NCBI RefSeq assembly: GCF_002025255.2
Contig: NZ_CP054587.1
Coordinates: forward strand, 744,001-808,000
Direction: 5' to 3'
DNA: 64,000 bases
Origin: Halolamina sp. CBA1230
Lineage (GTDB): Archaea; Halobacteriota; Halobacteria; Halobacteriales; Haloferacaceae
Positions 1 to 64,000 of the stretch are shown here, piece by piece. Below the pieces are notes generated by a model that saw only the letters and a program-made list of their open reading frames with translations, was not told the DNA's origin and made no database searches. Each line of letters begins with the position of its first letter. Position 1 is the first letter of the stretch. Both the position numbers and the translations under genes were made by a program.

Positions 1-373
1 GCAACGCTGGCGCGCAGGCAGTGCTCACCAGCACGACGCCGTCGGCGATCTGTAACGGCGTCGCGGCGTCGACGCCAGCGCCGGCCGGCGTGTCGACGAG
101 CGTGTGGCTGTCGGTCTCTCGTGTTTGGAGCCGTCCGAGCCGTCGGTCGACAGATGGGGTGTCCTCTCCCGAGACTGGGAGCACGCGACAGGCGTGCTCC
201 GGACAGTCGTGTGGGCCATCGACGTCGATGGCGGGAACGCCCGCGAGCGCGTGCAGGTTCGGCATGTCGCGGTCGGCGTCGACGACCAGCGGGCGGTCGG
301 GGAGCGCGGCGGCGAGGCCGAGCGCGGTCGTGGTCTTCCCCACCCCTCCCTTGCCGCCGGCGATTGCGAGCAT
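1..373 (-). CDS. MinD/ParA-type P-loop ATPase (C-terminal part outside window)
   Basis: Start codon at 373 on the minus strand; the frame is open to the window edge, so about 124 residues are visible. Residues 8-15 are the deviant Walker A motif KGGVGKTT, followed by a VVDAD strand at about 29-33 and, near residue 93, a VDTPAG Walker B-type segment. This is the MinD/ParA/SIMIBI fold that binds ATP and dimerises for positioning or partitioning. Which subfamily it is (MinD, ParA or another haloarchaeal MinD paralog) cannot be told from the visible half. The ATG falls exactly before the first beta strand, so the start is secure. Confidence 0.85.
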   Translation of the reverse strand, partial: MLAIAGGKGGVGKTTTALGLAAALPDRPLVVDADRDMPNLHALAGVPAIDVDGPHDCPEHACRVLPVSGEDTPSVDRRLGRLQTRETDSHTLVDTPAGAGVDAATPLQIADGVVLVSTACAPAL

Positions 374-480
374 AGGGCTCCCTGGTCCCGGCTTCCGACA
401 AAAACTCTCGGTCGTCTGATCGAACGCCTCCGTAGTACGTTGGTGTCAGTCCTGACAGACTGCGACTCTCCGTGTCGCAG

Positions 481-852
481 TCAGTCCTGACAACAGCCGC
501 CGGCTTCGCCGCCGAAGTCGACGACGAGTTCCGAGGAGATCGCGTCGTTCACCGCGTCGAGGCGGGCCTGAAACGCCTCCTGGGCCTCGAGATACTCGGC
601 CATCTCCGGCAGCGAGTGGAGTTCGTGCTGGGCCTGCCGCACGTCGTCGACCAGCTCCTGATCCGCCTCGCCGGTCTGGCGGGCAGTGGTGAGCTCGGCG
701 CGGAGCGACTCGAACTCGGCGATGCGCTGCTGGGCCTCCTCGCTCTCCTCGACGGCCCGTTTCGCTTCCTCGAAGCGCTGGTACTCGTCGGTGGCGGCGA
801 TGCGCTCGCCGAGTTCGGCCCCGAGGTCCTCGACGGTCTTGGCGACGCTCAT
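481..852 (-). CDS. YlbF/YmcA family protein
   Basis: A 123-residue, almost wholly alpha-helical, acidic protein with heptad-like spacing throughout. It resembles the YlbF/YmcA (Com_YlbF) family, which in Bacillus forms a complex with RNase Y; the archaeal role is unknown to me. The tail ends in a Gly-Gly-Cys-Cys stretch, unusual for the family and possibly a metal- or redox-sensitive tip. It lies alone between the ATPase gene (same strand, 108 bp downstream) and a divergent antiporter gene. The family call is from recalled sequence character, not a search. Confidence 0.7.
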   Translation of the reverse strand: MSVAKTVEDLGAELGERIAATDEYQRFEEAKRAVEESEEAQQRIAEFESLRAELTTARQTGEADQELVDDVRQAQHELHSLPEMAEYLEAQEAFQARLDAVNDAISSELVVDFGGEAGGCCQD

Positions 853-886
853 ACGTCGGGGTTGGAGATTGGTGGGTTTAGGGCTA

Positions 887-954
887 CCGACCGCGGTTGA
901 CCGTCACCGCGGCCCGATCCACCGACCGCGGTTGATCGGTACCGCGGCCCGATC
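887..954. repeat. 33-bp direct repeat in a divergent promoter gap
   Basis: Two copies of a 33-bp unit, 887-919 and 922-954, differ at only three positions in the middle (GACCGTCACC versus GATCGGTACC). Each copy contains two CCGCGG boxes. The pair sits between the YlbF-like gene (minus, start 852) and the antiporter gene (plus, start 1017), so it may serve as a regulator-binding site or be a simple local duplication. Confidence 0.7.
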
Positions 955-1016
955 GATCAACCGGACGACGACGCTCGCCCGGAGCCGTTTTGGGTCGCCC
1001 GTTTGAACCCCCGCCC

Positions 1017-2030
1017 ATGTCGGTACTGCTGGCGACCGTCGTTACCCTCGTGGCGACGGGGGTCGTCTGGAAGGGGTCGGAGATGCTGGAGGAGGCCAGC
1101 CACCGCCTCTCGGGGCACTACGGGCTGCCGCCGGTGATCCAGGGGTCGGTGGTCGCCGCGGTGGGGTCGAGCTTCCCCGAGCTCTCGATCGCCGTGCTGT
1201 CGGTCGTGCTCCACGAGTCGTTCGATCTGGGTGTCGGCGCCGTCGTCGGCTCCGCAGTGTTCAACATTCTCGTCATCCCCGGCGCGGCCGCGCTACTGTC
1301 CGACGAGGAACTGAACGCCAGCCGCGACGTGGTGTACAAGGAGGCGCTGTTCTACATGCTCTCCGTCGCCGCGCTGCTGCTCGTGTTCTCGCTCGGGGTG
1401 ATCTACTACCCCGCCGGGGGCGATCGGCTGGCGGCGAACGTCCCCCCGTGGCTCGGGATGGTGCTCATCGGGCTCTACGGGCTCTACGTGTTCATCCAGT
1501 ACGCGGACACGGTGGAGTACGTGCCCGAAACGCCCGCCGAGTCGATCGACGTGGCCAAGCAGTGGGGGACGCTCCTGCTCAGCCTCGCACTCGTGCTCGT
1601 CTCCGTCGAGGGGTTCGTCTACGGTGCGGACGTGTTCGCCGCCACGCTGGGCGTCCCGGAGGCGGTCTGGGGGCTGACCGTCGTCGCCGCCGCGACGTCG
1701 CTGCCGGACACGCTGGTCTCGGTTCGTGCGGCTCGCGAGGGCCGGGGCGTGACCAGCCTCGGGAACGTGCTCGGCAGCAACGTGTTCGACCTGCTGGTCG
1801 CCGTGCCCGCGGGGATCGTGCTCGCCGGCGGCGCCGTGGTGAACTACGGCGTCGCGGTGCCGATGATGACGTTCCTCGTCGTCGCGACAGTCGGGCTGTT
1901 CACCGCGCTCCGGACGGATCTCCAGCTCAGCGACCGCGAGGCGTCGCTGCTGCTCGTCGCCTACGCGGTGTTCCTCTGCTGGATGCTGCTCGAAACCGTC
2001 GACGCGGTCAGCTTCGTCCCCGGACTCTGA
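1017..2030 (+). CDS. Na+/Ca2+ exchanger-like cation antiporter (CaCA family)
   Basis: A 337-residue polytopic membrane protein with the internal two-fold repeat of the CaCA superfamily. The first alpha repeat carries GSSFPELSIAV and GSAVFNIL at about residues 44-90. The second has ATSLPDTLVSV and LGSNVFDLL at about 229-265. The acidic residue of each repeat (E in PE, D in PD) is the expected ion ligand. About ten hydrophobic segments are visible, joined by a hydrophilic loop near residues 155-175. Start chosen at the ATG just before the first hydrophobic segment; an upstream TTG is in frame but less plausible. It probably exports Ca2+ or exchanges cations across the cytoplasmic membrane. Confidence 0.88.
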   Translation: MSVLLATVVTLVATGVVWKGSEMLEEASHRLSGHYGLPPVIQGSVVAAVGSSFPELSIAVLSVVLHESFDLGVGAVVGSAVFNILVIPGAAALLSDEELNASRDVVYKEALFYMLSVAALLLVFSLGVIYYPAGGDRLAANVPPWLGMVLIGLYGLYVFIQYADTVEYVPETPAESIDVAKQWGTLLLSLALVLVSVEGFVYGADVFAATLGVPEAVWGLTVVAAATSLPDTLVSVRAAREGRGVTSLGNVLGSNVFDLLVAVPAGIVLAGGAVVNYGVAVPMMTFLVVATVGLFTALRTDLQLSDREASLLLVAYAVFLCWMLLETVDAVSFVPGL

Positions 2031-2041
2031 TCGGCGGTGCG

Positions 2042-2047
2042 TTTTTT
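2042..2047 (+). terminator. T-run after the antiporter gene
   Basis: Six T residues begin 12 bp past the antiporter stop in very GC-rich sequence, the usual form of a haloarchaeal intrinsic terminator. The next gene starts at 2073, about 28 bp from this T-run, so the same T-rich box could equally serve as that gene's TATA-like element. Confidence 0.35.
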
Positions 2048-2072
2048 GGCGTCGTCGTCCCAGTGTCGAGCG

Positions 2073-3470
2073 ATGCAGCCGGTCCCCGCCCACGCGTTCG
2101 CGAGCGAGTTCCGCGCTCTCCCCGCCGGCGACCGAGTCGGGTTCGTCGCCGACCTCTGGGCCGCCCGCGGGTGGGAGACCAGTGTCGAGGACGACGTCGT
2201 CGTCGCCGAACGGGACGACGAGCGACGGCGGATCCGCGTCACCGATCCCGGGCGATTCGGTACACCAGACCTAAGCGGCGTCGACACGCTCGTCGCCGCA
2301 CGCGACCGCGACGCCGTGCAGTCGGCCGCGGCGGAGGCAGGGGTCAGGTACGTCCCGCCCGAAAAGCTCCGGGATCTGCTGCTGTACGGGGTCGAACGCG
2401 ACGCCGCGGCCGCGCTGTACGAGGAGTGGTTCGACCAGCCGCTGGAGCGGACGGTCGTCGACGAGGCCGACGAGGAGACCGCGCTCGACACAGTGCGGGG
2501 GCGGATCCCCGCGGTGGTCGGGCAGCAACGGGCGCTCGTCGGCCTCCTGCTCGTCGCACTGGTCGGCGTCGCCCTCGCCGGCCCGACGGTGCCGGGTATC
2601 GGGGGTCCGGACCGGGAACCGATCACGGTCGGCGACGTGACCCCGGCCGAGGAGAGCGGGGGCGCCATCGGCGCCAGAAGTCCGACGCCGACCGACGGGC
2701 CCGAACTGCTTCCGGGAGTCACGCGGGCGGGGGTCGTCGATCCGGCCGCGCTCGTGAGCGCGCACAAGGCAGCCGTGCGGAACCGCTCCCGCGTGCGATC
2801 CGTCGTGATCACCGGTCCCCCGAACGCGTCGGTCACGGCCGGCGCAGTCCGGCAGAACCTGACCACCCGGATCGTGAACGCGAGCCACTACCGCCACCGG
2901 ACGGTGTCCCAGCTCTCGAAAGACGCCGAGAACGGGTCGATGGCTCGACTCGGCGTGTACGCCGACGGCGAGGCAGTGTTTCAGCGAACCGTATTCAACG
3001 AGACGCGGTACGCGCGGTTCCCGCCGTCGCAGCGGCCGGGGACGCTGTACGACGACCTGACCTCGTACCTCTACCGCTACGTCGTCAGCGACGACTCAAC
3101 GGTGCACTGTGTGGGCGAGAACGCGTCCGGCTGCCGGACCTACCGTATCGCGGTCGACGGCGACCCGCCGACCGTTCTCCAGGGCGACATCGCGGACTAC
3201 GAAGCGGTGGCGAACGTCTCCGACCGGGGCGTGATCAGGCGCATCCGCGCGAGCTACACGCTGCCGGACCGGGACGACGACGGCGAGCGCGAGCCGGTTC
3301 GGTTCGCGCTCGACTACCGGTTCGAGACAGTCGAGCTATCGCCGCCGGCGTGGCTGCCCGAGGCGCGTAACGAAACGGCACCGGTGACGACGCCGACACC
3401 GGCGAACGCGAGTGAGAACGGGACTGCGACTTCGAGGGCGACTTCGACGGCGACCGAGACGCCGAGTTAG
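2073..3470 (+). CDS. Membrane-anchored protein with endonuclease-like N-terminal domain
   Basis: A 465-residue protein of three parts. Residues 1 to about 130 resemble the Mrr/restriction-endonuclease-like domain found at the front of many haloarchaeal membrane proteins (pattern: ARGWET, then alternating beta strands, then YVPPEKLRDLLLYGVERD), with no clear catalytic PD-(D/E)xK residues. One transmembrane helix follows at about 150-170. The remaining roughly 290 residues would be outside the cell and contain several N-x-S/T sequons and two Cys near residues 348-355. The C-terminus is Thr-rich. The function is unknown. The stop codon overlaps the convergent esterase gene's stop (TTAG at 3467-3470). 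Confidence 0.65.
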   Translation: MQPVPAHAFASEFRALPAGDRVGFVADLWAARGWETSVEDDVVVAERDDERRRIRVTDPGRFGTPDLSGVDTLVAARDRDAVQSAAAEAGVRYVPPEKLRDLLLYGVERDAAAALYEEWFDQPLERTVVDEADEETALDTVRGRIPAVVGQQRALVGLLLVALVGVALAGPTVPGIGGPDREPITVGDVTPAEESGGAIGARSPTPTDGPELLPGVTRAGVVDPAALVSAHKAAVRNRSRVRSVVITGPPNASVTAGAVRQNLTTRIVNASHYRHRTVSQLSKDAENGSMARLGVYADGEAVFQRTVFNETRYARFPPSQRPGTLYDDLTSYLYRYVVSDDSTVHCVGENASGCRTYRIAVDGDPPTVLQGDIADYEAVANVSDRGVIRRIRASYTLPDRDDDGEREPVRFALDYRFETVELSPPAWLPEARNETAPVTTPTPANASENGTATSRATSTATETPS

Positions 3471-4111
3471 TCGTGCTGCTCGACGAACTCCTGCACCGCG
3501 TCGAGTTCGTCCGGGCCGATCCCGTGGCCGCCCTCGAACGTGCCGAACGTCACGTCAGCGCCGGCCTCGCGCATCCCCTCGGCGGCGGCCTCCGAGCGAC
3601 TGGCGGGGATGATCTGGTCGGCCGCGCCGGCGGCGACGAACACGGGTTTGTCCTCGATCCCGTCCGGTGATCGGTCGGCGTGGGACTCGGCGAGGTAGCC
3701 GTGGTGGGCGGCGACCCACGCGAACGTGTCGGGCCCTTCGAGCACGAGCGAGAGGCTGGTGATCGCGCCCTGACTGAACCCCAGCAGGCCGAGGCTGTCG
3801 GCATCGAGGTCGTACGCGTCGACGGCGGCGTCGACCGACTCCGCGACCATGTCGAGGCTGCGGCGGAACCCCTCGGGGTCGGGCTGACTCGACTCGAGGC
3901 CGCCGTCGGAGAGGTCGAGGTCGTACCAGGTGTAGCCGCCGCGCAGGCGGTCCGGCGCGCGGAAGCTGACGACGTGACGGTCGCCGGGCAGGCGGTCCGC
4001 GACGGGGAGGAGGTCCTGTTCGTCGGCGCCGCGGCCGTGGAGGACGAAGACGGCGTGTCCGGTGTCGCTGTCGGGTTCGCGGTGAATGTGTTCGAGTGGG
4101 ATGTCGCTCAT
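3467..4111 (-). CDS. Phospholipase/carboxylesterase-family alpha/beta hydrolase
   Basis: A 214-residue protein with the carboxylesterase type 2 (YpfH/LYPLA-like) layout: VFVLHGRGADEQD forms the oxyanion loop at about 18-30, GFSQGA is the nucleophile elbow at about 118, GAADQIIP supplies the catalytic Asp and GGHGI the catalytic His near 200. It probably hydrolyses short acyl or phospholipid esters in the cytoplasm. The ATG at 4111 is preferred over an in-frame codon at 4159 because family members begin just before this first strand. Confidence 0.85.
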   Translation of the reverse strand: MSDIPLEHIHREPDSDTGHAVFVLHGRGADEQDLLPVADRLPGDRHVVSFRAPDRLRGGYTWYDLDLSDGGLESSQPDPEGFRRSLDMVAESVDAAVDAYDLDADSLGLLGFSQGAITSLSLVLEGPDTFAWVAAHHGYLAESHADRSPDGIEDKPVFVAAGAADQIIPASRSEAAAEGMREAGADVTFGTFEGGHGIGPDELDAVQEFVEQHD

Positions 4112-4220
4112 TGCGAGTGGGTTGACGGGGCACGGGTTTGAAGCTCTCCTTCGTGGCACGGGTTCTGGATTTTCGAGATTTGGGACGTAGCGAATGGTTT
4201 AGCTGCAGAAGTAGCTGGGT

Positions 4221-4441
4221 ACACCGTGAAAGCCCCTGGCCGCTGGGCTCGGGGGACTCGCTGCGGTCCTCGCTCCGCTGCGGTCCTTGCGTCGTCCGCC
4301 GTCGCCCAGCGGTCAGCCCCTTTCAGTCCCGCCCGTACGGCCCTCGAACCTCCCCAACCGACTCCCTCCCTCGCTGCGCTCGGTCAGTCGTCCCTCGCGC
4401 TCGGCTCGCGCACGGAGGCGCGAGCGCTTCGCGCCACTGCA
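4221..4441 (+). repeat. Structured intergenic repeat element, architecture A, copy 1
   Basis: This 221-bp non-coding element lies in the 448-bp gap between the esterase (minus) and ileS (plus). Its left part can form a 13-bp stem between 4236-4248 and 4304-4316. Its right part holds CCTCCCCAACCG and a perfect 8-bp hairpin with a six-base loop ACGGAG at 4404-4425. A second copy is at 52078-52320. The right half is also found, on the opposite strand, in the elements at 38187 and 47069. Codon-like reading frames through it are not conserved between copies. The rest of the gap (4112-4220, 4442-4559) holds the ileS promoter region and nothing else that I recognise. Confidence 0.85.
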
Positions 4442-4559
4442 CTGGCGGTTCACATCCCTTCGCCACGGATAGTCAGAGAGAAATTTGGTAACGAAACCCA
4501 TCCAACAGCACGACTGCCGGACCACCGGGTTGATAAGCGACCCAATACAGCCAACCAGT

Positions 4560-7500
4560 ATGGACGAGGAGGTCCCGGACCAGTACGATCCGCAGGCGGT
4601 GGAGGACACCGTCTCGGCGTACTGGGACGACCACGACGCCTACGAACGGACCAAGGAGGCACACGCCGACGACCCGCCTTTCTTCTTCGTCGACGGCCCG
4701 CCGTACACCTCCGGGCAGATGCATCTCGGCACCGCGTGGAACAAGACCCTCAAGGACGCCGTCATCCGGCGCAAACGGATGGAGGGCCACCACGTCACCG
4801 ACCGGCCGGGGTACGACATGCACGGCCTGCCCATCGAGACGAAAGTCGAGCAGGAGCTCGGCTTCGACTCCAAGCAGGACATCGAGGAGTACGGGATGGA
4901 GAAGTTCATCGAGGAGTGCAAGCAGTTCGCCGTCGAGAACCGCGAGAACATGGACGAGGATTTCCAGTCCATCGGCGTCTGGATGGACTGGGACGACCCC
5001 TACCAGACTATCTCCCCCGAATACATGGAGTCGGCGTGGTGGGCGTTCTCGCGAGCCCACGACAACGACCTCGTCGAGCAGGGGAAGCGCTCGATTACGC
5101 AGTGTCCGCGGTGTGAGACCGCGATCGCGAAGAACGAGGTCGAGTACCACCAGGTCGAGGACCCCTCGATCTACGTCCAGTTCCCGCTTTCCGACCGCGA
5201 GGGCAGCCTCGTCGCCTGGACCACCACCCCGTGGACCGTCCCCGCGAACACGTTCGTCGCCGTCGACAAGGACGTCGAGTACGCGAAGGTGCGCGCCGAG
5301 CGCGCCGGCGACGAGGACGTGCTCTACGTCGCGACCGACTGCGTCGACGAGGTGATGGAGAAGGGCGGCTTCGACGAGTACGAAATCGAGGAGACGCTCA
5401 CGGGCGAGGAACTGATCGGCTGGCAGTACGACCACCCGCTGGCCGAGGAGGTGCCCGACCACCCCTCCTTCGTCGGCGCCGGCGAGGTGTACCACGCAGA
5501 CTACGTCGAGACCGACCGCACCGGGCTGGTCCACTCCGCGCCCGGCCACGGGCAGGAGGACTTCGAGCGCGGCGAGGAGCTCGGGCTGGACATCTTCTGT
5601 CCGGTCGGCAGCGACGGCGTGTACGACGAGCGCGCCGGCGAGTACGCCGGCCAGTTCGTCCGCGACGCCAACGACGACATCGTCGACGACCTCCGCGAGA
5701 ACGGCTACCTGCTCGCCCACGAGACGTACACCCACGACTACGGGCAGTGCTGGCGGTGTGACACGGACATCATCTTCCTCGCGACCGAGCAGTGGTTCAT
5801 CACCGTCACCGACGTGAAGGAGGATCTCCTCGAGAACATGGAGGACAGTGAGTGGCATCCGCCGGAGGCGCGGGAGAACCGCTTCCGGAACTTCATCGAG
5901 GACTCGCCGGACTGGAACGTCTCCCGCCAGCGCTACTGGGGCATCCCGATCCCGATCTGGACGCCCGAGGGCAGCAGCGCGGGGGAGACCACCGAGGAGG
6001 ACTGGATCGTCGTCGGGACGCGCGAGGAGTTGGCCGAACGCGCGGACCAGAACGTGGACGTCGACGAACTCGACCTCCACCGGCCGACCGTCGACGACCT
6101 CACGATCACCGAGGACGGCACCACCTACACCCGCGTGCCGGACGTGTTCGACGTGTGGCTGGACTCCTCGGTGGCGACGTGGGGGACGCTCGACTACCCC
6201 AGCGAAGACGAGAACTTCGACGAACTCTGGCCCGCCGACGTGATCGTCGAGGCCCACGACCAGACCCGCGGCTGGTTCTGGTCGCAGTTGGGCATGGGCA
6301 CCGCCGCGGTCGATCAGGTCCCCTACGACGAGGTCGTGATGCACGGGTTCGCGCTGGACAGCGACGGCCGGAAGATGTCCAAGAGCCTCGGCAACATCGT
6401 CACGCCCCACGAGGCGATCGAGGAGGTCGGGCGCGACCCGCTCCGGGCGTACCTGCTGCAGCACGACCAGCACGGCGCCGACCTGCGCTTCGAGTGGGAT
6501 GGGCTCGACGAGACCCAGTCGACGCTCAACATCCTCTGGAACGTGTTCCGGTTCCCGCTGCCGTACATGGAGCTGGACGACTACGATCCCGGTGAGGCAG
6601 ACCTCGAAGACGGCGAACTGAGCGTCGTCGACGAGTGGGTGCTCTCCCGGCTCCAGACCGTCGAGCAGGAGACCGAGGAGGCGTGGGAGGAGTACGCCGT
6701 CCACGACGCGCTCAACGCGCTGCTCGACTTCGTGACCGAGGACGTGAGCCGGTTCTACGTGAAGGCGATCCGCGAACGCATGTGGGAGGAGAGCGACTCG
6801 GCGAGCAAACGCGGCGCGTACGCGACGCTCTCGACCGTGCTGAACGAGGTGGTCCGCCTGCTCGCGCCGTTCACGCCCTACCTCGCCGACCGCATGTACC
6901 AGACGCTCGACGGCGAGGCCGACACGGTGCACATGCTCGAAGCACCGACGCCGGACGAGGAGTGGCACGACCCCGAACTGGAGCAGAACATGTCTGTCCT
7001 TCGCGATGTCGAGGAGGCCGCCGCGAACGCCCGCCAGCAGGGTGGCCGGAAGCTCCGCTGGCCCGTCCAGGAGGTCGTCGTCGAGACCGATGACGACGAC
7101 GTGGCCGCGGCGATGCGCGACCTCGAGGAGCTGTTCCTCGATCGCGTGAACGCCCAGGAACTCACCGTCACCGACCACTACGAGGAGCTGGTCGAGATCG
7201 CGGACCCGCAGATGAGCGTGATCGGACCAGCGTTCGGCGGCGACGCACAGGACGTGATGGCCGCCGTCCGCGGCGAACGGCGTGAGGCAGTCGAGGACGG
7301 CGTCGAGGTGAACGGCGAGACGGTCGACCTGACCGACGAGATGGTCGAGTACGAACCCAAGCCGCCCGAGCACGTCTCCGACGCCGAGTTCGACCAAGGG
7401 ACAGTGTTCGTCGACACCGAACTCACCGAGGAGATCGAGCGCGAGGGGTACGCTCGCGACCTGATCCGGCGCGTCCAGGAGAGCCGCAAGCGCCTCGAAC

Positions 7501-7712
7501 TCGATGTGGAAGAGGAGATCCGCGTCGGGGTCGACACCGAGGACGAGCGCGTGGCGGGCTTCTTCGAGGACCGCCGCGACCTGGTTGCCGACGAGGTCCG
7601 CGCCGCCGAGTTCGTCGACGTGAGCGAGATCGACGAGGACCGCGGCCTCGTCGAGGAGTGGGAGATCGAGGGTGTCGCGGTCACGATCGGCGTCGAACCG
7701 GTCGACGACTGA
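4560..7712 (+). CDS. ileS: Isoleucyl-tRNA synthetase
   Basis: A 1050-residue class I synthetase that charges tRNA-Ile. The HIGH-type signature HLGT is at residues 55-58, preceded by FFVDGPPYTSG, which is typical of IleRS. The KMSKS loop is at about 605-609. A zinc-binding CPRCETAI is near residue 182, CWRCDTDIIF near 397, and WFITV and GCWFWS-type segments (here TRGWFWSQ) follow. A C-terminal anticodon-binding region fills the last 350 residues. Length is normal for the archaeal form. The ATG at 4560 follows an AT-rich GTTGATAAGC about 30 bp upstream, consistent with leaderless transcription. An upstream in-frame GTG would add residues with no family support. Confidence 0.97.
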   Translation: MDEEVPDQYDPQAVEDTVSAYWDDHDAYERTKEAHADDPPFFFVDGPPYTSGQMHLGTAWNKTLKDAVIRRKRMEGHHVTDRPGYDMHGLPIETKVEQELGFDSKQDIEEYGMEKFIEECKQFAVENRENMDEDFQSIGVWMDWDDPYQTISPEYMESAWWAFSRAHDNDLVEQGKRSITQCPRCETAIAKNEVEYHQVEDPSIYVQFPLSDREGSLVAWTTTPWTVPANTFVAVDKDVEYAKVRAERAGDEDVLYVATDCVDEVMEKGGFDEYEIEETLTGEELIGWQYDHPLAEEVPDHPSFVGAGEVYHADYVETDRTGLVHSAPGHGQEDFERGEELGLDIFCPVGSDGVYDERAGEYAGQFVRDANDDIVDDLRENGYLLAHETYTHDYGQCWRCDTDIIFLATEQWFITVTDVKEDLLENMEDSEWHPPEARENRFRNFIEDSPDWNVSRQRYWGIPIPIWTPEGSSAGETTEEDWIVVGTREELAERADQNVDVDELDLHRPTVDDLTITEDGTTYTRVPDVFDVWLDSSVATWGTLDYPSEDENFDELWPADVIVEAHDQTRGWFWSQLGMGTAAVDQVPYDEVVMHGFALDSDGRKMSKSLGNIVTPHEAIEEVGRDPLRAYLLQHDQHGADLRFEWDGLDETQSTLNILWNVFRFPLPYMELDDYDPGEADLEDGELSVVDEWVLSRLQTVEQETEEAWEEYAVHDALNALLDFVTEDVSRFYVKAIRERMWEESDSASKRGAYATLSTVLNEVVRLLAPFTPYLADRMYQTLDGEADTVHMLEAPTPDEEWHDPELEQNMSVLRDVEEAAANARQQGGRKLRWPVQEVVVETDDDDVAAAMRDLEELFLDRVNAQELTVTDHYEELVEIADPQMSVIGPAFGGDAQDVMAAVRGERREAVEDGVEVNGETVDLTDEMVEYEPKPPEHVSDAEFDQGTVFVDTELTEEIEREGYARDLIRRVQESRKRLELDVEEEIRVGVDTEDERVAGFFEDRRDLVADEVRAAEFVDVSEIDEDRGLVEEWEIEGVAVTIGVEPVDD

Positions 7713-7740
7713 GCGACCCACGACCGCTGTCCACCGAGCC

Positions 7741-7745
7741 TTTTT
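7741..7745 (+). terminator. T-run downstream of ileS
   Basis: Five T residues 29 bp past the ileS stop, preceded by GC-rich sequence. They lie in the 138-bp gap between two convergent genes, where a terminator is expected. Confidence 0.4.
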
Positions 7746-7850
7746 GTCCGATGACGGGACCACCCCGTCGCGTGATCTGAGAACTGCGGCGCGACGAACA
7801 CGGGCGTCGTCCGGAGCCCGTCGCGCCGACCCACACTCTCCGGCTGTTCG

Positions 7851-9071
7851 CTATCTCCCGATCACGTCGGCGTCTGCGGGGCCGATAGCGCCGAACTCCC
7901 GGACAAGCTCGTCGAGCCGTTCGGGGTCGTCCGCGCCCGGCAGTGACTCCTCGGCCGTCCGACACGGCTCGTCGACGCCCAGGTTCCCGCAAACGTGGTC
8001 AGCCACGGCTTCGGCCATGAGCCGGTAGGTGGTGAGCTTCCCGCCGACAACGCTCACCAACCCGGGCGCGGCGTCGTGGGCGACGACGGCGAAGTCGCGG
8101 GAGATCCCGCGTCCGCCGCGGCCGATCTCGTCGGGTTCGTAGAGCGGGCGGAGCCCCCAGTACGTCCGCTCGACCGCCGCGTCGGGGAGATCGGGGAGTA
8201 TCGCGCCACACTCCTCGATCGTGCGCTGGACCTCCCAGTCCTCCCGCTCGAACGCGTCGGGGTCGTCGACGGCGACGCTGGTGGTCCCCAGCACCGCCTG
8301 TTCGCCGTGGGGGACGACGATGTCGCCGTCGGCGGGCTCGCGGCAGCGGTTCAGCACGGGGCCGATATCCGGGTAGTCGACAGCGACCATCACACCCCGA
8401 GTCGGTCGCATGCCCAACTCCGCGCCGGCCATCGCGGCGACTTCGCCGGCCCAGGGGCCAGCAGCGTTGACCACTGCGTCCGCCGTGACGCTCGGACCGT
8501 CGTCGACGTGGACGGCGATCCGCTCCGGATCGCCATCCCCGACAGCGTCGATGTCGGTGACAGGCGCGTTCGTCCGGATTTCGGCGCCGTGATCGCGTGC
8601 GCTCGCGGCAGTGGCGGCCACGAGCCGCGAGGGGTAGACGACGCCGTCGGGCACGACGAACCCCTCCGCGAGGTTCTCGGAGATCCCGGGAACACGCTCC
8701 CGGATCTCGTCGGGATCGAGCCGTGTCGGTTCCATCCCGACCTCCCGACAGGCATCGAGTTTTCGCTCGAAGTAGTCGGGGTCGTCGTCCGCGAGCCGGA
8801 CGAACAGCCCGCCGGCGTCGGCGATACAGCCAGGGGCAATCTCCCGGAGGGTGCGGTTCTCCCGCAGGCAGTCGACTGCCCCCTCCGGATCCGAATCGGC
8901 GTACCGCGCCCCGCTGTGGAGCACGCCGTGTGAGCGCCCCGATGTGCCGGCGTTGAGCCCCATCCCGCGTTCGAGCAGCGCCACGCCGACGCCGCGGGTC
9001 GCGAGGTCGCGGGCGACGCCGACCCCGGTGGCCCCGCCACCGATCACGGCGACCTCGGTCTCGTCGGTCAT
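7851..9071 (-). CDS. GlpA-like FAD-dependent glycerol-3-phosphate dehydrogenase lacking the C-terminal iron-sulphur domain
   Basis: A 406-residue flavoprotein. The FAD-binding GGGATGVG is at residues 10-17, and GRSHGVLHSGARYA, AVVNAAGPWA and VVGGKLTTYRLMAEAVAD are diagnostic of GlpA/GlpD-type enzymes that oxidise glycerol 3-phosphate to dihydroxyacetone phosphate. The chain ends about 35 residues after the conserved CRTAEESLPG. Full-length GlpA continues there with a BFD-like [2Fe-2S] domain of roughly 140 residues. Only 138 bp remain before the ileS stop, so the domain is absent, not frameshifted. No glpB, glpC or glpK is nearby. It may be a paralog with another electron acceptor or a different substrate. 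Confidence 0.8.
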   Translation of the reverse strand: MTDETEVAVIGGGATGVGVARDLATRGVGVALLERGMGLNAGTSGRSHGVLHSGARYADSDPEGAVDCLRENRTLREIAPGCIADAGGLFVRLADDDPDYFERKLDACREVGMEPTRLDPDEIRERVPGISENLAEGFVVPDGVVYPSRLVAATAASARDHGAEIRTNAPVTDIDAVGDGDPERIAVHVDDGPSVTADAVVNAAGPWAGEVAAMAGAELGMRPTRGVMVAVDYPDIGPVLNRCREPADGDIVVPHGEQAVLGTTSVAVDDPDAFEREDWEVQRTIEECGAILPDLPDAAVERTYWGLRPLYEPDEIGRGGRGISRDFAVVAHDAAPGLVSVVGGKLTTYRLMAEAVADHVCGNLGVDEPCRTAEESLPGADDPERLDELVREFGAIGPADADVIGR

Positions 9072-9152
9072 TGATGGTAGTCGGACGTGCCGGAACTTGA
9101 GCGTTCCCGCTCGGACCGAAAGAGTCGACCCGCCGGCGCGCCGACGGGGCGT

Positions 9153-9818
9153 ATGCACGTCCACGTGAACGCCGCCGGAAGCGTCGACGGGAAGCTCTCG
9201 ACCCGCGAGCGCGAGCAGGTGGCGATCTCCGGCCCGGCGGACTTCGACCGCATGGACCGACTTCGGGCGGAGTCCGACGGCGTGCTCGTCGGCGTGGGAA
9301 CCGTGCTGGCCGACGACCCGGGGTTGACCGTCAAGGACGCCGAACGACGCGAACGGCGCGAACGCGACGGGGAGCCACCCAACCCTGCCCGCGTCGTCGC
9401 CGACTCCCGAGCACGGACGCCGCCAGATGCGGAGATCCTGGACGATGCGGCCGCGACGTACGTACTCGTGAGCGACGACGCCGACGACGGTGACGTGGCA
9501 GCGCTCTCGGCGTCTGGCGCGACCGTGGTAACGGCGGGGTCGGGGCGAGTCGATCTCGCGGCGGCGCTCGACCGACTGACGGAACACGGCGTCGAGCGCC
9601 TGCTGGTAGAGGGCGGCGGCGAACTCATCTTCTCGCTGTTCGAGGCGGGTCTGGTCGACCGACTGACCGTCTACGTCGGCTCGGTCGTGATCGGCGGCCG
9701 GGAGGCGCCGACGCTAGCCGACGGCGAGGGGTTCACCGATCCCGACTCGTTCCCAGCGTTGTCGCTGACGGACGTGGAACGGCTCGATGACGGCGTCGTA
9801 CTGAGTTACGACGCCTGA
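9153..9818 (+). CDS. arfC: 2,5-diamino-6-(ribosylamino)-4(3H)-pyrimidinone 5'-phosphate reductase
   Basis: A 221-residue protein of the RibD C-terminal/dihydrofolate-reductase fold, without a deaminase domain, as in archaea and yeast Rib7. It reduces the ribosyl chain of the pyrimidine intermediate in riboflavin and F420 synthesis with NAD(P)H. Visible family features: NAAGSVDGKLST near the start, DRLRAESDGVLVGVGTVLADDP at about 33-53, PARVVADSRART, and the RLLVEGGGELIFSLFEAGLVD signature in the second half. Start chosen at the ATG directly before the first strand. Convergent with the next gene, only 3 bp apart. Confidence 0.9.
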   Translation: MHVHVNAAGSVDGKLSTREREQVAISGPADFDRMDRLRAESDGVLVGVGTVLADDPGLTVKDAERRERRERDGEPPNPARVVADSRARTPPDAEILDDAAATYVLVSDDADDGDVAALSASGATVVTAGSGRVDLAAALDRLTEHGVERLLVEGGGELIFSLFEAGLVDRLTVYVGSVVIGGREAPTLADGEGFTDPDSFPALSLTDVERLDDGVVLSYDA

Positions 9819-9821
9819 GGA

Positions 9822-10613
9822 TCAGTCGAAGGCGGCGACGAGTTCGTCGTGGGCCTCGCCGTTCGAGGCGATGATGCCCGGGGCGCCGGGTGTCCAGCGG
9901 TTGCCGTCGAGGTCAGTGACGGTCCCGCCCGCCTCGCGGATCATGTGGACGCCGCCGACGGTGTCCCACGGCGAGAGCTGGATAGCCGAGACGGCGGCGT
10001 CGAGCTCGCCCGCGGCAACCGAGGAGAGCGCGAACTGCGAGCTCCCGAACCGACGGCTGTCGCCGAACTGTTCGGCGATGGTCCCGACGTACTCGCTCAG
10101 TTTCCGGCGCTCGTAGTCGGAGAGACCGAAGATCGGGTTGATCGTGAACGTCCCCGGGTCGGTCCGGTCGCTCACGCTGCAGGGCTCCCCGTTCCGCATC
10201 GCGCCGTCGTCGGCAGCGGCGAAGCTGTCCCCCAGCGCTGGGAACTCGTTGACCGCGGCGACGGCCTCCCCGTCCTCGACGGCCGCGACCGCACAGCCCC
10301 AGATCCGGTTGCCGGCGACGAAGTTGTTGGTGCCGTCGATCGGATCGACGACCCACGCCGCGCCGCTCTCGGGGAGCACCGTCCGGGTCTCGACGTCCGG
10401 CAGCTCCTCCTCGCCGACGATGACCGCCTCGGGGTCGTCGTCACGGAGGAGTTGGGTGACGTGGCGCTGGACCTCGCGATCGAACTCCGTCACCGAGTCG
10501 AGTTCGTTCTCCTTCGTCTCGACCGTGAGCGGGCCGCGGAACCCCCCGTGTGCGACCTCGCCGCCGGATCTTGCGGCCTCGCGGGCGAGAGTCAAGCGTG
10601 TGGTGGCGTCCAT
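9822..10613 (-). CDS. Inositol monophosphatase / fructose-1,6-bisphosphatase family enzyme
   Basis: A 263-residue Mg2+-dependent sugar phosphatase. Metal ligands are visible in GEEELPD (67-73) and WVVDPIDGTNNF (87-98), and the C-terminal WDTVGGVHMIREAGG gives the third Asp. Archaeal members can act on inositol 1-phosphate and fructose 1,6-bisphosphate; the substrate here cannot be told. Divergent from the rpa operon with a 105-bp gap. Confidence 0.88.
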   Translation of the reverse strand: MDATTRLTLAREAARSGGEVAHGGFRGPLTVETKENELDSVTEFDREVQRHVTQLLRDDDPEAVIVGEEELPDVETRTVLPESGAAWVVDPIDGTNNFVAGNRIWGCAVAAVEDGEAVAAVNEFPALGDSFAAADDGAMRNGEPCSVSDRTDPGTFTINPIFGLSDYERRKLSEYVGTIAEQFGDSRRFGSSQFALSSVAAGELDAAVSAIQLSPWDTVGGVHMIREAGGTVTDLDGNRWTPGAPGIIASNGEAHDELVAAFD

Positions 10614-10686
10614 ACTCCCCGTGTCTCACCCAGACGCAAGGATGGTTCGGTCCGACTCAGACGTCGATCCAGGCCCCCGGACGAAC

Positions 10687-10694
10687 GCTTATTA
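10687..10694 (+). promoter_or_regulatory. TATA-like box of the rpa operon
   Basis: CTTATTAG is centred about 28 bp before the rpa start codon at 10719. That spacing fits haloarchaeal leaderless transcription, and it is the only AT-rich octamer in the gap. Confidence 0.5.
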
Positions 10695-10718
10695 GCCATC
10701 GCGGCCCAACTCGGGACG

Positions 10719-11996
10719 ATGGACGTAGACAAACACGCCGAGGAGCTCGCCTCCGCTCTCGGTGTTGACAAACAGGAGGTCAAAGAGGACCTGGAGAACC
10801 TCCTCCAGTACAGCGTTCCGATCGACGAGGCCAAACAGAGCGTCCGCCGGAAACACGGCGGCGGCGGTGGCGGCGACGCCACCCCCGAGTCGCTCGAACT
10901 GTCGGAGCTGACGACCGAGCACGACAACGTCACCGTAACCGTGCGCGTGCTCACGAAAGGGACACGTTCGATCCGGTACCAGGGCGAGGACATCACCATC
11001 CGCGAAGGGGAGTTCGCCGACGAGACGGGGACCGTCTCCTACACCGCGTGGCAGGAGTTCGGCTTCGAGCCGGGCGACACCGTCACCGTCGGCAACGCCG
11101 GCGTCCGCGAGTGGGAGGGCAGCCCCGAACTCAATCTTGGCGACAGCACCAGCGTCGCCCTCGAGAGCGAGGAGCTGGACGTGCCCGACGAGATCGGCGG
11201 CGAGCGCGACCTGATCGACCTCGAACCCGGCGACCGCGGCCGGACCATCGAGGTGCAGGTCGTCGAAGTCGAGGAGCGCACGATCGACGGCCGGGACGGC
11301 GAGACCGAGATCCTCTCGGGCGTCGTTGGCGACGGGACCGGCCGGCTCCCCTTCACCGACTGGGACCCCCACACCGAAATCGAGGAAGGGGCGAGCGTCC
11401 GTCTCGAGGACGTGTACGTCCGGGAGTATCGCGGCGCGCCCTCGGTGAACGTCTCGGAGTTCTCGACGGTGACGTCGCTGGAGGAGGACGTGACCGTCAC
11501 CGACTCGGCGCCGTCGATGTCGATCGGCGAGGCGGTCGCCGGCGGCGGGCTGTTCGACGTGGCGCTCTCGGGCAACGTGATCGAGGTCCGGGACGGCTCG
11601 GGGCTGATCCAGCGCTGTCCGGAGTGCAACCGCGCGATCCAGAACGGCGAGTGTCGATCCCACGGCCAGGTCGACGGCGAGGACGACCTCCGGACGAAGG
11701 CGATCCTCGACGACGGCACGGGGACGTGTACGGTGATCCTCGGCCGCGAACTCACCGAGGGGATCTACGGCGGCGACCTCGACGACGCCCGCGAGGCCGC
11801 CCGCGAAGCGATGGACCGGGAGGTCGTCGCCGAGGAGATCGCCGCGGCACTGGTGGGCGACGCCTACCGTGCCCGCGGCTCGCTCTCGGTCGACGAGTAC
11901 GGCGCGAACCTCAACGCCGACGCGTTCGAACCCGTAGAGGAGGAGCCCGAGACGGCCGCGCGTGAACTGCTCGCGGAGCTGGGGGTGGGCGCATGA
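10719..11996 (+). CDS. rpa1: Replication protein A (single-stranded DNA-binding protein, Rpa1 type)
   Basis: A 425-residue single-stranded DNA-binding protein. After an N-terminal helical segment and a Gly run (47-52), two OB folds are visible at about 65-155 and 170-265, each with a GTGxxxxTxW-type strand. A third region at about 275-360 contains a zinc-binding site, C300, C303, C312 and H315. Length and gene order match the haloarchaeal rpa1 operon. It protects ssDNA in replication and repair. Its last four bases overlap the start of the next gene (ATGA), so the two are co-translated. Confidence 0.92.
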   Translation: MDVDKHAEELASALGVDKQEVKEDLENLLQYSVPIDEAKQSVRRKHGGGGGGDATPESLELSELTTEHDNVTVTVRVLTKGTRSIRYQGEDITIREGEFADETGTVSYTAWQEFGFEPGDTVTVGNAGVREWEGSPELNLGDSTSVALESEELDVPDEIGGERDLIDLEPGDRGRTIEVQVVEVEERTIDGRDGETEILSGVVGDGTGRLPFTDWDPHTEIEEGASVRLEDVYVREYRGAPSVNVSEFSTVTSLEEDVTVTDSAPSMSIGEAVAGGGLFDVALSGNVIEVRDGSGLIQRCPECNRAIQNGECRSHGQVDGEDDLRTKAILDDGTGTCTVILGRELTEGIYGGDLDDAREAAREAMDREVVAEEIAAALVGDAYRARGSLSVDEYGANLNADAFEPVEEEPETAARELLAELGVGA

Positions 11997-13546
11997 GCGC
12001 CGACTCCGGCCCGGGCAACCGCGAGATCGCCCGCCGACTGTTCGCCGCGGAGTTCGACGACGCGACGCTGTCGTACTCCGAGAGCGACGAGGAGCGCGCG
12101 CCGAACTACGTCGTGACACCGACGGGCGCACGCGTGAACCGGCTGTTCGCCGTCGGCGTGCTCACGGAGATCGAGCAGGTCAACGAGGACAGCCTCCGCG
12201 GGCGCGTCGTCGACCCGACGGGCGCGTTCGTCACCTACGCCGGCCAGTACCAGCCCGACGAGCACGCCTTCTTGAACCGCACCGAACCGCCGACGTTCGT
12301 CGCACTCTCGGGCAAAGCCCGGACGTTCGAGCCGGATGACTCCGACCGTGTGTTCACCTCCGTCCGCCCGGAGAGCATCAACGAGGTCGAGGCCGAGACG
12401 CGGGACCGCTGGGTGGTCTCCGCGGCCGAGCGCACGCTCCACCGGATCGCAGTGTTCGCCGAAGCGCTCGACTCGGAGCGTCGCGGCGACGACCTCCGCG
12501 CCGCACTCGAGGCGGCGGACGTCGACGCCTCGCTCGCCGCAGGGGTGCCGAAGGCGATCGACCACTACGACACCGGCCCCGCCTACCTCGAAGCGGTCCG
12601 CTCGCTCGCGGTCGAGACGGTCGAGCAGGTCGCCGGCGAGCGCGACTCGGTCGGCTCGCTGGAGACGCTCCCCGACGACGACACGCCGACCGAACTCGGC
12701 CCGCTGCCCGACGTGTCGATCGACCTCGACGACGTCGAAAGCGAAGCAGCCGAGGCGGAGTCCGAGCCGGAAACCGTCGAACCGACGACGGAAGGGACGG
12801 AGTCGAGCGAACCGGAGTCGAGCGAATCGGAATCGGCCGAACCCGAGAGCGACGAAGCGGAGCCGGACACGACCGACGCCGAGGCGTCCGAGCCTGCGGA
12901 AGCGGAGGCCGAACCGTCCGAGGAGACGAGCGAACCGGCGACCGACGAAGCGGAATCGGAGGCGTCCGAAACCACCGAGGAACCGCCCGCCGACGAGGAG
13001 TCTGCCGCAGAGCCGGATGACGAACCTGCCGAGGAGGAAGTCGACGACTCCGACGCCGACGAGTCGGTCCAGGACACCGTCGAGAGCGAGGCCGAGGAGC
13101 TCGGCGACTTCGATCCCGAGGAGACGGTCGACGACGACGAGGAGGCGCTGAGCGAGGAGGAGCGCCAGGAGGTCAAAGAGGAGTTCGGCACGGAGTTCTC
13201 CACCGGTAGCGAGGTGGGCGAGCCCGGCGAGGCCGGCATCGACGTACCCAGCTCCGAGGAGGAACTCGAGGAGATCGAGTCCGAGATACCCGACGACGAG
13301 GAGGGAGCGACGGAGGAGCCCGAGGAAGAAGCGTCGGCCGACGAAGCCGACGTCGACCTCGAAGACGCGGCGGTCGACGCGATGGCCGAACTGGACGACG
13401 GCGACGGCGCCGACCACGGCGCGGTCGTCGAGCGCGTCGTCGACGAGCACGGCGTCGACGCCGGCGCCGTCGAGGACGCGATCCAGGACGCGATGATGAG
13501 CGGGAAGTGCTACGAGCCCAGCGACGGCACGCTCAAGGCGATCTGA
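11993..13546 (+). CDS. rpap1: RPA-associated protein (Rpap1 type)
   Basis: A 517-residue protein encoded directly after rpa with a 4-bp overlap. The first 190 residues form the conserved COG3390-type region with a predicted OB fold (NREIARRLFAAEF start, then VTPTGARVNRLFAVGVLTEI). Residues about 240-460 are an extremely Glu/Asp/Ser/Ala-rich linker made of short E-S/E-P repeats with almost no hydrophobic residues. A small conserved helical domain closes the protein (about 465-517; EDAIQDAMMSGKCYEP). In Haloferax the equivalent protein is needed together with its cognate RPA. It overlaps the phosphoesterase gene by one base (TGATG). Confidence 0.88.
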   Translation: MSADSGPGNREIARRLFAAEFDDATLSYSESDEERAPNYVVTPTGARVNRLFAVGVLTEIEQVNEDSLRGRVVDPTGAFVTYAGQYQPDEHAFLNRTEPPTFVALSGKARTFEPDDSDRVFTSVRPESINEVEAETRDRWVVSAAERTLHRIAVFAEALDSERRGDDLRAALEAADVDASLAAGVPKAIDHYDTGPAYLEAVRSLAVETVEQVAGERDSVGSLETLPDDDTPTELGPLPDVSIDLDDVESEAAEAESEPETVEPTTEGTESSEPESSESESAEPESDEAEPDTTDAEASEPAEAEAEPSEETSEPATDEAESEASETTEEPPADEESAAEPDDEPAEEEVDDSDADESVQDTVESEAEELGDFDPEETVDDDEEALSEEERQEVKEEFGTEFSTGSEVGEPGEAGIDVPSSEEELEEIESEIPDDEEGATEEPEEEASADEADVDLEDAAVDAMAELDDGDGADHGAVVERVVDEHGVDAGAVEDAIQDAMMSGKCYEPSDGTLKAI

Positions 13547-14319
13547 TGGGCGAGCCAGCGGTCGAACCGATCCCCGGCGCACCGGCGGCGACGCTCGATC
13601 TCGGCGAGGAACGCGGCCTCGCGGTCGCGGACTACCACGCCGGGATCGAGGTCGGCCTGCGCTACGAGCGCGGCGTCGAACTCGACTCGAACGCCGACGA
13701 GCGCCGGCGGCGACTGCTCTCTTTGCTCGATCGAACGAACGCCGACCGCGTGGTCGTGCTGGGCGATCTCGTCCACCGGATCGCCGAACCGGACGGCGTC
13801 GAGGCCGAGGAGGTGCGCGACCTGCTCGACGCGCTCGACTCGCGGGGAGTTCCGCTGACGCTCGCGACCGGGAACCACGACGGCGGCGTCGCCGACGTGT
13901 TTCCCGACCGGATCGACCTGTTGCCGACCGACGGTGGGAGGATCGACGACGTTGGGCTCGCCCACGGTCACACGTGGCCCGGCGCCGAGGCGCTCTCGGC
14001 GTCGACGCTCTGTATCGGCCACGAGCACCCCTCCGTTCGACTGACCGACGAGGTGGGCGGGAGCCGGGTCGAACGGGCGTGGCTCCGCGGGTCGCTGCGG
14101 CGGGAGCCGTTCCTGGAGGCGCTCGGCGACGACGGCGACGAACTCGTGTGGAACGACCCCGAGCTGGTGGTGTTCCCGGCGTTCAACGACCGCTCCGGCG
14201 GCACGTGGATCAATGTCGAAGGTGAGTCGTTCCTCTCGCCGTTCCTACCCGAGGCGTTGGCCGACGGCGAGGCGTACCTGACCGACGGGACGCGGCTCGG
14301 GTCGTATCGCTCGGTCTAG
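13546..14319 (+). CDS. rpe: Calcineurin-like metallophosphoesterase of the rpa operon
   Basis: A 257-residue phosphoesterase with the full metal-ligand set: ADYHAG (about 28-33), LGDLVHR (about 66), TGNHDGG (about 107), LAHGHTWP and CIGHEHP. It resembles the YmdB/ArCOG DNA-repair-associated phosphoesterases that sit beside RPA in haloarchaea (Rpe). The substrate is unknown to me. Third gene of the rpa-rpap1 operon; start defined by the one-base overlap with the previous stop. Its stop shares CTAG (14316-14319) with a convergent membrane-protein gene. Confidence 0.88.
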   Translation: MGEPAVEPIPGAPAATLDLGEERGLAVADYHAGIEVGLRYERGVELDSNADERRRRLLSLLDRTNADRVVVLGDLVHRIAEPDGVEAEEVRDLLDALDSRGVPLTLATGNHDGGVADVFPDRIDLLPTDGGRIDDVGLAHGHTWPGAEALSASTLCIGHEHPSVRLTDEVGGSRVERAWLRGSLRREPFLEALGDDGDELVWNDPELVVFPAFNDRSGGTWINVEGESFLSPFLPEALADGEAYLTDGTRLGSYRSV

Positions 14320-14579
14320 AGCAGGAATCCGACCGTCCCGACCACGGCAGCGACGACGGCGGCCCACCAGACCGGCGTCCGCCCCTCGGGGCCGCCGGCC
14401 CACTCGGGGCGGGCGACGCCGACCAGCGCGAGGAGCGTCAACAGCAGGAACCCCGCGAACGCGGCGACGTTCCCGGGCCAGACGCCGACTCGGGCGACCG
14501 CGATCCCCCACGAGAGACTCTGTGTGGCGCCGAGCCAGCAGAGGGCGAGCCAGAACGTCCGGCGGGGAGTGAACTCCAC
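14316..14579 (-). CDS. Small two- or three-helix membrane protein
   Basis: About 87 residues from a GTG at 14579. Three hydrophobic stretches (TFWLALCWLGATQSLSW, AAFAGFLLLTLLALVGV and the C-terminal WWAAVVAAVVGTVGFLL) predict an integral membrane protein. No known family is recognised. The GTG is preferred because the first helix follows within six residues; codons farther upstream run into the divergent acetyltransferase's promoter. Ends in CTAG shared with the phosphoesterase stop. Confidence 0.6.
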   Translation of the reverse strand: MEFTPRRTFWLALCWLGATQSLSWGIAVARVGVWPGNVAAFAGFLLLTLLALVGVARPEWAGGPEGRTPVWWAAVVAAVVGTVGFLL

Positions 14580-14654
14580 GCCGGTTCGGGCGGGTGGACC
14601 GACCGAAAAGCTGTCGGACGAAACCCTCAAGCCGGCGGCGGGAGAGCCGCGAGT

Positions 14655-15206
14655 ATGGAGATCCGCGACGCCGAACCCTCGGACGCGGCGGCGATCGCCG
14701 CCGTCGCCCGGGAGTCGTGGCACGCCGCCTACGACGACATCCTCGGCGCCGAGACGGTCGAGGCGACCGTCGACGAGTGGTACGACAGCGACTCGCTACG
14801 GGAACAGGTTCGCGAAGTCGCGGAAACCGAGGGAGGCTGCTTCCTCGTCGCCGACGACGACGGCGTGGTTGGGTTCGCCAACGCCGGTCCGGCACGGGAC
14901 TGGGCGAGCGATCCCGACGACCCGGACGCGTTCTTCTCGCGACTCTACGTCGCCCCCGAGCGCTGGGGGGAGGGAGTCGGCACGGAACTCACCGCTCACG
15001 TCGCCCGACAGCTCCGCGGGGCGGGGCACGACCGCGTCTGGCTGGAAGTGTTCGACGCCAACGAGCGGGGGAGTGGGTTCTACGAGTCGCTGGGGTTCGA
15101 GCGGATCGGGAGCGTCACCGAGACGTTCGGCGGCACCGAGGTGACGACGCTCCATCTCGCCGCGTCGCTACCGGGGCTCGTCGAAGCGACGCAGACCGTC
15201 GGGTAG
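14655..15206 (+). CDS. GNAT-family N-acetyltransferase
   Basis: A 183-residue single GNAT domain. Motif A is visible as LYVAPERWGEGVGTEL, with the acetyl-CoA pyrophosphate loop R103-W-G-E-G-V-G109. Motif B, FDANERGSGFYESLGF, follows near residue 140. It would transfer an acetyl group from acetyl-CoA to an amine; the substrate is not apparent from the context. Confidence 0.88.
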   Translation: MEIRDAEPSDAAAIAAVARESWHAAYDDILGAETVEATVDEWYDSDSLREQVREVAETEGGCFLVADDDGVVGFANAGPARDWASDPDDPDAFFSRLYVAPERWGEGVGTELTAHVARQLRGAGHDRVWLEVFDANERGSGFYESLGFERIGSVTETFGGTEVTTLHLAASLPGLVEATQTVG

Positions 15207-15254
15207 CCTGCCGTCGGCGGAAGGTTCATGCCCGTACCCTGCCTCGTGGCACCA

Positions 15255-15440
15255 ATGACCGATCTCCTCCGTACGCCCGACCGGCGCGCCTGCGAGCGCT
15301 GTGGCCGGGTGGAACACTCCGACGACGGGGTCTGGCGGGCCGACCGGCTCGGGGAGCTGTACTGCATCCACGAGTGGGATATCGACGGAGCGTTCGTCCC
15401 GATCGAGGGGGAGACCGCCGCGACAGCCGAACAGTACTGA
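15255..15440 (+). CDS. HEWD family small zinc-ribbon-like protein
   Basis: A 61-residue protein typical of haloarchaea. It has one C-x2-C pair (CERCGR, residues 12-17), then Y-C-I and the HEWDIDG signature at about 41-47 that names the family. The Cys pair plus the later Cys and His could bind one zinc. The function is unknown. The ATG at 15255 is chosen because the zinc motif follows at the usual distance; an upstream in-frame ATG adds nine residues with no family support. Confidence 0.75.
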   Translation: MTDLLRTPDRRACERCGRVEHSDDGVWRADRLGELYCIHEWDIDGAFVPIEGETAATAEQY

Positions 15441-15449
15441 GCCGTCGGG

Positions 15450-16136
15450 CTACTCGCCGTTTTTCGCTCGGTCCCTGATCGCCCGGAGCGCGTCCAGCGT
15501 GCCGTCGACGTAGCCGCGGTCGAGCACGCGATCCGCGGCACGTTTGGCGGTCTCGTCGGCGTTCGCGACCGCGTAGGACTCGCCGGCGACCGCGAACGTC
15601 GAAGCGTCGTTCTCGCTGTCGCCGACGGCGACGAACTCCCCGGGGTCGTGCCCGAGCGTCTCGGCGACGTCGGTCAGCGCCGCGCCTTTGCTCGCGTCCG
15701 GGCTCTTGAGGTGGTAGGCGTACCCCGAGTCGACGACCGCGAGGTCGAACTCCGCGGCGATATCTCGGAGCAGTTCCTCGTCGGCGGTGGGGCTGACCGC
15801 CACCTCCGTCTCGCGCCAGCGGTTCACGGTGTCGACGCCGTCCCAACCGAGGTCGCCGCCGCGCTCCTCGAACGCCTCGACCGCGGCGTCGACGCGCTCG
15901 GGGTCGCCCGCGTAGTCGAGGTGGCCGTCGACCAGCGCGACGCCGCCGTTCTCCGCGATGGCGCGCTCCGGGATCCCGACGAACTGACAGAGTGCGACGG
16001 GGTAGGGGAACGCCTTCCCCGTCGCCAGCACCACCGGCGCCTCCCACGCCGCGAGCAGGGGGAACGCCCGCGGCGCGATCGTCCCCTCGGGGGTGGTCAG
16101 CGTGCCGTCGATGTCCAGTGCCAGCGGCGGAACCAT
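15450..16136 (-). CDS. pgp: Phosphoglycolate phosphatase (archaeal HAD-IIB type)
   Basis: A 228-residue HAD phosphatase. Motif I is LALDIDGTLT (about 6-14, nucleophile first Asp), motif II is VVLATGKAF, and motif IV is VAVGDSENDASTF at about 170. The cap between them (about 80-150) matches the Thermoplasma TA0175-type archaeal phosphoglycolate phosphatases. It would dephosphorylate 2-phosphoglycolate. Related substrates such as sucrose phosphate are possible in this HAD class. Confidence 0.85.
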   Translation of the reverse strand: MVPPLALDIDGTLTTPEGTIAPRAFPLLAAWEAPVVLATGKAFPYPVALCQFVGIPERAIAENGGVALVDGHLDYAGDPERVDAAVEAFEERGGDLGWDGVDTVNRWRETEVAVSPTADEELLRDIAAEFDLAVVDSGYAYHLKSPDASKGAALTDVAETLGHDPGEFVAVGDSENDASTFAVAGESYAVANADETAKRAADRVLDRGYVDGTLDALRAIRDRAKNGE

Positions 16137-16181
16137 CGGTTCGGTGTCGGGCAGTGGTGCGGAAAACCGTCCCGGTCGGGC

Positions 16182-16409
16182 TCAGCCTTCCTCGCGCTCT
16201 CGGGCGAGACGCTGGAGGCCGTCGGCGGCGGCTTCGACGGCCCGCAACAGCCGCCAGCCGCCGTAGGAAGCGAGGAGTAGAACCCCGAACAGTGCCGGGA
16301 TCACCGGGTCCCCGAGGAAGAACAGGCTCGCGGCGGCGACGAAGAGCAACCAGAGTGCCAGAACAGCCTTCACCCGGAGAGAGAGTCTCGGCGGGGTGTA
16401 GCGGGACAC
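16182..16409 (-). CDS. Small membrane protein with two helices
   Basis: 75 residues from a GTG at 16409. Two adjacent hydrophobic segments (about residues 14-30 and 33-48) precede a charged helix rich in Arg and Glu. The frame stays open for another 470 bp upstream, but that part is a Pro/Gly-rich antisense shadow of the next gene, so the GTG just before the hydrophobic part is the likely start. The family is not known. Confidence 0.55.
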   Translation of the reverse strand: MSRYTPPRLSLRVKAVLALWLLFVAAASLFFLGDPVIPALFGVLLLASYGGWRLLRAVEAAADGLQRLAREREEG

Positions 16410-16494
16410 GGGCAGCGATCGTCCCCGGGTGACAAACCCGTTTCGACTGCGCGGGAGAACAACCCTTTTCGCCGTGGCCCCGGAACCCGGAGGT

Positions 16495-16968
16495 ATGGCA
16501 GACGAACCCGACGAGGCCGACGAGCCCGCCGAGGAGAGCACCGAGGAGGGAGCGGAGGAGAAATCCTTCCGCGAGCGCGTCGAGGAGATCCGCCAGCGCC
16601 GCGAGGAGGAGCGCGAAGAGGGCGAGGCGCCCGGCCCGGAGGAGATGGGCGGCGGCCCGCCCGGCATGGGCGGCGAGGGCCCCGGCGGCGGCGGCGGCAA
16701 CCCCTTCGCACAGATGATGTCCGGCATGATGGGCGGCGGTGGCGGCCCGGGCGGTATGGGTGGCGGCGGCATGGGCGGCGGCGGTCCCGGCGGCATGGGC
16801 GGCGGCCCGCCCGGTATGGGCGGTGAAGCTGCCGAAGAAGGCGGCGAGGGCAGCGAACGGCAGGCCCAGGCCGCCGAGGACATGGTGCGTGAGGTCCGCC
16901 AGCTCCGCGACGAGGTGCGCGACGCGACCCGCGAACTGCGACGGATCGCCGACGCGCTCGAGGACTGA
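16495..16968 (+). CDS. Gly/Met-rich low-complexity protein with charged flanks
   Basis: 157 residues in three blocks: an acidic Glu/Asp-rich head with a charged helix (1-55), a middle of about 70 residues composed almost only of Gly, Met and Pro in GGMGGG/GPGGMGG steps (about 56-120), and a C-terminal helical segment with regular heptads (MVREVRQLRDEVRDATREL). AGGAGGT-like sequence lies 5-8 bp before the ATG. The helical tail suggests oligomerisation. The Met-rich middle could bind metal ions or be a flexible linker. I recognise no family. Confidence 0.7.
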   Translation: MADEPDEADEPAEESTEEGAEEKSFRERVEEIRQRREEEREEGEAPGPEEMGGGPPGMGGEGPGGGGGNPFAQMMSGMMGGGGGPGGMGGGGMGGGGPGGMGGGPPGMGGEAAEEGGEGSERQAQAAEDMVREVRQLRDEVRDATRELRRIADALED

Positions 16969-17055
16969 GGCTTCGGTTCCGCGGCCTTCTCGTCGTTTCA
17001 GTGTGACAGCGTTCGCTCCCGAACAGTTAGCACCGCGAAAAGGCGCGGCGGCCGA

Positions 17056-18129
17056 TCAGTCCGCGCTGGTCGGCTGCTGGTGGAACGGCGCGCTGGCGAT
17101 CCGCTCGCGGAACGAGGGGAGCGCGTCCCGCCCCTTCGAACTCATCGCGCTCACGACCGCGAACACCTCCTTCCGGGACACCTTCACGCCGCGCTCGGTC
17201 AGCACGTCCTCGGGGTGTTCGCGCACCTCGCGGAGCGTCCCAACCGCGAGCAGGAACGGCACCGCCCACGCTTCGAGCGTGTTCCCGTCCCGGAGCGGGA
17301 CGTGCTGGAGGTACGTGCCCGCGTCGTCGAGATAGGACCGCGCGAGGTCGGTGGTGCGCCGGACGACCGAGGTGGCGCCCTCGCGTTTCGCGGGGTCGAG
17401 CACTTCGTCCTGCCCGACGCCCTCCTCGGCCAGCCACTCGGCGGGGAGGTAGACGTTGTTCTCCTCGTCGTAGTCGTCGTACACGTCCTTCGAGACGTTG
17501 ACCAGCTGGAGCAGCAGCCCGAACTCCTCGGCGGTCTCGTAGAGGGTCCGCTCGCGCTCGGCGTCGATATCCCCACGGGTGACGAGGTTCGTGATGAGGT
17601 TCCCGACCGTGCCCGCGGCGTAGTAGCAGTACTCCTCGAGTTCGCGCTTGTCGTCGATGCGGAGGCCGCCGTCGTCGGCGTAGCGCTCGACGAACTCGGC
17701 CATCCCGTCGACCATCTCCCGGACCGGCGGCGTGATCGCCTCCCGCACGTCGGCGGGCAGCGCCTCGAACGTGGCGACGATGCGGGGCGCGCTCGCGACG
17801 ACCGCCCAGTCGGCGTTCCGTTCGTCCGCCGCGGGCAGCCACTCCTCGACGTCGGCGGCGAACGCCTCGATCTCGGTGTCGTCGGTCGGATCGAGCACCG
17901 CGTCGTACGTCCGGAGGAGGGCTGCCTGCTCGGCCGGCGGGATGTGGGAGGCGTCCTCCACGGTGTCGGCGACCCGACAGAGGAGATAGCCCAGACAGAT
18001 GTACGAGTCCATCGGCTCCTCGAGCACGTCGACGGTGAGGGCGAACGTGCGGGAGACGTCTTGGACGGCCTCGTGACACCACGCGAGGTCTTCTGACGGA
18101 ACGTCGGCGAGGGGGTCGGGTCCGGGCAT
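17056..18129 (-). CDS. Squalene synthase-type enzyme (squalene/phytoene synthase family)
   Basis: A 357-residue prenyl-diphosphate head-to-head condensing enzyme. The first Asp-rich motif is RVADTVEDA at about 52-60, after VSRTFALTVDVL, which is closer to squalene synthase (FDFT1/ERG9) than to CrtB phytoene synthase. The second motif is LVNVSKDVYDDYDEEN at about 218-232. Two farnesyl diphosphates would be joined to squalene, a membrane lipid and precursor found in haloarchaea. A TATA-like CTTTTAAC on this strand lies at 18158-18165, and a perfect palindrome is just upstream. Phytoene synthase is the less likely alternative. Confidence 0.85.
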   Translation of the reverse strand: MPGPDPLADVPSEDLAWCHEAVQDVSRTFALTVDVLEEPMDSYICLGYLLCRVADTVEDASHIPPAEQAALLRTYDAVLDPTDDTEIEAFAADVEEWLPAADERNADWAVVASAPRIVATFEALPADVREAITPPVREMVDGMAEFVERYADDGGLRIDDKRELEEYCYYAAGTVGNLITNLVTRGDIDAERERTLYETAEEFGLLLQLVNVSKDVYDDYDEENNVYLPAEWLAEEGVGQDEVLDPAKREGATSVVRRTTDLARSYLDDAGTYLQHVPLRDGNTLEAWAVPFLLAVGTLREVREHPEDVLTERGVKVSRKEVFAVVSAMSSKGRDALPSFRERIASAPFHQQPTSAD

Positions 18130-18156
18130 TCGGTTTGGGGACCCTATGTGCAGCGG

Positions 18157-18168
18157 CGTTAAAAGTCT
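18157..18168 (-). promoter_or_regulatory. TATA-like box of the squalene synthase gene
   Basis: On the minus strand the sequence reads ACTTTTAACG about 30-40 bp before the start codon at 18129. It is the only AT-rich patch in the divergent gap on that side. Confidence 0.45.
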
Positions 18169-18176
18169 CTCCCAAG

Positions 18177-18190
18177 CGGTTCGCGAACCG
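18177..18190. promoter_or_regulatory. Perfect 14-bp palindrome in a divergent promoter gap
   Basis: CGGTTCGCGAACCG is a perfect inverted repeat. It lies about 10 bp upstream of the squalene synthase TATA-like box and 75 bp before the divergent acyl-CoA dehydrogenase gene. Size and place suit a dimeric regulator's operator. No binding protein can be named. Confidence 0.5.
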
Positions 18191-18264
18191 TCGTTTTCCG
18201 ACCGTTCGGGCGGGGTCAGGACGGGGTAGTAAACCCTAAGCCCGCGCCGAAAGGAGACGCAGGT

Positions 18265-19407
18265 ATGGAGTTCAGTCTGGACGCCGAGCAGCGCCAGATC
18301 CGCGACACCGTCGCCGAGTTCGTCGACGAGGAGGTCGTCCCGCGGGCCTCGGAGATCGACAAGGAGGACGAACACCCCGCAGATCTGGTCGACCAGATGG
18401 CCGACCTCGGGCTGATGGGGATGCCGTTCCCCGTCGAGTACGGCGGCGCGGGTCTCGACTACCACAGCTACGCCATCGGGATCGAGGAGATCTCCCGAGG
18501 GTCGGGCGGGCTCGGCACCGTCGTCGCCGCCCACACGTCGCTCGCGGGCAACATGCTGTACGAGTTCGGCGACGAACATCAGAAGGAGGAGTACCTCACG
18601 CCGCTCGCGGCGGGGGAGGATCTCGGCGCGTTCGCGCTCTCGGAGGCCGGCGCGGGCAGCGACGTCCCCGCGATGAACACCACTGCTGAAAAGCAGGGCG
18701 ACGAGTACGTCCTCAACGGCGGGAAGCTCTGGACCTCCAACGGCTCGGTCGCGGACACGGTGACGGTGTTCGCCAAGACCGACCCCGACGCGGGCAACAA
18801 GGGGATCAGCTCCTTCGTCGTCCGGCCCGAGAGCGACGACGGGTTCATCGTCGAGAACACGGAGGAGAAGCTCGGCGACAAAGGGTGTGAAACCGCCGAA
18901 CTGCGGTTCGACGACCTTCGGCTCTCCGAGGACCGACTGATCGGCGACGAGGGCGAAGGGTTCGTCCAGGCGCTGAAGACGCTCAACGGCGGGCGGATCT
19001 CCATCGCCGCCCGCGGGGTCGGGATCGCCCGCGCGGCGAAGGAGGCCGCAGTCGAGTACGCCACCGACCGCGAGCAGTTCGACCAGCCCATCGCGGAGTT
19101 CCAGGCGATCCAGCACAAGCTCGCCGACATGGACACGAAGGTGCAGTCGGCGAAGCTGCTGATGCACAAGGCCGCGGACCTGAAGATGCGCGACGAGGAG
19201 TACATCAAGGAGGCCGCACAGGCGAAGCTCAAGGCCAGCGAGGTCTCCCGTGAGGTCGCCAACGAGGCGATCCAGGTCCACGGCGGCTACGGCTACACGA
19301 AGGATTTCCCCGTCGAGCGCTACTACCGCGACGCGAAGCTGAACGAGATCTACGAGGGCACCAGCGAGGTGCTGCGGAACACGATCGCCCAGCAGCTCTT
19401 GGACTGA
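18265..19407 (+). CDS. Acyl-CoA dehydrogenase
   Basis: A 380-residue flavoprotein of the short/medium-chain acyl-CoA dehydrogenase family, which introduces the alpha-beta double bond in fatty or branched acyl-CoA and passes electrons to ETF. Signatures: AFALSEAGAGSD at about 128-139, the REQFDQPIAEFQ segment, and NEIYEGTSEVLR near 360-371, whose Glu is the catalytic base. The ATG is preceded by an AAGGAGA ribosome-binding site about 9 bp upstream, so this mRNA is probably not leaderless. The chain length preferred cannot be told. Confidence 0.93.
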   Translation: MEFSLDAEQRQIRDTVAEFVDEEVVPRASEIDKEDEHPADLVDQMADLGLMGMPFPVEYGGAGLDYHSYAIGIEEISRGSGGLGTVVAAHTSLAGNMLYEFGDEHQKEEYLTPLAAGEDLGAFALSEAGAGSDVPAMNTTAEKQGDEYVLNGGKLWTSNGSVADTVTVFAKTDPDAGNKGISSFVVRPESDDGFIVENTEEKLGDKGCETAELRFDDLRLSEDRLIGDEGEGFVQALKTLNGGRISIAARGVGIARAAKEAAVEYATDREQFDQPIAEFQAIQHKLADMDTKVQSAKLLMHKAADLKMRDEEYIKEAAQAKLKASEVSREVANEAIQVHGGYGYTKDFPVERYYRDAKLNEIYEGTSEVLRNTIAQQLLD

Positions 19408-19437
19408 GCCGACCCCCCGGCTGACCGAACTAGGCGC

Positions 19438-21117
19438 TCACTCCCGTGAGTCGCTCCTCGACGCCAGCCGGAGGCGAACCCCGATTCGCGAGCCGTCGGG
19501 GGTCGTCCGCGAGACGAGGTCGCCGTTCGACCGCTTGACGATCCAGTGGACCAGCCAGAGGCCGATGCCGGAGCCGTGGCTCAGATCCGTCTCCTCCTCG
19601 GCGTCGAGCACCTGGAGTTCGAGCTGGGGGATACCGGGCCCGTCGTCCTCGACGAACAGCGTCACCCACTCGTCCTCGACCGACGCGTAGATGTCGACGG
19701 TCGCTCGGTCGGTTCGGTCGTTGTGGACGATCGCGTTCTCGACGAGCTCCCGGATCGCGAGATCGAGCTTCGGGTGAGCGGTGACCCACACGGCCGGCAC
19801 GTCGACGGAAATCGACGAAGGCGTCCCCTCGGGTTCGAGGCTGGCGACGGCGTTGTCGACGGCCTGATCGAGCGAGAGCGGCTCGACCTGTTCGTCGGTG
19901 AACAGCTGTCCGACGTCTTTCGTCTTTCGCGTGGTCGCGATGAGCTCCTCGGCCGACGAACGGATGAAGCTGGCGTACTCCTCGGTGTCGCCGTCGGCGT
20001 CGGACTGGATCAGTTCCGCGTAGCCGGCGATGACGTTCAGTCGGTTGCGGAAGTTGTGTCGGAAGATGCGGCTGATGACCTCCTTGAACAGCTCCAGGTC
20101 CTGCTGGCGGTTCGTTATCGCAGTCACGTCGGTCAGGACGACGACGCGCCCCTGCGTCCCCCGGTAGTGTGTCACCGGCGATTCCTTGACCGAGTAGTAC
20201 CGAACCTCGCCATCGCGTCTGATCGAGACGATGCCCGGGTCGGCATCGATCTCCGTCTCGCGGTGCGCTCGAAGCACCGAGGAGAGCTCCTCGGAGACGA
20301 CGTCCGGACCGAGGAGGTCGGTCGCCTTTCGGTTCGCGTCCAACACCTTCCCGTCCGAACTGGCGATGAGGATGGCGTCTTCCACCTGTTCGAACGCCTG
20401 CTCACGGGCGATCGTCGCCGTCTTCAGGAACCCGTGTTGCTGTGTCGAGACCGCGAACGCGAGCCCCGAAAGGGAGAACACCATGGGAGTGGGGTAGAAG
20501 TAGACCGGGACGAACCCGGCCACCTTCACCAGGGTCGCGAGGGCGAGCATCGTGAACACGAACAGGAGATACACGACCTGTCTCCGACGAGTACCCGTGG
20601 TTCGGATCGCCTCGCCGAGCAGCATCCCGGTCGCAAGGCTGACGAGGAGGTAGCCGTACACCTTGACGACGAGCACTTTGACTGGGCCGCCGAACTGCGG
20701 GTAGTGGAGGATTCCCGCGGCGTCGACGTAGTACGCCTGGGTGTAGATCAGGTTCTGCGGGTTCCACCACGAGAGCACGAACAGCACAGCGACTGGAAGG
20801 AAGAGGCCGACGACGAGCGAGCGACGTGGGGGCTTCGTCCCGACGTACTCGTAGACGAAGAGGAACATCGCCACAGACGTCGTGGGGATGACCGCCCAGA
20901 AGACGTTCGCCAGCGCCAGCGTCGCTTCGGGCGATCGAAGGAGCGTGAACGTGCCGACTAACAGCGCCCAGACGCCTCCAAGCACCATTGTCACGACGAA
21001 CCAGAGCACGCCGGGTTTGTGCCGGTCGTCGAAGAGGAGCAGGACAACGAGTACCGCCGGACCGACACCCAGAAACGTGAGGACCGCGGCCACGGTCGGT
21101 GGGAGCCACGGCGCCAT
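19438..21117 (-). CDS. Sensor histidine kinase with 7TM sensor and PAS domain
   Basis: 559 residues. Seven hydrophobic helices fill residues 5 to about 225 (the 7TM N-terminal domain common in haloarchaeal kinases). A PAS domain follows at about 235-345 (DAILIASSDGKVLDANRKATDLLG). The phosphoacceptor is H354 in RIFRHNFRNRLNVI, the haloarchaeal type of H-box. The ATPase has the N box ENAIVHND near 458, the G1 box DDGPGIP near 487 and a late GSGIGLWLV. No response regulator is adjacent; the closest is the HalX regulator at 29874. The signal is unknown. Confidence 0.9.
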   Translation of the reverse strand: MAPWLPPTVAAVLTFLGVGPAVLVVLLLFDDRHKPGVLWFVVTMVLGGVWALLVGTFTLLRSPEATLALANVFWAVIPTTSVAMFLFVYEYVGTKPPRRSLVVGLFLPVAVLFVLSWWNPQNLIYTQAYYVDAAGILHYPQFGGPVKVLVVKVYGYLLVSLATGMLLGEAIRTTGTRRRQVVYLLFVFTMLALATLVKVAGFVPVYFYPTPMVFSLSGLAFAVSTQQHGFLKTATIAREQAFEQVEDAILIASSDGKVLDANRKATDLLGPDVVSEELSSVLRAHRETEIDADPGIVSIRRDGEVRYYSVKESPVTHYRGTQGRVVVLTDVTAITNRQQDLELFKEVISRIFRHNFRNRLNVIAGYAELIQSDADGDTEEYASFIRSSAEELIATTRKTKDVGQLFTDEQVEPLSLDQAVDNAVASLEPEGTPSSISVDVPAVWVTAHPKLDLAIRELVENAIVHNDRTDRATVDIYASVEDEWVTLFVEDDGPGIPQLELQVLDAEEETDLSHGSGIGLWLVHWIVKRSNGDLVSRTTPDGSRIGVRLRLASRSDSRE

Positions 21118-21187
21118 TGTCCCACCATTGTGCTACCGGTGTGTTAACGGTACGTGTCTCCGGCCCGCCGATCCGGCAGTCAGGGGA

Positions 21188-22018
21188 TCAGCCGGCCGTT
21201 CTCGCGGCCGCTGTGAGCCACCGAAACCCGGACAGGTACGCGAAGTAACAGCCGAGCAGGACGACGACGCCTGGCCCCCCGACTACCCAGAAGAACCCGG
21301 CTCCGGAGGCTTTCGCCCCGACGGCGAACAGCCGGGTTCGGGTGGCGCCGAGCCGGCTCGCGAGCGTCCCGTGGTCGACCTGCTCGTCACCTGTGACGTC
21401 GGCGACGTTCCGTGACTCCACCCCGGCGAAGACGACGAGCGTCCACGCGAGGAACGCGACCCCCACCGAAGCGGAGAGCGCGACATCGCCGACAGCGACG
21501 ACGGTGGCGACGATCAGCGACGACCAGGTGACCGCGACGGTGAGAGAGTCGAGCACTGGCACCGTCTTCAGTTGGAGATAGACGACCAACACCACGAACG
21601 GGAGATGTGCGACTGCCAAAGCGACCAGCCCATCGGGCCGATGCAGAGGGAGTGAGGCGACGAGCAGGCCCTCGTAGGCGACCACCGCGACCAACTCTGT
21701 CGCCCGAAGCGGGCCGTCGTATCGCGTCACCAGCCGGCTCCGAGTCGGGTGGTTCAGCCAGTCGTCGTCGGAGACGGCTCGTCGGTCCCTGACGTAGACG
21801 GCGTAGACCACGAACGCCGGCAGGTAGAGCCCCCAGCCGAGCGCCTCGAGGGAGACGCCAAGCGCTATCGCTGTCACCGCCACCATCAGCACAGAGGCGA
21901 CCGCGAGCCAGATGCTCAGCGTCAGGAAGAGTCGAAGCGCGTCCCAGAAAATGGTAGCCACGCCCCTGCGCTCTTTACCGACCGGCTGGGCCGACGAGGG
22001 AAGTCGTTCGGGCGGCAT
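21188..22018 (-). CDS. UbiA-like prenyltransferase-family membrane protein with degenerate motifs
   Basis: 276 residues with about eight hydrophobic helices. The layout resembles UbiA prenyltransferases. The second Asp-rich region is recognisable as ESRNVADVTGDEQVDHGTLASRLG near residue 205, but its first acidic residue is Glu followed by Asn. The first region is the unusual YVRDRRAVSDDDWLN near 75 instead of NDxxDxxxD. It may therefore bind a different lipid or be inactive. An alternative GTG start at 21961 would remove 19 hydrophilic residues. Confidence 0.6.
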   Translation of the reverse strand: MPPERLPSSAQPVGKERRGVATIFWDALRLFLTLSIWLAVASVLMVAVTAIALGVSLEALGWGLYLPAFVVYAVYVRDRRAVSDDDWLNHPTRSRLVTRYDGPLRATELVAVVAYEGLLVASLPLHRPDGLVALAVAHLPFVVLVVYLQLKTVPVLDSLTVAVTWSSLIVATVVAVGDVALSASVGVAFLAWTLVVFAGVESRNVADVTGDEQVDHGTLASRLGATRTRLFAVGAKASGAGFFWVVGGPGVVVLLGCYFAYLSGFRWLTAAARTAG

Positions 22019-22136
22019 TCGACTACTGGGTGAAAAGTGGGCCGGCTACCCCCGGCGCCGGTCCCGCCGATCCCGAACAGTTCGTGTCGAAACCGGTAAT
22101 GATGTACGTTCGGTTGTCAGTCAATTCGGTCATAAG

Positions 22137-22178
22137 TTCTAATTAGAAACACTATCCCTTGAAACGATGGGCCCATCG
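22137..22178. promoter_or_regulatory. Two perfect palindromes in the gap after mscS
   Basis: TTCTAATTAGAA (22137-22148) and CGATGGGCCCATCG (22165-22178) are perfect inverted repeats of 12 and 14 bp, 16 bp apart. They lie in the 221-bp gap between the mscS stop and the start of the UbiA-like gene, both transcribed leftward. The first is strikingly AT-rich for this genome. They could be operators for the downstream gene or part of the mscS terminator. Confidence 0.45.
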
Positions 22179-22239
22179 CGGCGTCGTGCGACCAACTCCC
22201 ACGAGTGCAACTGGGTGGCTCGCCGGACGCCACGGTGGC

Positions 22240-23157
22240 TCAGTTCTCGACGAACTCCGGCGGCAGTTCGATCCCGCCGGAGAGTTCGCGCTGCGGGAAC
22301 GGGATCTCGATGCCCGCCTCGTCGAAGCGCTGCTTGACGTTCTTGACGTACTCCGAACGGATCTTCACGAAGTCCGCCCGCGAGGGGTTGTCGATCCAGA
22401 TGCGCGAGCGCAGGCCGACGTAGGAGTCCGCGAGTTCGGTCAGCCGGACGCTCGGTGCCGGATCCGTGAGGATGTCGGGGTGGCGCTCGGCCTCGTCGAC
22501 GATGATGTCCGTCGCCTCCTCGACGTCGTCCTCGTAGCCGATCCCGAACGTGAACTGCAGGCGCAGCGTGTCCTTCGCGACGGGGTTTTTGATCACGCCG
22601 CTCGTGAGCTGGGAGTTCGGCACGGTGAGCAGTTCGTTGTCGAACGTCCGCACGCGGGTGACGCGGAACGAGATGTCCTCGACGATGCCGGAGTTGCCGT
22701 CCCACTCGATCCAGTCGCCGATGCGGAACGGGCGGTCGGTGTAGATGAACAGGCCGGCGACGAAGTTCGCGATCACGTCCTGCATCGCGAACCCGATCGC
22801 CAGCGTCGCCGCCGCGGCGACGGTCGCGAGCGACTGGAGGAAGTCGCCGAAGCCGGCGAAGCCGAAGGCGACGGCGACCCCGACGAACACGATCAGCACC
22901 GACGAGAGCTTCCGGATCGGCCGGCGGGCGTGCTCCTCGAGACCGCGATTGTCCAGCACGCGGTCGAGCAGCGGAACGACCGTCGCCTTCCCGACCAGGT
23001 ACACTGCCGCGAAGACGACGACGAACACCACCGCGGCGCCGATGGCGTTGGCCAGCACGGTCGGGAGGAACTGTTCGAGAAACGCGGCGACGACCTGGTT
23101 CGGGTCGGCAGCCGCGCCGCCCTGGGCGGGCGCCGGCGTCGACTGCTGCAGTAGCAT
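22240..23157 (-). CDS. mscS: MscS-family mechanosensitive channel
   Basis: 305 residues. Three hydrophobic helices at about 30-55, 80-105 and 108-140 lead into the conserved pore and beta domain (AIGFAMQDVIANFVAGLFIY, then DRPFRIGDWIEWDGNSGIVEDISFRVT). A mixed cytoplasmic domain closes the protein. It would release solutes on hypo-osmotic shock, which is relevant in a halophile. The start is fixed by a one-base overlap (TGATG) with the YhbY gene, giving a three-gene unit rnp4-yhbY-mscS. Confidence 0.92.
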   Translation of the reverse strand: MLLQQSTPAPAQGGAAADPNQVVAAFLEQFLPTVLANAIGAAVVFVVVFAAVYLVGKATVVPLLDRVLDNRGLEEHARRPIRKLSSVLIVFVGVAVAFGFAGFGDFLQSLATVAAAATLAIGFAMQDVIANFVAGLFIYTDRPFRIGDWIEWDGNSGIVEDISFRVTRVRTFDNELLTVPNSQLTSGVIKNPVAKDTLRLQFTFGIGYEDDVEEATDIIVDEAERHPDILTDPAPSVRLTELADSYVGLRSRIWIDNPSRADFVKIRSEYVKNVKQRFDEAGIEIPFPQRELSGGIELPPEFVEN

Positions 23158-23399
23158 CAGTGGAACACCGCCGTGTGCCCGCGCGTGTCGACGACCTCGG
23201 CGTCGACACGGTCGGCGAGTTCGGCCGCCAAGGTCTCCGTATCGTCGGTGCCCCGCGCCGAGCGCAGGAACTTCGCCTTCACCAGCTTCTCGTTGTCCAG
23301 CTGGTCGGAAAGCTCGTCGACGACGGCGTCGATCCCGTTTTTCCCCACCCACACGGTCACGTCGAGGTCGTGAGCCTGCTTACGCAAATCCTCAGACAT
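23157..23399 (-). CDS. YhbY/CRM-domain RNA-binding protein
   Basis: 80 residues forming one CRM (CRS1-YhbY) domain. The VWVGKNGID loop is the archaeal form of the family's GxxG RNA-binding loop, and the KVKFL-type strand (LVKAKFL) follows. Bacterial YhbY associates with pre-50S ribosomal particles. The neighbouring RNase P gene supports a role in RNA processing. Overlaps the mscS start by one base. Confidence 0.85.
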   Translation of the reverse strand: MSEDLRKQAHDLDVTVWVGKNGIDAVVDELSDQLDNEKLVKAKFLRSARGTDDTETLAAELADRVDAEVVDTRGHTAVFH

Positions 23400-23493
23400 T
23401 CTTGTCGGGACGACTCACCGAGGAAGCTTTGAAGCTTCGGTATCGGGAGCCTCGGCTTCCTCCAACGGCTTCAGCCGTGCTCTTCCGCGTGCG

Positions 23494-23778
23494 TCAGTCC
23501 GCGTACGGGTAGCGAGCGGTCGCGCCACAGTCACACCGGCGGATCACGCGACCCCGCTGGAGCCGGACGCGGACGTTCACTCCCGGGCGCTGGAACACGT
23601 CACAGTCGTCGCAGGCCGACCGCGCGAACTTGCGAGGCAGGGAGAGCCGGTGGCGCTCGGCCAGCCGCCGAGCCAGCCGGACGTACTCCCGCGAGCGGTC
23701 GAACTCTCCCGCGGTCGTGGCCGCCTCGGCCAGCCCGGCGAGGCGGTCGATCCGCTCGGCGGCGATCTCGGCGCTCAT
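23494..23778 (-). CDS. rnp4: Ribonuclease P protein component 4
   Basis: 94 residues. N-terminal helices (ERIDRLAGLAEAA, REYVRLARRLAERHRL) are followed by a zinc ribbon with CDDC at about 55-58 and CDC near 82-84, as in archaeal Rnp4/Rpr2 (human Rpp21). With Rnp1-3 it assists the RNase P RNA that trims the 5' end of tRNA precursors. Next downstream is yhbY, 94 bp away. Confidence 0.9.
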   Translation of the reverse strand: MSAEIAAERIDRLAGLAEAATTAGEFDRSREYVRLARRLAERHRLSLPRKFARSACDDCDVFQRPGVNVRVRLQRGRVIRRCDCGATARYPYAD

Positions 23779-23876
23779 CGCTCGTCCGAATCGAGTCGGG
23801 CGCCGGGGTTATCGTTTTCGGGGCAACGCGCGCAGGTCGGAACGTTGATGGATCCGACCTTCGAACGACGACGAAA

Positions 23877-24944
23877 GTGCGCGTCCTCGACTACCTCGAA
23901 CAGGAAGATCGGATCCGCGGCGGCATCGTCACCGCCACTCGCCAGCAGCGGACGGCGCTCGCCGGCGCGGGCGTCGACGTGGTCGAGTCGCCGTGGGTCG
24001 GCGACGGCCCCGTCGACGCCGCGAGATCGCGTCTGACCGGCGGACGGGCGTTCAGGGAGTACGACGTGGCCCACTGCAACGTCGTCGGCCCGGGGAGCGT
24101 CGCCGTCGCCCGCCACGCCAAGCGCAACGACATCCCGCTGGTCCTGCACGCCCACGTGACCGCGGAGGACTTCGGGGAGTCGTTCCGGTTCACCGACCGT
24201 CTCGCGCCCGCGCTGCGCCCGTACCTGCGGTGGTTCTACTCGCAGGCGGATCTGGTGCTCTGCCCCAGCGAGTACACGAAGGGCGTGCTCCGGGAGTACC
24301 CCGTTCCGACGCCGATCGAACCCATCACGAACGGCGTCGACATCGACTCCATGGAGGGGTTCGAGGACCTTCGTGAGGAGACCCGCGAACGGTTCGACCT
24401 CGAGGGGATGGTGGTGTTCTGTGTCGGCGAAGTGTTCGAGCGCAAGGGGCTGACGACGTTCTGCGAGGTAGCGAAGGCGACCGAGTACGACTTCGCGTGG
24501 TTCGGCCACTACGAGGAGGGCGCCGCCGCCGGCGAGGCGACGCGGTACTGGACGAACAACCCACCCGAGAACGTCACGTTCACCGGCTGGATGGACGACA
24601 AACGAGCCGCGTTCGGCGCCGGCGACGTCTACCTGTTCCCGACCAAAGACGAGAACCAGGGGATCGCGGCGCTGGAGGCGATGGTCTGCGGGAAGGCGGT
24701 CGTGCTCCGGGATATCCCGGTGTTCGAGGAGTTCTTCACCGACGGCGAGGACTGCCTGAAGTGTGAGACCGAGGCTGAGTTCGTCGACGCGCTCCGCCGC
24801 CTCGACGAGAACCCCGACCTCCGGGATCGCCTGGGCGAGAACGCCCGCGAGACGGCTGCCGAACACTCCCTCGACCGCGTGGGCGAACGGTTAGTCGAGC
24901 AGTACGAACGCCTGCTGGGGGAGAGCCATTCCGGAACCCCTTAA
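23877..24944 (+). CDS. GT4-family glycosyltransferase
   Basis: 355 residues starting at GTG 23877. It has a two-domain GT-B fold, with ITNGVDIDSMEGF at the domain joint near residue 150 and the nucleotide-sugar-binding KDENQGIAALEAMVCGKAVV near 265, containing an E-x7-E pair. The acceptor is unknown. A second GT4 gene follows 25 bp downstream, so the two probably build successive linkages of one glycolipid or glycan. The N-terminal GG loop is RIRGGIVTA. An ATG start is not available near the first strand. Confidence 0.88.
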   Translation: MRVLDYLEQEDRIRGGIVTATRQQRTALAGAGVDVVESPWVGDGPVDAARSRLTGGRAFREYDVAHCNVVGPGSVAVARHAKRNDIPLVLHAHVTAEDFGESFRFTDRLAPALRPYLRWFYSQADLVLCPSEYTKGVLREYPVPTPIEPITNGVDIDSMEGFEDLREETRERFDLEGMVVFCVGEVFERKGLTTFCEVAKATEYDFAWFGHYEEGAAAGEATRYWTNNPPENVTFTGWMDDKRAAFGAGDVYLFPTKDENQGIAALEAMVCGKAVVLRDIPVFEEFFTDGEDCLKCETEAEFVDALRRLDENPDLRDRLGENARETAAEHSLDRVGERLVEQYERLLGESHSGTP

Positions 24945-24969
24945 CCGCGCCTCGGACAAGCGCCCGCGC

Positions 24970-26079
24970 ATGGAGTCGGTCGCCGCGTTCACGGACACCT
25001 ACCTGCCGACGGTCAACGGTGTCACCTACACCGTCCAGAGCTGGCGGGACCGCTGGCAGGCCCGTGGCGGCCGGATGGAAGTGGTCTACCCCGACGCGCC
25101 GGAGTACGAGCCCGAGCCGGACGAACACCCCGTTCGATCGCTGCCGCTCCCGATCTACGCGGGCTACCGGCTCGGCGCCCCGCGCGTTCCCGACACCGTC
25201 ACCGACGTGGACGTCGTCCACGCGCACACGCCGTTCGCGATCGGGCTCGCCGGGCTTCGACTCGCACAGAAACGGGAGCTCCCGCTGGTCGCGTCGTTCC
25301 ACACGCCCACCTCGGAGTACGCGGCGTATCTCTCCTCGTGGGGGCCGGTCAAGAAGCCGACAGCCGCACTCAGTCGGCGCTACGAGTCGTGGTTCCTGAA
25401 CAAGGCCGACGCGGTGGTCGTCCCCTCCGAGTCCACCGGCGAGTACGTCGCGACCGAACTCGGCGTCGACAGCCCGGAGGTCGTCCCGAACGGCGTCGAC
25501 ACCGAACGCTTCCGCCCGGTCGATCCGACAGCGTTCCGCGAGCGCCACGACCTCCCCACCGACCGGACGCTCGTCGGGTACACGGGTCGACACGGCCACG
25601 AGAAGTCGCTGCCCGCGATCATCGCCGCCTGCGACCGCCTCGATCGGGAGGTGACGGTCGTGTTCGGCGGCGACGGCCCGGCGCGGGCGGAACTGGAGGA
25701 GGCGGCCCGGAAACTGAACGTCGACGCGCGCTTCCTCGGCTTCCTCGATCGGGAGGAGCTTCCCGCGTTCTACGCCGGCCTCGACGCGTTCCTGTTCCCG
25801 AGCCCGGTCGAGACGCAGGGGCTGGTCGCGCTGGAGGCGTTCGCCTGTGGCACGCCGGTCGTCGGCGTCGACAGCGGCGCACTCTCGGACACCGTCGACG
25901 AAGGGGTGACGGGGTACCATTTCGAGCCCGACGACGTCGACGGGTTCGCCGACGCGATCGCACGCACGCTCGACGAGCGCGAGCGACTCCGGGAGAACTG
26001 TCTGGACCGTCGGGCGTCGATCAGCGTCGAGCACGCGGTGGATCGGCTGACGGAGATCTACGCCGCGGTTCGGGAGTGA
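24970..26079 (+). CDS. GT4-family glycosyltransferase
   Basis: 369 residues. The donor-site loop TDTYLPTVNGVTYTV at residues 8-22 is typical of GDP-mannose/UDP-sugar lipid glycosyltransferases of the PimB/MgtA type. VPNGVDTERFRPVD lies at the domain joint near 176, and PVETQGLVALEAFACGTPVVG near 278 supplies the E-x7-E motif. With its upstream neighbour (25 bp apart) it likely acts on a membrane lipid or cell-surface glycan at the cytoplasmic face. Confidence 0.9.
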   Translation: MESVAAFTDTYLPTVNGVTYTVQSWRDRWQARGGRMEVVYPDAPEYEPEPDEHPVRSLPLPIYAGYRLGAPRVPDTVTDVDVVHAHTPFAIGLAGLRLAQKRELPLVASFHTPTSEYAAYLSSWGPVKKPTAALSRRYESWFLNKADAVVVPSESTGEYVATELGVDSPEVVPNGVDTERFRPVDPTAFRERHDLPTDRTLVGYTGRHGHEKSLPAIIAACDRLDREVTVVFGGDGPARAELEEAARKLNVDARFLGFLDREELPAFYAGLDAFLFPSPVETQGLVALEAFACGTPVVGVDSGALSDTVDEGVTGYHFEPDDVDGFADAIARTLDERERLRENCLDRRASISVEHAVDRLTEIYAAVRE

Positions 26080-26095
26080 GCGGGCGAATCACGTC

Positions 26096-26104
26096 GCTTA
26101 AATT
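26096..26104 (+). promoter_or_regulatory. TATA-like box before the DUF1918-like gene
   Basis: GCTTAAATT is centred about 27 bp before the ATG at 26127, the expected spacing for a leaderless haloarchaeal transcript. Confidence 0.5.
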
Positions 26105-26126
26105 CGCGCCGGCGGAACGGTTCCCC

Positions 26127-26333
26127 ATGAGCTTCGAGAAAGGCGATACGGTCGTCCTTCACGACGAGCACAGCGAGTTCGACGGCGAGGAAGGCGAGGT
26201 CACGCAGGTGATGGAGACGATGTTCGGCGACCCCAACTACACGATCGTCTTCGAGGAGGGTCAGGAGGCCGGCATCCCCGAGGGCCAGCTGGATCTGGTC
26301 GCGGAAGCCGACGACGAAGAGCCTGAAGAGTAG
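26127..26333 (+). CDS. Small acidic SH3/KOW-like protein (DUF1918-like)
   Basis: 68 residues. It begins FEKGDTVVLHD and alternates beta strands with glycine turns, including EGEVTQVMETMFG and NYTIVFEEGQEAGIPEGQLDLV, the layout of DUF1918 and related small SH3-like beta barrels. The tail is nearly all acidic. The function is unknown. A TATA-like box 27 bp upstream suggests its own promoter despite the 47-bp distance from the glycosyltransferase gene. Confidence 0.7.
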   Translation: MSFEKGDTVVLHDEHSEFDGEEGEVTQVMETMFGDPNYTIVFEEGQEAGIPEGQLDLVAEADDEEPEE

Positions 26334-26389
26334 ATCGACCCCTTCCCCGTCGAGGAAGCCTTTTGCGCGCCGCACTCATACGGGTGAGC

Positions 26390-26833
26390 ATGCCGAGCGT
26401 CCCGTTTCACTACGTCGACCTGCGGACCTTCTGCTACGCGACCGAGGACGAGAAACGCGTCGAGGAGGCGCTCCGGCAGTTCCTGCCCGAGGAGTACGAG
26501 ATCGAGCGCGCGGTCAACCGCGGCCACCACGGCGACCGGATCGTGGTGTTCTCCGCCCGCGTCGACAACGCCGACGACGTGCGACACGTGCTCCGCCAGC
26601 TGAGCGAACTGTCGGACATCGACGACGTGATCGGCGAACTCGACGATCGCGTCGACGAGAACTGCGCCTTCTTCCTCCGGCTGAACAAGCAGGACGCGTT
26701 CAAAGGCGATGTCGAGCGCGGCCCGGGGATCACCCTGCGGGCGAAGGTGGAAGCCTACCCCGCGAAACAGCCCGCGGCCGTCGAGAACGCCCGCGAGGCG
26801 TTGGAGCAGGCACGCGAAGAAACGGAGCCCTAG
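26390..26833 (+). CDS. RNA-binding protein of the archaeal COG1325 type
   Basis: 147 residues. The sequence VPFHYVDLRTFCYATEDEKRVEEAL opens an alpha/beta domain found in archaeal exosome-associated or RNA-binding proteins (COG1325). Conserved later parts are ENCAFFLRLNKQDAF and ITLRAKVEAYPAK. It probably binds structured RNA. A CCTTTTGCG element lies about 30 bp before the chosen ATG. An earlier in-frame codon would add nine residues without family support. Confidence 0.75.
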   Translation: MPSVPFHYVDLRTFCYATEDEKRVEEALRQFLPEEYEIERAVNRGHHGDRIVVFSARVDNADDVRHVLRQLSELSDIDDVIGELDDRVDENCAFFLRLNKQDAFKGDVERGPGITLRAKVEAYPAKQPAAVENAREALEQAREETEP

Positions 26834-26908
26834 CTCTCGACACCAGCCACGGGATCGAGCACCGGGACCGCCGGACGGGGGCGGCGAGCGATCACTCGCC
26901 GAAGTTAG

Positions 26909-27466
26909 TCACTTCCACTTGATCGAGCAGCCACGCGAGGGCTGCTCCTCGATATCGACCGCCTCACCCGAAAGCACCGCGTCGATCGCCTGCCGGATGT
27001 AGAACTCCGAGGGTTCCTCGTCGGGGTTGGGCGCGTCGTCGAGGCGGCCGTGATACGCCAGGGTCCAGGAGTCTCCCTCGCGTCGGAACAGGAACGGGTC
27101 GGGCGTGCAGACCGCGCCGTAGGCCGCCGCGACCTCCTGACTCTCGTCCCGGAGGTAGGCGTCGTAAGCGATCTCCCCGGACTCGACGTACTCCTGCATC
27201 GTCTCGAAGCTGTCCTCGGGGTACTCCTCGTCGTCGTTGGGGTTGATACCGACGACCGCGGCATCGTCGTACTCCGCGGCGAGCTCGTTCAGCAGGTCGA
27301 ACTTCGCTTGCGCGTACGGACAGTGGTTGCAGGTGAACACGATCAGCAGCGCGTCGCTGTCGCTGAAGGTGTCCAGCGTGTACGTCTCGCCGTCGGTTCC
27401 TTGCAGCGAGAACGCGGGCGCCTCGTCGCCGTGTTCGAGTTCGGAGTCGGACTCTTTTGCGACCAT
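26909..27466 (-). CDS. Thioredoxin-like redoxin of the AhpC/TSA type
   Basis: 185 residues. The fold starts GDEAPAFSLQGTDGETYTLD and the active site is FTCNHCPYAQ, with C46 and C49, the CxxC variant seen in single-domain redoxins rather than true peroxiredoxins. A cis-Pro segment follows as GAVCTPDPFLF. It would act as a cytoplasmic thiol-disulphide reductase or peroxidase. A Cys close to the C-terminus (RGCSIKWK) is a feature of this subfamily. Confidence 0.87.
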   Translation of the reverse strand: MVAKESDSELEHGDEAPAFSLQGTDGETYTLDTFSDSDALLIVFTCNHCPYAQAKFDLLNELAAEYDDAAVVGINPNDDEEYPEDSFETMQEYVESGEIAYDAYLRDESQEVAAAYGAVCTPDPFLFRREGDSWTLAYHGRLDDAPNPDEEPSEFYIRQAIDAVLSGEAVDIEEQPSRGCSIKWK

Positions 27467-27520
27467 GTGGGCCAGTTCGGCCGCCGATCGGAAGGTGGTT
27501 TCGTCCGCGGTCGCGTCGGC

Positions 27521-28687
27521 TCAGGCCACGTTCCGTTCGTGGAGCAGGTCGTCCCCTTCGAAGCGGTCGCTCGCGAGATCCGAGACGTCGACCGTCGACG
27601 CCTCGCCGTCGAGGACGAGTTCCGCGACCACCCGCCCGGTCGCGGGCGCGTGCTGGAACCCGTGGCCCGAGAAGCCGACCGCCTGCACGAACCCCGGGAC
27701 CGACTCCTCGACGATCGGGTGATGGTCGGGCGTGACCGCGTACAGCCCGGCCCAGCCACGCCTGAGTCGCGTCCCGTCGCCGAAGTACTCGCAGTACACC
27801 GCGGCGCGTTCGACCGTTTCGACCGCCCAATCCACGTCGTACGACTCGGCGTAGGCGTCCGGGTCGGCCGTCTCGGGCTCGGCGTCGAAGTAGCCGCCGA
27901 CGACCGCCGCGCCGTCGCGCTCCGGGCGGAAATGCGAACTCGTCTCCAGATCGATCGTGAGCGGGTCGTCCTCCGGCACCGGCCGCTCGGGATCGACGAC
28001 GAGCGCCTGTCGTCGCTGTGGCTCGACGGGGATGTCGACGCCCGCCATCGCCGCGAGTTCGGCAGCCCACGGGCCCGTGGCGTTCACCACGGCGTCGGCC
28101 TCAATGTGGCCGTCGCTCGGCGCGCCGTCGCCCGCCACGTCGACGCCGACGACCCGGCCGTCGTCGAGTCGGACGCCGGTGACTGCCGTTTTCGTCCGCA
28201 CGTCGACCCCCTGTTCGCGGACGGCGTCGGCGTACCCCTGGAGGGCGAGGTAGGGGTCCGCGAACCCGTCCCGGGGGTTGTACGTCGCCGCCGTAACCAC
28301 GTCGGGATCGATGCCCGCACAGTACTCCGGCACCTGCTCGGGTGTCAGCAGCTCCGTCTCCGCACCCCGTTCGTGTTGGAGATCGACCTGCCGCTCCAGC
28401 CCCCGCGCGGTTTCCTCGGTCCGTGCGAGCATCAGGTAGCCCGTCTGCCGGAACGCGATGTCGACGCCGAAGCGCTCCTCGAACGACTCCCACGTCGACC
28501 GGCTGGCGAGCGAGAGGTCGACGTTGACCGCCGTCGAGAACTGACAGCGGATCCCGCCGAGCGCCCGTGCGGTGCTCCCCTCCCCGAGACTCTGCCGTTC
28601 ACAGAGTACCACGTCCGCGCCGCGGTCGGCCAGCGCGAACGCGCTCGACAGTCCGACGATCCCCCCACCAACGACAACGACTCGCAT
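27521..28687 (-). CDS. FAD-dependent amino-acid oxidase/dehydrogenase (DAO family)
   Basis: 388 residues. VVVVGGGIVGLSSAFALADRG (FAD Rossmann) opens the protein, GGIRCQFST follows near residue 47, and the C-terminal YAVTPDHHPIV and GFSGHGFQHAPATGR are typical of sarcosine/glycine oxidase-like members. It oxidises a secondary or primary amine of an amino acid; the substrate is not determinable. It is divergent from an ornithine-cyclodeaminase-like gene (217-bp gap), which suggests a shared amino-acid pathway. The start is the ATG at the first strand. Confidence 0.87.
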   Translation of the reverse strand: MRVVVVGGGIVGLSSAFALADRGADVVLCERQSLGEGSTARALGGIRCQFSTAVNVDLSLASRSTWESFEERFGVDIAFRQTGYLMLARTEETARGLERQVDLQHERGAETELLTPEQVPEYCAGIDPDVVTAATYNPRDGFADPYLALQGYADAVREQGVDVRTKTAVTGVRLDDGRVVGVDVAGDGAPSDGHIEADAVVNATGPWAAELAAMAGVDIPVEPQRRQALVVDPERPVPEDDPLTIDLETSSHFRPERDGAAVVGGYFDAEPETADPDAYAESYDVDWAVETVERAAVYCEYFGDGTRLRRGWAGLYAVTPDHHPIVEESVPGFVQAVGFSGHGFQHAPATGRVVAELVLDGEASTVDVSDLASDRFEGDDLLHERNVA

Positions 28688-28904
28688 AGAGCCCCTCGGC
28701 GTGGCGTGGGCAAAACCGTTGTGCCGACCTCGGGTATCCGTCACGGCGTCGGCACGAGTGGCGAACAGGCGACGCGTGGCTGCCGCGTGAGGGGCGCATC
28801 GCGCTCCCGCCTCGACTCCCCCACGGTTTCTCGGCGGTTCTGGTCGCGTCATCCCCCTTCAACGTTCGGCCAAGAGCTATCATCGCGGGAGCGAACGTAG
28901 GGGT

Positions 28905-29873
28905 ATGCGCGTCCTCTCCGACGACGACGTGGCGGCACTGCTCGACCTCGACGACCTGCTGCCGGCGATCGAGCGGGCGTTTCTGAAACAGGGTCGCGAT
29001 GAGGTCGAACGCCCAGATCGGCCGCATTTCCCGGTCGGGACGGGGATCGAGGGCGACGAGCCGCTGGGAACCGGGCTCACGATGCCGGCGTACATCCACG
29101 GCGACTCGCAGTACGCGACGAAGCTGGCGAGCGTCCACGAAGGGAACGCCGATCGGGATCTACCGACCGTGCAGGCACAGATCGCCGTCACCGACGCCCG
29201 GACGGGGGAGCCGGCGGGGCTGCTGGCGGGAACGCGGATCACGAACGCCCGGACCGGCTGTATCGGCGGGCTGGCGGCCGACTGGCTCGCGACCGGCGAC
29301 GGACCCGTGCGGCTGGGGATCGTCGGCGCTGGCACGCAGGCGCGCTGGCAGACCCGCGCCATCGCGGCCGCGCGCGGCGTCGAGTCCGTGCGGGTCTACT
29401 CGCCCAGCGACTCGCGGGAGGCGTGTGCGGCCGACCTCCGTGCCGAGGGGCTCGACGCCGAGGCGGTCGACTCGGCGCGCGCCGCGGTCGGTGACGCCGA
29501 CGTGGTCGTGACGGCGACGACCGCGACCGAGCCGGTGTTCCCCGGCGACGCGCTCACGGCCGGGACGCTCGTCGTGGCCGTCGGCGCCTACACCGCCGAG
29601 ATGCGCGAACTCGACGCGGCGGCGGTTTCGCGAGCAGCACGGCTGTTCGCGGACGTTCCCGAGGAGGTGGCCGAGACCGGTGATTTCCCGGATCACGACG
29701 AAGATGCGTTCACGCCGCTCTCGGCCGTGTTCGAGGGAGAAGCTGGGCGGGAGTCCGACGAGGAGATACTGGTCGTCGCCTCGGTCGGGTCGGCGGTGCT
29801 CGACGCCGCGGCGGCGACGGCGCTGTTCGAGCAGGCGACGGCGGGGAGCGTCGGCACCGAGGTCGAACTCTGA
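28905..29873 (+). CDS. Ornithine cyclodeaminase / mu-crystallin family protein
   Basis: 322 residues. Conserved parts: LDLDDLLPAIERAF, ATKLASVHEGNADRDLPTVQAQIAVTDARTGEPAGLL, RTGCIGGLAADWLA, and the NAD-binding GIVGAGTQARWQTRAI near 145. Archaeal members include alanine dehydrogenase, and others act as cyclic ketimine reductases. The pairing with a divergent amine oxidase makes an imine- or keto-acid-reducing role plausible, but this is inference. An A/T-rich GCTATCATC lies about 30 bp upstream. Confidence 0.85.
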   Translation: MRVLSDDDVAALLDLDDLLPAIERAFLKQGRDEVERPDRPHFPVGTGIEGDEPLGTGLTMPAYIHGDSQYATKLASVHEGNADRDLPTVQAQIAVTDARTGEPAGLLAGTRITNARTGCIGGLAADWLATGDGPVRLGIVGAGTQARWQTRAIAAARGVESVRVYSPSDSREACAADLRAEGLDAEAVDSARAAVGDADVVVTATTATEPVFPGDALTAGTLVVAVGAYTAEMRELDAAAVSRAARLFADVPEEVAETGDFPDHDEDAFTPLSAVFEGEAGRESDEEILVVASVGSAVLDAAAATALFEQATAGSVGTEVEL

Positions 29874-30530
29874 CTACTCCTGAACGCCGCCGAAGGGGTC
29901 CTCCTCGTCTGCGTCGTCGGCGAACGGTTCGCTCCCATCGACGTCCTCGAACGGGTCCTCGACCTCCTCGAACGTCCGAAACAGTGACTCGAACTCCTCG
30001 TTCTCGTCCATCTCGTCGATGGTGGTGTCCAACTCCGCCCGGAGCCGCTCCAGCCGGTCGGCGAGCTCCTGGTACTCCTCGTTGTCGGCGAGCTCGGCGT
30101 CGGTCTTCTCGGCTTCGAGCAGTGCCTTCTTCGAGGAGAGCGAGAACAGCTCCTGTACTCTCGCGTCGTACGTGCTCCGGCGTTCCAGGTCGCCGACGGT
30201 CCCCAGCAGCTCCTCGCGGGCGACCGGCTTGACGAGGTAGTCGTCGAACCCCATCCCGAGCACGTCGAAGTCGGGCTCGACGGCGGTCACCATCGCGACC
30301 TGGCAGTCGATCCCGCGCTCCTGGATCGCGTCGAGCACCTCGTCGCCGGACAGCCCCGGCATCCGTCGGTCGAGCAGCACGACGTCGACCTCGCTGTCGA
30401 GGTTCTCGAGCGCCTCACGGCCGCCGTAGGCAGTGCGGACACGGTAGTCGTCGCCGAGCCACGCGGCGTAGAGATCTGCCAGGTCTGCCTCGTCCTCGAC
30501 CACGAGTACGAGAGGGCGAACGTCACTCAT
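29874..30530 (-). CDS. HalX-type response regulator
   Basis: 218 residues. The receiver domain (1 to about 115) has the acidic pocket E12-D13, the phosphoacceptor D54 in VVLLDRRMPG and K101 in YLVKPV. The following helical segment (about 118-180, RRSTYDARVQELFSLSSKKALLEAE) is the HalX domain found almost only in haloarchaea. The tail is acidic. There is no DNA-binding domain. It abuts the convergent preceding gene (stop codons adjacent). A TATA-like TTTTGATATAG on this strand lies at about 30572-30582. Confidence 0.92.
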   Translation of the reverse strand: MSDVRPLVLVVEDEADLADLYAAWLGDDYRVRTAYGGREALENLDSEVDVVLLDRRMPGLSGDEVLDAIQERGIDCQVAMVTAVEPDFDVLGMGFDDYLVKPVAREELLGTVGDLERRSTYDARVQELFSLSSKKALLEAEKTDAELADNEEYQELADRLERLRAELDTTIDEMDENEEFESLFRTFEEVEDPFEDVDGSEPFADDADEEDPFGGVQE

Positions 30531-30623
30531 CTGATGGGAAGCGATAGGCTCTGGCGAATGACGGGCGGCCGACTATATCAAAATACCCCTTCCGCTGTCC
30601 GTCGTGCTGCCGCCCGAACGAAC

Positions 30624-32114
30624 TCACTCGTTGGGGCTGTAGTTGGGCGCCTCGTCCGTGATCATCACGTCGTGGGGGTGGCCCTCGGTCTGGCCGGCCG
30701 AGGAGACACGGACGAACTCCGCGCGCTCCTTGAACCCGGGGATCGTCTCGGCGCCGACATAGCCCATCCCGGACTGCATCCCGCCGACGAGCTGGTGGAG
30801 TTCGGAGGCCAGTGTCCCCGTGTAGGGGGTCGCCGCCTCGACGCCCTCGGGGACGTACTCCTCGCCTTCCTCCTCCTCCTTGAGGTAGCGCTCGCCGCCG
30901 CCGGACTGCATCGCGCCGACGCTGCCCATCCCGCGGTACTGCTTGTACTTCTTCCCGTTCATCGTGATCACGCGGCCGGGCGCCTCCTCCGTCCCGGCGA
31001 AGTAGGAGCCGAGCATTACCGCGTCCGCGCCGGCGGCGATCGCCTTGATCGCGTCGCCGGAGTAACGGATCCCGCCGTCAGCGATCACGGGCACGTCGTG
31101 CTGGCTGGCCACGTCGGCCACCTCGGCGACGGCGGTGATCTGGGGCATCCCCGCACCGGAGACGACGCGGGTGGTACAGATGCTGCCCGGGCCGATCCCG
31201 ACCTTGATCCCGTCGGCGAAGTCGACGCAGGCCTCCGCGGCCTCGCGCGTGCCGACGTTGCCGACGACCACGTCGGCGTCGACGGTCTCGGTGATCGCCT
31301 CCGCCGAGTCGAGCACGTTGAGGTTGTGGGCGTGGGCGCAGTCGATGAACAGCACGTCGGCGCCGGCCTCGTCGGCGGCGACCGCGCGCTCCTCCTCGAA
31401 CGGGCCGACCGCGGCGCCGACGCGCAGGCGACCGTCCGCGTCGCGGGCCGCGTTCTCGTTCTCGCGGCGCGCGAGGATCCCCTGCATCGTCACGAGGCCG
31501 ACCAGGCGGTCCTCGTCGTCGACGATGGGGACGCGCTCGATCTTGTGGTCGTACATGAGTTCGAGCGCGTCGCGGGCGCTCACATCCTCGCCGGCGGTGA
31601 TGACCTCGTCGGTCATCGCCTCCCGCACCGTGTCGCTCTCGCCGACTTCGAGGTAGGGACGGATGTCGGTGCCGGAGATGATCCCCAGCACGGTGTCGTT
31701 CTCGTCGACGACCGGGGCGCCCGAGACCCCCTCCTGCTCCATCATCTCGTCGACGTCGTCGACGGTCTGATCGGGGGACGCCGTGACGACGTTCTCCCGC
31801 CGGATCACGAGCTCGTCGGCGCGCTTGACGCGAGTGATCTGGGCCTCCATCTCCGGGGTGTCCATGTTGCGGTGGAGCACGCCCAGCCCCCCCTCGCGGG
31901 CCATCCCGACGGCCATCTCGGCCTCGGTGACGGTGTCCATCGCCGCCGAGAGGACGGGGATCTGGAGCTCGACGGAGCTCGACACCCTGGTCGAGACGTC
32001 CGCGGCGTCGGGCTCGACGCGGCTCTCCATCGGGCGCAGGAGCACGTCGTCGAACGTCAGCGCTTCCGGCACTCGTAGCTTCTCCGAGAAAGGTTCCGAA
32101 CCGTTACTCGCCAT
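30624..32114 (-). CDS. guaB: IMP dehydrogenase
   Basis: 496 residues. It converts IMP to XMP with NAD+, the committed step to GMP. The catalytic Cys is C313 in [17 protein letters not shown], within the barrel. Two CBS domains are inserted at about 105-215 ([34 protein letters not shown]) and would bind adenine or guanine nucleotides for control. The flap region carries [15 protein letters not shown]. Its promoter region contains a perfect 13-bp inverted repeat (see separate entry). Confidence 0.97.
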
Positions 32115-32121
32115 GTTGTCG

Positions 32122-32181
32122 GTGGTGACCCTCGACGCAAAAACGTTCCGTATCTCGAAACCGTGTGGCGAGGGTCACCAC
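32122..32181 (-). promoter_or_regulatory. guaB promoter flanked by a perfect 13-bp inverted repeat
   Basis: GTGGTGACCCTCG (32122-32134) and its exact reverse complement (32169-32181) enclose a 34-bp spacer. The spacer contains the minus-strand box CGTTTTTGCG, whose T-run centre is about 26 bp before the guaB ATG at 32114. The arms therefore lie on both sides of the TATA-like element, the arrangement expected for a repressor or a looping regulator of guanine nucleotide synthesis. Confidence 0.6.
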
Positions 32182-32304
32182 GCGACCGCACCCGTCTCTA
32201 TCGACATATCTTCAGTTTCAGTCGCGATTCACCGAGAGTTCTTCGACGATTACCCAGTTTCACCGATGATCCGGGTGTGTTCGTGGGTCCCACTCTCACA
32301 CAAC

Positions 32305-32312
32305 GTTTATCG
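32305..32312 (+). promoter_or_regulatory. TATA-like box for the rightward unit at 32336
   Basis: GTTTATCG is centred about 27 bp before the ATG at 32336, which fits a leaderless start there rather than at the next gene's GTG at 32521. Confidence 0.5.
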
Positions 32313-32335
32313 GCCTCTCCGGAGAACCAGTAGGT

Positions 32336-32518
32336 ATGGACGTCGACTGTCTCGCCACGTCGCGCATCGCCGGCCAGCCGAACGCCAGTGCCGTCGACTC
32401 GCTCAAACTCACGTGGCGAACAGTGCGGCGGTTCCTCCCGAAGTTCACAGGATTCGTTTGCGGCTATCCGGAGTCGGGAGCACACCACCGTTTGGCCACG
32501 GGTGAGGCCGCCAGCTAG
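32336..32518 (+). CDS. Possible 60-residue leader ORF upstream of the DUF5794 gene
   Basis: A small frame whose ATG has a well-placed TATA-like box and whose stop lies 2 bp before the GTG of the next gene, so translation could be coupled. Codon third positions in the first two thirds are mostly G/C, as in neighbouring genes. The product, beginning MDVDCLATSRIAGQPNAS, contains two Cys and many basic residues, unlike typical acidic haloarchaeal proteins. No family is recognised. Alternatively the region is simply a 5' leader of the DUF5794 mRNA. Confidence 0.4.
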   Translation: MDVDCLATSRIAGQPNASAVDSLKLTWRTVRRFLPKFTGFVCGYPESGAHHRLATGEAAS

Positions 32519-32520
32519 TC

Positions 32521-33492
32521 GTGAGCGTCTCGGACCACCCGATCGCGTTACGCCTCGAACAGCAGGTCGGCGGTGCGACGCGCCTGCTCGCGACCGTGAT
32601 GGGGCTCCCGCTCGTCGACGGGATCTTCCCCGCGCTTGTCGTCGCCGGCGCGCTCACCACCGAGACCGGGGCTATCTCCCCCGGCGGCGTGCTCCAGACC
32701 GGGCTGTTGATCTTCGGTGGTTCGGCCACCGTCGCGGTTATTCTCGCGGAGATGGACGGCACGCCGACCGAGAAGGCGATCTCCGTCCTGCTGGTCGGTG
32801 CCGTGCTCGTCCCCCTCGCGGTGGTCGAGGCGGCGTTCGCCCAGACGCTGTACTCCCTGTTCGACCCCGACGTGTTCCAACGGTTCGCGGGGCTGGTGAT
32901 CCTCGCGATCGCCGCCAAAACCGCCAGCGCCGAGGTCGGCACGTACCTCCCGGGGCCCGGCGCGATCGTCGGGCTGGGGATGATCGCCAGCTTCCGCGGC
33001 GGCGCCGAGCTGACGATGAACTTCGAGCTCGCGACGCTGTTGCCCGCGGCCGCCGCCGCCGGCACGGGGGTCGCGTTCGCGCTCGGCGTCGCGCTCGGCG
33101 CGCCGACGCTCCAGGGCGCGGTCGACATCGACCGCTTCCGGTTCGGGAGCTCGGTCGCGCTGGGGATGCTCGCGGTCGACGTGCTCGGCCTGCTCGCGAC
33201 CGAACAGCCGGTCGCGCTGGGCGTGCTCGCGGTGACGGCGCTGCTGTCGTACGACCCCGACTCGAGCGGCGACATCACGGAGTCGACGCCCGACGAGCCG
33301 GCGTCGACGACGTACAGCCTCGACGCCGACAGCGAGGACCGTCCGGTCGACCTGACCTCGGAGCTGGCCGTCGACGGCGAGGGTGAGGAACGCGACGGCG
33401 CGGGTGCCGTGGGTGCGGCCGACGGCGGCACCGTCGAAGACGAGCCCGTCGAGGAGTCGCCCGACGAGCCGGAACGCCCGCCGTACCTCTAG
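32521..33492 (+). CDS. Haloarchaeal membrane protein of the DUF5794 type
   Basis: 323 residues from GTG. The N-terminal sequence HPIALRLEQQVGGATRLLATVMGLPLVDGIFPALV and about seven hydrophobic helices to residue 240 match what I recall as DUF5794, found only in haloarchaea. The last 80 residues are a hydrophilic, Asp/Glu/Pro-rich cytoplasmic tail. The function is unknown. The stop shares CTAG (33489-33492) with the convergent regulator gene. Confidence 0.75.
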   Translation: MSVSDHPIALRLEQQVGGATRLLATVMGLPLVDGIFPALVVAGALTTETGAISPGGVLQTGLLIFGGSATVAVILAEMDGTPTEKAISVLLVGAVLVPLAVVEAAFAQTLYSLFDPDVFQRFAGLVILAIAAKTASAEVGTYLPGPGAIVGLGMIASFRGGAELTMNFELATLLPAAAAAGTGVAFALGVALGAPTLQGAVDIDRFRFGSSVALGMLAVDVLGLLATEQPVALGVLAVTALLSYDPDSSGDITESTPDEPASTTYSLDADSEDRPVDLTSELAVDGEGEERDGAGAVGAADGGTVEDEPVEESPDEPERPPYL

Positions 33493-34199
33493 CGCCGCCG
33501 GAGCCACCAGACCGCGGCGACGCCGAGCAACACCGCCATGCCGCCCAGGAAGAACAGGAGTCCGGGCGGGAGCCCGAGTGCGTCCTCCGCGGTCCGCACC
33601 GTCGTCTCGGCTGCGGGCGTCGGCTCCGGCGTCGCCGTGGGTTCGGGCGTCGCCTGGGAGATCCCGATGTCGCTGGACTCGGTCTCCGTGGCAGCCTCGG
33701 TCGCCGTCGCGTCGGCGCCGGTCTGGTAGTCCTCGGCGCCGCCGGTGCGGCCGAACGGGAGCGGGAGCTCGCCGAAGTACGCCTGCACGAGCAGGCTCAC
33801 GATCCCGAGCGCCGCGACCGCGCCGATCAGCCGCGAGAGCGCGGCCTTCAGGCCAGTCGTGTCGTCCTCGGTGCCGGCGTAGACGATCAGCGGGGCGTCC
33901 GCGGGGCCGTACACCGTCATCTCGCGACCCTTCTCGGAGTACACCGTGTCGACCGGCTCGATCAGGCCGGCGTCATCGAGGTTACCGATGTGGTACTGGG
34001 CGTTCTGGAGCGAGAGGTCCATGCGGTCGGCGATCCCCGAGGGGGTCGCCGGCTCGTCGTGGAACTCGCGCAGCATCCCCCGAGCAGTGTCCGAGGAGAG
34101 CGCGGCAAGGGTCTCGCCCGCCTCGTCGCTGTCGACGCCGAGCACCCGCGGCTCCGGGTCGGGGTCGGCGTCCGGGGTGGAGGGCAGTATGTCGACCAT
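33489..34199 (-). CDS. Membrane-linked winged-helix regulator
   Basis: 236 residues. The winged-helix domain spans about 25-105 (SSDTARGMLREFHDEPATPSG, NAQYHIGNLDDAGLIEPV), an ArsR-like DNA-binding fold common in haloarchaea. A transmembrane helix follows at about 132-150, then an external Thr/Pro/Glu-rich linker of about 60 residues and a second transmembrane helix at about 212-232. DNA binding would thus take place at the membrane. The signal is unknown. Confidence 0.82.
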   Translation of the reverse strand: MVDILPSTPDADPDPEPRVLGVDSDEAGETLAALSSDTARGMLREFHDEPATPSGIADRMDLSLQNAQYHIGNLDDAGLIEPVDTVYSEKGREMTVYGPADAPLIVYAGTEDDTTGLKAALSRLIGAVAALGIVSLLVQAYFGELPLPFGRTGGAEDYQTGADATATEAATETESSDIGISQATPEPTATPEPTPAAETTVRTAEDALGLPPGLLFFLGGMAVLLGVAAVWWLRRR

Positions 34200-34274
34200 A
34201 CAGCCTCCGTTTTCGCGCCGGTCGTTGAAACTCTGTCCCCTCCCAGCCGTCCGGTCGCTGTCACGTTCGGTCGC

Positions 34275-35642
34275 TCAGCGCCGGCCGGGCACGACCAACA
34301 CGCGGAGATCGTTCACGTTCGTCCCCGTCGGGCCGGTCCGGAGCGCCGCGTTCCGGCCGTCGAGAAACCCCAGCGAGTCGTTGCGGTCGAGCGCGTCACG
34401 AGCCGCGGATCGATCCGTCACCGTCCCGGCGTCGATCAGTGCGCCCGCGGCGTCGGTCGCCCCGTCGCGGCCGTCGGTGTCGACGGCGCCGACGACGAGA
34501 TCGTCGCCGGCGTCGTCGGCCCGCCCAGCCAGCGAGAGGGCGGCGGCGAGCGCGAACTCGGTGTTCGGCCCACCTTTCCCCTCGCCGTGGACGTCGACGG
34601 TCGCCTCGCCGCCGGAGAGCAGGACTGCGGGAGGGTCGACGGGATCACCAGCCGCCGCGGCCTCCTCCGCGACGGCGACGTGAGTCGGCGCCGCCGCGGT
34701 CGCCTCGCCGCGCACCCGCGAGGAGAGCACGCAGGGTTCGTACCCCTGTTCCTCGGCGACCGCCGCGGCGGCGTCGATGGCGGTCCGGGCGCCGGCGACG
34801 ACGTGGGTCGGCGCATCGGGCAGTGACCCGTCCGCCCCGGGCGTCTCGGGGTGCTCGCCCGACTCGCCGGCGTCGAGGTGTGACTTGACCGTCGGCACGT
34901 CGATCCCGTGGCGGGTCAGCACCGCGAGCGCGTCGGCGTACGTCGTTTCGTCGGGCACGGTCGGCCCGGAGCCGATCACCGAGGGCGGGTCGCCCACCAC
35001 GTCACTCAGCGCGAGCGTGAGGACCGTCGCGGGTGCGGCCGTCGACGCGAGCCGCCCGCCTTTCACCTGTGAGGTGTGCTTCCGGACCGCGTTGATCTCC
35101 TCGATGTCGGCGCCGGCGTCGAGCAGCGCACGGGTCGATCGCCGGAGATCGCCGACCGAGAGGTCGCCCGCGGGCGCGGCCAGCAGCGCGCTCGCCCCGC
35201 CCGTGACGACCGTGAGCACGAGCGTCCGTTCGTCGGCCGCCTCGGCCATCCCCAGCAGTTTCTCGGTCGCAGTGACCCCTCTCGGCGTCGGAACGGGGTG
35301 GCCGCCCGCCTCGAGCGCGACCGCGCCGATCGACTCGCCGACCCTGGGATCGTCCTCGGGGACGACGATCAGGCCGTCGTCGATCCGGTCGCCGAGGCGG
35401 GCGTCGATCGCGCGGACGACGCCCGGCGCGGCCTTTCCGCCGCCGAGGACGAGCACGCGGTCGAACGCGGCGAGGTCGAGGCCGGTGGTCTCGATGGTGG
35501 TCACGTCGAGGTGGCCGTCGTCGACCGCCAGCGCGTCGCGGGTGGCTCCTTCGGGGTCGGCGCCGTCGACCCCGGCCGTGAGACAGTCGAGCGCGACCTC
35601 GTGGGCGGGCGAACGGGCGTGAGCCTCGCGGTTCTCGAACAC
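34275..35642 (-). CDS. Glycerate 2-kinase (GckA/MOFRL family)
   Basis: 455 residues from a GTG at 35642. The N-terminal DUF4147 domain holds LVLGGGKAAPGVVRAID at about 70, VVTGGASALLAAPAGDL near 145 and EINAVRKHTSQVKGG near 180. The C-terminal MOFRL domain has LLSGGEATVDVHGEGKGGPNTEFALA and DTDGRDGATDAAGAL. It phosphorylates D-glycerate to 2-phosphoglycerate in sugar-acid breakdown. Older annotation of this family as hydroxypyruvate reductase is an alternative. The frame is open further upstream but that sequence has no family features. Confidence 0.9.
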   Translation of the reverse strand: MFENREAHARSPAHEVALDCLTAGVDGADPEGATRDALAVDDGHLDVTTIETTGLDLAAFDRVLVLGGGKAAPGVVRAIDARLGDRIDDGLIVVPEDDPRVGESIGAVALEAGGHPVPTPRGVTATEKLLGMAEAADERTLVLTVVTGGASALLAAPAGDLSVGDLRRSTRALLDAGADIEEINAVRKHTSQVKGGRLASTAAPATVLTLALSDVVGDPPSVIGSGPTVPDETTYADALAVLTRHGIDVPTVKSHLDAGESGEHPETPGADGSLPDAPTHVVAGARTAIDAAAAVAEEQGYEPCVLSSRVRGEATAAAPTHVAVAEEAAAAGDPVDPPAVLLSGGEATVDVHGEGKGGPNTEFALAAALSLAGRADDAGDDLVVGAVDTDGRDGATDAAGALIDAGTVTDRSAARDALDRNDSLGFLDGRNAALRTGPTGTNVNDLRVLVVPGRR

Positions 35643-35745
35643 GGCTCTGGCTGGGGGTGGCGCGAGCAAAACGGTTCTGGCGGCGGACGCCGGGCCGAAC
35701 CGCGCTTCGTCACGGTCAAGGCCCACCGGGGCGGAGTCGCTCGCA

Positions 35746-37416
35746 ATGAGTGAGTCGGAGGGGAGCGTGCAGGTCGTCGGCACCGCGCACGTCTCCGCCG
35801 AGAGCGTCCGGGAGGTCGAGGAGACCATCGAGGAGGAGCGCCCGGACGTCGTCGCCGTCGAACTGGACGAGGGGCGCTACAACCAGATGCGCGGCGAGGA
35901 GCCCGAGGACCTCGCCGCGGGCGACCTGCTGGAGGGGAACACCGTGTTCCAGTTCCTCGCGTACTGGATGCTCTCCTACGTCCAGGCCCGGATGGGCGAC
36001 CGCTTCGACATCCAGCCCGGCGCGGAGATGCTCGCCGCCGTCGAGACCGCGGAGGATCTCGACATCGAACTCTCGTTAGTCGACCGGGACATCCAGGAGA
36101 CGATCCGGCGGTTCTGGGCGCGGATGAGCCTCTTCGAGAAGTTGCGAGTCGTGGGCTCGCTGGCCTTTGGCATCACCGACCCCCGGATCGGCGGCGTGGT
36201 GTTCGGCCTGCTGGTAGGGATCGTCCTCGGGCCGATCCTGGGCGTGTTCGGCGGCGCCGTCGGCGTCACGCAGTCGCTGCTCGTCGGCCTCACCGGGAGC
36301 GCGTTCGTGGGGCTCGGCGCGGCGTACGTCCTCTCGGAGCTGACGCTGCGGACCATCGAGGACGACGTGCTGGCACTCGGTGGCGCTGCCGTGGCTGCGA
36401 CCGTTGTCGGCGCGCTCGCAGGCGTCGGGCTCGGCCTGACCGACCCCCTAGTCACCCAGTACCTCGGCGACTTCGTGATCACCGCCGTGGGGTCGATGAC
36501 GCTCGGGCTCTCGGCGGGGCTGGTCGTCGGCGCCGTCGTCGCGGCGGTCATGGGCCTTCTCGTCGACGGGGGCGAGCCGGCCGACGAGGAGATGGAGGAG
36601 CTGTTCGACCCCGACGAGCTGACGGACACGGACGTGGTGACGGCGATGATGGAGGAGTTCCGTGAGTTCTCCCCCGGCGGCGCGGAGGCGCTGATCGACG
36701 AGCGGGACGCGTACATCGCCCACCACCTCGTCGACCTCCGCGAGCAGGGGAAGGAGGTGGTCGCCATCGTCGGCGCCGGCCACCAGCAGGGGATCGAGTC
36801 GTACCTCGAACGCCCGGAGACGCTGCCGCCGAGGGAGTCCCTGACCGGACAGAAGGAGCGCCTGCTGCCGTGGGGGAAGATCGTCGCCGTCGGGATCACG
36901 GGGGCCTTTGTCGCCTTCTTCGTGCTGCTGGCGATGGCGGGCGTCGAGGACCGCTTCCTGCTCGAACTGTTCGGCGCGTGGTTCGTCGTCAACGGCGTGT
37001 TCGCGGCCGGGCTCGCGCGGCTGGCGGGGGCGCGCTGGCCGTCGGCGCTGGTCGGCGGCTCCGTCGCGTGGCTCACCTCCGTGAACCCGCTGCTCGCGCC
37101 GGGGTGGTTCGCGGGCTACGTCGAACTCCGGTACACCACCGTCAACGTCGGCGACATCGACACGCTGAACCAACTGATCGACGATCAGGAGACGCCGATC
37201 CTGGAGCTCGTCGAGGAGATGTTCGAGGTGCCGCTGTTCAAACTCATCATGATCGTCGCACTCACCAACGTCGGGAGCTTCGTCGCATCGTTCCTGTTCG
37301 CACTGTACGTGCTGCCCGCCTTCTTCGGCGACATCGGCGGCGTCGCCGCGGTGCCGGAGCTGCTGATCGAGGGGGCGCGTAACAGCGCCCGCACCCTCGT
37401 GGGGTGGGTCGCGTGA
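35746..37416 (+). CDS. TraB/PrgY family membrane protein
   Basis: 556 residues. The N-terminal TraB domain (about 1-215) has GTAHVSAESV at 12-21 and VAVELDEGRYNQM near 38, and continues to GAGHQQGIESYL near 345, which carries the family's conserved His. Membrane helices lie at about 140-280 and again after 375. The Enterococcus relatives limit pheromone activity; plant and animal TraB proteins act at organelle membranes. The archaeal role is unknown. It overlaps the downstream M50 protease gene by 4 bp (GTGA), implying a joint function. Confidence 0.87.
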   Translation: MSESEGSVQVVGTAHVSAESVREVEETIEEERPDVVAVELDEGRYNQMRGEEPEDLAAGDLLEGNTVFQFLAYWMLSYVQARMGDRFDIQPGAEMLAAVETAEDLDIELSLVDRDIQETIRRFWARMSLFEKLRVVGSLAFGITDPRIGGVVFGLLVGIVLGPILGVFGGAVGVTQSLLVGLTGSAFVGLGAAYVLSELTLRTIEDDVLALGGAAVAATVVGALAGVGLGLTDPLVTQYLGDFVITAVGSMTLGLSAGLVVGAVVAAVMGLLVDGGEPADEEMEELFDPDELTDTDVVTAMMEEFREFSPGGAEALIDERDAYIAHHLVDLREQGKEVVAIVGAGHQQGIESYLERPETLPPRESLTGQKERLLPWGKIVAVGITGAFVAFFVLLAMAGVEDRFLLELFGAWFVVNGVFAAGLARLAGARWPSALVGGSVAWLTSVNPLLAPGWFAGYVELRYTTVNVGDIDTLNQLIDDQETPILELVEEMFEVPLFKLIMIVALTNVGSFVASFLFALYVLPAFFGDIGGVAAVPELLIEGARNSARTLVGWVA

Positions 37417-38090
37417 GCGCCCAGCGAGGCGATGGCGGGCGGTTCGACCCCGATCCGTCGCTGCGGTTCTCGGCCCAGGAGATCCAGGACCTGCTGATCG
37501 CGTGGCTCGCGCTGGGGCTGGCGTTTGCGATCTTCTTTGCGGGCGGCGGGAACGCGGCGATCGCCCTGGTCACGGCGAGCCCGACGGCGTTCGCGGTCGC
37601 GCTCGTGGTGTCGCTGCTCACTGCGGGCGTGGGGTTCCTGCTCCACGAACTCGGGCACAAAGTGGTCGCGGTGCGCTACGGGAACATTGCCGCGTTCAAG
37701 GCGGAGTACGGGATGCTGTTCCTGGCGATCATGAGCGCGTTCCTGGGGTTCATCTTCGCCGCGCCGGGGGCGGTCCACCACCGCGGCCGGCTGACCGACC
37801 GCCAGCACGGGCTGATCGCGCTGGCGGGGCCGGCGGTGAACCTCGTGTTGGCGGCCGTGTTCGTCCCGCTCTGGCTGGGTGGGCTGACGCTCGGGATCGA
37901 CCTGCTCGAACTGCTCGGGGGCCGCGGGCTGGCGGTGAACCTGTTCCTCGCGGCGTTCAACATGATCCCCATCGGCGCACTCGACGGCCGGACGATCGTG
38001 GGATGGAGTAAGGCGGTCTGGGCGGGCGTGTTCCTGCCGAGTATCGCGGTGACGGTGTACGTGGTGTTCGTGATGGGCGTGGGGTTCTGA
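37413..38090 (+). CDS. Site-2 protease-like membrane metalloprotease (M50)
   Basis: 225 residues from GTG. The zinc motif HELGH is at 78-82 within a transmembrane helix, and the second metal site NMIPIGALDG is near 186-195, both as in S2P/M50 proteases that cut within membranes. About six hydrophobic helices. The start is set by the 4-bp overlap with the TraB gene. It could process a membrane-anchored regulator or the TraB partner; no anti-sigma-like substrate is nearby. Confidence 0.9.
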   Translation: MSAQRGDGGRFDPDPSLRFSAQEIQDLLIAWLALGLAFAIFFAGGGNAAIALVTASPTAFAVALVVSLLTAGVGFLLHELGHKVVAVRYGNIAAFKAEYGMLFLAIMSAFLGFIFAAPGAVHHRGRLTDRQHGLIALAGPAVNLVLAAVFVPLWLGGLTLGIDLLELLGGRGLAVNLFLAAFNMIPIGALDGRTIVGWSKAVWAGVFLPSIAVTVYVVFVMGVGF

Positions 38091-38186
38091 GTGGTTTTGT
38101 GCGGGCTTTTCGGGAAGTGATCGCGGTGGGTCTCTCGGTTCGTTGACTACTGCATCAGCGACCGCGACCGCAACAACATCTCGAAG

Positions 38187-38438
38187 CATGACCACTTGTG
38201 ACCGCAATGTGCCGGACACGAGGTCCGGCACAGCATGGAATCCCCACCCCTCCCCCCGCGGCCGGCGACAGGTGCCGGCCGCGAGGCGTCCACCGCGACC
38301 GCACCGCCGCCGCGGTCGGCGCGAAACGCTCGCGGCTCCGTCCGCGAGCAGGCGCGAGGGATGAGCGAACGGATGTGAGCGAATCGGTTGGGGAGGTCTG
38401 TGGGCTGTGCGGGGCAGTTGCGGTCGCAAGTGGTCATG
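38187..38438 (-). repeat. Structured intergenic repeat element, architecture B, copy 1
   Basis: A 252-bp element bounded by terminal inverted repeats of 21 bp with one mismatch (38187-38207 and 38418-38438, outer sequence CATGACCACTTG). Inside are three perfect hairpins: 8 bp at 38209-38231, 10 bp with a 7-base loop at 38257-38283, and 8 bp with loop CTCCGT at 38328-38349. The right part (about 38318-38423) is the reverse complement of the core in the elements at 4221 and 52078. It fills most of the 550-bp gap between the M50 gene and purM. I see nothing else in 38091-38186. Confidence 0.85.
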
Positions 38439-38442
38439 CTCA

Positions 38443-38533
38443 CTCCGCGGTCGTGTTGGCGGTCGGGACACCGAACTCCGCGGTCGTGTTGGCGGTCAGG
38501 ACACCGAACTCCGCGATTAAGACACCGAACCTC
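38443..38533. repeat. 33-bp tandem repeat next to element B copy 1
   Basis: A partial unit (38443-38469), one complete 33-bp unit (38470-38502, beginning ACCGAACTCCGCGG), then a shortened unit (38503-38523) and the first ten bases of another (38524-38533). The units abut with no spacers, so this is not a CRISPR array. The same 33-bp period occurs beside the second B element at 47321-47414. Confidence 0.8.
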
Positions 38534-38640
38534 ACACTCGTCGAAACGACGAGCACCACCCAAACACGGAGCCGACACCCACCCAACACCACTACGAAGG
38601 GAGCGGAGGACTTTTGCGCGACCCTCCCGCCGCTTCGGAC

Positions 38641-39621
38641 ATGACCGAAGAGGAGGGGCTGACCTACTCGGAGGCGGGCGTCGACATCGCCGACAGCGAG
38701 GCGGCGACGGCCGCGCTGGTCGGCGCCGCCGGCGCCGCGGGCGAGGGCACCGACAGCGACTACGCCGGCTTACTCGACATCGGCGACCGCTACCTCGCGC
38801 TGGCGACCGACGGCGTCGGCACCAAACTCCTCGTCGCGGAGGCGATGGAGGACTACTCCACCGTCGGCATCGACTGCATCGCGATGAACGCCAACGACCT
38901 CGTCGCCGCCGGCGTCGACCCCGTGGCGTTCGTCGACTACCTCGCGGTCGACGACCCCGACGAGACGTTCGCCGAGCAGGTGGGCGAGGGGCTCGCCGCC
39001 GGCGCCGAGGCGGCGGACCTCCAACTCGTCGGCGGCGAGACGGCGGTGATGCCCGAGGTCGTGAAGGGCCTCGACCTCGCGGGCACCTGCGCGGGGCTGG
39101 CCGCGAAGGACGCCGTCTTCCCCGGCAACGCCGAGGTCGGCGACGCGCTGGTGGGCTGGGAGTCCTCCGGCATCCACTCCAACGGCCTGACGCTCGCCCG
39201 CGAAGCCGTCACTCGTGAGTACCAGTACACCGACCCCTACCCGGGCGAGCGCTACGACGCCGTCGGCGACGCGCTCCTCGAGCCGACGCGGATCTACACG
39301 GACCTCCTGGAACCGATGCAGGACCACGGCGTCCGCGCCGCGGCGCACGTCACCGGCGGCGGCTGGACCAACCTCGAACGGCTCGGGGAGTACCACTACG
39401 AGATCGACGACCCGTGGCCCCAGCAGGAGGTGTTCGACTTCGTGCAGGACCTCGGCGACGTGAGCGACGAGGAGATGCATCGAACGTTCAACATGGGCAC
39501 CGGGTTCGTCGCCGCGGTCGACCCCGAACGCGCGGACTCGCTCGTCGGCGAGACCGAGGGCCGCGTGATCGGGCGCGTGGAGGAGGGCGAGGGCGTCGCT
39601 ATTCGCGGGCTGGAGCTGTAG
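38641..39621 (+). CDS. purM: Phosphoribosylformylglycinamidine cyclo-ligase (AIR synthetase)
   Basis: 326 residues, normal for PurM. It closes FGAM to aminoimidazole ribonucleotide with ATP in purine synthesis. Signatures: YSEAGVDI at the start, LATDGVGTK near 57, IDCIAMNANDL, LVGGETAVMPEV and HVTGGGWTNLERL near 240. The ATG lies 37 bp after an ACTACGAAGG stretch. The only upstream DNA is repeat element B and its 33-bp array, so its promoter must lie within or next to them. Confidence 0.95.
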   Translation: MTEEEGLTYSEAGVDIADSEAATAALVGAAGAAGEGTDSDYAGLLDIGDRYLALATDGVGTKLLVAEAMEDYSTVGIDCIAMNANDLVAAGVDPVAFVDYLAVDDPDETFAEQVGEGLAAGAEAADLQLVGGETAVMPEVVKGLDLAGTCAGLAAKDAVFPGNAEVGDALVGWESSGIHSNGLTLAREAVTREYQYTDPYPGERYDAVGDALLEPTRIYTDLLEPMQDHGVRAAAHVTGGGWTNLERLGEYHYEIDDPWPQQEVFDFVQDLGDVSDEEMHRTFNMGTGFVAAVDPERADSLVGETEGRVIGRVEEGEGVAIRGLEL

Positions 39622-39696
39622 CGGGACTGTTGGTTCCCTATCGGTTCGGCGTTCTCGTAGCCGTTAGTGAGGTGGGCGAACTGACCGGAGTGGCGT

Positions 39697-39873
39697 TTAT
39701 CCGTACTTCTCGACGGCGGGAAGCACGACGAATCGAGAGAGAACGAGGCCGAGCACGGCGCCGAGGGCGAGAGAACCGAGCGTGGGGAGCGGTTCAGGAG
39801 GTACAAATCCCAGCACCACGTTCGCACAGAGGATTATTAGGAGGAACGTGATCATCAGGTTTCGCAAATCCAT
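39697..39873 (-). CDS. 58-residue two-helix membrane protein
   Basis: A very short gene reading MDLRNLMITFLLIILC, then a loop with PPEPLP, then a second hydrophobic helix (about 33-53) and the polar end VEKYG. Two membrane helices with a short Pro-rich turn and a basic N-terminus give a clear hairpin topology. On this strand GATATGTATC lies about 15-25 bp upstream and could serve as promoter. No family is recognised. The frame and composition are far better than the longer overlapping alternatives, which have stretches of Ser/Pro/Arg typical of shadows. Confidence 0.6.
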   Translation of the reverse strand: MDLRNLMITFLLIILCANVVLGFVPPEPLPTLGSLALGAVLGLVLSRFVVLPAVEKYG

Positions 39874-39989
39874 CGTTCACTCACTGATACATATCTGGAT
39901 GGATAGCTCCGACGGATTCGTGCACTCGTCCCGAGACGAAGAGGTCCGAGGCTCGCGACGTGAACCTCTCCGTACCTGCAGAACGGAAG

Positions 39990-40529
39990 CTACGAGAGGT
40001 GACTCGCGATGTCGGCTTCCGTGATGATCCCCGCCGCCTCGCCGCCGTCGGTGACGATCACCGCCTTGTAGTGGTCGAGCAGGTTCCGGATCTCGTCGAC
40101 GGTCGCGTCGGTGCCGACCGTCGGGAACGACTCGCTCATCACCTCCGCCACGGGCAGGTCGCCGACGTTTTCGCCGGCGTGGACCACGTCGGACTGGGAG
40201 ATCGACCCCACCGGAACGCCGTTCTGGATCACCGGCAGCTGTGAGTACGCCTCCTCGTCCATCAGGTCGACCGCGTCGCTGACCGAGTCGTCCGGGCCGA
40301 CGTTGACCACGGTCTCGTGCATCAGGTCGGCGGCCCGAACCACCTCACCCTCGGCCTCGTCCAGCGCCTCGACGATCCGCCGCAGCGTCGAGAGTCGCGG
40401 GTCGACGTCGTCGTTCTCGACGCGGGCGATCAGCGGCTGGGAGACCCCCGCGCGCTCGGCCAGCGCCGACTGCGTCATCCCCACCTCGTTCCGCCGCTCG
40501 CGCAGGTCCTCGGGTGTCGGGAGCTCCAT
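39990..40529 (-). CDS. XRE-type HTH regulator with paired CBS domains
   Basis: 179 residues. A Cro/CI helix-turn-helix lies at about 8-55 (RRNEVGMTQSALAERAGVSQPLIARVEN). Two CBS domains follow at about 66-120 and 125-178, which would sense an adenine nucleotide or S-adenosylmethionine. This HTH-CBS fusion is widespread in archaea. On the minus strand the promoter region reads CTTTCAAATTACC about 25 bp before the start. The targets are unknown. Confidence 0.88.
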   Translation of the reverse strand: MELPTPEDLRERRNEVGMTQSALAERAGVSQPLIARVENDDVDPRLSTLRRIVEALDEAEGEVVRAADLMHETVVNVGPDDSVSDAVDLMDEEAYSQLPVIQNGVPVGSISQSDVVHAGENVGDLPVAEVMSESFPTVGTDATVDEIRNLLDHYKAVIVTDGGEAAGIITEADIASHLS

Positions 40530-40578
40530 GGCGGGGAATAACTACTGGTAATTTGAAAGCGTTTCGGAAACCCGGGGG

Positions 40579-40950
40579 TTACTCGGCGGTCGCGCCCTGG
40601 TCGCCCTCCTCGGTCTCGACGGTCTGGATGACCTCCAGCGGGACGTCACGCAGCGCGCCGCCGACCTCGCTTTTGGCGATGCGGGTGGCGTGCTCCTCGT
40701 TCTCGGCGTTGAAGATGTCGATCTCGAGCACCAGGCCGACGAGGGCGGTGCTGGCGGCGATAAAGGCGGAGTCGAACGGCTCGCCACAGGCCGGGCAGTC
40801 GGTCAGGCCGACCTCGACGTCGACGTACTCCTTGTCGGCCTCGTTGAGACGCCGGCCGGACTCGGAGACGGCGACGCCGATGGCGTCGTCGATATCCTCG
40901 ACGTCTCGCACGAGCCACGCAGCCTCCATCACGACGTGATAGTTGCCCAT
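40579..40950 (-). CDS. UPF0212/DUF555 family protein
   Basis: 123 residues with the archaeal UPF0212 layout: MGNYHVVMEAAWLVRDVEDIDDAIGVAVSE, one CPACG pair near residue 53 and GGALRDVPLEVI near the end. A single C-x2-C may form half of a zinc site in a dimer. The function is unknown. The ATG at 40950 matches the family's usual start; the frame is open farther upstream without family-like sequence. Confidence 0.85.
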   Translation of the reverse strand: MGNYHVVMEAAWLVRDVEDIDDAIGVAVSESGRRLNEADKEYVDVEVGLTDCPACGEPFDSAFIAASTALVGLVLEIDIFNAENEEHATRIAKSEVGGALRDVPLEVIQTVETEEGDQGATAE

Positions 40951-41102
40951 ACAGGTACTCCTCCACCAGCAGGCAAAGTTTCGTTGGTTCGCCGGCGTGA
41001 GCGAGGCCTCGCAGTCGTCGTCGAGGGCGTCAGTCGTCGCTCGCCCCCGCGGGTCGCCCTTCCGCTGGGGGTTGCGGCTGTCCCGCTCCGCCGTCCGGGG
41101 GA

Positions 41103-41531
41103 TCAGGTCCGTTTCCACGTCCACCGGGAGTCGAGCACGTAGCGGTAGACGCCGCTGAGCAGGATGGCGACCGCGTTTGCCAGCAGGTACTGGACGTCGC
41201 GGAAGTCGACCAGCGCGTACAGCACCGCCAGCTGGATCGGGATCGCCGTCCCCCGCACGACGTTCGTCTTCAGCAGGCCGGTGAAGTACGCGCCCCACCC
41301 AGAGTTCTGCATCGACGCGAACGTCCACGCGTTGTTGAGCACGTACGTCAGCACGATGGTGATCTCGATCGCGACGGTCGCGCCAACCAGGTAGTTCACC
41401 TCGCCCACGTCGACGAACAGCCAGAGCAGCAGCATCTGCACCCCCGCCGTGGAGGTCCCGACGATCACGTACCGCCGGAGCCGGACCGCGAGCGGACCGC
41501 TCACGAGGTTGCGGAGGAACGCGCGGACCAT
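41103..41531 (-). CDS. GtrA-family membrane protein
   Basis: 142 residues with four transmembrane helices in the GtrA arrangement. Conserved elements are RYVIVGTSTAGVQ at the first helix and YVLNNAWTF near the end of the second, plus a basic WTWKRT tail. GtrA proteins are thought to flip lipid-linked sugars for cell-surface glycosylation. It begins directly after the stop of the sulfatase gene (TAG then ATG, no gap), so the two are one operon. Confidence 0.88.
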   Translation of the reverse strand: MVRAFLRNLVSGPLAVRLRRYVIVGTSTAGVQMLLLWLFVDVGEVNYLVGATVAIEITIVLTYVLNNAWTFASMQNSGWGAYFTGLLKTNVVRGTAIPIQLAVLYALVDFRDVQYLLANAVAILLSGVYRYVLDSRWTWKRT

Positions 41532-43001
41532 CTAGCGGTAGCCCAGCGCCTCCAGTCGGTGTTCGAGCTCCTCGTCGACGCCGTCGGCCTCACTCGCCGC
41601 GTCACCGTCGGCAGCACGGAGTAGCTCGGCGTGCGCATCGGCGAGCCCTTCGAACTCCTCGAGCACGGCTCGGGCCTCCGGCGTCGGGTCGTCGATCAGG
41701 TTCTCCTGCTGGGTCGGGTCGTCGGGCCGGAAGTACAGTTCGCGGTCGCCGGCGCCGTCCCGGTCTCCCGACGCGACCTCCTCGCCCGCGTCCACGTTCT
41801 CGATGTACGTCCAGTCCCGGTCACGAACGCTCACCAGCAGGTCGCCGTCGTCGAGCGAGCGCGGGATCGGCTGGCTGGTCACCGTCTCGCCGCGGACCGT
41901 GACCGACACCACCGGCTCGTCGGCTGGCGTCTTGCCGTCGAGCACGCTCGGTGCGACGCTTCGCCCCTGCCAGGCGTCGGGCGCGTCGGCGCCGAGGAGG
42001 TCGGCCACCGTCGGCGGGATCGCGTCGAGGCCGACCTGACGCTCGACCCGTCCGCCGTCGCGGCCGGGCACGTCGACGATGAAGGGGACGTGAACGAGTT
42101 CGTCGTACAGTTTGGGGTAGTGAGCGAGGTGGCCGTGTTCCTGAAACTCCTCGCCGTGGTCGCCCGCGACGACGACCGCCGTCTCGTCGTCGACGCCGGC
42201 GGTTTCGAGCGCGTCGAGCACGCGACCCACGCTGGCGTCGACCTGCCGGACGGCGGCCTGATACAGCGTCCGGAGATCCGCGAGGGTGCGCTCGCCGACG
42301 TTCCAGCCCAGCCCCGTCCGGGTGTGGGCGTGGATCATCCGGTGGGTGCCGAGCAGACCGTCGGACACCTCGCGGATGTACCGCGGCGCCGGGACGTACG
42401 GCGTGTGGGCGTCCATGTAGTGGATCCAGAGGAAGAACGGCTCCTCGACCGACTCGACGTAGTCGGTCGCGGCGTGTTCCACGTCGAACATCCGCGAGGT
42501 GTCGAGGAACGGCCGGTCGTCGGTGCCGCCGCGGAGCCACGAGCCGATCCGGCGGATCGGCGAGGTGGCGAACTGGAGCCACGCCTCGACGGTCGGGTGG
42601 GTGGCGAGATACTTGCTGTAGATGCTGGAGCCGACGCCGGTGACGAACGACTCGAACTCGTCGAACCCGTCGTCGTACCCCCAGTGGGAGGTGAGAAAGC
42701 CGTTGGCGGCGTTGAACCCCGCCGTCGAGAACCCCGCATCCGAGAGCGTCTCCGCCAGCGTCTCCACCCCCTCGACGCCGATGCGGCCGGTGTCGGCGAA
42801 CACCGGGCGGGACGCCATGATCGACGGGAACGAGAACGGCGTCCAGTTGCCGGTGGCGAACGCGTGGTCGAACGTCGTCCCGCGGTCGGCGAGGCCGTCG
42901 AGCACGGGCGTGTGGCGGTCGTCGTCGTACGCGCCGACAGCGTCGGCCCGGAGCGAGTCGACCGTGACGAGCACGACGTTCGAGATGTCGGTGTCGGTCA
43001 T
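41532..43001 (-). CDS. Sulfatase/alkaline-phosphatase superfamily enzyme
   Basis: 489 residues. Metal-binding parts are VVLVTVDSLRADAVG near 9-23, IHYMDAHTPY near 200 and VVAGDHGEEFQEHGH near 290. The usual sulfatase nucleophile motif C/S-x-P-x-R is replaced by NWTPFSFPSIMAS near 51-63, so the nucleophile may be Ser or Thr and the enzyme may act as a phosphodiesterase or phospho-transferase. With the adjoining GtrA it may modify a cell-surface glycan. The start is the ATG at 43001; no signal peptide is visible. Confidence 0.85.
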   Translation of the reverse strand: MTDTDISNVVLVTVDSLRADAVGAYDDDRHTPVLDGLADRGTTFDHAFATGNWTPFSFPSIMASRPVFADTGRIGVEGVETLAETLSDAGFSTAGFNAANGFLTSHWGYDDGFDEFESFVTGVGSSIYSKYLATHPTVEAWLQFATSPIRRIGSWLRGGTDDRPFLDTSRMFDVEHAATDYVESVEEPFFLWIHYMDAHTPYVPAPRYIREVSDGLLGTHRMIHAHTRTGLGWNVGERTLADLRTLYQAAVRQVDASVGRVLDALETAGVDDETAVVVAGDHGEEFQEHGHLAHYPKLYDELVHVPFIVDVPGRDGGRVERQVGLDAIPPTVADLLGADAPDAWQGRSVAPSVLDGKTPADEPVVSVTVRGETVTSQPIPRSLDDGDLLVSVRDRDWTYIENVDAGEEVASGDRDGAGDRELYFRPDDPTQQENLIDDPTPEARAVLEEFEGLADAHAELLRAADGDAASEADGVDEELEHRLEALGYR

Positions 43002-43164
43002 GGTGAGGACCTCCGCCGACTGGTGGCTTGACACTCCCCTGGAGTGAACGGCCGGCGCTATCGACGGAGACGTGCGTATACGTACTCTCCCGCGCTCCGG
43101 GGGGATAAGTACCACCATCTCGGAGGCGTCGGCGTTTTCCCGTGGCTCCTCGAACGGCCACCGA

Positions 43165-44130
43165 ATGGACGGGAAAGCGCTGCTCCAGCGCCGACAGGTC
43201 GCGATCTACGCCGTCGCCGTGCTGCTGGCGGTCGCCGCCGGTCTCGGCCGCCCGGCGACGGCGTCGGTCGTCGAGCGGTTCATCGACCCGGTGCTGGCGC
43301 TGCTGCTGTACGTCACGTTCCTCGAAGTGCCGTTCGTCCGGTTCCGGCGCGCGTTCCGCAACCGTCGGTTCGTGGCGGCGGCGCTGGGGGTGAACTTCCT
43401 GGTCGTCCCCATCGTGGCCTGGCTGCTCACGAGACCGCTGCCGGCAGAGCCGGCGCTGCTCGTCGGGGCGTTCCTCGTGCTGCTGACGCCGTGTATCGAC
43501 TACGTGATCACGTTCACCGACCTCGCGGGCGGCGACGCCGAGCAGGTCACCGCGACGACGCCGGCGCTGCTGCTCGTCCAACTGCTGGCGCTGCCCGTCT
43601 ACCTCTGGCTGTTCGTGGGGCCGACGGTCGCGACGGCGATCGATCCACGGCCGTTCGTCGAGGCGTTCCTCCTGATCATCGCCCTCCCGCTGGCGCTGGC
43701 GTGGGCGACGGAAGCGTGGGCGGAACGCTCGCCCCACGGTACGTCGTGGCAGACGGCGATGGGGTGGCTCCCGGTGCCGATGCTCGCGGTCACGCTGTTC
43801 GTCGTCATCGCCTCGCAGCTCCCCCGCGTGTGGAGTTCGATCGACCAGATCGCGACCGTCGTCCCCGTCTACGTCGCGTTCCTGCTCGCCATGCCGCCGA
43901 TCGCCGGGGTCGTGGGCGCGCGGCTGGATCTGCCCGTGGGCGAGCGCCGCGCGCTCGTGTTCACATCGGTGACACGGAACTCGCTGGTGGTGCTGCCGCT
44001 GGCGCTCGCGCTGCCGCCGGCCTATCAGTTGGTGCCGGCGGTAGTCGTGACGCAGACGCTGGTGGAGCTGGCGGGGATGGTGACGCTGACGCGGGTGGTG
44101 CCGCGCTGGCTGGTGCCGGGAGAGGCGTAG
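43165..44130 (+). CDS. BASS/ACR3-like membrane transporter
   Basis: 321 residues with about ten transmembrane helices. The arrangement resembles the bile acid:sodium symporter/ACR3 superfamily, with LTPCIDYVITFTDLAGGD at the first crossover helix (about 115-132) and TSVTRNSLVVLPLALALP at the second (about 270-288). True ACR3 arsenite exporters have a Cys at the first site; here the Cys is present in PCIDYV. The substrate is therefore uncertain: arsenite or an organic anion. Confidence 0.75.
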   Translation: MDGKALLQRRQVAIYAVAVLLAVAAGLGRPATASVVERFIDPVLALLLYVTFLEVPFVRFRRAFRNRRFVAAALGVNFLVVPIVAWLLTRPLPAEPALLVGAFLVLLTPCIDYVITFTDLAGGDAEQVTATTPALLLVQLLALPVYLWLFVGPTVATAIDPRPFVEAFLLIIALPLALAWATEAWAERSPHGTSWQTAMGWLPVPMLAVTLFVVIASQLPRVWSSIDQIATVVPVYVAFLLAMPPIAGVVGARLDLPVGERRALVFTSVTRNSLVVLPLALALPPAYQLVPAVVVTQTLVELAGMVTLTRVVPRWLVPGEA

Positions 44131-44247
44131 TGGCTACCGACTCTCCTGCTGTTCGACCCGGTCAGGTAGCGAAAACCCACATCCACAGTGCCGAAACGAA
44201 CCGATTGGAACCACCAATGGGGAGTTAGTGGTAAGTTTCTTCTTTCG

Positions 44248-44255
44248 TGGTACCA
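44248..44255. promoter_or_regulatory. Palindrome TGGTACCA before the AbrB-PIN pair
   Basis: An 8-bp perfect palindrome 11 bp before the antitoxin start at 44267. AbrB-type antitoxins commonly bind palindromes over their own promoter, so it is a reasonable but unproven operator. Confidence 0.35.
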
Positions 44256-44266
44256 TATCCTCGTCT

Positions 44267-44512
44267 ATGTCAGCAGAGACGGACGGCCAGGGGCGGCTGT
44301 ACATCCCGAAGGAAGTGCGCGAGAAGTACGGCCAGAAGTACCACATCGTTCTGTACGAGGACAGAATCGAGCTGATCCCGGTCGCGGACGACCCACTCGC
44401 CGCTGTTCGTGAGGCAGCAGGCGAACTCCACGACACAGCAGTCGAGGATGTTCGAGAGGATATCGAGTCGGAGGCCAAAGCCGAGGCTGGGAAGGCCGGC
44501 GACGACAGATGA
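44267..44512 (+). CDS. AbrB/SpoVT-type antitoxin
   Basis: 81 residues. The swapped-hairpin DNA-binding domain (about 3-45) reads DGQGRLYIPKEVREKYGQKYHIVLYEDRIELIPV, the archaeal VapB/AbrB form. The rest is an acidic helix that would wrap around the toxin. Its ATGA overlaps the PIN gene's start by 4 bp, the standard antitoxin-toxin arrangement. The start is the ATG directly before the domain. Confidence 0.87.
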   Translation: MSAETDGQGRLYIPKEVREKYGQKYHIVLYEDRIELIPVADDPLAAVREAAGELHDTAVEDVREDIESEAKAEAGKAGDDR

Positions 44513-44895
44513 CGGTGTACGTCGAGACGGATTTCCTGCTGGCACTCGCCAAAGACACTGAATGGCTGCAGGGCTCCGCGGAGGACGCTCTCACCGAGTA
44601 CGCCGTCGAAACGTCACCGTTCTCGTATCTCGAACTCCTGCTCGCCCGGGAACGCTACGAGTTCGACTACGTTCCGCTGGTGGCGAACCTGCTCGAACTC
44701 GTCCCCGTGCGGGACGAGGAAGAGAAACAGGTCGTGCTGAAAGCCGTCAACTACTACGACGAGGGGATGACACCGTTCGACGCGTTCCACGCGGCCACTG
44801 CGGAAACGCGAGGGGTGGACGTCCTCTCCTCCGAGAACGAGTACGAGGATATCGAGGTCGAACGAGTCCCGCTCGAACCGACCGACGACGAGTAG
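44509..44895 (+). CDS. PIN-domain RNase toxin (VapC-like)
   Basis: 128 residues. The four acidic positions expected for Mg2+-dependent PIN ribonucleases are visible: D8 in VYVETDFLLALA, E42 in SYLELLL, D91 in TPFDAFHAA and D104 or E109 in VDVLSSENE. Such toxins cut tRNA or rRNA when released from the antitoxin. The N-terminal ETD is typical of archaeal members. Convergent with the chorismate mutase gene. Confidence 0.87.
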   Translation: MTVYVETDFLLALAKDTEWLQGSAEDALTEYAVETSPFSYLELLLARERYEFDYVPLVANLLELVPVRDEEEKQVVLKAVNYYDEGMTPFDAFHAATAETRGVDVLSSENEYEDIEVERVPLEPTDDE

Positions 44896-44912
44896 CGTCG
44901 GCCCGTTTTCGG

Positions 44913-45203
44913 CTACCGACTCTCCCGCTGCTCCACCTTGTTCAGTTCGATCAGCAGCCGGAAGATCGCCTTCACCAGGTTCGAGTCGACATCGAAACGC
45001 TCGGCGTTCTCGCCGGCGCGGTCCATCACCGCCTGCTCCTGGTCCTCGTCGGTGGTCGGGAGCCCCTGCTCCGCCTTCACGTCGGCGATGGTGTCGGCGA
45101 CGTACGTTCGCTGGGCGATGAGCTCGACCAGCTCCTGATCGATCTGCTGGATCTCCTCGCGCAGTTCCTCCAAGGTCATGTCGTCGGGCGTTCGCTCGGT
45201 CAT
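44913..45203 (-). CDS. Chorismate mutase (AroQ class)
   Basis: 96 residues, all helical. The conserved LREEIQQIDQELVELIAQRTYVADTIADVKAEQGLP spans the first two helices and contains Arg and Lys residues for binding chorismate. It converts chorismate to prephenate, towards Phe and Tyr. It overlaps shikimate kinase by 4 bp (45200-45203), giving an aromatic-synthesis operon. Confidence 0.93.
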   Translation of the reverse strand: MTERTPDDMTLEELREEIQQIDQELVELIAQRTYVADTIADVKAEQGLPTTDEDQEQAVMDRAGENAERFDVDSNLVKAIFRLLIELNKVEQRESR

Positions 45204-46087
45204 AGATATCTCCCTCCAGTCGCGCGTGTCCGCGTCCGCAGCGTCTCCCCCGGTCGTTCGCTCCAGCGGTCCTCGACCGCTTCCAGCCCCTCGGGATCGC
45301 CGACCGCGACGACGCTCGGCCCCGTGCCGGAGAGCGAGACGCCGTCGGCGTGGGGCATCGCTTCCACCGCCGGCTCGGGGTCGAACCCCAGCGCCGCAGA
45401 GAACGCGAGCCCGTTGACCGTCATCGCGGTCCCGTACTCGCCGTCGAGCGCGAGTTCCTCCACGAGTCGGGCCATCGGCGCGACCAGTTCACAGCGCTCG
45501 GCGTCGGCGTCGGCGGAGTACGCGCGTTCGGGCGGCGTCCAGACGAGCGCGTTCCAGTCGACTTCTTCGCGGGCGAGCAGTTCGTCGGCGGTGTTGTCGG
45601 TGACTGTGAGCCCGCCGAGCATCGACGCGCTGGCGTCGTCGAACGCGCCGGTGACGGTGACGCCCGCCGCCCGCGCCGCCTGCACGCCGAGCCGGCAGGC
45701 GTCCTCGTGGTCGACGATCCCCGCGAGCCCGAGCGCGTCGGCGGTCGCGAGTACGGCCGCGTTCGCGGCCGCGGAGGAACTCTTGAGCCCCGCGGCGGTC
45801 GGCACCTCGCTCTCGGTTCGGACCGTGCCGCCGACGGTCTCAGGCTCCGGGAGCGCCGCGGTCGCGGCCGGGTCGTCGCCCCACTCCTCGGCCGCGAGGG
45901 CCACGCAGCGCTCGATCAGCTCGGTGTCGGCGTCGGGCTGGCCCTCGATCTCGCCCGCGACCGTCCCGGAGTCGTCGAGTTCGACGTGGGCCGCGGTCTC
46001 GAAATCGAGCGCGAACGCCGACCCCCGGCCCGTGGCGAGCGCGTTGAGCACCGTGCCCGCACCGGGCGCGGCGGCGTGGCCGTCCAT
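45200..46087 (-). CDS. aroK: Archaeal shikimate kinase (GHMP family)
   Basis: 295 residues. It is unrelated to bacterial AroK but performs the same step, phosphorylating shikimate with ATP. GHMP signatures: the ATP loop VPTAAGLKSSSAAANA near 93-108 and the C-terminal SLSGTGPSVVAVGD near 255. The N-terminal APGAGTVLNALATGRGSAFALD is characteristic of the archaeal family. Overlaps chorismate mutase downstream. Confidence 0.92.
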   Translation of the reverse strand: MDGHAAAPGAGTVLNALATGRGSAFALDFETAAHVELDDSGTVAGEIEGQPDADTELIERCVALAAEEWGDDPAATAALPEPETVGGTVRTESEVPTAAGLKSSSAAANAAVLATADALGLAGIVDHEDACRLGVQAARAAGVTVTGAFDDASASMLGGLTVTDNTADELLAREEVDWNALVWTPPERAYSADADAERCELVAPMARLVEELALDGEYGTAMTVNGLAFSAALGFDPEPAVEAMPHADGVSLSGTGPSVVAVGDPEGLEAVEDRWSERPGETLRTRTRATGGRYL

Positions 46088-46153
46088 ATCCGTACTGGAA
46101 CGGGTCCGGGGCTTGAAGCTGGTGGTCGCGACGGTTCGGCGGTGTCGGCGGGG

Positions 46154-46933
46154 TTACAGCAGCCGCGCGCCCTCGGTCGAGACGCGTGTGCGGTTCGCCA
46201 GCACGCCCTCGCAGTCGACGGCGACGACCGTCTCGCCGAGCATCGCCATCGTGGCCGCGCCGCCTGCTTCCTCGACGCGGGCCACGTCGTCGACGACTCG
46301 GTCCGTCGGGAGATCCAGCGCCTGCGCGAACGGCCACGAGCGCTCGACCACGTCCCGCAGCGTCGGCGGGGCGGGCAGCGCGTCGAGCACGGCGCCGCCC
46401 TCCTCGCGAACGCGATCCATCAGCTCCTCGTCGGCCAGCGCGTCGGCGGTCGAGAGCCCGCCGTAGGAGACGTACTCGACGGCCTGATCGGTCTCGACAC
46501 GCTGCCGGCCGTCGCCGACGTTGTACAGCAGCCCGCCAGCGTCCTGGATGAACACGTCGCCGAGTCCGGTTCCGGCGGCGACTTCGGCCTCGTGACTGTG
46601 TTCGACGAGGTGGTCGCGCGGGAGCGCGAGCTCGTACAGTTCGTTCGCGGCGAGCGCGGTCGCGAGCGTGGCGGCGCCGCTGGCGCCGAACCCCGCGCCG
46701 AGGGGGACCTGTGGCTGCACGTCGACCGCCGCGTCGACGCCGAGGCGGTCGAGTACGCGCTCGACTGGTTCGAACGCCGCCGGCTCGCCGTCGACGGTCA
46801 CCGTGCTCTCGGGCGCTTCGTCGACGCTGACGGTCACGCCGTCCGCGAGTGCGACGCTGGCGCCGCGGGAGCCGGACTCGATCTGGTCGGGGGCGAACAC
46901 GGCCGTCACGCTGGCCGGGGCGAAGGCGTCCAT
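46154..46933 (-). CDS. Pantoate kinase (GHMP family, archaeal CoA pathway)
   Basis: 259 residues. It carries the GHMP ATP loop QVPLGAGFGASGAATLATALAANEL near 78-102, HEAEVAAGTGLGDVFIQDAGG near 115-135, and an N-terminal SVTAVFAPDQIESGSRGASVAL typical of the archaeal pantoate kinases that replace bacterial pantothenate synthesis order. It would phosphorylate pantoate for 4'-phosphopantothenate. It lies 66 bp upstream of shikimate kinase on the same strand, so co-transcription is likely. Confidence 0.9.
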   Translation of the reverse strand: MDAFAPASVTAVFAPDQIESGSRGASVALADGVTVSVDEAPESTVTVDGEPAAFEPVERVLDRLGVDAAVDVQPQVPLGAGFGASGAATLATALAANELYELALPRDHLVEHSHEAEVAAGTGLGDVFIQDAGGLLYNVGDGRQRVETDQAVEYVSYGGLSTADALADEELMDRVREEGGAVLDALPAPPTLRDVVERSWPFAQALDLPTDRVVDDVARVEEAGGAATMAMLGETVVAVDCEGVLANRTRVSTEGARLL

Positions 46934-47068
46934 GGGTCGGGGGTGGGGAGGAGTGTAGTTGAATCCGTGTGGTTCCTCGCTGTTCTCGGTTCTCGATTGG
47001 TGGTGTAGTCGTCTTTCGTGACGAGATTGGTTGCGTTGACCGCGACGGCAACAGCATCTCGATCGTAG

Positions 47069-47312
47069 ACCACTTGTGACCGCAGTGTGCCGGGCACGAG
47101 GCCCGGCACAGACCGTGATTCCCCACCCCTCCCCCCGCGCTCGCCGACCGCTGGCGAGCGCGAGGCGTCCACCGCTACCGCACCGCTACGGCTGTCGGCG
47201 CGCGACGTGAGAGCGACGGCGCGAACGAGCGCGCGAGGGACGAACGACCGAAGGGAGTGAGTCGGTTGGGGAGGCCTGAGGGCTGTGCGGCGCGGCTGCG
47301 GTCACAAGTGGT
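47069..47312 (-). repeat. Structured intergenic repeat element, architecture B, copy 2
   Basis: A 244-bp element with perfect 17-bp terminal inverted repeats (47069-47085 and 47296-47312, ACCACTTGTGACCGCAG). It repeats the hairpins of the 38187 copy with paired base changes: 8 bp at 47087-47109 and 10 bp with a 7-base loop at 47136-47162. The internal core is about 47190-47290 with CGGTTGGGGAGG. It lies in the 611-bp gap between pantoate kinase (minus) and rpo11 (plus). The parts of the gap at 46934-47068 and 47415-47544 show only promoter-like DNA. Confidence 0.85.
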
Positions 47313-47320
47313 CATGCTCA

Positions 47321-47414
47321 CTCCGCGGTCGTGTTTGCAGTCCAAAACACCGAACGCCGCGGTGCTGTTCGCGGCTGAAACACCGAACGTCGCGGTGACG
47401 TTCGCGGTCGCTGT
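47321..47414. repeat. 33-bp tandem repeat next to element B copy 2
   Basis: A partial unit (47321-47348) and two full 33-bp units (47349-47381 and 47382-47414) begin ACCGAACG and contain CGCGGT. The period equals that beside the first B element, but the sequence differs at many positions, so each array has been homogenised or has drifted separately. Confidence 0.8.
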
Positions 47415-47544
47415 CGTCGATCGCCCAGAGCGGCCGGAGTCGTTACGAAACCGGACTACCGTCAACTCATCGAACCGCCAGAACCCACGAACGAACGGTA
47501 TCGGAGACGAAACACTCAAACGCCGACCCCGACAACCCGAATCC

Positions 47545-47832
47545 ATGGAACTGCGGGTCATCGAGAAGACTGACGAGGAACTCCGCATCGAGGTCGCCGG
47601 CGAGGGCCACACGTTCATGAACGTCCTGAAGGGGACGCTGCTGGAGAACGACGACGTCGCCGCCGCCACGTACGACGTGAACCCCGAGCAGTCCGGCGGC
47701 CAGACCGAGCCGATCCTCTCGATCACGACCGAGGGCGGCGCCGACCCGCTCGACGTGCTCGAGACCGCCGCTGGCGACGTGAGCACCAAGGCCGACGATC
47801 TCCGCACCGCGTTCGAGGACGCCGCCGTCTAG
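47545..47832 (+). CDS. rpo11: DNA-directed RNA polymerase subunit Rpo11 (RpoL)
   Basis: 95 residues, full length. It pairs with Rpo3 in the assembly platform of archaeal RNA polymerase. The [27 protein letters not shown] segment (about 19-45) is the conserved alpha-motif helix. It is convergent with hisF. The ATG lies 130 bp after the tandem repeat. The frame is open far upstream through repeat DNA, but the family begins exactly here. Confidence 0.96.
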
Positions 47833-47887
47833 TTTCTGCCGTCCGGTCCTTCTTTCCGGCCGTCCCGAGAGCACCCGGCTGCCGGCG

Positions 47888-48703
47888 TCAGATCCGAACC
47901 GGCACGCCGCGCTCGGCGAGATACTGCTTGACCTCCCGGATCGAGTAGTCGTCGTAGTGAAAGATCGAGGCCGCCAGCCCGGCGTCGGCGTTCGCTTCGG
48001 TGAACACCTCGTACATGTCCGCGGGCGAGCCACAGCCCGAGGAGGCGATCACGGGCGTCGAGACGGCGTCACAGACCGCCGAGGTGAGCGGGACGTCGTA
48101 CCCCTCCTCGGTGCCGTCCTTGTCGATGGAGTTGACGAACAACTCCCCCGCACCGCGGGACTCGGCCTCCTCGGCCCACGCCACGGCGTCGAGGCCGGTC
48201 CCCTCGCGGCCACCCTTGACGGTGCACTCGAACCAACAGGACTCGCCGTCGACGCGTTCGTAGTGTTCGCCCCCCTCGTCGTAGCGCCGGCGGGCGTCGA
48301 TCGAGATGACGATACACTGCGAACCGAACGCTTCGGCACCGCGGTCGATCAGGTCGGGGTTCGCGATCGCGCCGGAGTTGATGCTGACCTTGTCCGCGCC
48401 GGCGCGCAGCGTCTCCTTGATGTCGTCGGTCGTCCGGATGCCGCCGCCGACGGTCAGCGGGATGAACACCTCGTCGGCGACCGCCGACACGGTGTCGAGC
48501 ATCGTCTCCCGCCCCTCCGCGCTGGCGGTGATGTCGAGGAAGACGAACTCGTCGGCGCCGGCCTCGTTGTAGCGCTTGGCCATCTCCACCGGGTCGCCGG
48601 TGTAGTCCAGGTTCTCGAAGTTGACGCCGGTGTAGACGGCGGGATCGCCGTTGTCGTCCACGTCCACGTCGATGCAGGGGATGACCCGTTTGGTGAGCGT
48701 CAT
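47888..48703 (-). CDS. hisF: Imidazole glycerol phosphate synthase subunit HisF
   Basis: 271 residues, a (beta/alpha)8 barrel. Catalytic Asp residues are D12 in RVIPCIDVD and the one in VISIDARRR near 136. Other conserved parts are [23 protein letters not shown] and [13 protein letters not shown] near 228. With HisH it makes imidazole glycerol phosphate and AICAR. No other his gene is nearby, as is common in haloarchaea. Confidence 0.97.
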
Positions 48704-48859
48704 TGTGTGGGCTGGGCGGAAGCGGTCGCGGTTCCGCGCATACGTCCGCTGGGCGGGCCACCCATTTGCACGTTACGGAAGGGGGGCTCCAGCAAACCCC
48801 GAGAGGGGAGGGGGTCGATCGCCGGAAGCGATTTACGGTCTCCGCCCCCACGTCGGAAC

Positions 48860-48994
48860 ATGGTCGACGCCACGGAGCGCGACGGGATGACGTGGTACCA
48901 GTGTGAGAACTGTGGCCTCCTGTTCGACGACGAGACCGACGCCGGCCAGCACGAGGACAACTGCGCCGGCGACGACCCCTCGTACCTCCAGTAG
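48860..48994 (+). CDS. 44-residue zinc-finger protein
   Basis: The product is short and acidic: TWYQCENCGLLFDDETDAGQ followed by HEDNC, giving a C-x2-C and H-x3-C set that fits a single zinc-finger. Such proteins (small CPxCG/C2HC type) are widespread in haloarchaea and lack a known role. Too short for automated gene callers with a 60-residue limit. The longer overlapping frame upstream is an antisense shadow of hisF. It starts just past an ATTTACGG box 25-30 bp upstream. Confidence 0.8.
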   Translation: MVDATERDGMTWYQCENCGLLFDDETDAGQHEDNCAGDDPSYLQ

Positions 48995-49006
48995 CCCCGG
49001 CCTCGA

Positions 49007-49429
49007 CTACCGTTCCGCCACGCTCGAGAGCGTCGGGAGCAGCCACTCGACGACCGACGCGCCCGCGAGCAGCCCCGTCACGGCGCCGAGTACCTGCATC
49101 GCCGACACGCCGGGGTCGATCGCGTCCACTTCCGCGACGATCACGATCCCGGCGACGACGAGCAGGAAGGCGCCGGTCACGATCCAGTCCGCCGTCGATC
49201 GCTCGTTACCCGTCGACTCCTTCTGAAGCCCCGTGTGCTCGTAGGCCAGCAAGACCGCGACGCTCGCGACGGCGCCGACAGCGAGCGCGAGCAACGGGAA
49301 CGGGTCCGCGACGGCGGCGAGCCCCCCACCGAGCAGGAGGGTCGGGAGGAGGTAGAGGACGGCCGGGTGGTCGGGGACGACCCCGTAGAAGAGTTGGTCG
49401 ACCAGTTCGTCGAACAGCCCGTCGAACAT
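49007..49429 (-). CDS. Four-helix membrane protein
   Basis: 140 residues with hydrophobic helices at about 23-37, 42-62, 82-101 and 111-130. An amphipathic start (MFDGLFDELVDQLF) precedes them. I recognise no family. It is the last gene of a leftward cluster (tfe, DUF2110, DUF5803, DUF5796, this gene). Confidence 0.65.
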   Translation of the reverse strand: MFDGLFDELVDQLFYGVVPDHPAVLYLLPTLLLGGGLAAVADPFPLLALAVGAVASVAVLLAYEHTGLQKESTGNERSTADWIVTGAFLLVVAGIVIVAEVDAIDPGVSAMQVLGAVTGLLAGASVVEWLLPTLSSVAER

Positions 49430-49471
49430 GGCCCGCCGGTTCGACGTGCGGGTACTTGTCGGTACCGCTGG

Positions 49472-49912
49472 CTACTCGCTCTCGTCGGCGCTCACGATCT
49501 CGAAGCTCTGTTCCCCCCAGTCGTCCTCGACGAACACGAACACGCGGCCCCGAGCGACCTCGGGGTCTGCCTCCACTTCGATCCGTCGCCCGTCGACGTG
49601 GCGTGCGGTCACGCCGGGGAACACCTCCTCGGCCTCCCCGGGGTCGATCATCACGCGGCCGACGCCGGTGTCCTCGAGGATCTCGTCTTCGGTTTTCAGG
49701 TCGTTGATGTACAGCATCACCCCCTCGCTCTCGGTCGGGTCGGTGACGAGCAGGTGACACTCCTTCCCCGGGCCGGTCCGGACCGATCCCTCCTCGGCGC
49801 TGGGGACGCCCCGGTACAGCGTCTCGCGGCCGTCGGCGTACTCGACGACCACGCCCTCCTCTCGGAGGTCGACGCCGACGGTTCCGGGTGGGACGTCGTT
49901 CCGGTTGGACAT
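49472..49912 (-). CDS. Haloarchaeal DUF5796-like protein
   Basis: 146 residues, acidic and all-beta by pattern. The start (PPGTVGVDLREEGVVVEYADGRETLYRGVP) and GVMLYINDLKTEDEILEDTGVGRVMIDPGEAEEVFPGVTARHVDGRRIEV fit what I recall as DUF5796. The function is unknown. It lies 54 bp downstream of the DUF5803 gene. Confidence 0.72.
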   Translation of the reverse strand: MSNRNDVPPGTVGVDLREEGVVVEYADGRETLYRGVPSAEEGSVRTGPGKECHLLVTDPTESEGVMLYINDLKTEDEILEDTGVGRVMIDPGEAEEVFPGVTARHVDGRRIEVEADPEVARGRVFVFVEDDWGEQSFEIVSADESE

Positions 49913-49966
49913 ACTCCGCCTACCGCCCGCGAACGCAAAAGGGCCGCGTCACGCGCCGGCAGCCGC

Positions 49967-50758
49967 TCAGCCCATCCCCGGCGGCGGGCCGTCGTCGTCG
50001 TCCTGCTCGATGTCGATGTCGAACCCCATCTCCTCGCGGCGTTCCTGCAGCTCCCTGATCTGTCGGAGGTAGTAGGCGCCGCCGACGATCGCGACGCCGA
50101 GCAGGCCGACCAGCAGGCCGGCGAACAGCTGGACGTCACGCGGAAGGTAGAACCGCACCGAGAGCGACTCCCGGGAGATCTCGGTCCACTCGATCGTGAG
50201 ATGGCCGTCGACGACCGTCTTCGAGTCCGCCGGGGGTGCGATACGACCGAACAGCGGGATCGACGCCTCGCGGTCCTCGGGGAGGACGACAGTGTAGTTC
50301 CCCTCCTCGACCGCGACGGGGTGGGTGAACTGCTTGGGCGTGCTCTCGCCGGAGTACGCGACCCAGCCCTCCTCGCCCGGCGGCTCGATTACGAGGTGGT
50401 TGTTCTGGGTGCGCACGTCGCCGCCGTGGTCACCGAACGCCGAGCCGTTGATCGTCGTCCCGTTGGGGTAGCGGTAGCGCAGCGAGCTGATCGTGAGCGG
50501 CTGGTCGGTGCCGAGGAAGCCGGGTCGGGAGAGCCGGATATCCTCCTCGACCGCCGACGCGTCGTACACCGCGCGGTAGGTGACGTTGCTGGTGACGGTG
50601 ATGTGGACGTCGTCCGCGGCGTCCCAGTCGTACGCGGCCTCGGGCGGTTCGTCCAGCCGGTCGGGGCTGGTGGGGCCGCCGCCGCCGAGGCCACCCATAC
50701 AGCCACTGAGAGTGACGAGCCCGACGAGCGCGACCAGCGCGAGCAGTCGCCGGTTCAT
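49967..50758 (-). CDS. Lipoprotein with C-terminal membrane helix (DUF5803-like)
   Basis: 263 residues. The N-terminus is a lipoprotein signal peptide ending in the lipobox LSGC (C20), followed by a Gly-rich spacer. A beta-rich external domain occupies about 40-205. A transmembrane helix at about 212-232 returns the chain to the cytoplasm, where it ends in an acidic tail with GPPPGMG. Hence it is anchored at both ends. The family is recalled as DUF5803; the function is unknown. Confidence 0.75.
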   Translation of the reverse strand: MNRRLLALVALVGLVTLSGCMGGLGGGGPTSPDRLDEPPEAAYDWDAADDVHITVTSNVTYRAVYDASAVEEDIRLSRPGFLGTDQPLTISSLRYRYPNGTTINGSAFGDHGGDVRTQNNHLVIEPPGEEGWVAYSGESTPKQFTHPVAVEEGNYTVVLPEDREASIPLFGRIAPPADSKTVVDGHLTIEWTEISRESLSVRFYLPRDVQLFAGLLVGLLGVAIVGGAYYLRQIRELQERREEMGFDIDIEQDDDDGPPPGMG

Positions 50759-50768
50759 CCTTCCATCC

Positions 50769-51461
50769 TCAGGGGACGACGCACTTGAGTTCCGCGGGGA
50801 GGTACTCGCCGACGCTGGCGAGCAGCCCCGGCGGGTCGGTGCCCGCGGCGCAGACGACGCTCTGTTCGAGCAGCCCCAGGCGCTCGACGGTGACGATGTC
50901 CTGGGCGTGGCCCGCGCGGTTGATCGTCGCGCGCACCTCGCCCCGCGTCGCGGAGTTGACGTTCAGCCGGCCGCCCGAGTCGGCGCCGTCGTCGTCGTTG
51001 CGGGTCCAGCCGTACAGCAGGTCCTGGCTCTCGTCGGCGAGCCGGTGGTCGCCCTCGGCGTCGTAGACGAACGACAGCGGCGTGTGCTGGACGACGCCGA
51101 AGCGGTCCCGGATCTGCGAGCCGTCGCCGGGCCCGAGCCCCAGGTCGTCGACGTCGATCTGGATCGGCTGGCCGGCGTCGAGCGTCCACCCCTCGTCGTC
51201 CCACGATCGGAGGGTGCCAACGGCGACCTCGCCGTCGTCGAAGTGGTCGGTTATCTCCCCCCAGCGCTCCCGCAGGAGGTTCCGGGCGACGGTCGCGTCG
51301 TCGCCCTCGACGGTGACGGCGACGAACTCGTCGTCCCGGAGGCCGACCGTCCAGTCGACGTCGAGGTCGGCGAGATCGTTCGCGACCAGCGAGTCGAGGC
51401 TGTCGAGCGCGCGCTTTCGGGCGCTGCCCTCGACGTAGCATTTGGTTGCGAGGACGACCAT
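50769..51461 (-). CDS. DUF2110 family protein
   Basis: 230 residues. It opens with VVLATKCYVEGSARKRALDSLDSLVAN, an N-terminal alpha/beta part. The IDVDDLGLGPGD segment follows near 105 and a Cys-containing VCAAGTDPPGLLASVGEYLPAELKCVVP ends the protein. DUF2110 genes regularly follow tfe in archaea, and here the start overlaps the tfe stop by one base, so the product may take part in transcription. The biochemical role is unknown. Confidence 0.85.
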   Translation of the reverse strand: MVVLATKCYVEGSARKRALDSLDSLVANDLADLDVDWTVGLRDDEFVAVTVEGDDATVARNLLRERWGEITDHFDDGEVAVGTLRSWDDEGWTLDAGQPIQIDVDDLGLGPGDGSQIRDRFGVVQHTPLSFVYDAEGDHRLADESQDLLYGWTRNDDDGADSGGRLNVNSATRGEVRATINRAGHAQDIVTVERLGLLEQSVVCAAGTDPPGLLASVGEYLPAELKCVVP

Positions 51462-51982
51462 CAGGCGGCCTCGACGTTGAGTTCGTCGCGGATCTGGTCG
51501 AGCCGCCACTCCATCGCCTCGACCATGCGGGTGTTCTCCATCGACTCGAGTTGGGTCTCACAGTCGGGACACTCGAAGCCGAACTCCATCGCCTCCTCGA
51601 ACTCGAAGCGCAGCGAGCAGTTCTCACACAGGTAGAACTGGTGCTCGTTCTCGTACTCGAGACGCTGCTCCAGCGCGTCGGCGAGCCGGTGCATCTCCTC
51701 CTCGAGGTTCTCCGGGATGTTCTCGTAGTGGAACGTCCAGAGGTAGGTGAGCCAGCCCGAATCCTCGTCGCGGACCCGGCGGTAGGAGGCCAGGTCGTTC
51801 TCGTAGAGGATGAACAGCGCGCGGCGCACGTCGTTGAGTTCGAGGCCGAGCTCCTCGGCCAGCTCCTCGTCGGTTACTTCGCCGTCGGGTGGGGCGGCGG
51901 CGACGGGCATCCCCGTCGGACCGACCAGGTCGTGGAGGTACTTCTGAATCACTGGGTCCTCCAAGAGTTCCTCAAAAGCCAT
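51461..51982 (-). CDS. tfe: Transcription initiation factor TFE (TFIIE alpha)
   Basis: 173 residues. The winged helix at about 1-95 begins AFEELLEDPVIQKYLHDLVG. A coiled linker (ENLEEEMHRLADALEQRL) and a zinc ribbon with CENC at about 118-121 and CPDC at about 138-141 follow. TFE stabilises the open promoter complex with TBP and TFB. It is translationally coupled to DUF2110. Confidence 0.95.
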   Translation of the reverse strand: MAFEELLEDPVIQKYLHDLVGPTGMPVAAAPPDGEVTDEELAEELGLELNDVRRALFILYENDLASYRRVRDEDSGWLTYLWTFHYENIPENLEEEMHRLADALEQRLEYENEHQFYLCENCSLRFEFEEAMEFGFECPDCETQLESMENTRMVEAMEWRLDQIRDELNVEAA

Positions 51983-52077
51983 TGCGGTGACGTATAAGGG
52001 GCACGCGCTTCAACGTTGTGGGTTCCGGGTCTTAGTCAACGGCAGTTCGGGTCTCTCGACGACGGTTGGAGTGACCA

Positions 52078-52320
52078 ACACCGTGAAAGCCCCAGTTCGC
52101 TCGGCTCGGGGGACTCGCTGCGCGCCTCGCTTCGTTCGCTTCGCTCACTCCGCTGCGGTGCTTGCGTCGTCCGCCGTCGCCGAGCGGACTGCCCCTTTCA
52201 GTCCCGCCCATCCGTACAGCCCACACGCCTCCCCAACCGATTCGCTCGTTCGCTCCGCTCACTCGCTCATCCCTCGCGCTCGGCTCGCGCACGGAGGCGC
52301 GAGCGCCTCGCGCCACCGCA
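52078..52320 (+). repeat. Structured intergenic repeat element, architecture A, copy 2
   Basis: A 243-bp element in the 371-bp gap between the end of trm56 and the start of tfe, same orientation as the copy at 4221. The 13-bp long-range stem joins 52093-52105 with 52179-52191, and its bases differ from copy 1 by paired substitutions. The right half has CCTCCCCAACCG and the hairpin with loop ACGGAG at 52283-52304. The remaining 95 bp towards tfe contain a GTATAAG box at 51992-51998 that is too close to the ATG for a normal leaderless start. Confidence 0.85.
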
Positions 52321-52353
52321 GAACCGCGAGTATACCCGTCAGTCCTCGAAAAA

Positions 52354-52935
52354 TCAGCCGTCATCGTCGTCTTCGTCGACGGTCCCGTCCTCGTCGAGTG
52401 CCTCCGGATCGACCACGCGCTTGCCCGTCTCCTTCGGGATCACGCGCTGCTCGCCGCCCTCCCACTCGCGATCGAGTTCGTCGCCGTCGAACAAGCGGTC
52501 GAGGAACACGGCCAGCCCCGCGACCTCGGAGTGGGGCTGGTTCGTGACGCCGACGTTCCAGTCCGCGTGGTCGTACACCTCGAACGGCACCTTCTCGCCG
52601 CCGACGACGACCAGGAGCGGGCCCTCGGTGTGAGCTTCGCGGATCTCCTCCTGGACGGTCTGAACCTCCTCGCCGTACATCGTGAGGTGGACGACGGTCC
52701 CCTCCCAGTTCCGGATGATCGCGCGCTGATCGTCGCGGAGCTCCACCGCGAACGGGCCGCCGAAGCGGTCGGTGATGTCCCGGACCGTCTCCGCGGACTG
52801 GCCCGCGTTGTCCGGGAAGATCACGCGGTCGGCACCCAGCGCGCGGGCGGTGAGGCCGACGTGGGTCGTCATGCGGTCGTCCCGGCCCGGCCGGTGGCCG
52901 AACCGAAGCACGCAGCACTCCGGCGCTCCCTGCAT
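52354..52935 (-). CDS. trm56: tRNA (cytidine(56)-2'-O)-methyltransferase Trm56
   Basis: 193 residues, a SPOUT-class enzyme that methylates C56 in the T-loop of archaeal tRNA. Characteristic parts: LRFGHRPGRDDRMTTHVGLTARALGAD at 10-36, VVHLTMYGEEVQ near 84, and the knot-forming LLVVVGGEKVPFEVYDHADWNVGVTNQPHSEVAGLAVFLDRL near 108-150. The tail is acidic. The start is the ATG at 52935, since an earlier frame continues into the divergent epimerase's promoter. Confidence 0.9.
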   Translation of the reverse strand: MQGAPECCVLRFGHRPGRDDRMTTHVGLTARALGADRVIFPDNAGQSAETVRDITDRFGGPFAVELRDDQRAIIRNWEGTVVHLTMYGEEVQTVQEEIREAHTEGPLLVVVGGEKVPFEVYDHADWNVGVTNQPHSEVAGLAVFLDRLFDGDELDREWEGGEQRVIPKETGKRVVDPEALDEDGTVDEDDDDG

Positions 52936-53017
52936 ACCTCCGCGGAGCCACGGCGGAAGGGTGGCGCTTTCGGTTTCCGATCGGAACGCACTTCCCCGAA
53001 CCCGAACAGTCGCGGGT

Positions 53018-53956
53018 ATGGACCTCAGCGGCAAGCGCGTGGTCGTGACCGGCGGCGCGGGGCTCGTCGGCTCCCACCTCGCGGGGACCCTGGCCGACGA
53101 GAACGACGTACTGACGGTCGACGACCTCTCGAAGGGGGAACGCGAGGCGGTCCCCGACAACGTGGCGTTCGAACAGGCGGATATGCTCGACCCCGCGGAC
53201 GTCGCGAGCGTGATCACCGAGGACACCGATATCGTGTTCCACTTCGCGGCCCACACCGACGTGCGCGTCGACGACCCCGCCGAGGAGCGGCGGGTGTTCG
53301 AGGAGAACACCGAGATGACGTACAACGTCGTCGAGCGGATGCGCGAGGTCGGCTGTGACGCGCTCGCCTTCACCTCCTCCTCGACAGTGTACGGCGAGGC
53401 GCCCCGTCCCACACCCGAGGACTACGCGCCGCTCGAACCGATCAGCATCTACGGCGCCTCGAAGCTCTCCGACGAGGGCGTCGTCTCGACGTTCGCCCAC
53501 TCCTACGGGATCCAGTCGTGGGTGTTCCGCTTCGCGAACATCGTCGGCCCGCGCCAGCGCGGCAACGTGATCCCGGACTTCATCCAGAAACTCCAGGACG
53601 ACCCCGAGACGCTGACGATCCTCGGCGACGGCCGACAGGAGAAGTCCTACCTCCACGTCTCCGACTGTGCGGCGGCGATCCGTGACGTGGTCGAGAACGC
53701 CGACGGCGACTACAACCTCTACAACCTCGGCTCGAAGACGACCACCTCCGTCGTCGACATCGCGGACATCGTCGCCGACGTGATGGAGCTCGACCCGGAG
53801 TACGAGTTCACCGGCGGCGACCGCGGCTGGACCGGCGACGTGCCGAAGATGCGACTCGACACGAGCAAGCTCTCCGAGCTGGGTCACGACGTGCCCGAAG
53901 ACAGCGACGCGGCGGTCCGACGCGCGGCCGAACAGCTGTACGACGAACTGAACTAG
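53018..53956 (+). CDS. NAD-dependent sugar-nucleotide epimerase/dehydratase
   Basis: 312 residues of the extended short-chain dehydrogenase family, UDP-glucose 4-epimerase-like. NAD-binding VVVTGGAGLVGSHLA lies at 8-22, FHFAAHTDVR near 74, the Ser of the catalytic set in TSSSTVYGE near 118 and the Tyr-Lys pair in YGASK near 145. It probably interconverts a UDP- or GDP-sugar for surface glycans. The stop shares CTAG (53953-53956) with a convergent gene. Confidence 0.9.
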   Translation: MDLSGKRVVVTGGAGLVGSHLAGTLADENDVLTVDDLSKGEREAVPDNVAFEQADMLDPADVASVITEDTDIVFHFAAHTDVRVDDPAEERRVFEENTEMTYNVVERMREVGCDALAFTSSSTVYGEAPRPTPEDYAPLEPISIYGASKLSDEGVVSTFAHSYGIQSWVFRFANIVGPRQRGNVIPDFIQKLQDDPETLTILGDGRQEKSYLHVSDCAAAIRDVVENADGDYNLYNLGSKTTTSVVDIADIVADVMELDPEYEFTGGDRGWTGDVPKMRLDTSKLSELGHDVPEDSDAAVRRAAEQLYDELN

Positions 53957-54303
53957 ATCAGCACCGTCTCCTCGGCGGTGACATCCCGATCCTGACACGT
54001 CATCTCACCGACAGCGTGGTACTCGCCGGGTTCGGGCTCCTTCCACGCGGTACTGAACGTCACGCTCTCGCCGGCGGGGATCGTCTCGCTGCCGAGCACC
54101 TGCGCGAACATGCGGTCGGCGTCGGAACGCCAGATCGGCGCCGCCTCGCCGTCGGCGTCGGCGGGATACAGCGAGACGCGGAGACGTTGGGCGTCCGGGA
54201 AGGTGAGTTCGACGGGGTCGTCGCCTCGGTTCTCGACGGTGAGGTCGAACGCGAGCGCGCCGTCACGTCGCTGGCTCCGGAGGGAGGTTTCGAGCACGGC
54301 CAC
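53953..54303 (-). CDS. BsuPI-like immunoglobulin-fold protein
   Basis: 116 residues from GTG, beta-sheet in pattern: FDLTVENRGDDPVELTFPDAQRLRVSLY and GESVTFSTAWKEPEPGEYHAVGEM are the signatures of the BsuPI (intracellular proteinase inhibitor) family. No signal peptide. In Bacillus the family inhibits a cytoplasmic subtilisin; the target here is unknown. Confidence 0.8.
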   Translation of the reverse strand: MAVLETSLRSQRRDGALAFDLTVENRGDDPVELTFPDAQRLRVSLYPADADGEAAPIWRSDADRMFAQVLGSETIPAGESVTFSTAWKEPEPGEYHAVGEMTCQDRDVTAEETVLI

Positions 54304-54336
54304 AGTTCCACCGACGGGCTGAAAAATCTTCCCGCG

Positions 54337-54525
54337 TCAGGCCTCGTCGCGCATGTCCGGCGGCAGCAGGTTCGGGATGCCGTCCTCGATGGGGTAGGAC
54401 TCGCCGCAGTCGGTACAGGTCAGCGTTCCGGAGATGATCTCGCCGTCGTCGCGCTCCTCGGCGTCGAGTTCCAGCTCGTGTTTGTCCATCGGACAGCAGA
54501 CGATCTCCATCAGCGACTCCTTCAT
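54337..54525 (-). CDS. Trm112-family protein
   Basis: 62 residues. It has the Trm112/YcaR zinc ribbon: EIVCCPMDKHELEL at the start, then LTCTDCGESYPIEDGIPNLLP. The first Cys pair is C-C-P rather than C-P-x-C, and the second is C-x2-C. Such proteins activate tRNA or protein methyltransferases. The ATG at 54525 gives the standard family N-terminus. The adjacent gap 54526-54715 has no gene that I can support. Confidence 0.87.
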   Translation of the reverse strand: MKESLMEIVCCPMDKHELELDAEERDDGEIISGTLTCTDCGESYPIEDGIPNLLPPDMRDEA

Positions 54526-54715
54526 GTGCTCCCAATCTAGTCGGATGGGGCAAAAGGCTGCGGGTTCCGTGGGCCGAACGCTCAAGTAGGAAAGCGGGAC
54601 CAGCGCTCACGTGCGCTGACGGCTACCCGGGCCGAACACGACGGGAGCGCGACCCACCGGCCCGGAGAGCGACGCAGTGGGGTCGCCTGTTCGCCAGCCG
54701 GATCGTCGAGCTGTG

Positions 54716-56038
54716 CTACTCCCAGGGGTTCTGCCGCTCGACGGTCTGGTCGCGGTCGGGGCCGACGCCGACGGCGTATACGGGGGCGTCGAGTTCGCCC
54801 TCGAGGTACTCGAGATAGTCGCGACAAGCGGCGGGCAGCGCCTCGTACCCCTCCTCGGCGACGGCGCTCCAGTCCTGTTCGGCCCACGTCTCGAACGCCC
54901 GGTAGTTCGGCTCACACCGTGCCCACTCCTCGGTCGTCGCGGGCACCGTGGTGCGCGTCTCGCCGTCCAGTTCGTAGCTGTGGCAGACCTTCAGCTCCTC
55001 CAGCCCCGCGAGCACGTCGACGTGGTTCACCGCCAGCCCAGTGAACGACGAGCGGCGCGCGGCGTGGCGCAGCATCGGCACGTCCAGCCAGCCGATGCGC
55101 CGCGGGCGGCCGGTGACGGTGCCGAACTCCCCACCCTTCTCGCGGATCTCGTCGGCGAGCTCCGCCTCGTCGGCCTCCATCTCCGTCGGCAGCGGCCCCT
55201 CGCCGACCCGCGAGAGGTACGCCTTCACGATGCCGACGATCTCGCCCGACCCGACGACGCCGGGGCCGACGCCCGAGCCGACAGCGGCGCCGCCGGCGGT
55301 GGGGTTCGAGGAGGTGACGTTGGGGTAGTTCCCGTGGTCGATGTCGATGCTCGTCCCCTGTGCGCCCTCGAACAGGAGGTTTCCGCCCGACTCGTGCTGG
55401 TCGTGGAGGTAGTCCCCGGCCTCGACGAGCATCCCGTTCTCCCGGAGGCGCTGGCCGTAGTTGGCGTACTCCGCGACCAGCTCGTCGACGTCGAACTCGA
55501 CGCCGGTGTCGACGCCGTAGACGTCCTCCGCGATCGCGCGCTTCTGGGGAACGGTGTACTCCAGCCGCTTCCGGAGCACCTCCGTGTCGAGGAGGTCGCC
55601 GATCCGGACGCCGCGCCGGCCGGCCTTGTCCTCGTAGGTCGGGCCGATGCCGCGGCCGGTGGTGCCGACCTTCATGTCGGTGTCCTCCTTGTCGGCCTCC
55701 TCCATGTCGTCGAACACCCGGTGGTACGGCATGATCACGTGAGCCCGCTTGGCCACGCGGACGTCGGGGTCGAGCCCTTTCTCCCGGAGGGTCTCGATCT
55801 CGTCGAACAACGTTCGTGGGTTGACCACGCAGCCGTTCCCGAGCACACCGGTCTTCCCGCGGACACAGCCGCTCGGAACGAGCGAGAGCTTGTACTCCTC
55901 GCCGCCCTCGACGACCGTGTGGCCGGCGTTGTCCCCGCCCTGATACCGCACGACGGTGTCGGCTTCCTCGCCCCAGCGGTCGACGAGGGCGCCCTTGCCT
56001 TCGTCGCCGAGTTGCGCCCCGACGATTGTGACGGTCAT
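54716..56038 (-). CDS. purA: Adenylosuccinate synthetase
   Basis: 440 residues. It makes adenylosuccinate from IMP, Asp and GTP. Visible: VGAQLGDEGKGALVD at 6-20 (catalytic Asp and P-loop), YQGGDNAGHTVV near 33-44, TTGRGIGPTYEDKAGRRGVR near 127 and GEFGTVTGRPRRIGWLD near 300. A minus-strand GGTTTAGCC box at 56062-56070 is centred about 28 bp before the start, so it is probably leaderless. It is divergent from a small HTH gene. Confidence 0.97.
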   Translation of the reverse strand: MTVTIVGAQLGDEGKGALVDRWGEEADTVVRYQGGDNAGHTVVEGGEEYKLSLVPSGCVRGKTGVLGNGCVVNPRTLFDEIETLREKGLDPDVRVAKRAHVIMPYHRVFDDMEEADKEDTDMKVGTTGRGIGPTYEDKAGRRGVRIGDLLDTEVLRKRLEYTVPQKRAIAEDVYGVDTGVEFDVDELVAEYANYGQRLRENGMLVEAGDYLHDQHESGGNLLFEGAQGTSIDIDHGNYPNVTSSNPTAGGAAVGSGVGPGVVGSGEIVGIVKAYLSRVGEGPLPTEMEADEAELADEIREKGGEFGTVTGRPRRIGWLDVPMLRHAARRSSFTGLAVNHVDVLAGLEELKVCHSYELDGETRTTVPATTEEWARCEPNYRAFETWAEQDWSAVAEEGYEALPAACRDYLEYLEGELDAPVYAVGVGPDRDQTVERQNPWE

Positions 56039-56158
56039 GTACGGCGGTTCAGTAGCCCCGGCTAAACCGATTACGATGCGGCCATCCTGTCGGCCTCGAC
56101 CCGCCCGACTGCAGGCCAGAACGGTTAACAAGGTGCCGTGCGTAGTTGTAACACCCGG

Positions 56159-56198
56159 TTGCGAGCGGGTACCGAGGGGAAGCTTTAAACGCTCGCAA
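56159..56198 (+). promoter_or_regulatory. Promoter of the HTH gene straddled by a 9-bp inverted repeat
   Basis: TTGCGAGCG (56159-56167) and its exact reverse complement CGCTCGCAA (56190-56198) enclose CTTTAAAC at 56183-56190, a TATA box centred about 30 bp before the ATG at 56217. A bound dimer would cover the promoter, which fits autoregulation by the HTH protein. Confidence 0.6.
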
Positions 56199-56216
56199 GA
56201 TAAGTTAACATACGGC

Positions 56217-56522
56217 ATGATAGATCGACTGGAAAAAGAAGTGGATATGCTGGAACGGCACCTGCAGGTCCTCCGCATGGTCATCGAAAACGAGCCGATC
56301 GGCATCGTGAAGATGTCGAACGAGACCGGCTACCCCCACCACAAGGTCCGCTACTCGCTGCGCGTGCTCGAGGAGGAGAACCTGATCGAACCGTCGAGCC
56401 AGGGTGCGATCACCACCGATCACACCGCGGAGTTCGTCGAGGATCTCGACGAGAAGCTGGACGACACCGTCGAGAAGCTGCGGGACATGCGGATCGAATC
56501 GGCGCCGGAAGCCGAGAACTAA
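56217..56522 (+). CDS. Small winged-helix protein with C-terminal helix
   Basis: 101 residues. An N-terminal helix (MIDRLEKEVDMLERHLQVLRMV) suited to dimerisation precedes a winged helix at about 24-65 (GIVKMSNETGYPHHKVRYSLRVLEEENLIEP), then an acidic helical tail. It belongs to the COG3432-type archaeal predicted regulators, which are widely conserved in haloarchaea. Its promoter is straddled by a perfect inverted repeat. Confidence 0.85.
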   Translation: MIDRLEKEVDMLERHLQVLRMVIENEPIGIVKMSNETGYPHHKVRYSLRVLEEENLIEPSSQGAITTDHTAEFVEDLDEKLDDTVEKLRDMRIESAPEAEN

Positions 56523-56535
56523 CTCTCTCTGCGGA

Positions 56536-58602
56536 CTACAGTTCTGGGACGCTGACGTGGAAGTCGCCCTCGCGAGTCTCCACTAGACAGAGGTGGTACC
56601 CCTCCTTGCGTGAGAGCTTGACGAAGCTCTTGTTCTTCCCGCGGCCCAGGAACCCGCCGCCGGTGGCCTCCTCCGCGGTCTCCAGCGCACCCGGCTCGTA
56701 GTAGCTCGACGTGACGAAAAACGCCGCCGCCAGCCGATCGCCCGACTCGGCGACGGGCGTCGCGTTCCGAACCAGCGACTCGAGCATCGGCTCGGTGGCG
56801 GGCTCCCGGGAGTCGTTCAGGTCAGTCACGATCAGGGGCTGGCCCATCCGGTCGCGCAGCACCACGTCGAAGGAGGCGCTCTCCCCGTCGGCCTCCTCGC
56901 CCAGTTCGACGGCCCCGCGGAGCTCCACCCGATCGAGATCCGGGATGGCGTCGTACAGCGTCCCCATCGACGTCTGGTTGCGCGTCTCGCGGACGTCGTG
57001 AACGAACGATCGGGTGAGCCACTCCACGAACCCGTACTCGACCGTGTTGCGGAGCCACTCCTCGAACGGCTCGCCGTCGACGACGGCGCCGTCGGCGTCG
57101 AACTCCGTGTGGTGTTCGAGCCGGAGGTTGTCGTTGACCGCCTCGCGGCCGGCGTCGCCGTTGTGCGCGTCCTCGAGCGTCGGCCCTCCCTTGCGCTCGT
57201 ACCGGACGAACAGGCTCGTCCCCGCGAGCGCCTCGTCGGGCGGGATCTCGTGGTCGCCCTCGGGAACGTACTCCCGGGCCGTTTCGAGCTCCGCCTCCAG
57301 TTCGTCGACGGTCGCTCTGAGCGACTCGAGCTCGTCCTCCAGCTCCTCCGCCCTGGCTGCCGCCTCGTCGCGCTCGTGTTCGAGCCGGTCACGCTCGCCG
57401 GTGAGGCGTTCGGTCTCCGTCTCGAGGCGCTCGTTCTCCGTCTCCAGCTCCTCGACGCGCTCGCGCAGCCGGTCACGCTCCTCGCGTAGTGCTTCGACCT
57501 CCTCCGAGGTAGTCTCGGTCGTCGGTTCGGGCTCGGTCGAACTCTCGGAGTCGGCCCCCTCGGCCGAACCCCTCGACACCGACTGCGAGGGGTCGAGCGC
57601 CGGGATCGTCGTCGATTCGCGCCACTCGGACTCCGCCGAGAACCGCCTCCCCGGTTGGGACGCCGACGCGGCCGCGGAGTCCGTCGTCGACGACTCCCCG
57701 TCGTCGGAGATCGCCGCCTCGGCGGCTTCGGTCGCGGACCGGCCGGCGTCCGTCCGCACCGAGCGGGGGGCCGAGTCCGTCGACTCGTCGCCGGTCTCGG
57801 GGTCGGGCGTCTCCTCCGTCGCCGCGGACGATCGGTCGGGCGACGCCGAGTCGGGGGAGTCGTCGTCGCTCTCGGTCGCCGCGGTGCGGGACTCGTCCGC
57901 GGCGGTCCGATCGTCCGCGGCCGCGGCAGATCCGTCACTGGTGGCCGATCCCGAACTCGCCGCGGGGTCGTCGACAGTGGACGACTCCGCGCCCGCAGCC
58001 CGCTCGTCCTCGGTGTCGGGACTCCCCGCGGCACCAGCCGCAGTCGACCCCTCGGTCGGCTCGGCCGACGGAACGTCGACGATATCCAGATCGGCGGTCG
58101 TGACCTGGTAGATACCGACCTCGTCGTCGGCGCGCTCGAACGCCTCCTCACCCGTGATACGCCGTTCCTGGTTCCCGATGAACGCGACCGGGAGCCGCCG
58201 GCCGCCGTAGTAGACGAGGTAGTAATCCCCGGAGAGCACGTTGTCGGAGAGCTCCACATAGCCGGTGAAGTTGCCCGACTGGAGCGTCCCGTCGACCTCC
58301 GAGATCGGCGTCTCCTCGGTGTAGTACTCGCCGCGGACCTCGCCGCCGGCCTCCCGCATCGCGAACAGCAGCGGCAGCGAACGGTCGGGGGCGACGTAGG
58401 CGGTGCCGTCGGCGTCGGCGAAGCGATCCATGTCGCCGTCGAACACGCCGAGCACCCGGCCGTTGAGCATGAACAGCCACGCCCCGCCGTCGGTGACCGC
58501 GCCCGTGAACTCCCGTTCGGCGAGCTCCCGGAGCCCGGCGTGGCCGTCAGAGAACGGCTCCGAGTCCCACTCGGTCACCCGCTCGACCGTTTGGCTCTCC
58601 AT
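56536..58602 (-). CDS. 688-residue coiled-coil protein with conserved ends (DUF7527-like)
   Basis: Four parts. Residues 1 to about 180 form a conserved alpha/beta domain (GFTGAVTDGGAWLFMLNGRV-like, LVYYGGRRLPVAFIGNQERRITGEEAF). About 185-370 is a disordered Ser/Asp/Thr/Ala linker. About 375-450 is a strong coiled coil with Glu/Arg heptads. About 460-688 is a second conserved domain containing SFDVVLRDRMGQPLIVTDLNDSRE and AAFFVTSSYYEPGALETAEEA. The second domain recalls restriction-endonuclease-like folds but lacks a clear catalytic set. The family assignment is a recollection; the function is unknown. Confidence 0.65.
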   Translation of the reverse strand: MESQTVERVTEWDSEPFSDGHAGLRELAEREFTGAVTDGGAWLFMLNGRVLGVFDGDMDRFADADGTAYVAPDRSLPLLFAMREAGGEVRGEYYTEETPISEVDGTLQSGNFTGYVELSDNVLSGDYYLVYYGGRRLPVAFIGNQERRITGEEAFERADDEVGIYQVTTADLDIVDVPSAEPTEGSTAAGAAGSPDTEDERAAGAESSTVDDPAASSGSATSDGSAAAADDRTAADESRTAATESDDDSPDSASPDRSSAATEETPDPETGDESTDSAPRSVRTDAGRSATEAAEAAISDDGESSTTDSAAASASQPGRRFSAESEWRESTTIPALDPSQSVSRGSAEGADSESSTEPEPTTETTSEEVEALREERDRLRERVEELETENERLETETERLTGERDRLEHERDEAAARAEELEDELESLRATVDELEAELETAREYVPEGDHEIPPDEALAGTSLFVRYERKGGPTLEDAHNGDAGREAVNDNLRLEHHTEFDADGAVVDGEPFEEWLRNTVEYGFVEWLTRSFVHDVRETRNQTSMGTLYDAIPDLDRVELRGAVELGEEADGESASFDVVLRDRMGQPLIVTDLNDSREPATEPMLESLVRNATPVAESGDRLAAAFFVTSSYYEPGALETAEEATGGGFLGRGKNKSFVKLSRKEGYHLCLVETREGDFHVSVPEL

Positions 58603-58699
58603 CGTTGGTCGGTACTCGCCCTGTGCGGTGGAAATACTTTGTGGAGCGCCGTCCACGACCGGACAGCGGGCTGACGCGTTCGGGGCTCGGCGTCGCCGA

Positions 58700-59083
58700 T
58701 CAGCCGAGCGCCCGAACGATCGCGGCCACGGTCGGCGTCCCGAGCAGCGCTAGCGCGACCAGCACGATGGGGTCGAACCCCTGCGTCGGCGGGAGCGATC
58801 CGGTCACGGTCAGCCAGACGGCGCCGGCGGCGACGACGGCGATACCGAAGCTCGCGCCCGCCGCGACGGCGCGTTCGATCGACGTCGCGACGATCCCGAG
58901 GAGGAGGCCGGCGACGGCCAGTCCCGCCGGGTGGGCGACCGTCGCGGCGGCGCCGAGGAGCCACGCGAGCGCGCTCGCGGCGTCGGCGAACCGACCGTCG
59001 CGGACCGGCCGCAGTCGCTCCCCGTAGGCGAACAGCGTCGGCGAACGCTCGATCACGACCGGAGAGAGCGGTGGCTCGTACAT
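58700..59083 (-). CDS. Membrane protein with four hydrophobic helices
   Basis: 127 residues. A polar start (MYEPPLSPVVIERSPTLFAYGERLRPVRDGRFADA) leads into Ala/Val/Leu-rich helices from about residue 35 onwards. The P-L-S-P-V-V-I-E-R-S-P-T start recurs in haloarchaeal membrane proteins that I cannot name. The start at 59083 is chosen since the sequence before it has the look of 5' leader DNA of the divergent synthetase gene. Confidence 0.55.
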   Translation of the reverse strand: MYEPPLSPVVIERSPTLFAYGERLRPVRDGRFADAASALAWLLGAAATVAHPAGLAVAGLLLGIVATSIERAVAAGASFGIAVVAAGAVWLTVTGSLPPTQGFDPIVLVALALLGTPTVAAIVRALG

Positions 59084-59182
59084 CAATCCACCCACTCCGA
59101 CCGGCGAGTTCTGTCCGCGCTGTCGGCGAGGAAAATTTGCGGTACCCAATCGCTTTTGTGGTGGTGTCGCAAACCACACCTC

Positions 59183-61297
59183 GTGCTATCCGACTCGCCC
59201 GACCTCGACCCGCTGTTCGACCCCGGCTCCGTCGCCGTCGTCGGCGCCAGCCCCGACTCGTTCTACGCGGGGAACCTCATCGACAACCTCCTCGACTACG
59301 GGTTCGACGGGGAGCTGTACCCCGTCAACCCCGGCCGCGAGGAGGTCTGGGGCCGACACTGCTACGACGGCATCGACGACGTGCCGGAGACGGTCGACCT
59401 CGTCGTCGTCAGCGTCCCACGCGAGTACGTCGTCGACGTCGTGCGCGCGGCGGGCCAGCGTGGCGTCCCGGCCGCGCTGGTCGTCACCGCCGGCTTCTCG
59501 GAGGCCGACGAGACGGGTGCCGAACTCGAAGCCGACCTCGCCGCCGCGGCCGACGAGGCGGGTATCCACGTCGTCGGCCCGAACTGTATCGGGGTGATGG
59601 CCGCCGCGGGCGCGACGCTCACCGCGACGTGCTCCCGGGAGCCACAGCAGGGGTCGATCGCGCTGGTGAGCCAGTCGGGCGCGCTGGCGTTCACGACGTT
59701 CTTCGAGCGCGCGGCCGATCAGGACGTCCACTTCAGCCACATCGTCTCCACGGGGAACGAAGCCGACCTGACGACGAGCGACTACGTGGCGTATCTCGCC
59801 GACCAGCCGGAGGTCGACGTGGTCTGTACCTACGTCGAGGGGATCGAGGACCCCGAACGGTTCATGCGCGTCGCCGACGCCGCGACGCGGGCCGGAACGC
59901 CGGTGCTCTCGGTGAAAGTCGGCGCCTCCGAGGTCGCCGAGGCCGCGACGCTCTCACACACTGGCTCGCTCACCGGCGACGACGACGCGTGGAACGCCGC
60001 GTTCCGGCAGACCGGCGTCGAGCGCGCGCCGGACATCCCCGATCTGCTCGCCCGCGGCAGCGCCCACGCGGCGTACGACGCGCCCGACGGCGACCGCGTC
60101 TGTGTCGCCTCCACTAGCGGCGGGCTGGCGAGCCTGCTGGCGGATATGGCCGCCGAACGCGACCTCTCGCTTCCCGACATCGCGGGCGACACCGAGGCGA
60201 CGCTGCTGGAGATGGAGGAGCTGCTCACGTTCGGCGAGTTCCACAACCCCGCCGACATCCGGGGGTACGGTGCCGAGGTGCTGCCCGAGATCGCCGAGAC
60301 GCTGTTCGCCGACGACAGCTTCGACGCGTACGTGTTCGCGATCGGCCTCTCCGGCGTCGACGACCGCGCGGGGGAGGTGGCTGCCGACCTCCAGTCGATC
60401 GTCGCCGACGCCGACGACCCGGCGGTCGTGCTCTGGACCGGGCGGAAGGAGCCCGACGACCCGACCGAAACGCCGCCGTACGCGAAACTCCGCGAGCACG
60501 TCCCGGTGTACGAGGACCCCGCGAACTGCATGGACGCGGTCGCGTCGCTGACGGAGTTCGCCGCGGTGCGCGAGCGCCACGGGCAACGCCCCACGCGCAC
60601 CGATCTCGCCGCGTCCGTCTCCGCCCCCGACGTCGACCTGCCGAGCGACCGCGTGCTCACGTGGGCGGAGTCGGCCGACCTGCTCTCGGCGTTCGACGTG
60701 CCGCTGGTCGACACCGAACTCGCGACGAGCGCCGACGAGGCCGTCGACGCCGCCGGCGAGCTGGGCTACCCGGTCGTGCTCAAAGTCGACTCCCCCGAGA
60801 TCCCCCACCGGACCGATATCGGCGGCGTCGCGGTCGGACTCGAAGATCCCGAGTCGGTGCGCGCGGCGTACGACGGGATCGTCAGCTCGGCCCGCGAGGT
60901 CGCCGACGAGGCGGCTATCGAGGGCGTGCTCGTCCAGCCGATGCTCGACGGCGGCGTCGAGGCGCTGGTCGGCGTCTCGCCCGATGGGGTGTTCGGATCG
61001 CTCGTGACGGTGGGTCCTGGCGGCGTGCTGGTCGAGGCGATCGACGACAGCGAGGTGCTCGTCCCCCCGTTCTCGGCCGCCGAGGCCCGCGAGGCCGTCG
61101 AGGCGACGGCGCTGGACACGCTGCTCGCCGAGCGCCGGGGCGGCGACGCGATCCCGCTGGAGCCGTTCGTCGAGTTCCTCGTGAACGTCGGCGAGCTGGC
61201 CGCGGCCGTCGACGACGTTGCCGAACTCGATCTCAACCCCGTGATGGTGACCGAGGGCGGCCCCGTGGCCGTGGACGCGCTGGTCCGGACGGAGTAG
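59183..61297 (+). CDS. ADP-forming acyl-CoA (acetyl-CoA) synthetase, fused alpha-beta
   Basis: 704 residues from GTG. The alpha part (1 to about 465) has a CoA-binding Rossmann domain (VAVVGASPDSFYAGNLIDNLL) and two ligase domains, with the phosphorylated His at H259 in LSHTGSLTGDDDAW. The beta part (about 480-704) is an ATP-grasp domain (LGYPVVLKVDSPEIPHRTDIGGVAVGL). It makes ATP from ADP and Pi while releasing the free acid from acyl-CoA, as in haloarchaeal acetate formation. Whether the substrate is acetyl- or a larger acyl-CoA is open. Confidence 0.92.
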   Translation: MLSDSPDLDPLFDPGSVAVVGASPDSFYAGNLIDNLLDYGFDGELYPVNPGREEVWGRHCYDGIDDVPETVDLVVVSVPREYVVDVVRAAGQRGVPAALVVTAGFSEADETGAELEADLAAAADEAGIHVVGPNCIGVMAAAGATLTATCSREPQQGSIALVSQSGALAFTTFFERAADQDVHFSHIVSTGNEADLTTSDYVAYLADQPEVDVVCTYVEGIEDPERFMRVADAATRAGTPVLSVKVGASEVAEAATLSHTGSLTGDDDAWNAAFRQTGVERAPDIPDLLARGSAHAAYDAPDGDRVCVASTSGGLASLLADMAAERDLSLPDIAGDTEATLLEMEELLTFGEFHNPADIRGYGAEVLPEIAETLFADDSFDAYVFAIGLSGVDDRAGEVAADLQSIVADADDPAVVLWTGRKEPDDPTETPPYAKLREHVPVYEDPANCMDAVASLTEFAAVRERHGQRPTRTDLAASVSAPDVDLPSDRVLTWAESADLLSAFDVPLVDTELATSADEAVDAAGELGYPVVLKVDSPEIPHRTDIGGVAVGLEDPESVRAAYDGIVSSAREVADEAAIEGVLVQPMLDGGVEALVGVSPDGVFGSLVTVGPGGVLVEAIDDSEVLVPPFSAAEAREAVEATALDTLLAERRGGDAIPLEPFVEFLVNVGELAAAVDDVAELDLNPVMVTEGGPVAVDALVRTE

Positions 61298-61321
61298 GTC
61301 GGAAAAAATCGCCCGCGTCGA

Positions 61322-62158
61322 CTACTCGTTTTCCGCTCTCTCGAGCAGCCGGCGGTACCGGTCGACCGTCGCCGTGTCGAGGAACACCCCCTCGACGCGC
61401 AGCGAGTCGCGGTCGGACTCGTCGAACGCCTCGACGAGGCGTCGGGCCTGTGCCAGCTCCGCCTCGTCGGGCGCGAACACGTCGTTGATCACCGGGACCT
61501 GCGCGGGGTGGATCGCCGTCATCCCCACGTATCCCGTCTCGCGTGCGCGCTCGGCCACGCGCCGGAGCCCCTCGGTGTCGTCGATGTCGAGGTGGACCGA
61601 CGCCACCGGATCGACGTCGCCCATCGCGGCGAACTCCGCGGTCCGGAGCTCGAGGCGCTCGCGGATACTGTCGGGCGTGCCGGGCGCGCCGACGGCCTTG
61701 CAGTAGTCCGCGAAGCCAAAGGAGAGGCTCTCGGCGCCGGTCTCGCTGCAGGCGTCCGCGACCTCGCCGCCCGCGTGCATCCCCGTCGGCGTCTCGATAG
61801 TGACACGGAGCCGTGGCGGGTCGTCGCTCCGGTCGGTCAGCGCGGTCCAGGCGGTCCGCACGTCCGCGCCCGATTCGACCATCGGCAGCGCGACGGCGTC
61901 GGCGTCGGCATCGATCGCCGCGTCGACGTCGTCGTCGAACTGCTCGGTCCCGACGGCGTTGACCCGGACGGCGATCTCGCGGTCGGTGTCGAGCGTCGGG
62001 ATCACCTCCCGGAGGTTCGCCCGTGCTGCGTCTTTCGCGTCGGGCGGGACGGCGTCCTCGAGATCGAACACGAACGCGTCGGCCTCGGTGTCGACGGCCT
62101 TCCGGAGCATCCCCGCGTCGTCGGCGGGGGTGAACAGCGCCGAGCGCCGGCGGCTCAT
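61322..62158 (-). CDS. CitE-like HpcH/HpaI aldolase-family lyase
   Basis: 278 residues, a TIM barrel of the citrate lyase beta/malyl-CoA lyase group. Conserved parts: RSALFTPADDAGMLRKAVDTEADAFVFDLEDAVPPD at 5-40, RVTIETPTGMHAGGEVADACSETGAESLSFGFADY near 115-150 (Glu and Asp are Mg2+ ligands) and AIHPAQVPVINDVFAP near 225. It would cleave or form a malyl-CoA- or citramalyl-CoA-type bond. It overlaps the upstream ABC ATPase gene by 4 bp, so they are co-expressed. The substrate is unresolved. Confidence 0.85.
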   Translation of the reverse strand: MSRRRSALFTPADDAGMLRKAVDTEADAFVFDLEDAVPPDAKDAARANLREVIPTLDTDREIAVRVNAVGTEQFDDDVDAAIDADADAVALPMVESGADVRTAWTALTDRSDDPPRLRVTIETPTGMHAGGEVADACSETGAESLSFGFADYCKAVGAPGTPDSIRERLELRTAEFAAMGDVDPVASVHLDIDDTEGLRRVAERARETGYVGMTAIHPAQVPVINDVFAPDEAELAQARRLVEAFDESDRDSLRVEGVFLDTATVDRYRRLLERAENE

Positions 62159-64000
62159 GGCGCGCTCGACCCCTGCTCCTGTGGCACCTCGTCGCCGGTC
62201 GTCGCGGTGTCGGTCTCACCCCGGTAGCGATCGAGCAGTTCGGCCTCGACGTCCTCGACCGGGAAGTAGCAGGCCGCCTCGTGGTCGTCGTCGGCCCACG
62301 CCGACCGCTCGGGGTCGGCCTCACGGCACTCCTCGGTCGCTTTCGGACACCGGGGCGCGAAGTTACAGCCCTCGGGGAGGTTCACGGGGTTGGGCGGCTC
62401 GCCCGGCAGCAGCACCCGGGTTCGCTTCTTCGCCGGATCGACGTTGGGCGACGCCGACAGCAGCGACGCCGTGTAGGGGTGTTTCGGGTCCTCGACGATC
62501 TCCCTGGTTCTCCCGACCTCGATCACCTGTCCGAGATACATCACCGCGAGCCGGTCGGTGATCTGGCTCAGGCTGGCGAGGTCGTGAGAGATGTAGACGA
62601 TCCCCATGTCGCGCTCGGTGGCCATCTCCCGGAGGATGTTGAGGATGCTGGCCTTGAGCGAGACGTCGAGCATCGACGCCGGCTCGTCACAGATCAACAG
62701 CTCCGGGTCGAGCACCAGCGCCCGCGCGATCGCGACGCGCTGGCGCTCGCCGCCGGAGAGCTGGTGGGGGAAGCTGTCGATGAACTTGTCGACGGGGTCG
62801 AGCCCCACGTCCGACAGCGTCTGGCGGACGCGCTCGGTGATCTCGTCGCTATCGACGCCCTGGATCTTCAGCGGTTCGGACACCGCCGCACGAACCTTCT
62901 GACGCGGGTTCAGCGAGTCGAACGGGTCCTGGAAGATGAACTGCACCTTCGAGCGGAACTCCTTGGTGTTGCCGTCGAGCAGCTCGTCGACGGAGGTCCC
63001 ACGGAAACGGATGTCGCCGTCGGTGTGGGGCTGCAGCGCCGCGATCACCTCGCCCAGCGTCGACTTCCCGCAGCCGGACTCGCCGGCGACGCCGACGATC
63101 TCGTTCTCCCGCACCGTGAGATCGACGCCGTTGACGGCTTTCACGTAGTCCTTCTCGCGACCCAGCACCTGATCCACGATCGACTGGCCCTGTTCGAACC
63201 ACTTCGTCAGGTTCTCGGTCTCGAGGATCACGTCGCCGGCCTCGCGCTGGCTCTGTTCGGTCGTCTCCAGCCCCCACGTCTCCGGGTCGACTGCCTCCTC
63301 GCGGAGCTCCTCGACGCGGTCGGTGTGGTAGCAGGCGGACTGCTGGTTCTCCACGTCCCGGAGTTCGGGGTGGTCCTGCTGACACTCGTCGGTCGCGAAC
63401 GGACAGCGGTTGCTGAACACACAGCTCGTCGGCTCCCTGGTGAGATCCGGTAACGAGCCCGGGATGGAGATCGCCTCGCTGTCGAACTCCTCGATGTCCG
63501 GGAAGGAGTTCTTCAGCCCCATCGTGTAGGGGTTGGTCGGGTTCTTGAGCACGTCGTACGTGTCGCCCTGTTCCATCACCTTCCCGCCGTACAGCACCGA
63601 CACCTGATCGCAGGTCTCGGCGATCACACCCATGTCGTGGGTGATCAGCAGCATCGAGGAGTTGATCTCCTCCTGGATCTCGAGCAGCTTGTGGACGATC
63701 TTGTCCTGGACGATCACGTCGAGCCCGGTCGTGGGCTCGTCGGCGATGATCAGGTCGGGATCGAGCACGAGCGCCATCGCGATAGTGACGCGCTGGCGCA
63801 TCCCCCCGGAGAACTGGTGGGGGTACTCCTCGGTCCGGGACGGGTCGAGGCCGACGATGTCGAACACCTCCTCGACGCGCTCGTTGGCCTCCTGTTTGGT
63901 CACGTCACGGTGTTTGTGCATCGCCTGGCGGATCTGCGCGCCGACGGTCATCACCGGGTCGAGGGAGTCCATCGCGCTCTGGGGGATGTACGCGATCTCC
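62155..64000 (-). CDS. Dipeptide/oligopeptide-type ABC transporter, fused double ATPase (N-terminus outside window)
   Basis: 614 residues are visible. The first ATPase starts at its Q-loop (YIPQSAMDSLDPVMTVGAQI) and has the signature FSGGMRQRVTIAMALVLDPDLIIADEPTTGLD; its Walker A lies beyond 64000. The second domain is complete: Walker A VAGESGCGKSTLGEV, signature LSGGERQRVAIARALV, Walker B LLICDEPASMLD. Each domain ends in the Cys-rich oligopeptide-transporter tail (CVFSNRCPFATDEC and CNFAPRCPKATEEC), which may hold a metal cluster. It is a DppD-DppF fusion energising peptide or nickel uptake. It overlaps the lyase gene. Confidence 0.93.
   Translation of the reverse strand, partial: EIAYIPQSAMDSLDPVMTVGAQIRQAMHKHRDVTKQEANERVEEVFDIVGLDPSRTEEYPHQFSGGMRQRVTIAMALVLDPDLIIADEPTTGLDVIVQDKIVHKLLEIQEEINSSMLLITHDMGVIAETCDQVSVLYGGKVMEQGDTYDVLKNPTNPYTMGLKNSFPDIEEFDSEAISIPGSLPDLTREPTSCVFSNRCPFATDECQQDHPELRDVENQQSACYHTDRVEELREEAVDPETWGLETTEQSQREAGDVILETENLTKWFEQGQSIVDQVLGREKDYVKAVNGVDLTVRENEIVGVAGESGCGKSTLGEVIAALQPHTDGDIRFRGTSVDELLDGNTKEFRSKVQFIFQDPFDSLNPRQKVRAAVSEPLKIQGVDSDEITERVRQTLSDVGLDPVDKFIDSFPHQLSGGERQRVAIARALVLDPELLICDEPASMLDVSLKASILNILREMATERDMGIVYISHDLASLSQITDRLAVMYLGQVIEVGRTREIVEDPKHPYTASLLSASPNVDPAKKRTRVLLPGEPPNPVNLPEGCNFAPRCPKATEECREADPERSAWADDDHEAACYFPVEDVEAELLDRYRGETDTATTGDEVPQEQGSSAP

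What the first reader, a model, noticed from the sequence alone, without database searches (positions are those of the whole stretch)
38187..47312. Architecture B has terminal inverted repeats and covarying internal hairpins
Both B copies are bounded by inverted repeats with core ACCACTTGTGACCGCA (21 bp with one mismatch at 38187/38418; 17 bp perfect at 47069/47296). Inside, an 8-bp hairpin keeps loop CACGAGG while its closing pair changes A-T to G-C. A 10-bp hairpin with a 7-base loop (38257-38283, 47136-47162) changes three pairs at once, each on both arms. MITE-like ends plus conserved stems suggest either a non-autonomous mobile element or a structured RNA.
Basis: seen in the sequence. Interest (0 to 1): 0.75.

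Follow-up and report, generated by a model that had tools for sequence, protein, structure and literature searches.

The report
Haloarchaeal mobile-type repeat with laddered hairpin
The two sequences are copies of a non-coding repeat found about 70 times in this salt-loving archaeon's chromosome, present at a genomic site in some species and missing in others, and its core, found throughout its order, keeps an unusual hairpin of two normal base pairs alternating with two G-A pairs although the letters have changed, so the folded shape is what is being preserved.

Summary
In detail: inverted repeats, hairpins and compensatory changes are at the stated coordinates. The genome is a Halolamina; the ~245-bp element occurs at about 70 intergenic places on its main contig, none found on the three smaller contigs. 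All six other Halolamina genomes carry it. Orthologous gaps are filled in some species and empty in others, so it has been gained or lost, but no clean target duplication and no transposase between matching ends was found. The inverted repeats vary independently; the internal hairpins covary almost perfectly. The 3' part (hairpins HP3 and HP4 plus GGYTGGGGAGG) is shared across the order: exact pattern in 125 of 293 genomes, control 0, none in about 164 other genomes of the phylum. HP4 is a ladder: Watson-Crick dinucleotides alternating with invariant tandem G-A pairs, capped by GNA, GNNA or GNAB loops. It can form on one strand only. Those loop types are the known stable DNA ones, and orientation to neighbouring genes is random, so I favour a DNA-level, REP/SMR-like mobile-type repeat over a structured RNA; nearest-neighbour energies point the other way, so this is open. 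Neither a demonstrated MITE nor a known Rfam RNA. New variant of a known kind.

The parts
38187..38207 (+). copy 1, left terminal inverted repeat (core ACCACTTGTGACCGC 38191-38205)
   Evidence: sequence; 35 exact genome copies of the core
38209..38231 (+). copy 1, hairpin HP1 (loop CACGAGG)
   Evidence: sequence; pairing above every shuffle over 47 copies
38242..38257 (+). copy 1, C-rich motif CCCCACCCCTCCCCCC; predicted to pair with TGGGGAGG of the 3' part
   Evidence: conserved in nearly all copies; predicted pairing only
38257..38283 (+). copy 1, hairpin HP2, whole stem variable between copies
   Evidence: 20 distinct 8-bp stems in 38 copies, 8.00 of 8 paired vs 3.87 shuffled
38318..38359 (+). 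copy 1, hairpin HP3 and start of the order-wide core (GGCGCG..GCGCGAGG)
   Evidence: alignments
38360..38385 (+). copy 1, HP4 G-A ladder hairpin GATGAGCGAACGGATGTGAGCGAATC
38386..38396 (+). copy 1, conserved GGTTGGGGAGG
   Evidence: order-wide pattern
38418..38438 (-). copy 1, right terminal inverted repeat
   Evidence: sequence
38439..38520 (+). 3' flank module, imperfect tandem ACTCCGCGGTCGTGTTGGCGGTCGGGACACCGA; one of two flank types found outside the inverted repeat
   Evidence: 19 of 52 copies carry this type 3', 30 the CGAGATGCTG type
38091..38642 (.). whole intergenic region M50-like peptidase / purM; the gap is only 39-60 bp in four relatives
47069..47085 (+). copy 2, left terminal inverted repeat
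   Evidence: sequence
47087..47109 (+). copy 2, hairpin HP1
   Evidence: sequence
47121..47136 (+). copy 2, C-rich motif
   Evidence: sequence
47136..47162 (+). copy 2, hairpin HP2
   Evidence: sequence
47197..47238 (+). copy 2, hairpin HP3 region
47239..47263 (+). copy 2, HP4 ladder GACGAACGACCGAAGGGAGTGAGTC
47264..47274 (+). copy 2, GGTTGGGGAGG
47296..47312 (-). copy 2, right terminal inverted repeat
   Evidence: sequence
46934..47544 (.). whole intergenic region mevalonate-pathway kinase / rpo11; the gap is about 105-135 bp in five relatives

Best explanation
The element is the Halolamina form of a dispersed, non-coding, mobile-type palindromic repeat that runs through the order Halobacteriales. 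SHOWN: many copies, intergenic, gained or lost between species, a mosaic of hairpin modules; an order-wide 3' core whose HP4 hairpin is kept by compensatory change as a strand-specific ladder of Watson-Crick dinucleotides and tandem G-A pairs capped by GNA/GNNA/GNAB loops; inverted-repeat ends that do not covary. INFERRED: the hairpins are kept because the G/A strand folds as single-stranded DNA (exposed in replication, repair or transposition) and is recognised by a trans-acting DNA-processing protein that spreads copies; the inverted repeats are separate duplex sites (protein binding or crossover); recombination between copies swaps modules. The protein is unknown and is apparently not the IS200/IS605 Y1 transposase. 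It works like bacterial REP/REPIN repeats and Haloquadratum small mobile repeats.
For: Copies and family. Presence/absence at orthologous gaps. Module gain/loss inside hairpins between orthologous copies (site 3: 57-bp double hairpin inside HP1 in G000 only; site 0: one inside HP3 in G004 only; sites 18, 19); half of 52 copies carry such inserts. HP4 covariation: 98.8% of cells paired vs 73.8% shuffled, covariation score 0.788 vs 0.289, 0/500 shuffles reach either, slid controls at most 42%; G-A slots 165/166 in Halolamina. Order-wide core: 125/293 genomes, control 0; 0 of about 164 other genomes of the phylum. Loops: 125 of 158 triloops are GNA, 124 with pyrimidine-purine closing; of 62 tetraloops 22 GNYA, 22 GNAB, 10 GNRA, 0 UNCG; GNA and GNNA loops make extraordinarily stable DNA mini-hairpins with a sheared G-A pair (PMC4686876), GNNA and GNAB tetraloops are stable in DNA (PMC8373063). 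Ends do not covary: 72 differences vs 73.6 shuffled. Orientation to genes random: 13 same / 19 opposite in Halolamina, 29 / 24 elsewhere. Enriched between convergent genes, 31/69 vs 29/147, p 0.0002.
Against: Nearest-neighbour energies make HP4 stable as RNA (-7.6 kcal/mol sense vs -2.6 antisense) and marginal as DNA (-1.0); DNA parameters may undervalue sheared G-A steps and GNA loops, but this was not shown. G-T/G-U is tolerated more than A-C in HP4 (9 vs 1), as expected for RNA too. No mobilising protein was identified. Nearly all comparable sites are shared by G000 and G004, so no recent transposition is shown.
Confidence: 0.55

Rival explanations
1. A structured RNA: each copy (or the order-wide core) is transcribed and acts as RNA, for example as a small RNA or a 3'-UTR stability, termination or protein-binding element; tandem G-A pairs would be ordinary RNA sheared pairs.
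For: HP4 is far more stable with RNA than with DNA parameters and only on one strand; whole element z -5.8 and -6.0; G-U tolerated; preference for gene 3' ends.
Against: No orientation bias to neighbouring genes in 32 (Halolamina) plus 53 (other genera) tandem sites. Loops are GNA/GNYA/GNAB, not GNRA/UNCG. No Rfam family at gathering threshold or with a relaxed E-value (one weak chance match). About 70 scattered intergenic sites with presence/absence between species is unusual for an RNA gene family.
Confidence: 0.27
2. A classical MITE: inverted-repeat ends recognised by a DDE transposase of an IS with the same ends; hairpins are passengers.
For: Inverted-repeat ends at most copies, no gene inside, high copy number, presence/absence between species.
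Against: No clean target duplication; no correctly oriented pair of matching ends 0.6-6 kb apart in the listed hits; the order-wide core outside Halolamina lacks these ends in the two genomes read; tightly covarying hairpins are not expected of passengers.
Confidence: 0.08
3. No selected function: palindromes kept symmetric by the mutation process (template switching, gene conversion between copies), copies spread by recombination.
For: Perfect but sequence-variable HP2 stems; mosaic copies and apparent swap of element halves at site 4 between G000 and G004; haloarchaea are polyploid (general knowledge).
Against: Template-switch correction would turn G-A mismatches into perfect pairs, yet both arms keep GA at 165 of 166 slots while flanking pairs change freely; the same ladder is kept in many genera.
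Confidence: 0.1

Closest known systems
Small mobile repeats (SMR-A/SMR-B) of Haloquadratum walsbyi (PMC3119063)
   Same: Haloarchaeal, short, non-coding, inverted-repeat ends, no target duplication seen, multi-copy; SMR-A insert inside palindromes of other elements, as the double-hairpin modules do here; one Haloquadratum plasmid is free of SMRs, as the small contigs here are of this element.
   Different: SMR-A are about 110 bp and copies of a type are commonly over 95% identical; this is about 245 bp, roughly 72-88% identical between copies, with several hairpins and an order-wide laddered core. No such hairpin is described in the passages of that paper that were read.
Bacterial REP / BIME / REPIN repeats
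   Same: Dispersed intergenic palindromes; in Halolamina enriched between convergent genes; 30 of 95 copies in other genera lie in inverted pairs in one gap.
   Different: Much longer; no GTAG/CGTC tag seen; no association with a Y1 (RAYT-like) transposase; a tandem G-A ladder is not described for REPs to my knowledge.
PATEs (palindrome-associated elements related to IS605), Haloquadratum (PMC3119063)
   Same: Non-coding, palindromic, no target duplication.
   Different: PATEs lack inverted-repeat ends and are related to IS605-type elements; no such relation was found here.
DNA mini-hairpins such as d(GCGAAGC), GNA/GNNA loops (PMC4686876)
   Same: The commonest HP4 caps are C[GAA]G, C[GGA]G and C[GCA]G.
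   Different: Those are short synthetic fragments; here the motif caps a genomic repeat.

Membership tests
MITE (non-autonomous DDE element) | terminal inverted repeats | tested here: met
   52 elements with paired ends
MITE (non-autonomous DDE element) | target-site duplication | tested here: inconclusive
   no duplication readable at filled/empty gaps; divergence is high
MITE (non-autonomous DDE element) | a related autonomous element with the same ends | tested here: not met
   no correctly oriented distant pair of ends among the listed hits of the own genome; other genomes were not searched for it
Haloquadratum small mobile repeats (SMR) | inverted-repeat ends unrelated to known transposons, non-coding | tested here: inconclusive
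   ends confirmed; comparison with an IS database was not possible
Haloquadratum small mobile repeats (SMR) | no target duplication | tested here: inconclusive
   none seen
Haloquadratum small mobile repeats (SMR) | sequence relation to the HqIRS SMR families | not testable with these tools
   HqIRS sequences were not at hand
REP / REPIN | short palindrome with GTAG or CGTC tag | tested here: not met
   no such conserved tag in the alignment
REP / REPIN | accompanying Y1 (RAYT-like) transposase | tested here: not met
   absent in G001 and G002; of 56 genomes with ten or more core copies 37 have one and 19 none, against 186 of 293 overall
REP / REPIN | occurrence in inverted pairs | tested here: inconclusive
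   30 of 95 in other genera
Rfam RNA family | score above a family's gathering cut-off | tested here: not met

The most novel reading that the evidence does not exclude
An order-wide archaeal repeat system whose recognition unit is a single-stranded DNA hairpin written in a shape code: fixed tandem G-A steps and GNA-type caps with free but paired dinucleotides between them, read by a still unidentified haloarchaeal DNA-processing protein that spreads it without Y1 or DDE hallmarks.
Probability: 0.3. Interest if true: 0.82.

Novelty: new variant of a known kind. Interest (0 to 1): 0.62.

Why it matters
Haloarchaeal intergenic DNA holds many purine-rich GAGCGAAGCGAG-like strings. Here many of them resolve into one structural rule that is conserved, strand-specific and traceable across an order. 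If it acts as single-stranded DNA it is a rare natural case of selection for a DNA hairpin with non-canonical pairs, and it makes the open question of how haloarchaeal small mobile repeats move testable: find the protein that binds the ladder. If it acts as RNA it would be an undescribed, widespread archaeal RNA motif. Practically, copies lie at an inversion junction in a relative and could mislead gene calling and assembly.

Tried and rejected
Rfam at gathering threshold and with relaxed E-value: nothing. IMG/VR scan for the core: 0, so no sign of phage carriage. Y1/IS200 transposase as mobiliser: presence does not track the core. Whole-stem reading with the terminal inverted repeats as a paired RNA stem: predicted by folding but the arms do not covary, so dropped. 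Sense 3'-UTR element: a first sample of 30 loci gave 16 same vs 5 opposite orientation (binomial p about 0.03), but six high-copy genomes gave 13 vs 19 and the sum was 29 vs 24, so not supported. Clustering of element strand along the chromosome: none (33 runs vs 35.5 expected). Target duplications: not readable. A distant search of plasmid records gave only short matches in three Halorussus/Halobaculum plasmids. Literature: no description of the core found in ten searches of open papers; absence there is weak evidence.
Full report
WHAT WAS CHECKED. Every coordinate in the finding was read from the sequence and is right. The window is G000:C1:744001-808000 of a 3.47-Mb genome of four contigs. 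So the genus is Halolamina.

COPY NUMBER AND PLACE. A similarity search finds the element at about 40 places among the candidates scored. The 15-base end core has 130 hits with up to two mismatches against 15 for the control. The core-plus-end criterion gives 69 copies, all but one of them clear of called genes, and the exact order-wide core pattern 74. Every listed hit lies on the 2.90-Mb contig C1; all end matches with at most one mismatch do. If copies fell at random, none on the other 0.56 Mb would have a chance of about 2-5 in a million, with the caution that one search lists only the first 100 places and one search scored 40 candidates. Copies are enriched between convergent genes (31/69 against 29/147, p 0.0002) and depleted between divergent genes (6/69 against 33/147, p 0.014). 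Gene calls come from a simple codon-position model made here, not from an annotation.

ANATOMY. From 5' to 3' in the orientation of the window copies: an outer flank (usually CAACAGCATCTCGANNNNNG), the end ACCACTTGTGACCGC, hairpin HP1, CCCCACCCCTCCCC, hairpin HP2, GAGGCGTCCACCGC, hairpin HP3 (GGCGCG..GCGCGAGG), hairpin HP4, GGYTGGGGAGG, a G-rich stretch, and the inverted end. Half of 52 copies carry further modules, mostly two perfect hairpins joined by a short linker such as TGGCAG, sitting inside HP1, HP2, HP3 or next to HP4. A second type (e.g. 623362, 1148871, 1650770, 2251549) has a different HP1 side.

MOBILITY. At the purM gap the element is in G000, G003 and G004; the gap is 39-60 bp in G001, G002, G005 and G006. 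At the rpo11 gap G001, G002, G003, G005 and G006 are empty; in G004 the two gene sides lie about 55 kb apart in inverted order with an element at each junction. Of 20 further sites searched, G004 is filled at nearly all comparable ones; G005 is empty at about nine and filled at four; G003 is empty at four. These counts come from gap lengths together with elements hit; nine of these sites were read as sequence in an empty genome. So presence differs between species, but nothing shows movement within a species. No target duplication could be read, and the empty gaps are shorter by more than the inverted-repeat unit, so flank modules came too. Orthologous copies in G000 and G004 differ by whole modules: a 57-bp double hairpin in HP1 at site 3 is only in G000, one in HP3 at site 0 only in G004.

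STRUCTURE. HP2: 39 copies, 20 distinct 8-bp inner stems among 38, all fully paired; exchanging arms between copies leaves 3.87 of 8 (stems were picked as the best hairpin of each copy, which favours pairing, but the exchange control shows that the arms belong together). HP1 also exceeds all shuffles (362 Watson-Crick pairs against a mean of 304, maximum 322). By contrast the two end repeats differ at 72 positions against 73.6 expected for unrelated partners (p about 0.39), so they are not kept as a stem.

HP4 is the most informative part. In 19 distinct 33-nt copies of this genome, nine pairs give 98.8% paired cells against 73.8% in shuffles, covariation score 0.788 against 0.289, 54 double changes against 19.2; no shuffle of 500 reaches these, and sliding the partners gives at most 42%. 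Between the paired dinucleotides both arms read GA, at 165 of 166 slots. The form is GAY (GA NN)n loop (NN GA)n RTC. Seven of nine pairs show changes on both sides. The shuffle control ignores relatedness of copies, so the slid control and the independent genera matter. In 198 sequences from other genomes the same holds: 33-nt class 515 Watson-Crick of 585 against 339 shuffled (maximum 373), 25-nt class 84 of 91 against 65. Some families carry another form, an internal loop GAGNANCGCA on both sides, which breaks the ladder.

STRAND AND MOLECULE. G-A pairs become C-T on the complement, so the ladder exists on one strand only. With RNA energies the G/A strand beats its complement in 48 of 48 Halolamina copies (-7.6 vs -2.6 kcal/mol); with DNA energies the difference is small (-1.0 vs -0.8). 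Loops say the opposite: 125 of 158 triloops are GNA; tetraloops are 22 GNYA, 22 GNAB, 10 GNRA and no UNCG. GNA and GNNA loops give exceptionally stable DNA mini-hairpins (PMC4686876) and GNNA/GNAB tetraloops are stable in DNA as GNRA is in RNA (PMC8373063). If RNA were selected, GNRA should be favoured over GNYA; it is not. Orientation to neighbouring genes is random. I lean to DNA but the two lines conflict.

DISTRIBUTION. The exact core pattern occurs in 125 of 293 Halobacteriales genomes, up to 88 copies, control 0, in none of about 164 genomes of other orders of the phylum, and in no IMG/VR contig. Outside Halolamina the element starts at GGCGCG, lacks the ACCACTTGTGACCGC ends in the two genomes read, and 30 of 95 copies share their gap with an inverted partner.

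MOBILISER. Y1_Tnp is absent in G001 and G002 and only broken in G004. Of 56 genomes with ten or more core copies, 19 have no Y1_Tnp (e.g. G065, G068, G075, G144), a rate like that of all genomes (tallied by hand from the two tables). No enzyme is proposed by name.

VERDICT. Real, and larger than reported: a mosaic, mobile-type, non-coding repeat; the closest known kinds are the small mobile repeats of Haloquadratum and bacterial REP/REPIN elements. The laddered hairpin with DNA-type caps appears to be undescribed in the open papers searched.

Noticed in passing
G004:C1 about 1947800 and 2003000 (L148, L149), orthologous to window 46934-47544: Gene order is inverted between these points relative to G000, with a copy of the element at each junction, as if two copies had recombined.
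   Followed up: partly
G000 C2-C4 (0.56 Mb): No copy of the element was listed on any contig other than the main one, although IS200-type transposases are present there.
   Followed up: partly
L162-L171 and other loci of G075, G144, G187, G205: A second form of HP4 with a symmetric internal loop GAGNANCGCA / GAGNANCGCA around a short stem (e.g. GATGAGCATCGCAGGCCGAAGGCCGAGAAGCGCAATC); its pairing rule was not worked out.
   Followed up: no
window 38439-38520, 47313-47410: Imperfect tandem ACTCCGCGGTCGTGTTGGCGGTCGGGACACCGA repeats abut the right end; this module also flanks other copies, sometimes on the left.
   Followed up: partly
order-wide core, GGYTGGGGAGGYGTGTGG and G-rich tail: Run of GG tracts resembling a two-tetrad G-quadruplex; could matter for single-stranded DNA function. 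Not tested.
   Followed up: no
L154-L183 (30 loci, mostly the first hit of each genome): In this sample the G/A strand ran with both flanking genes 16 times and against 5 times, unlike six high-copy genomes (13 vs 19).
   Followed up: partly
G000:C1:623362-623705 versus G004:C1:1728450-1729100 (L194): The orthologous site holds the second element type in G000 and the first type in G004, sharing the 3' half: apparent exchange of half an element between copies.
   Followed up: no
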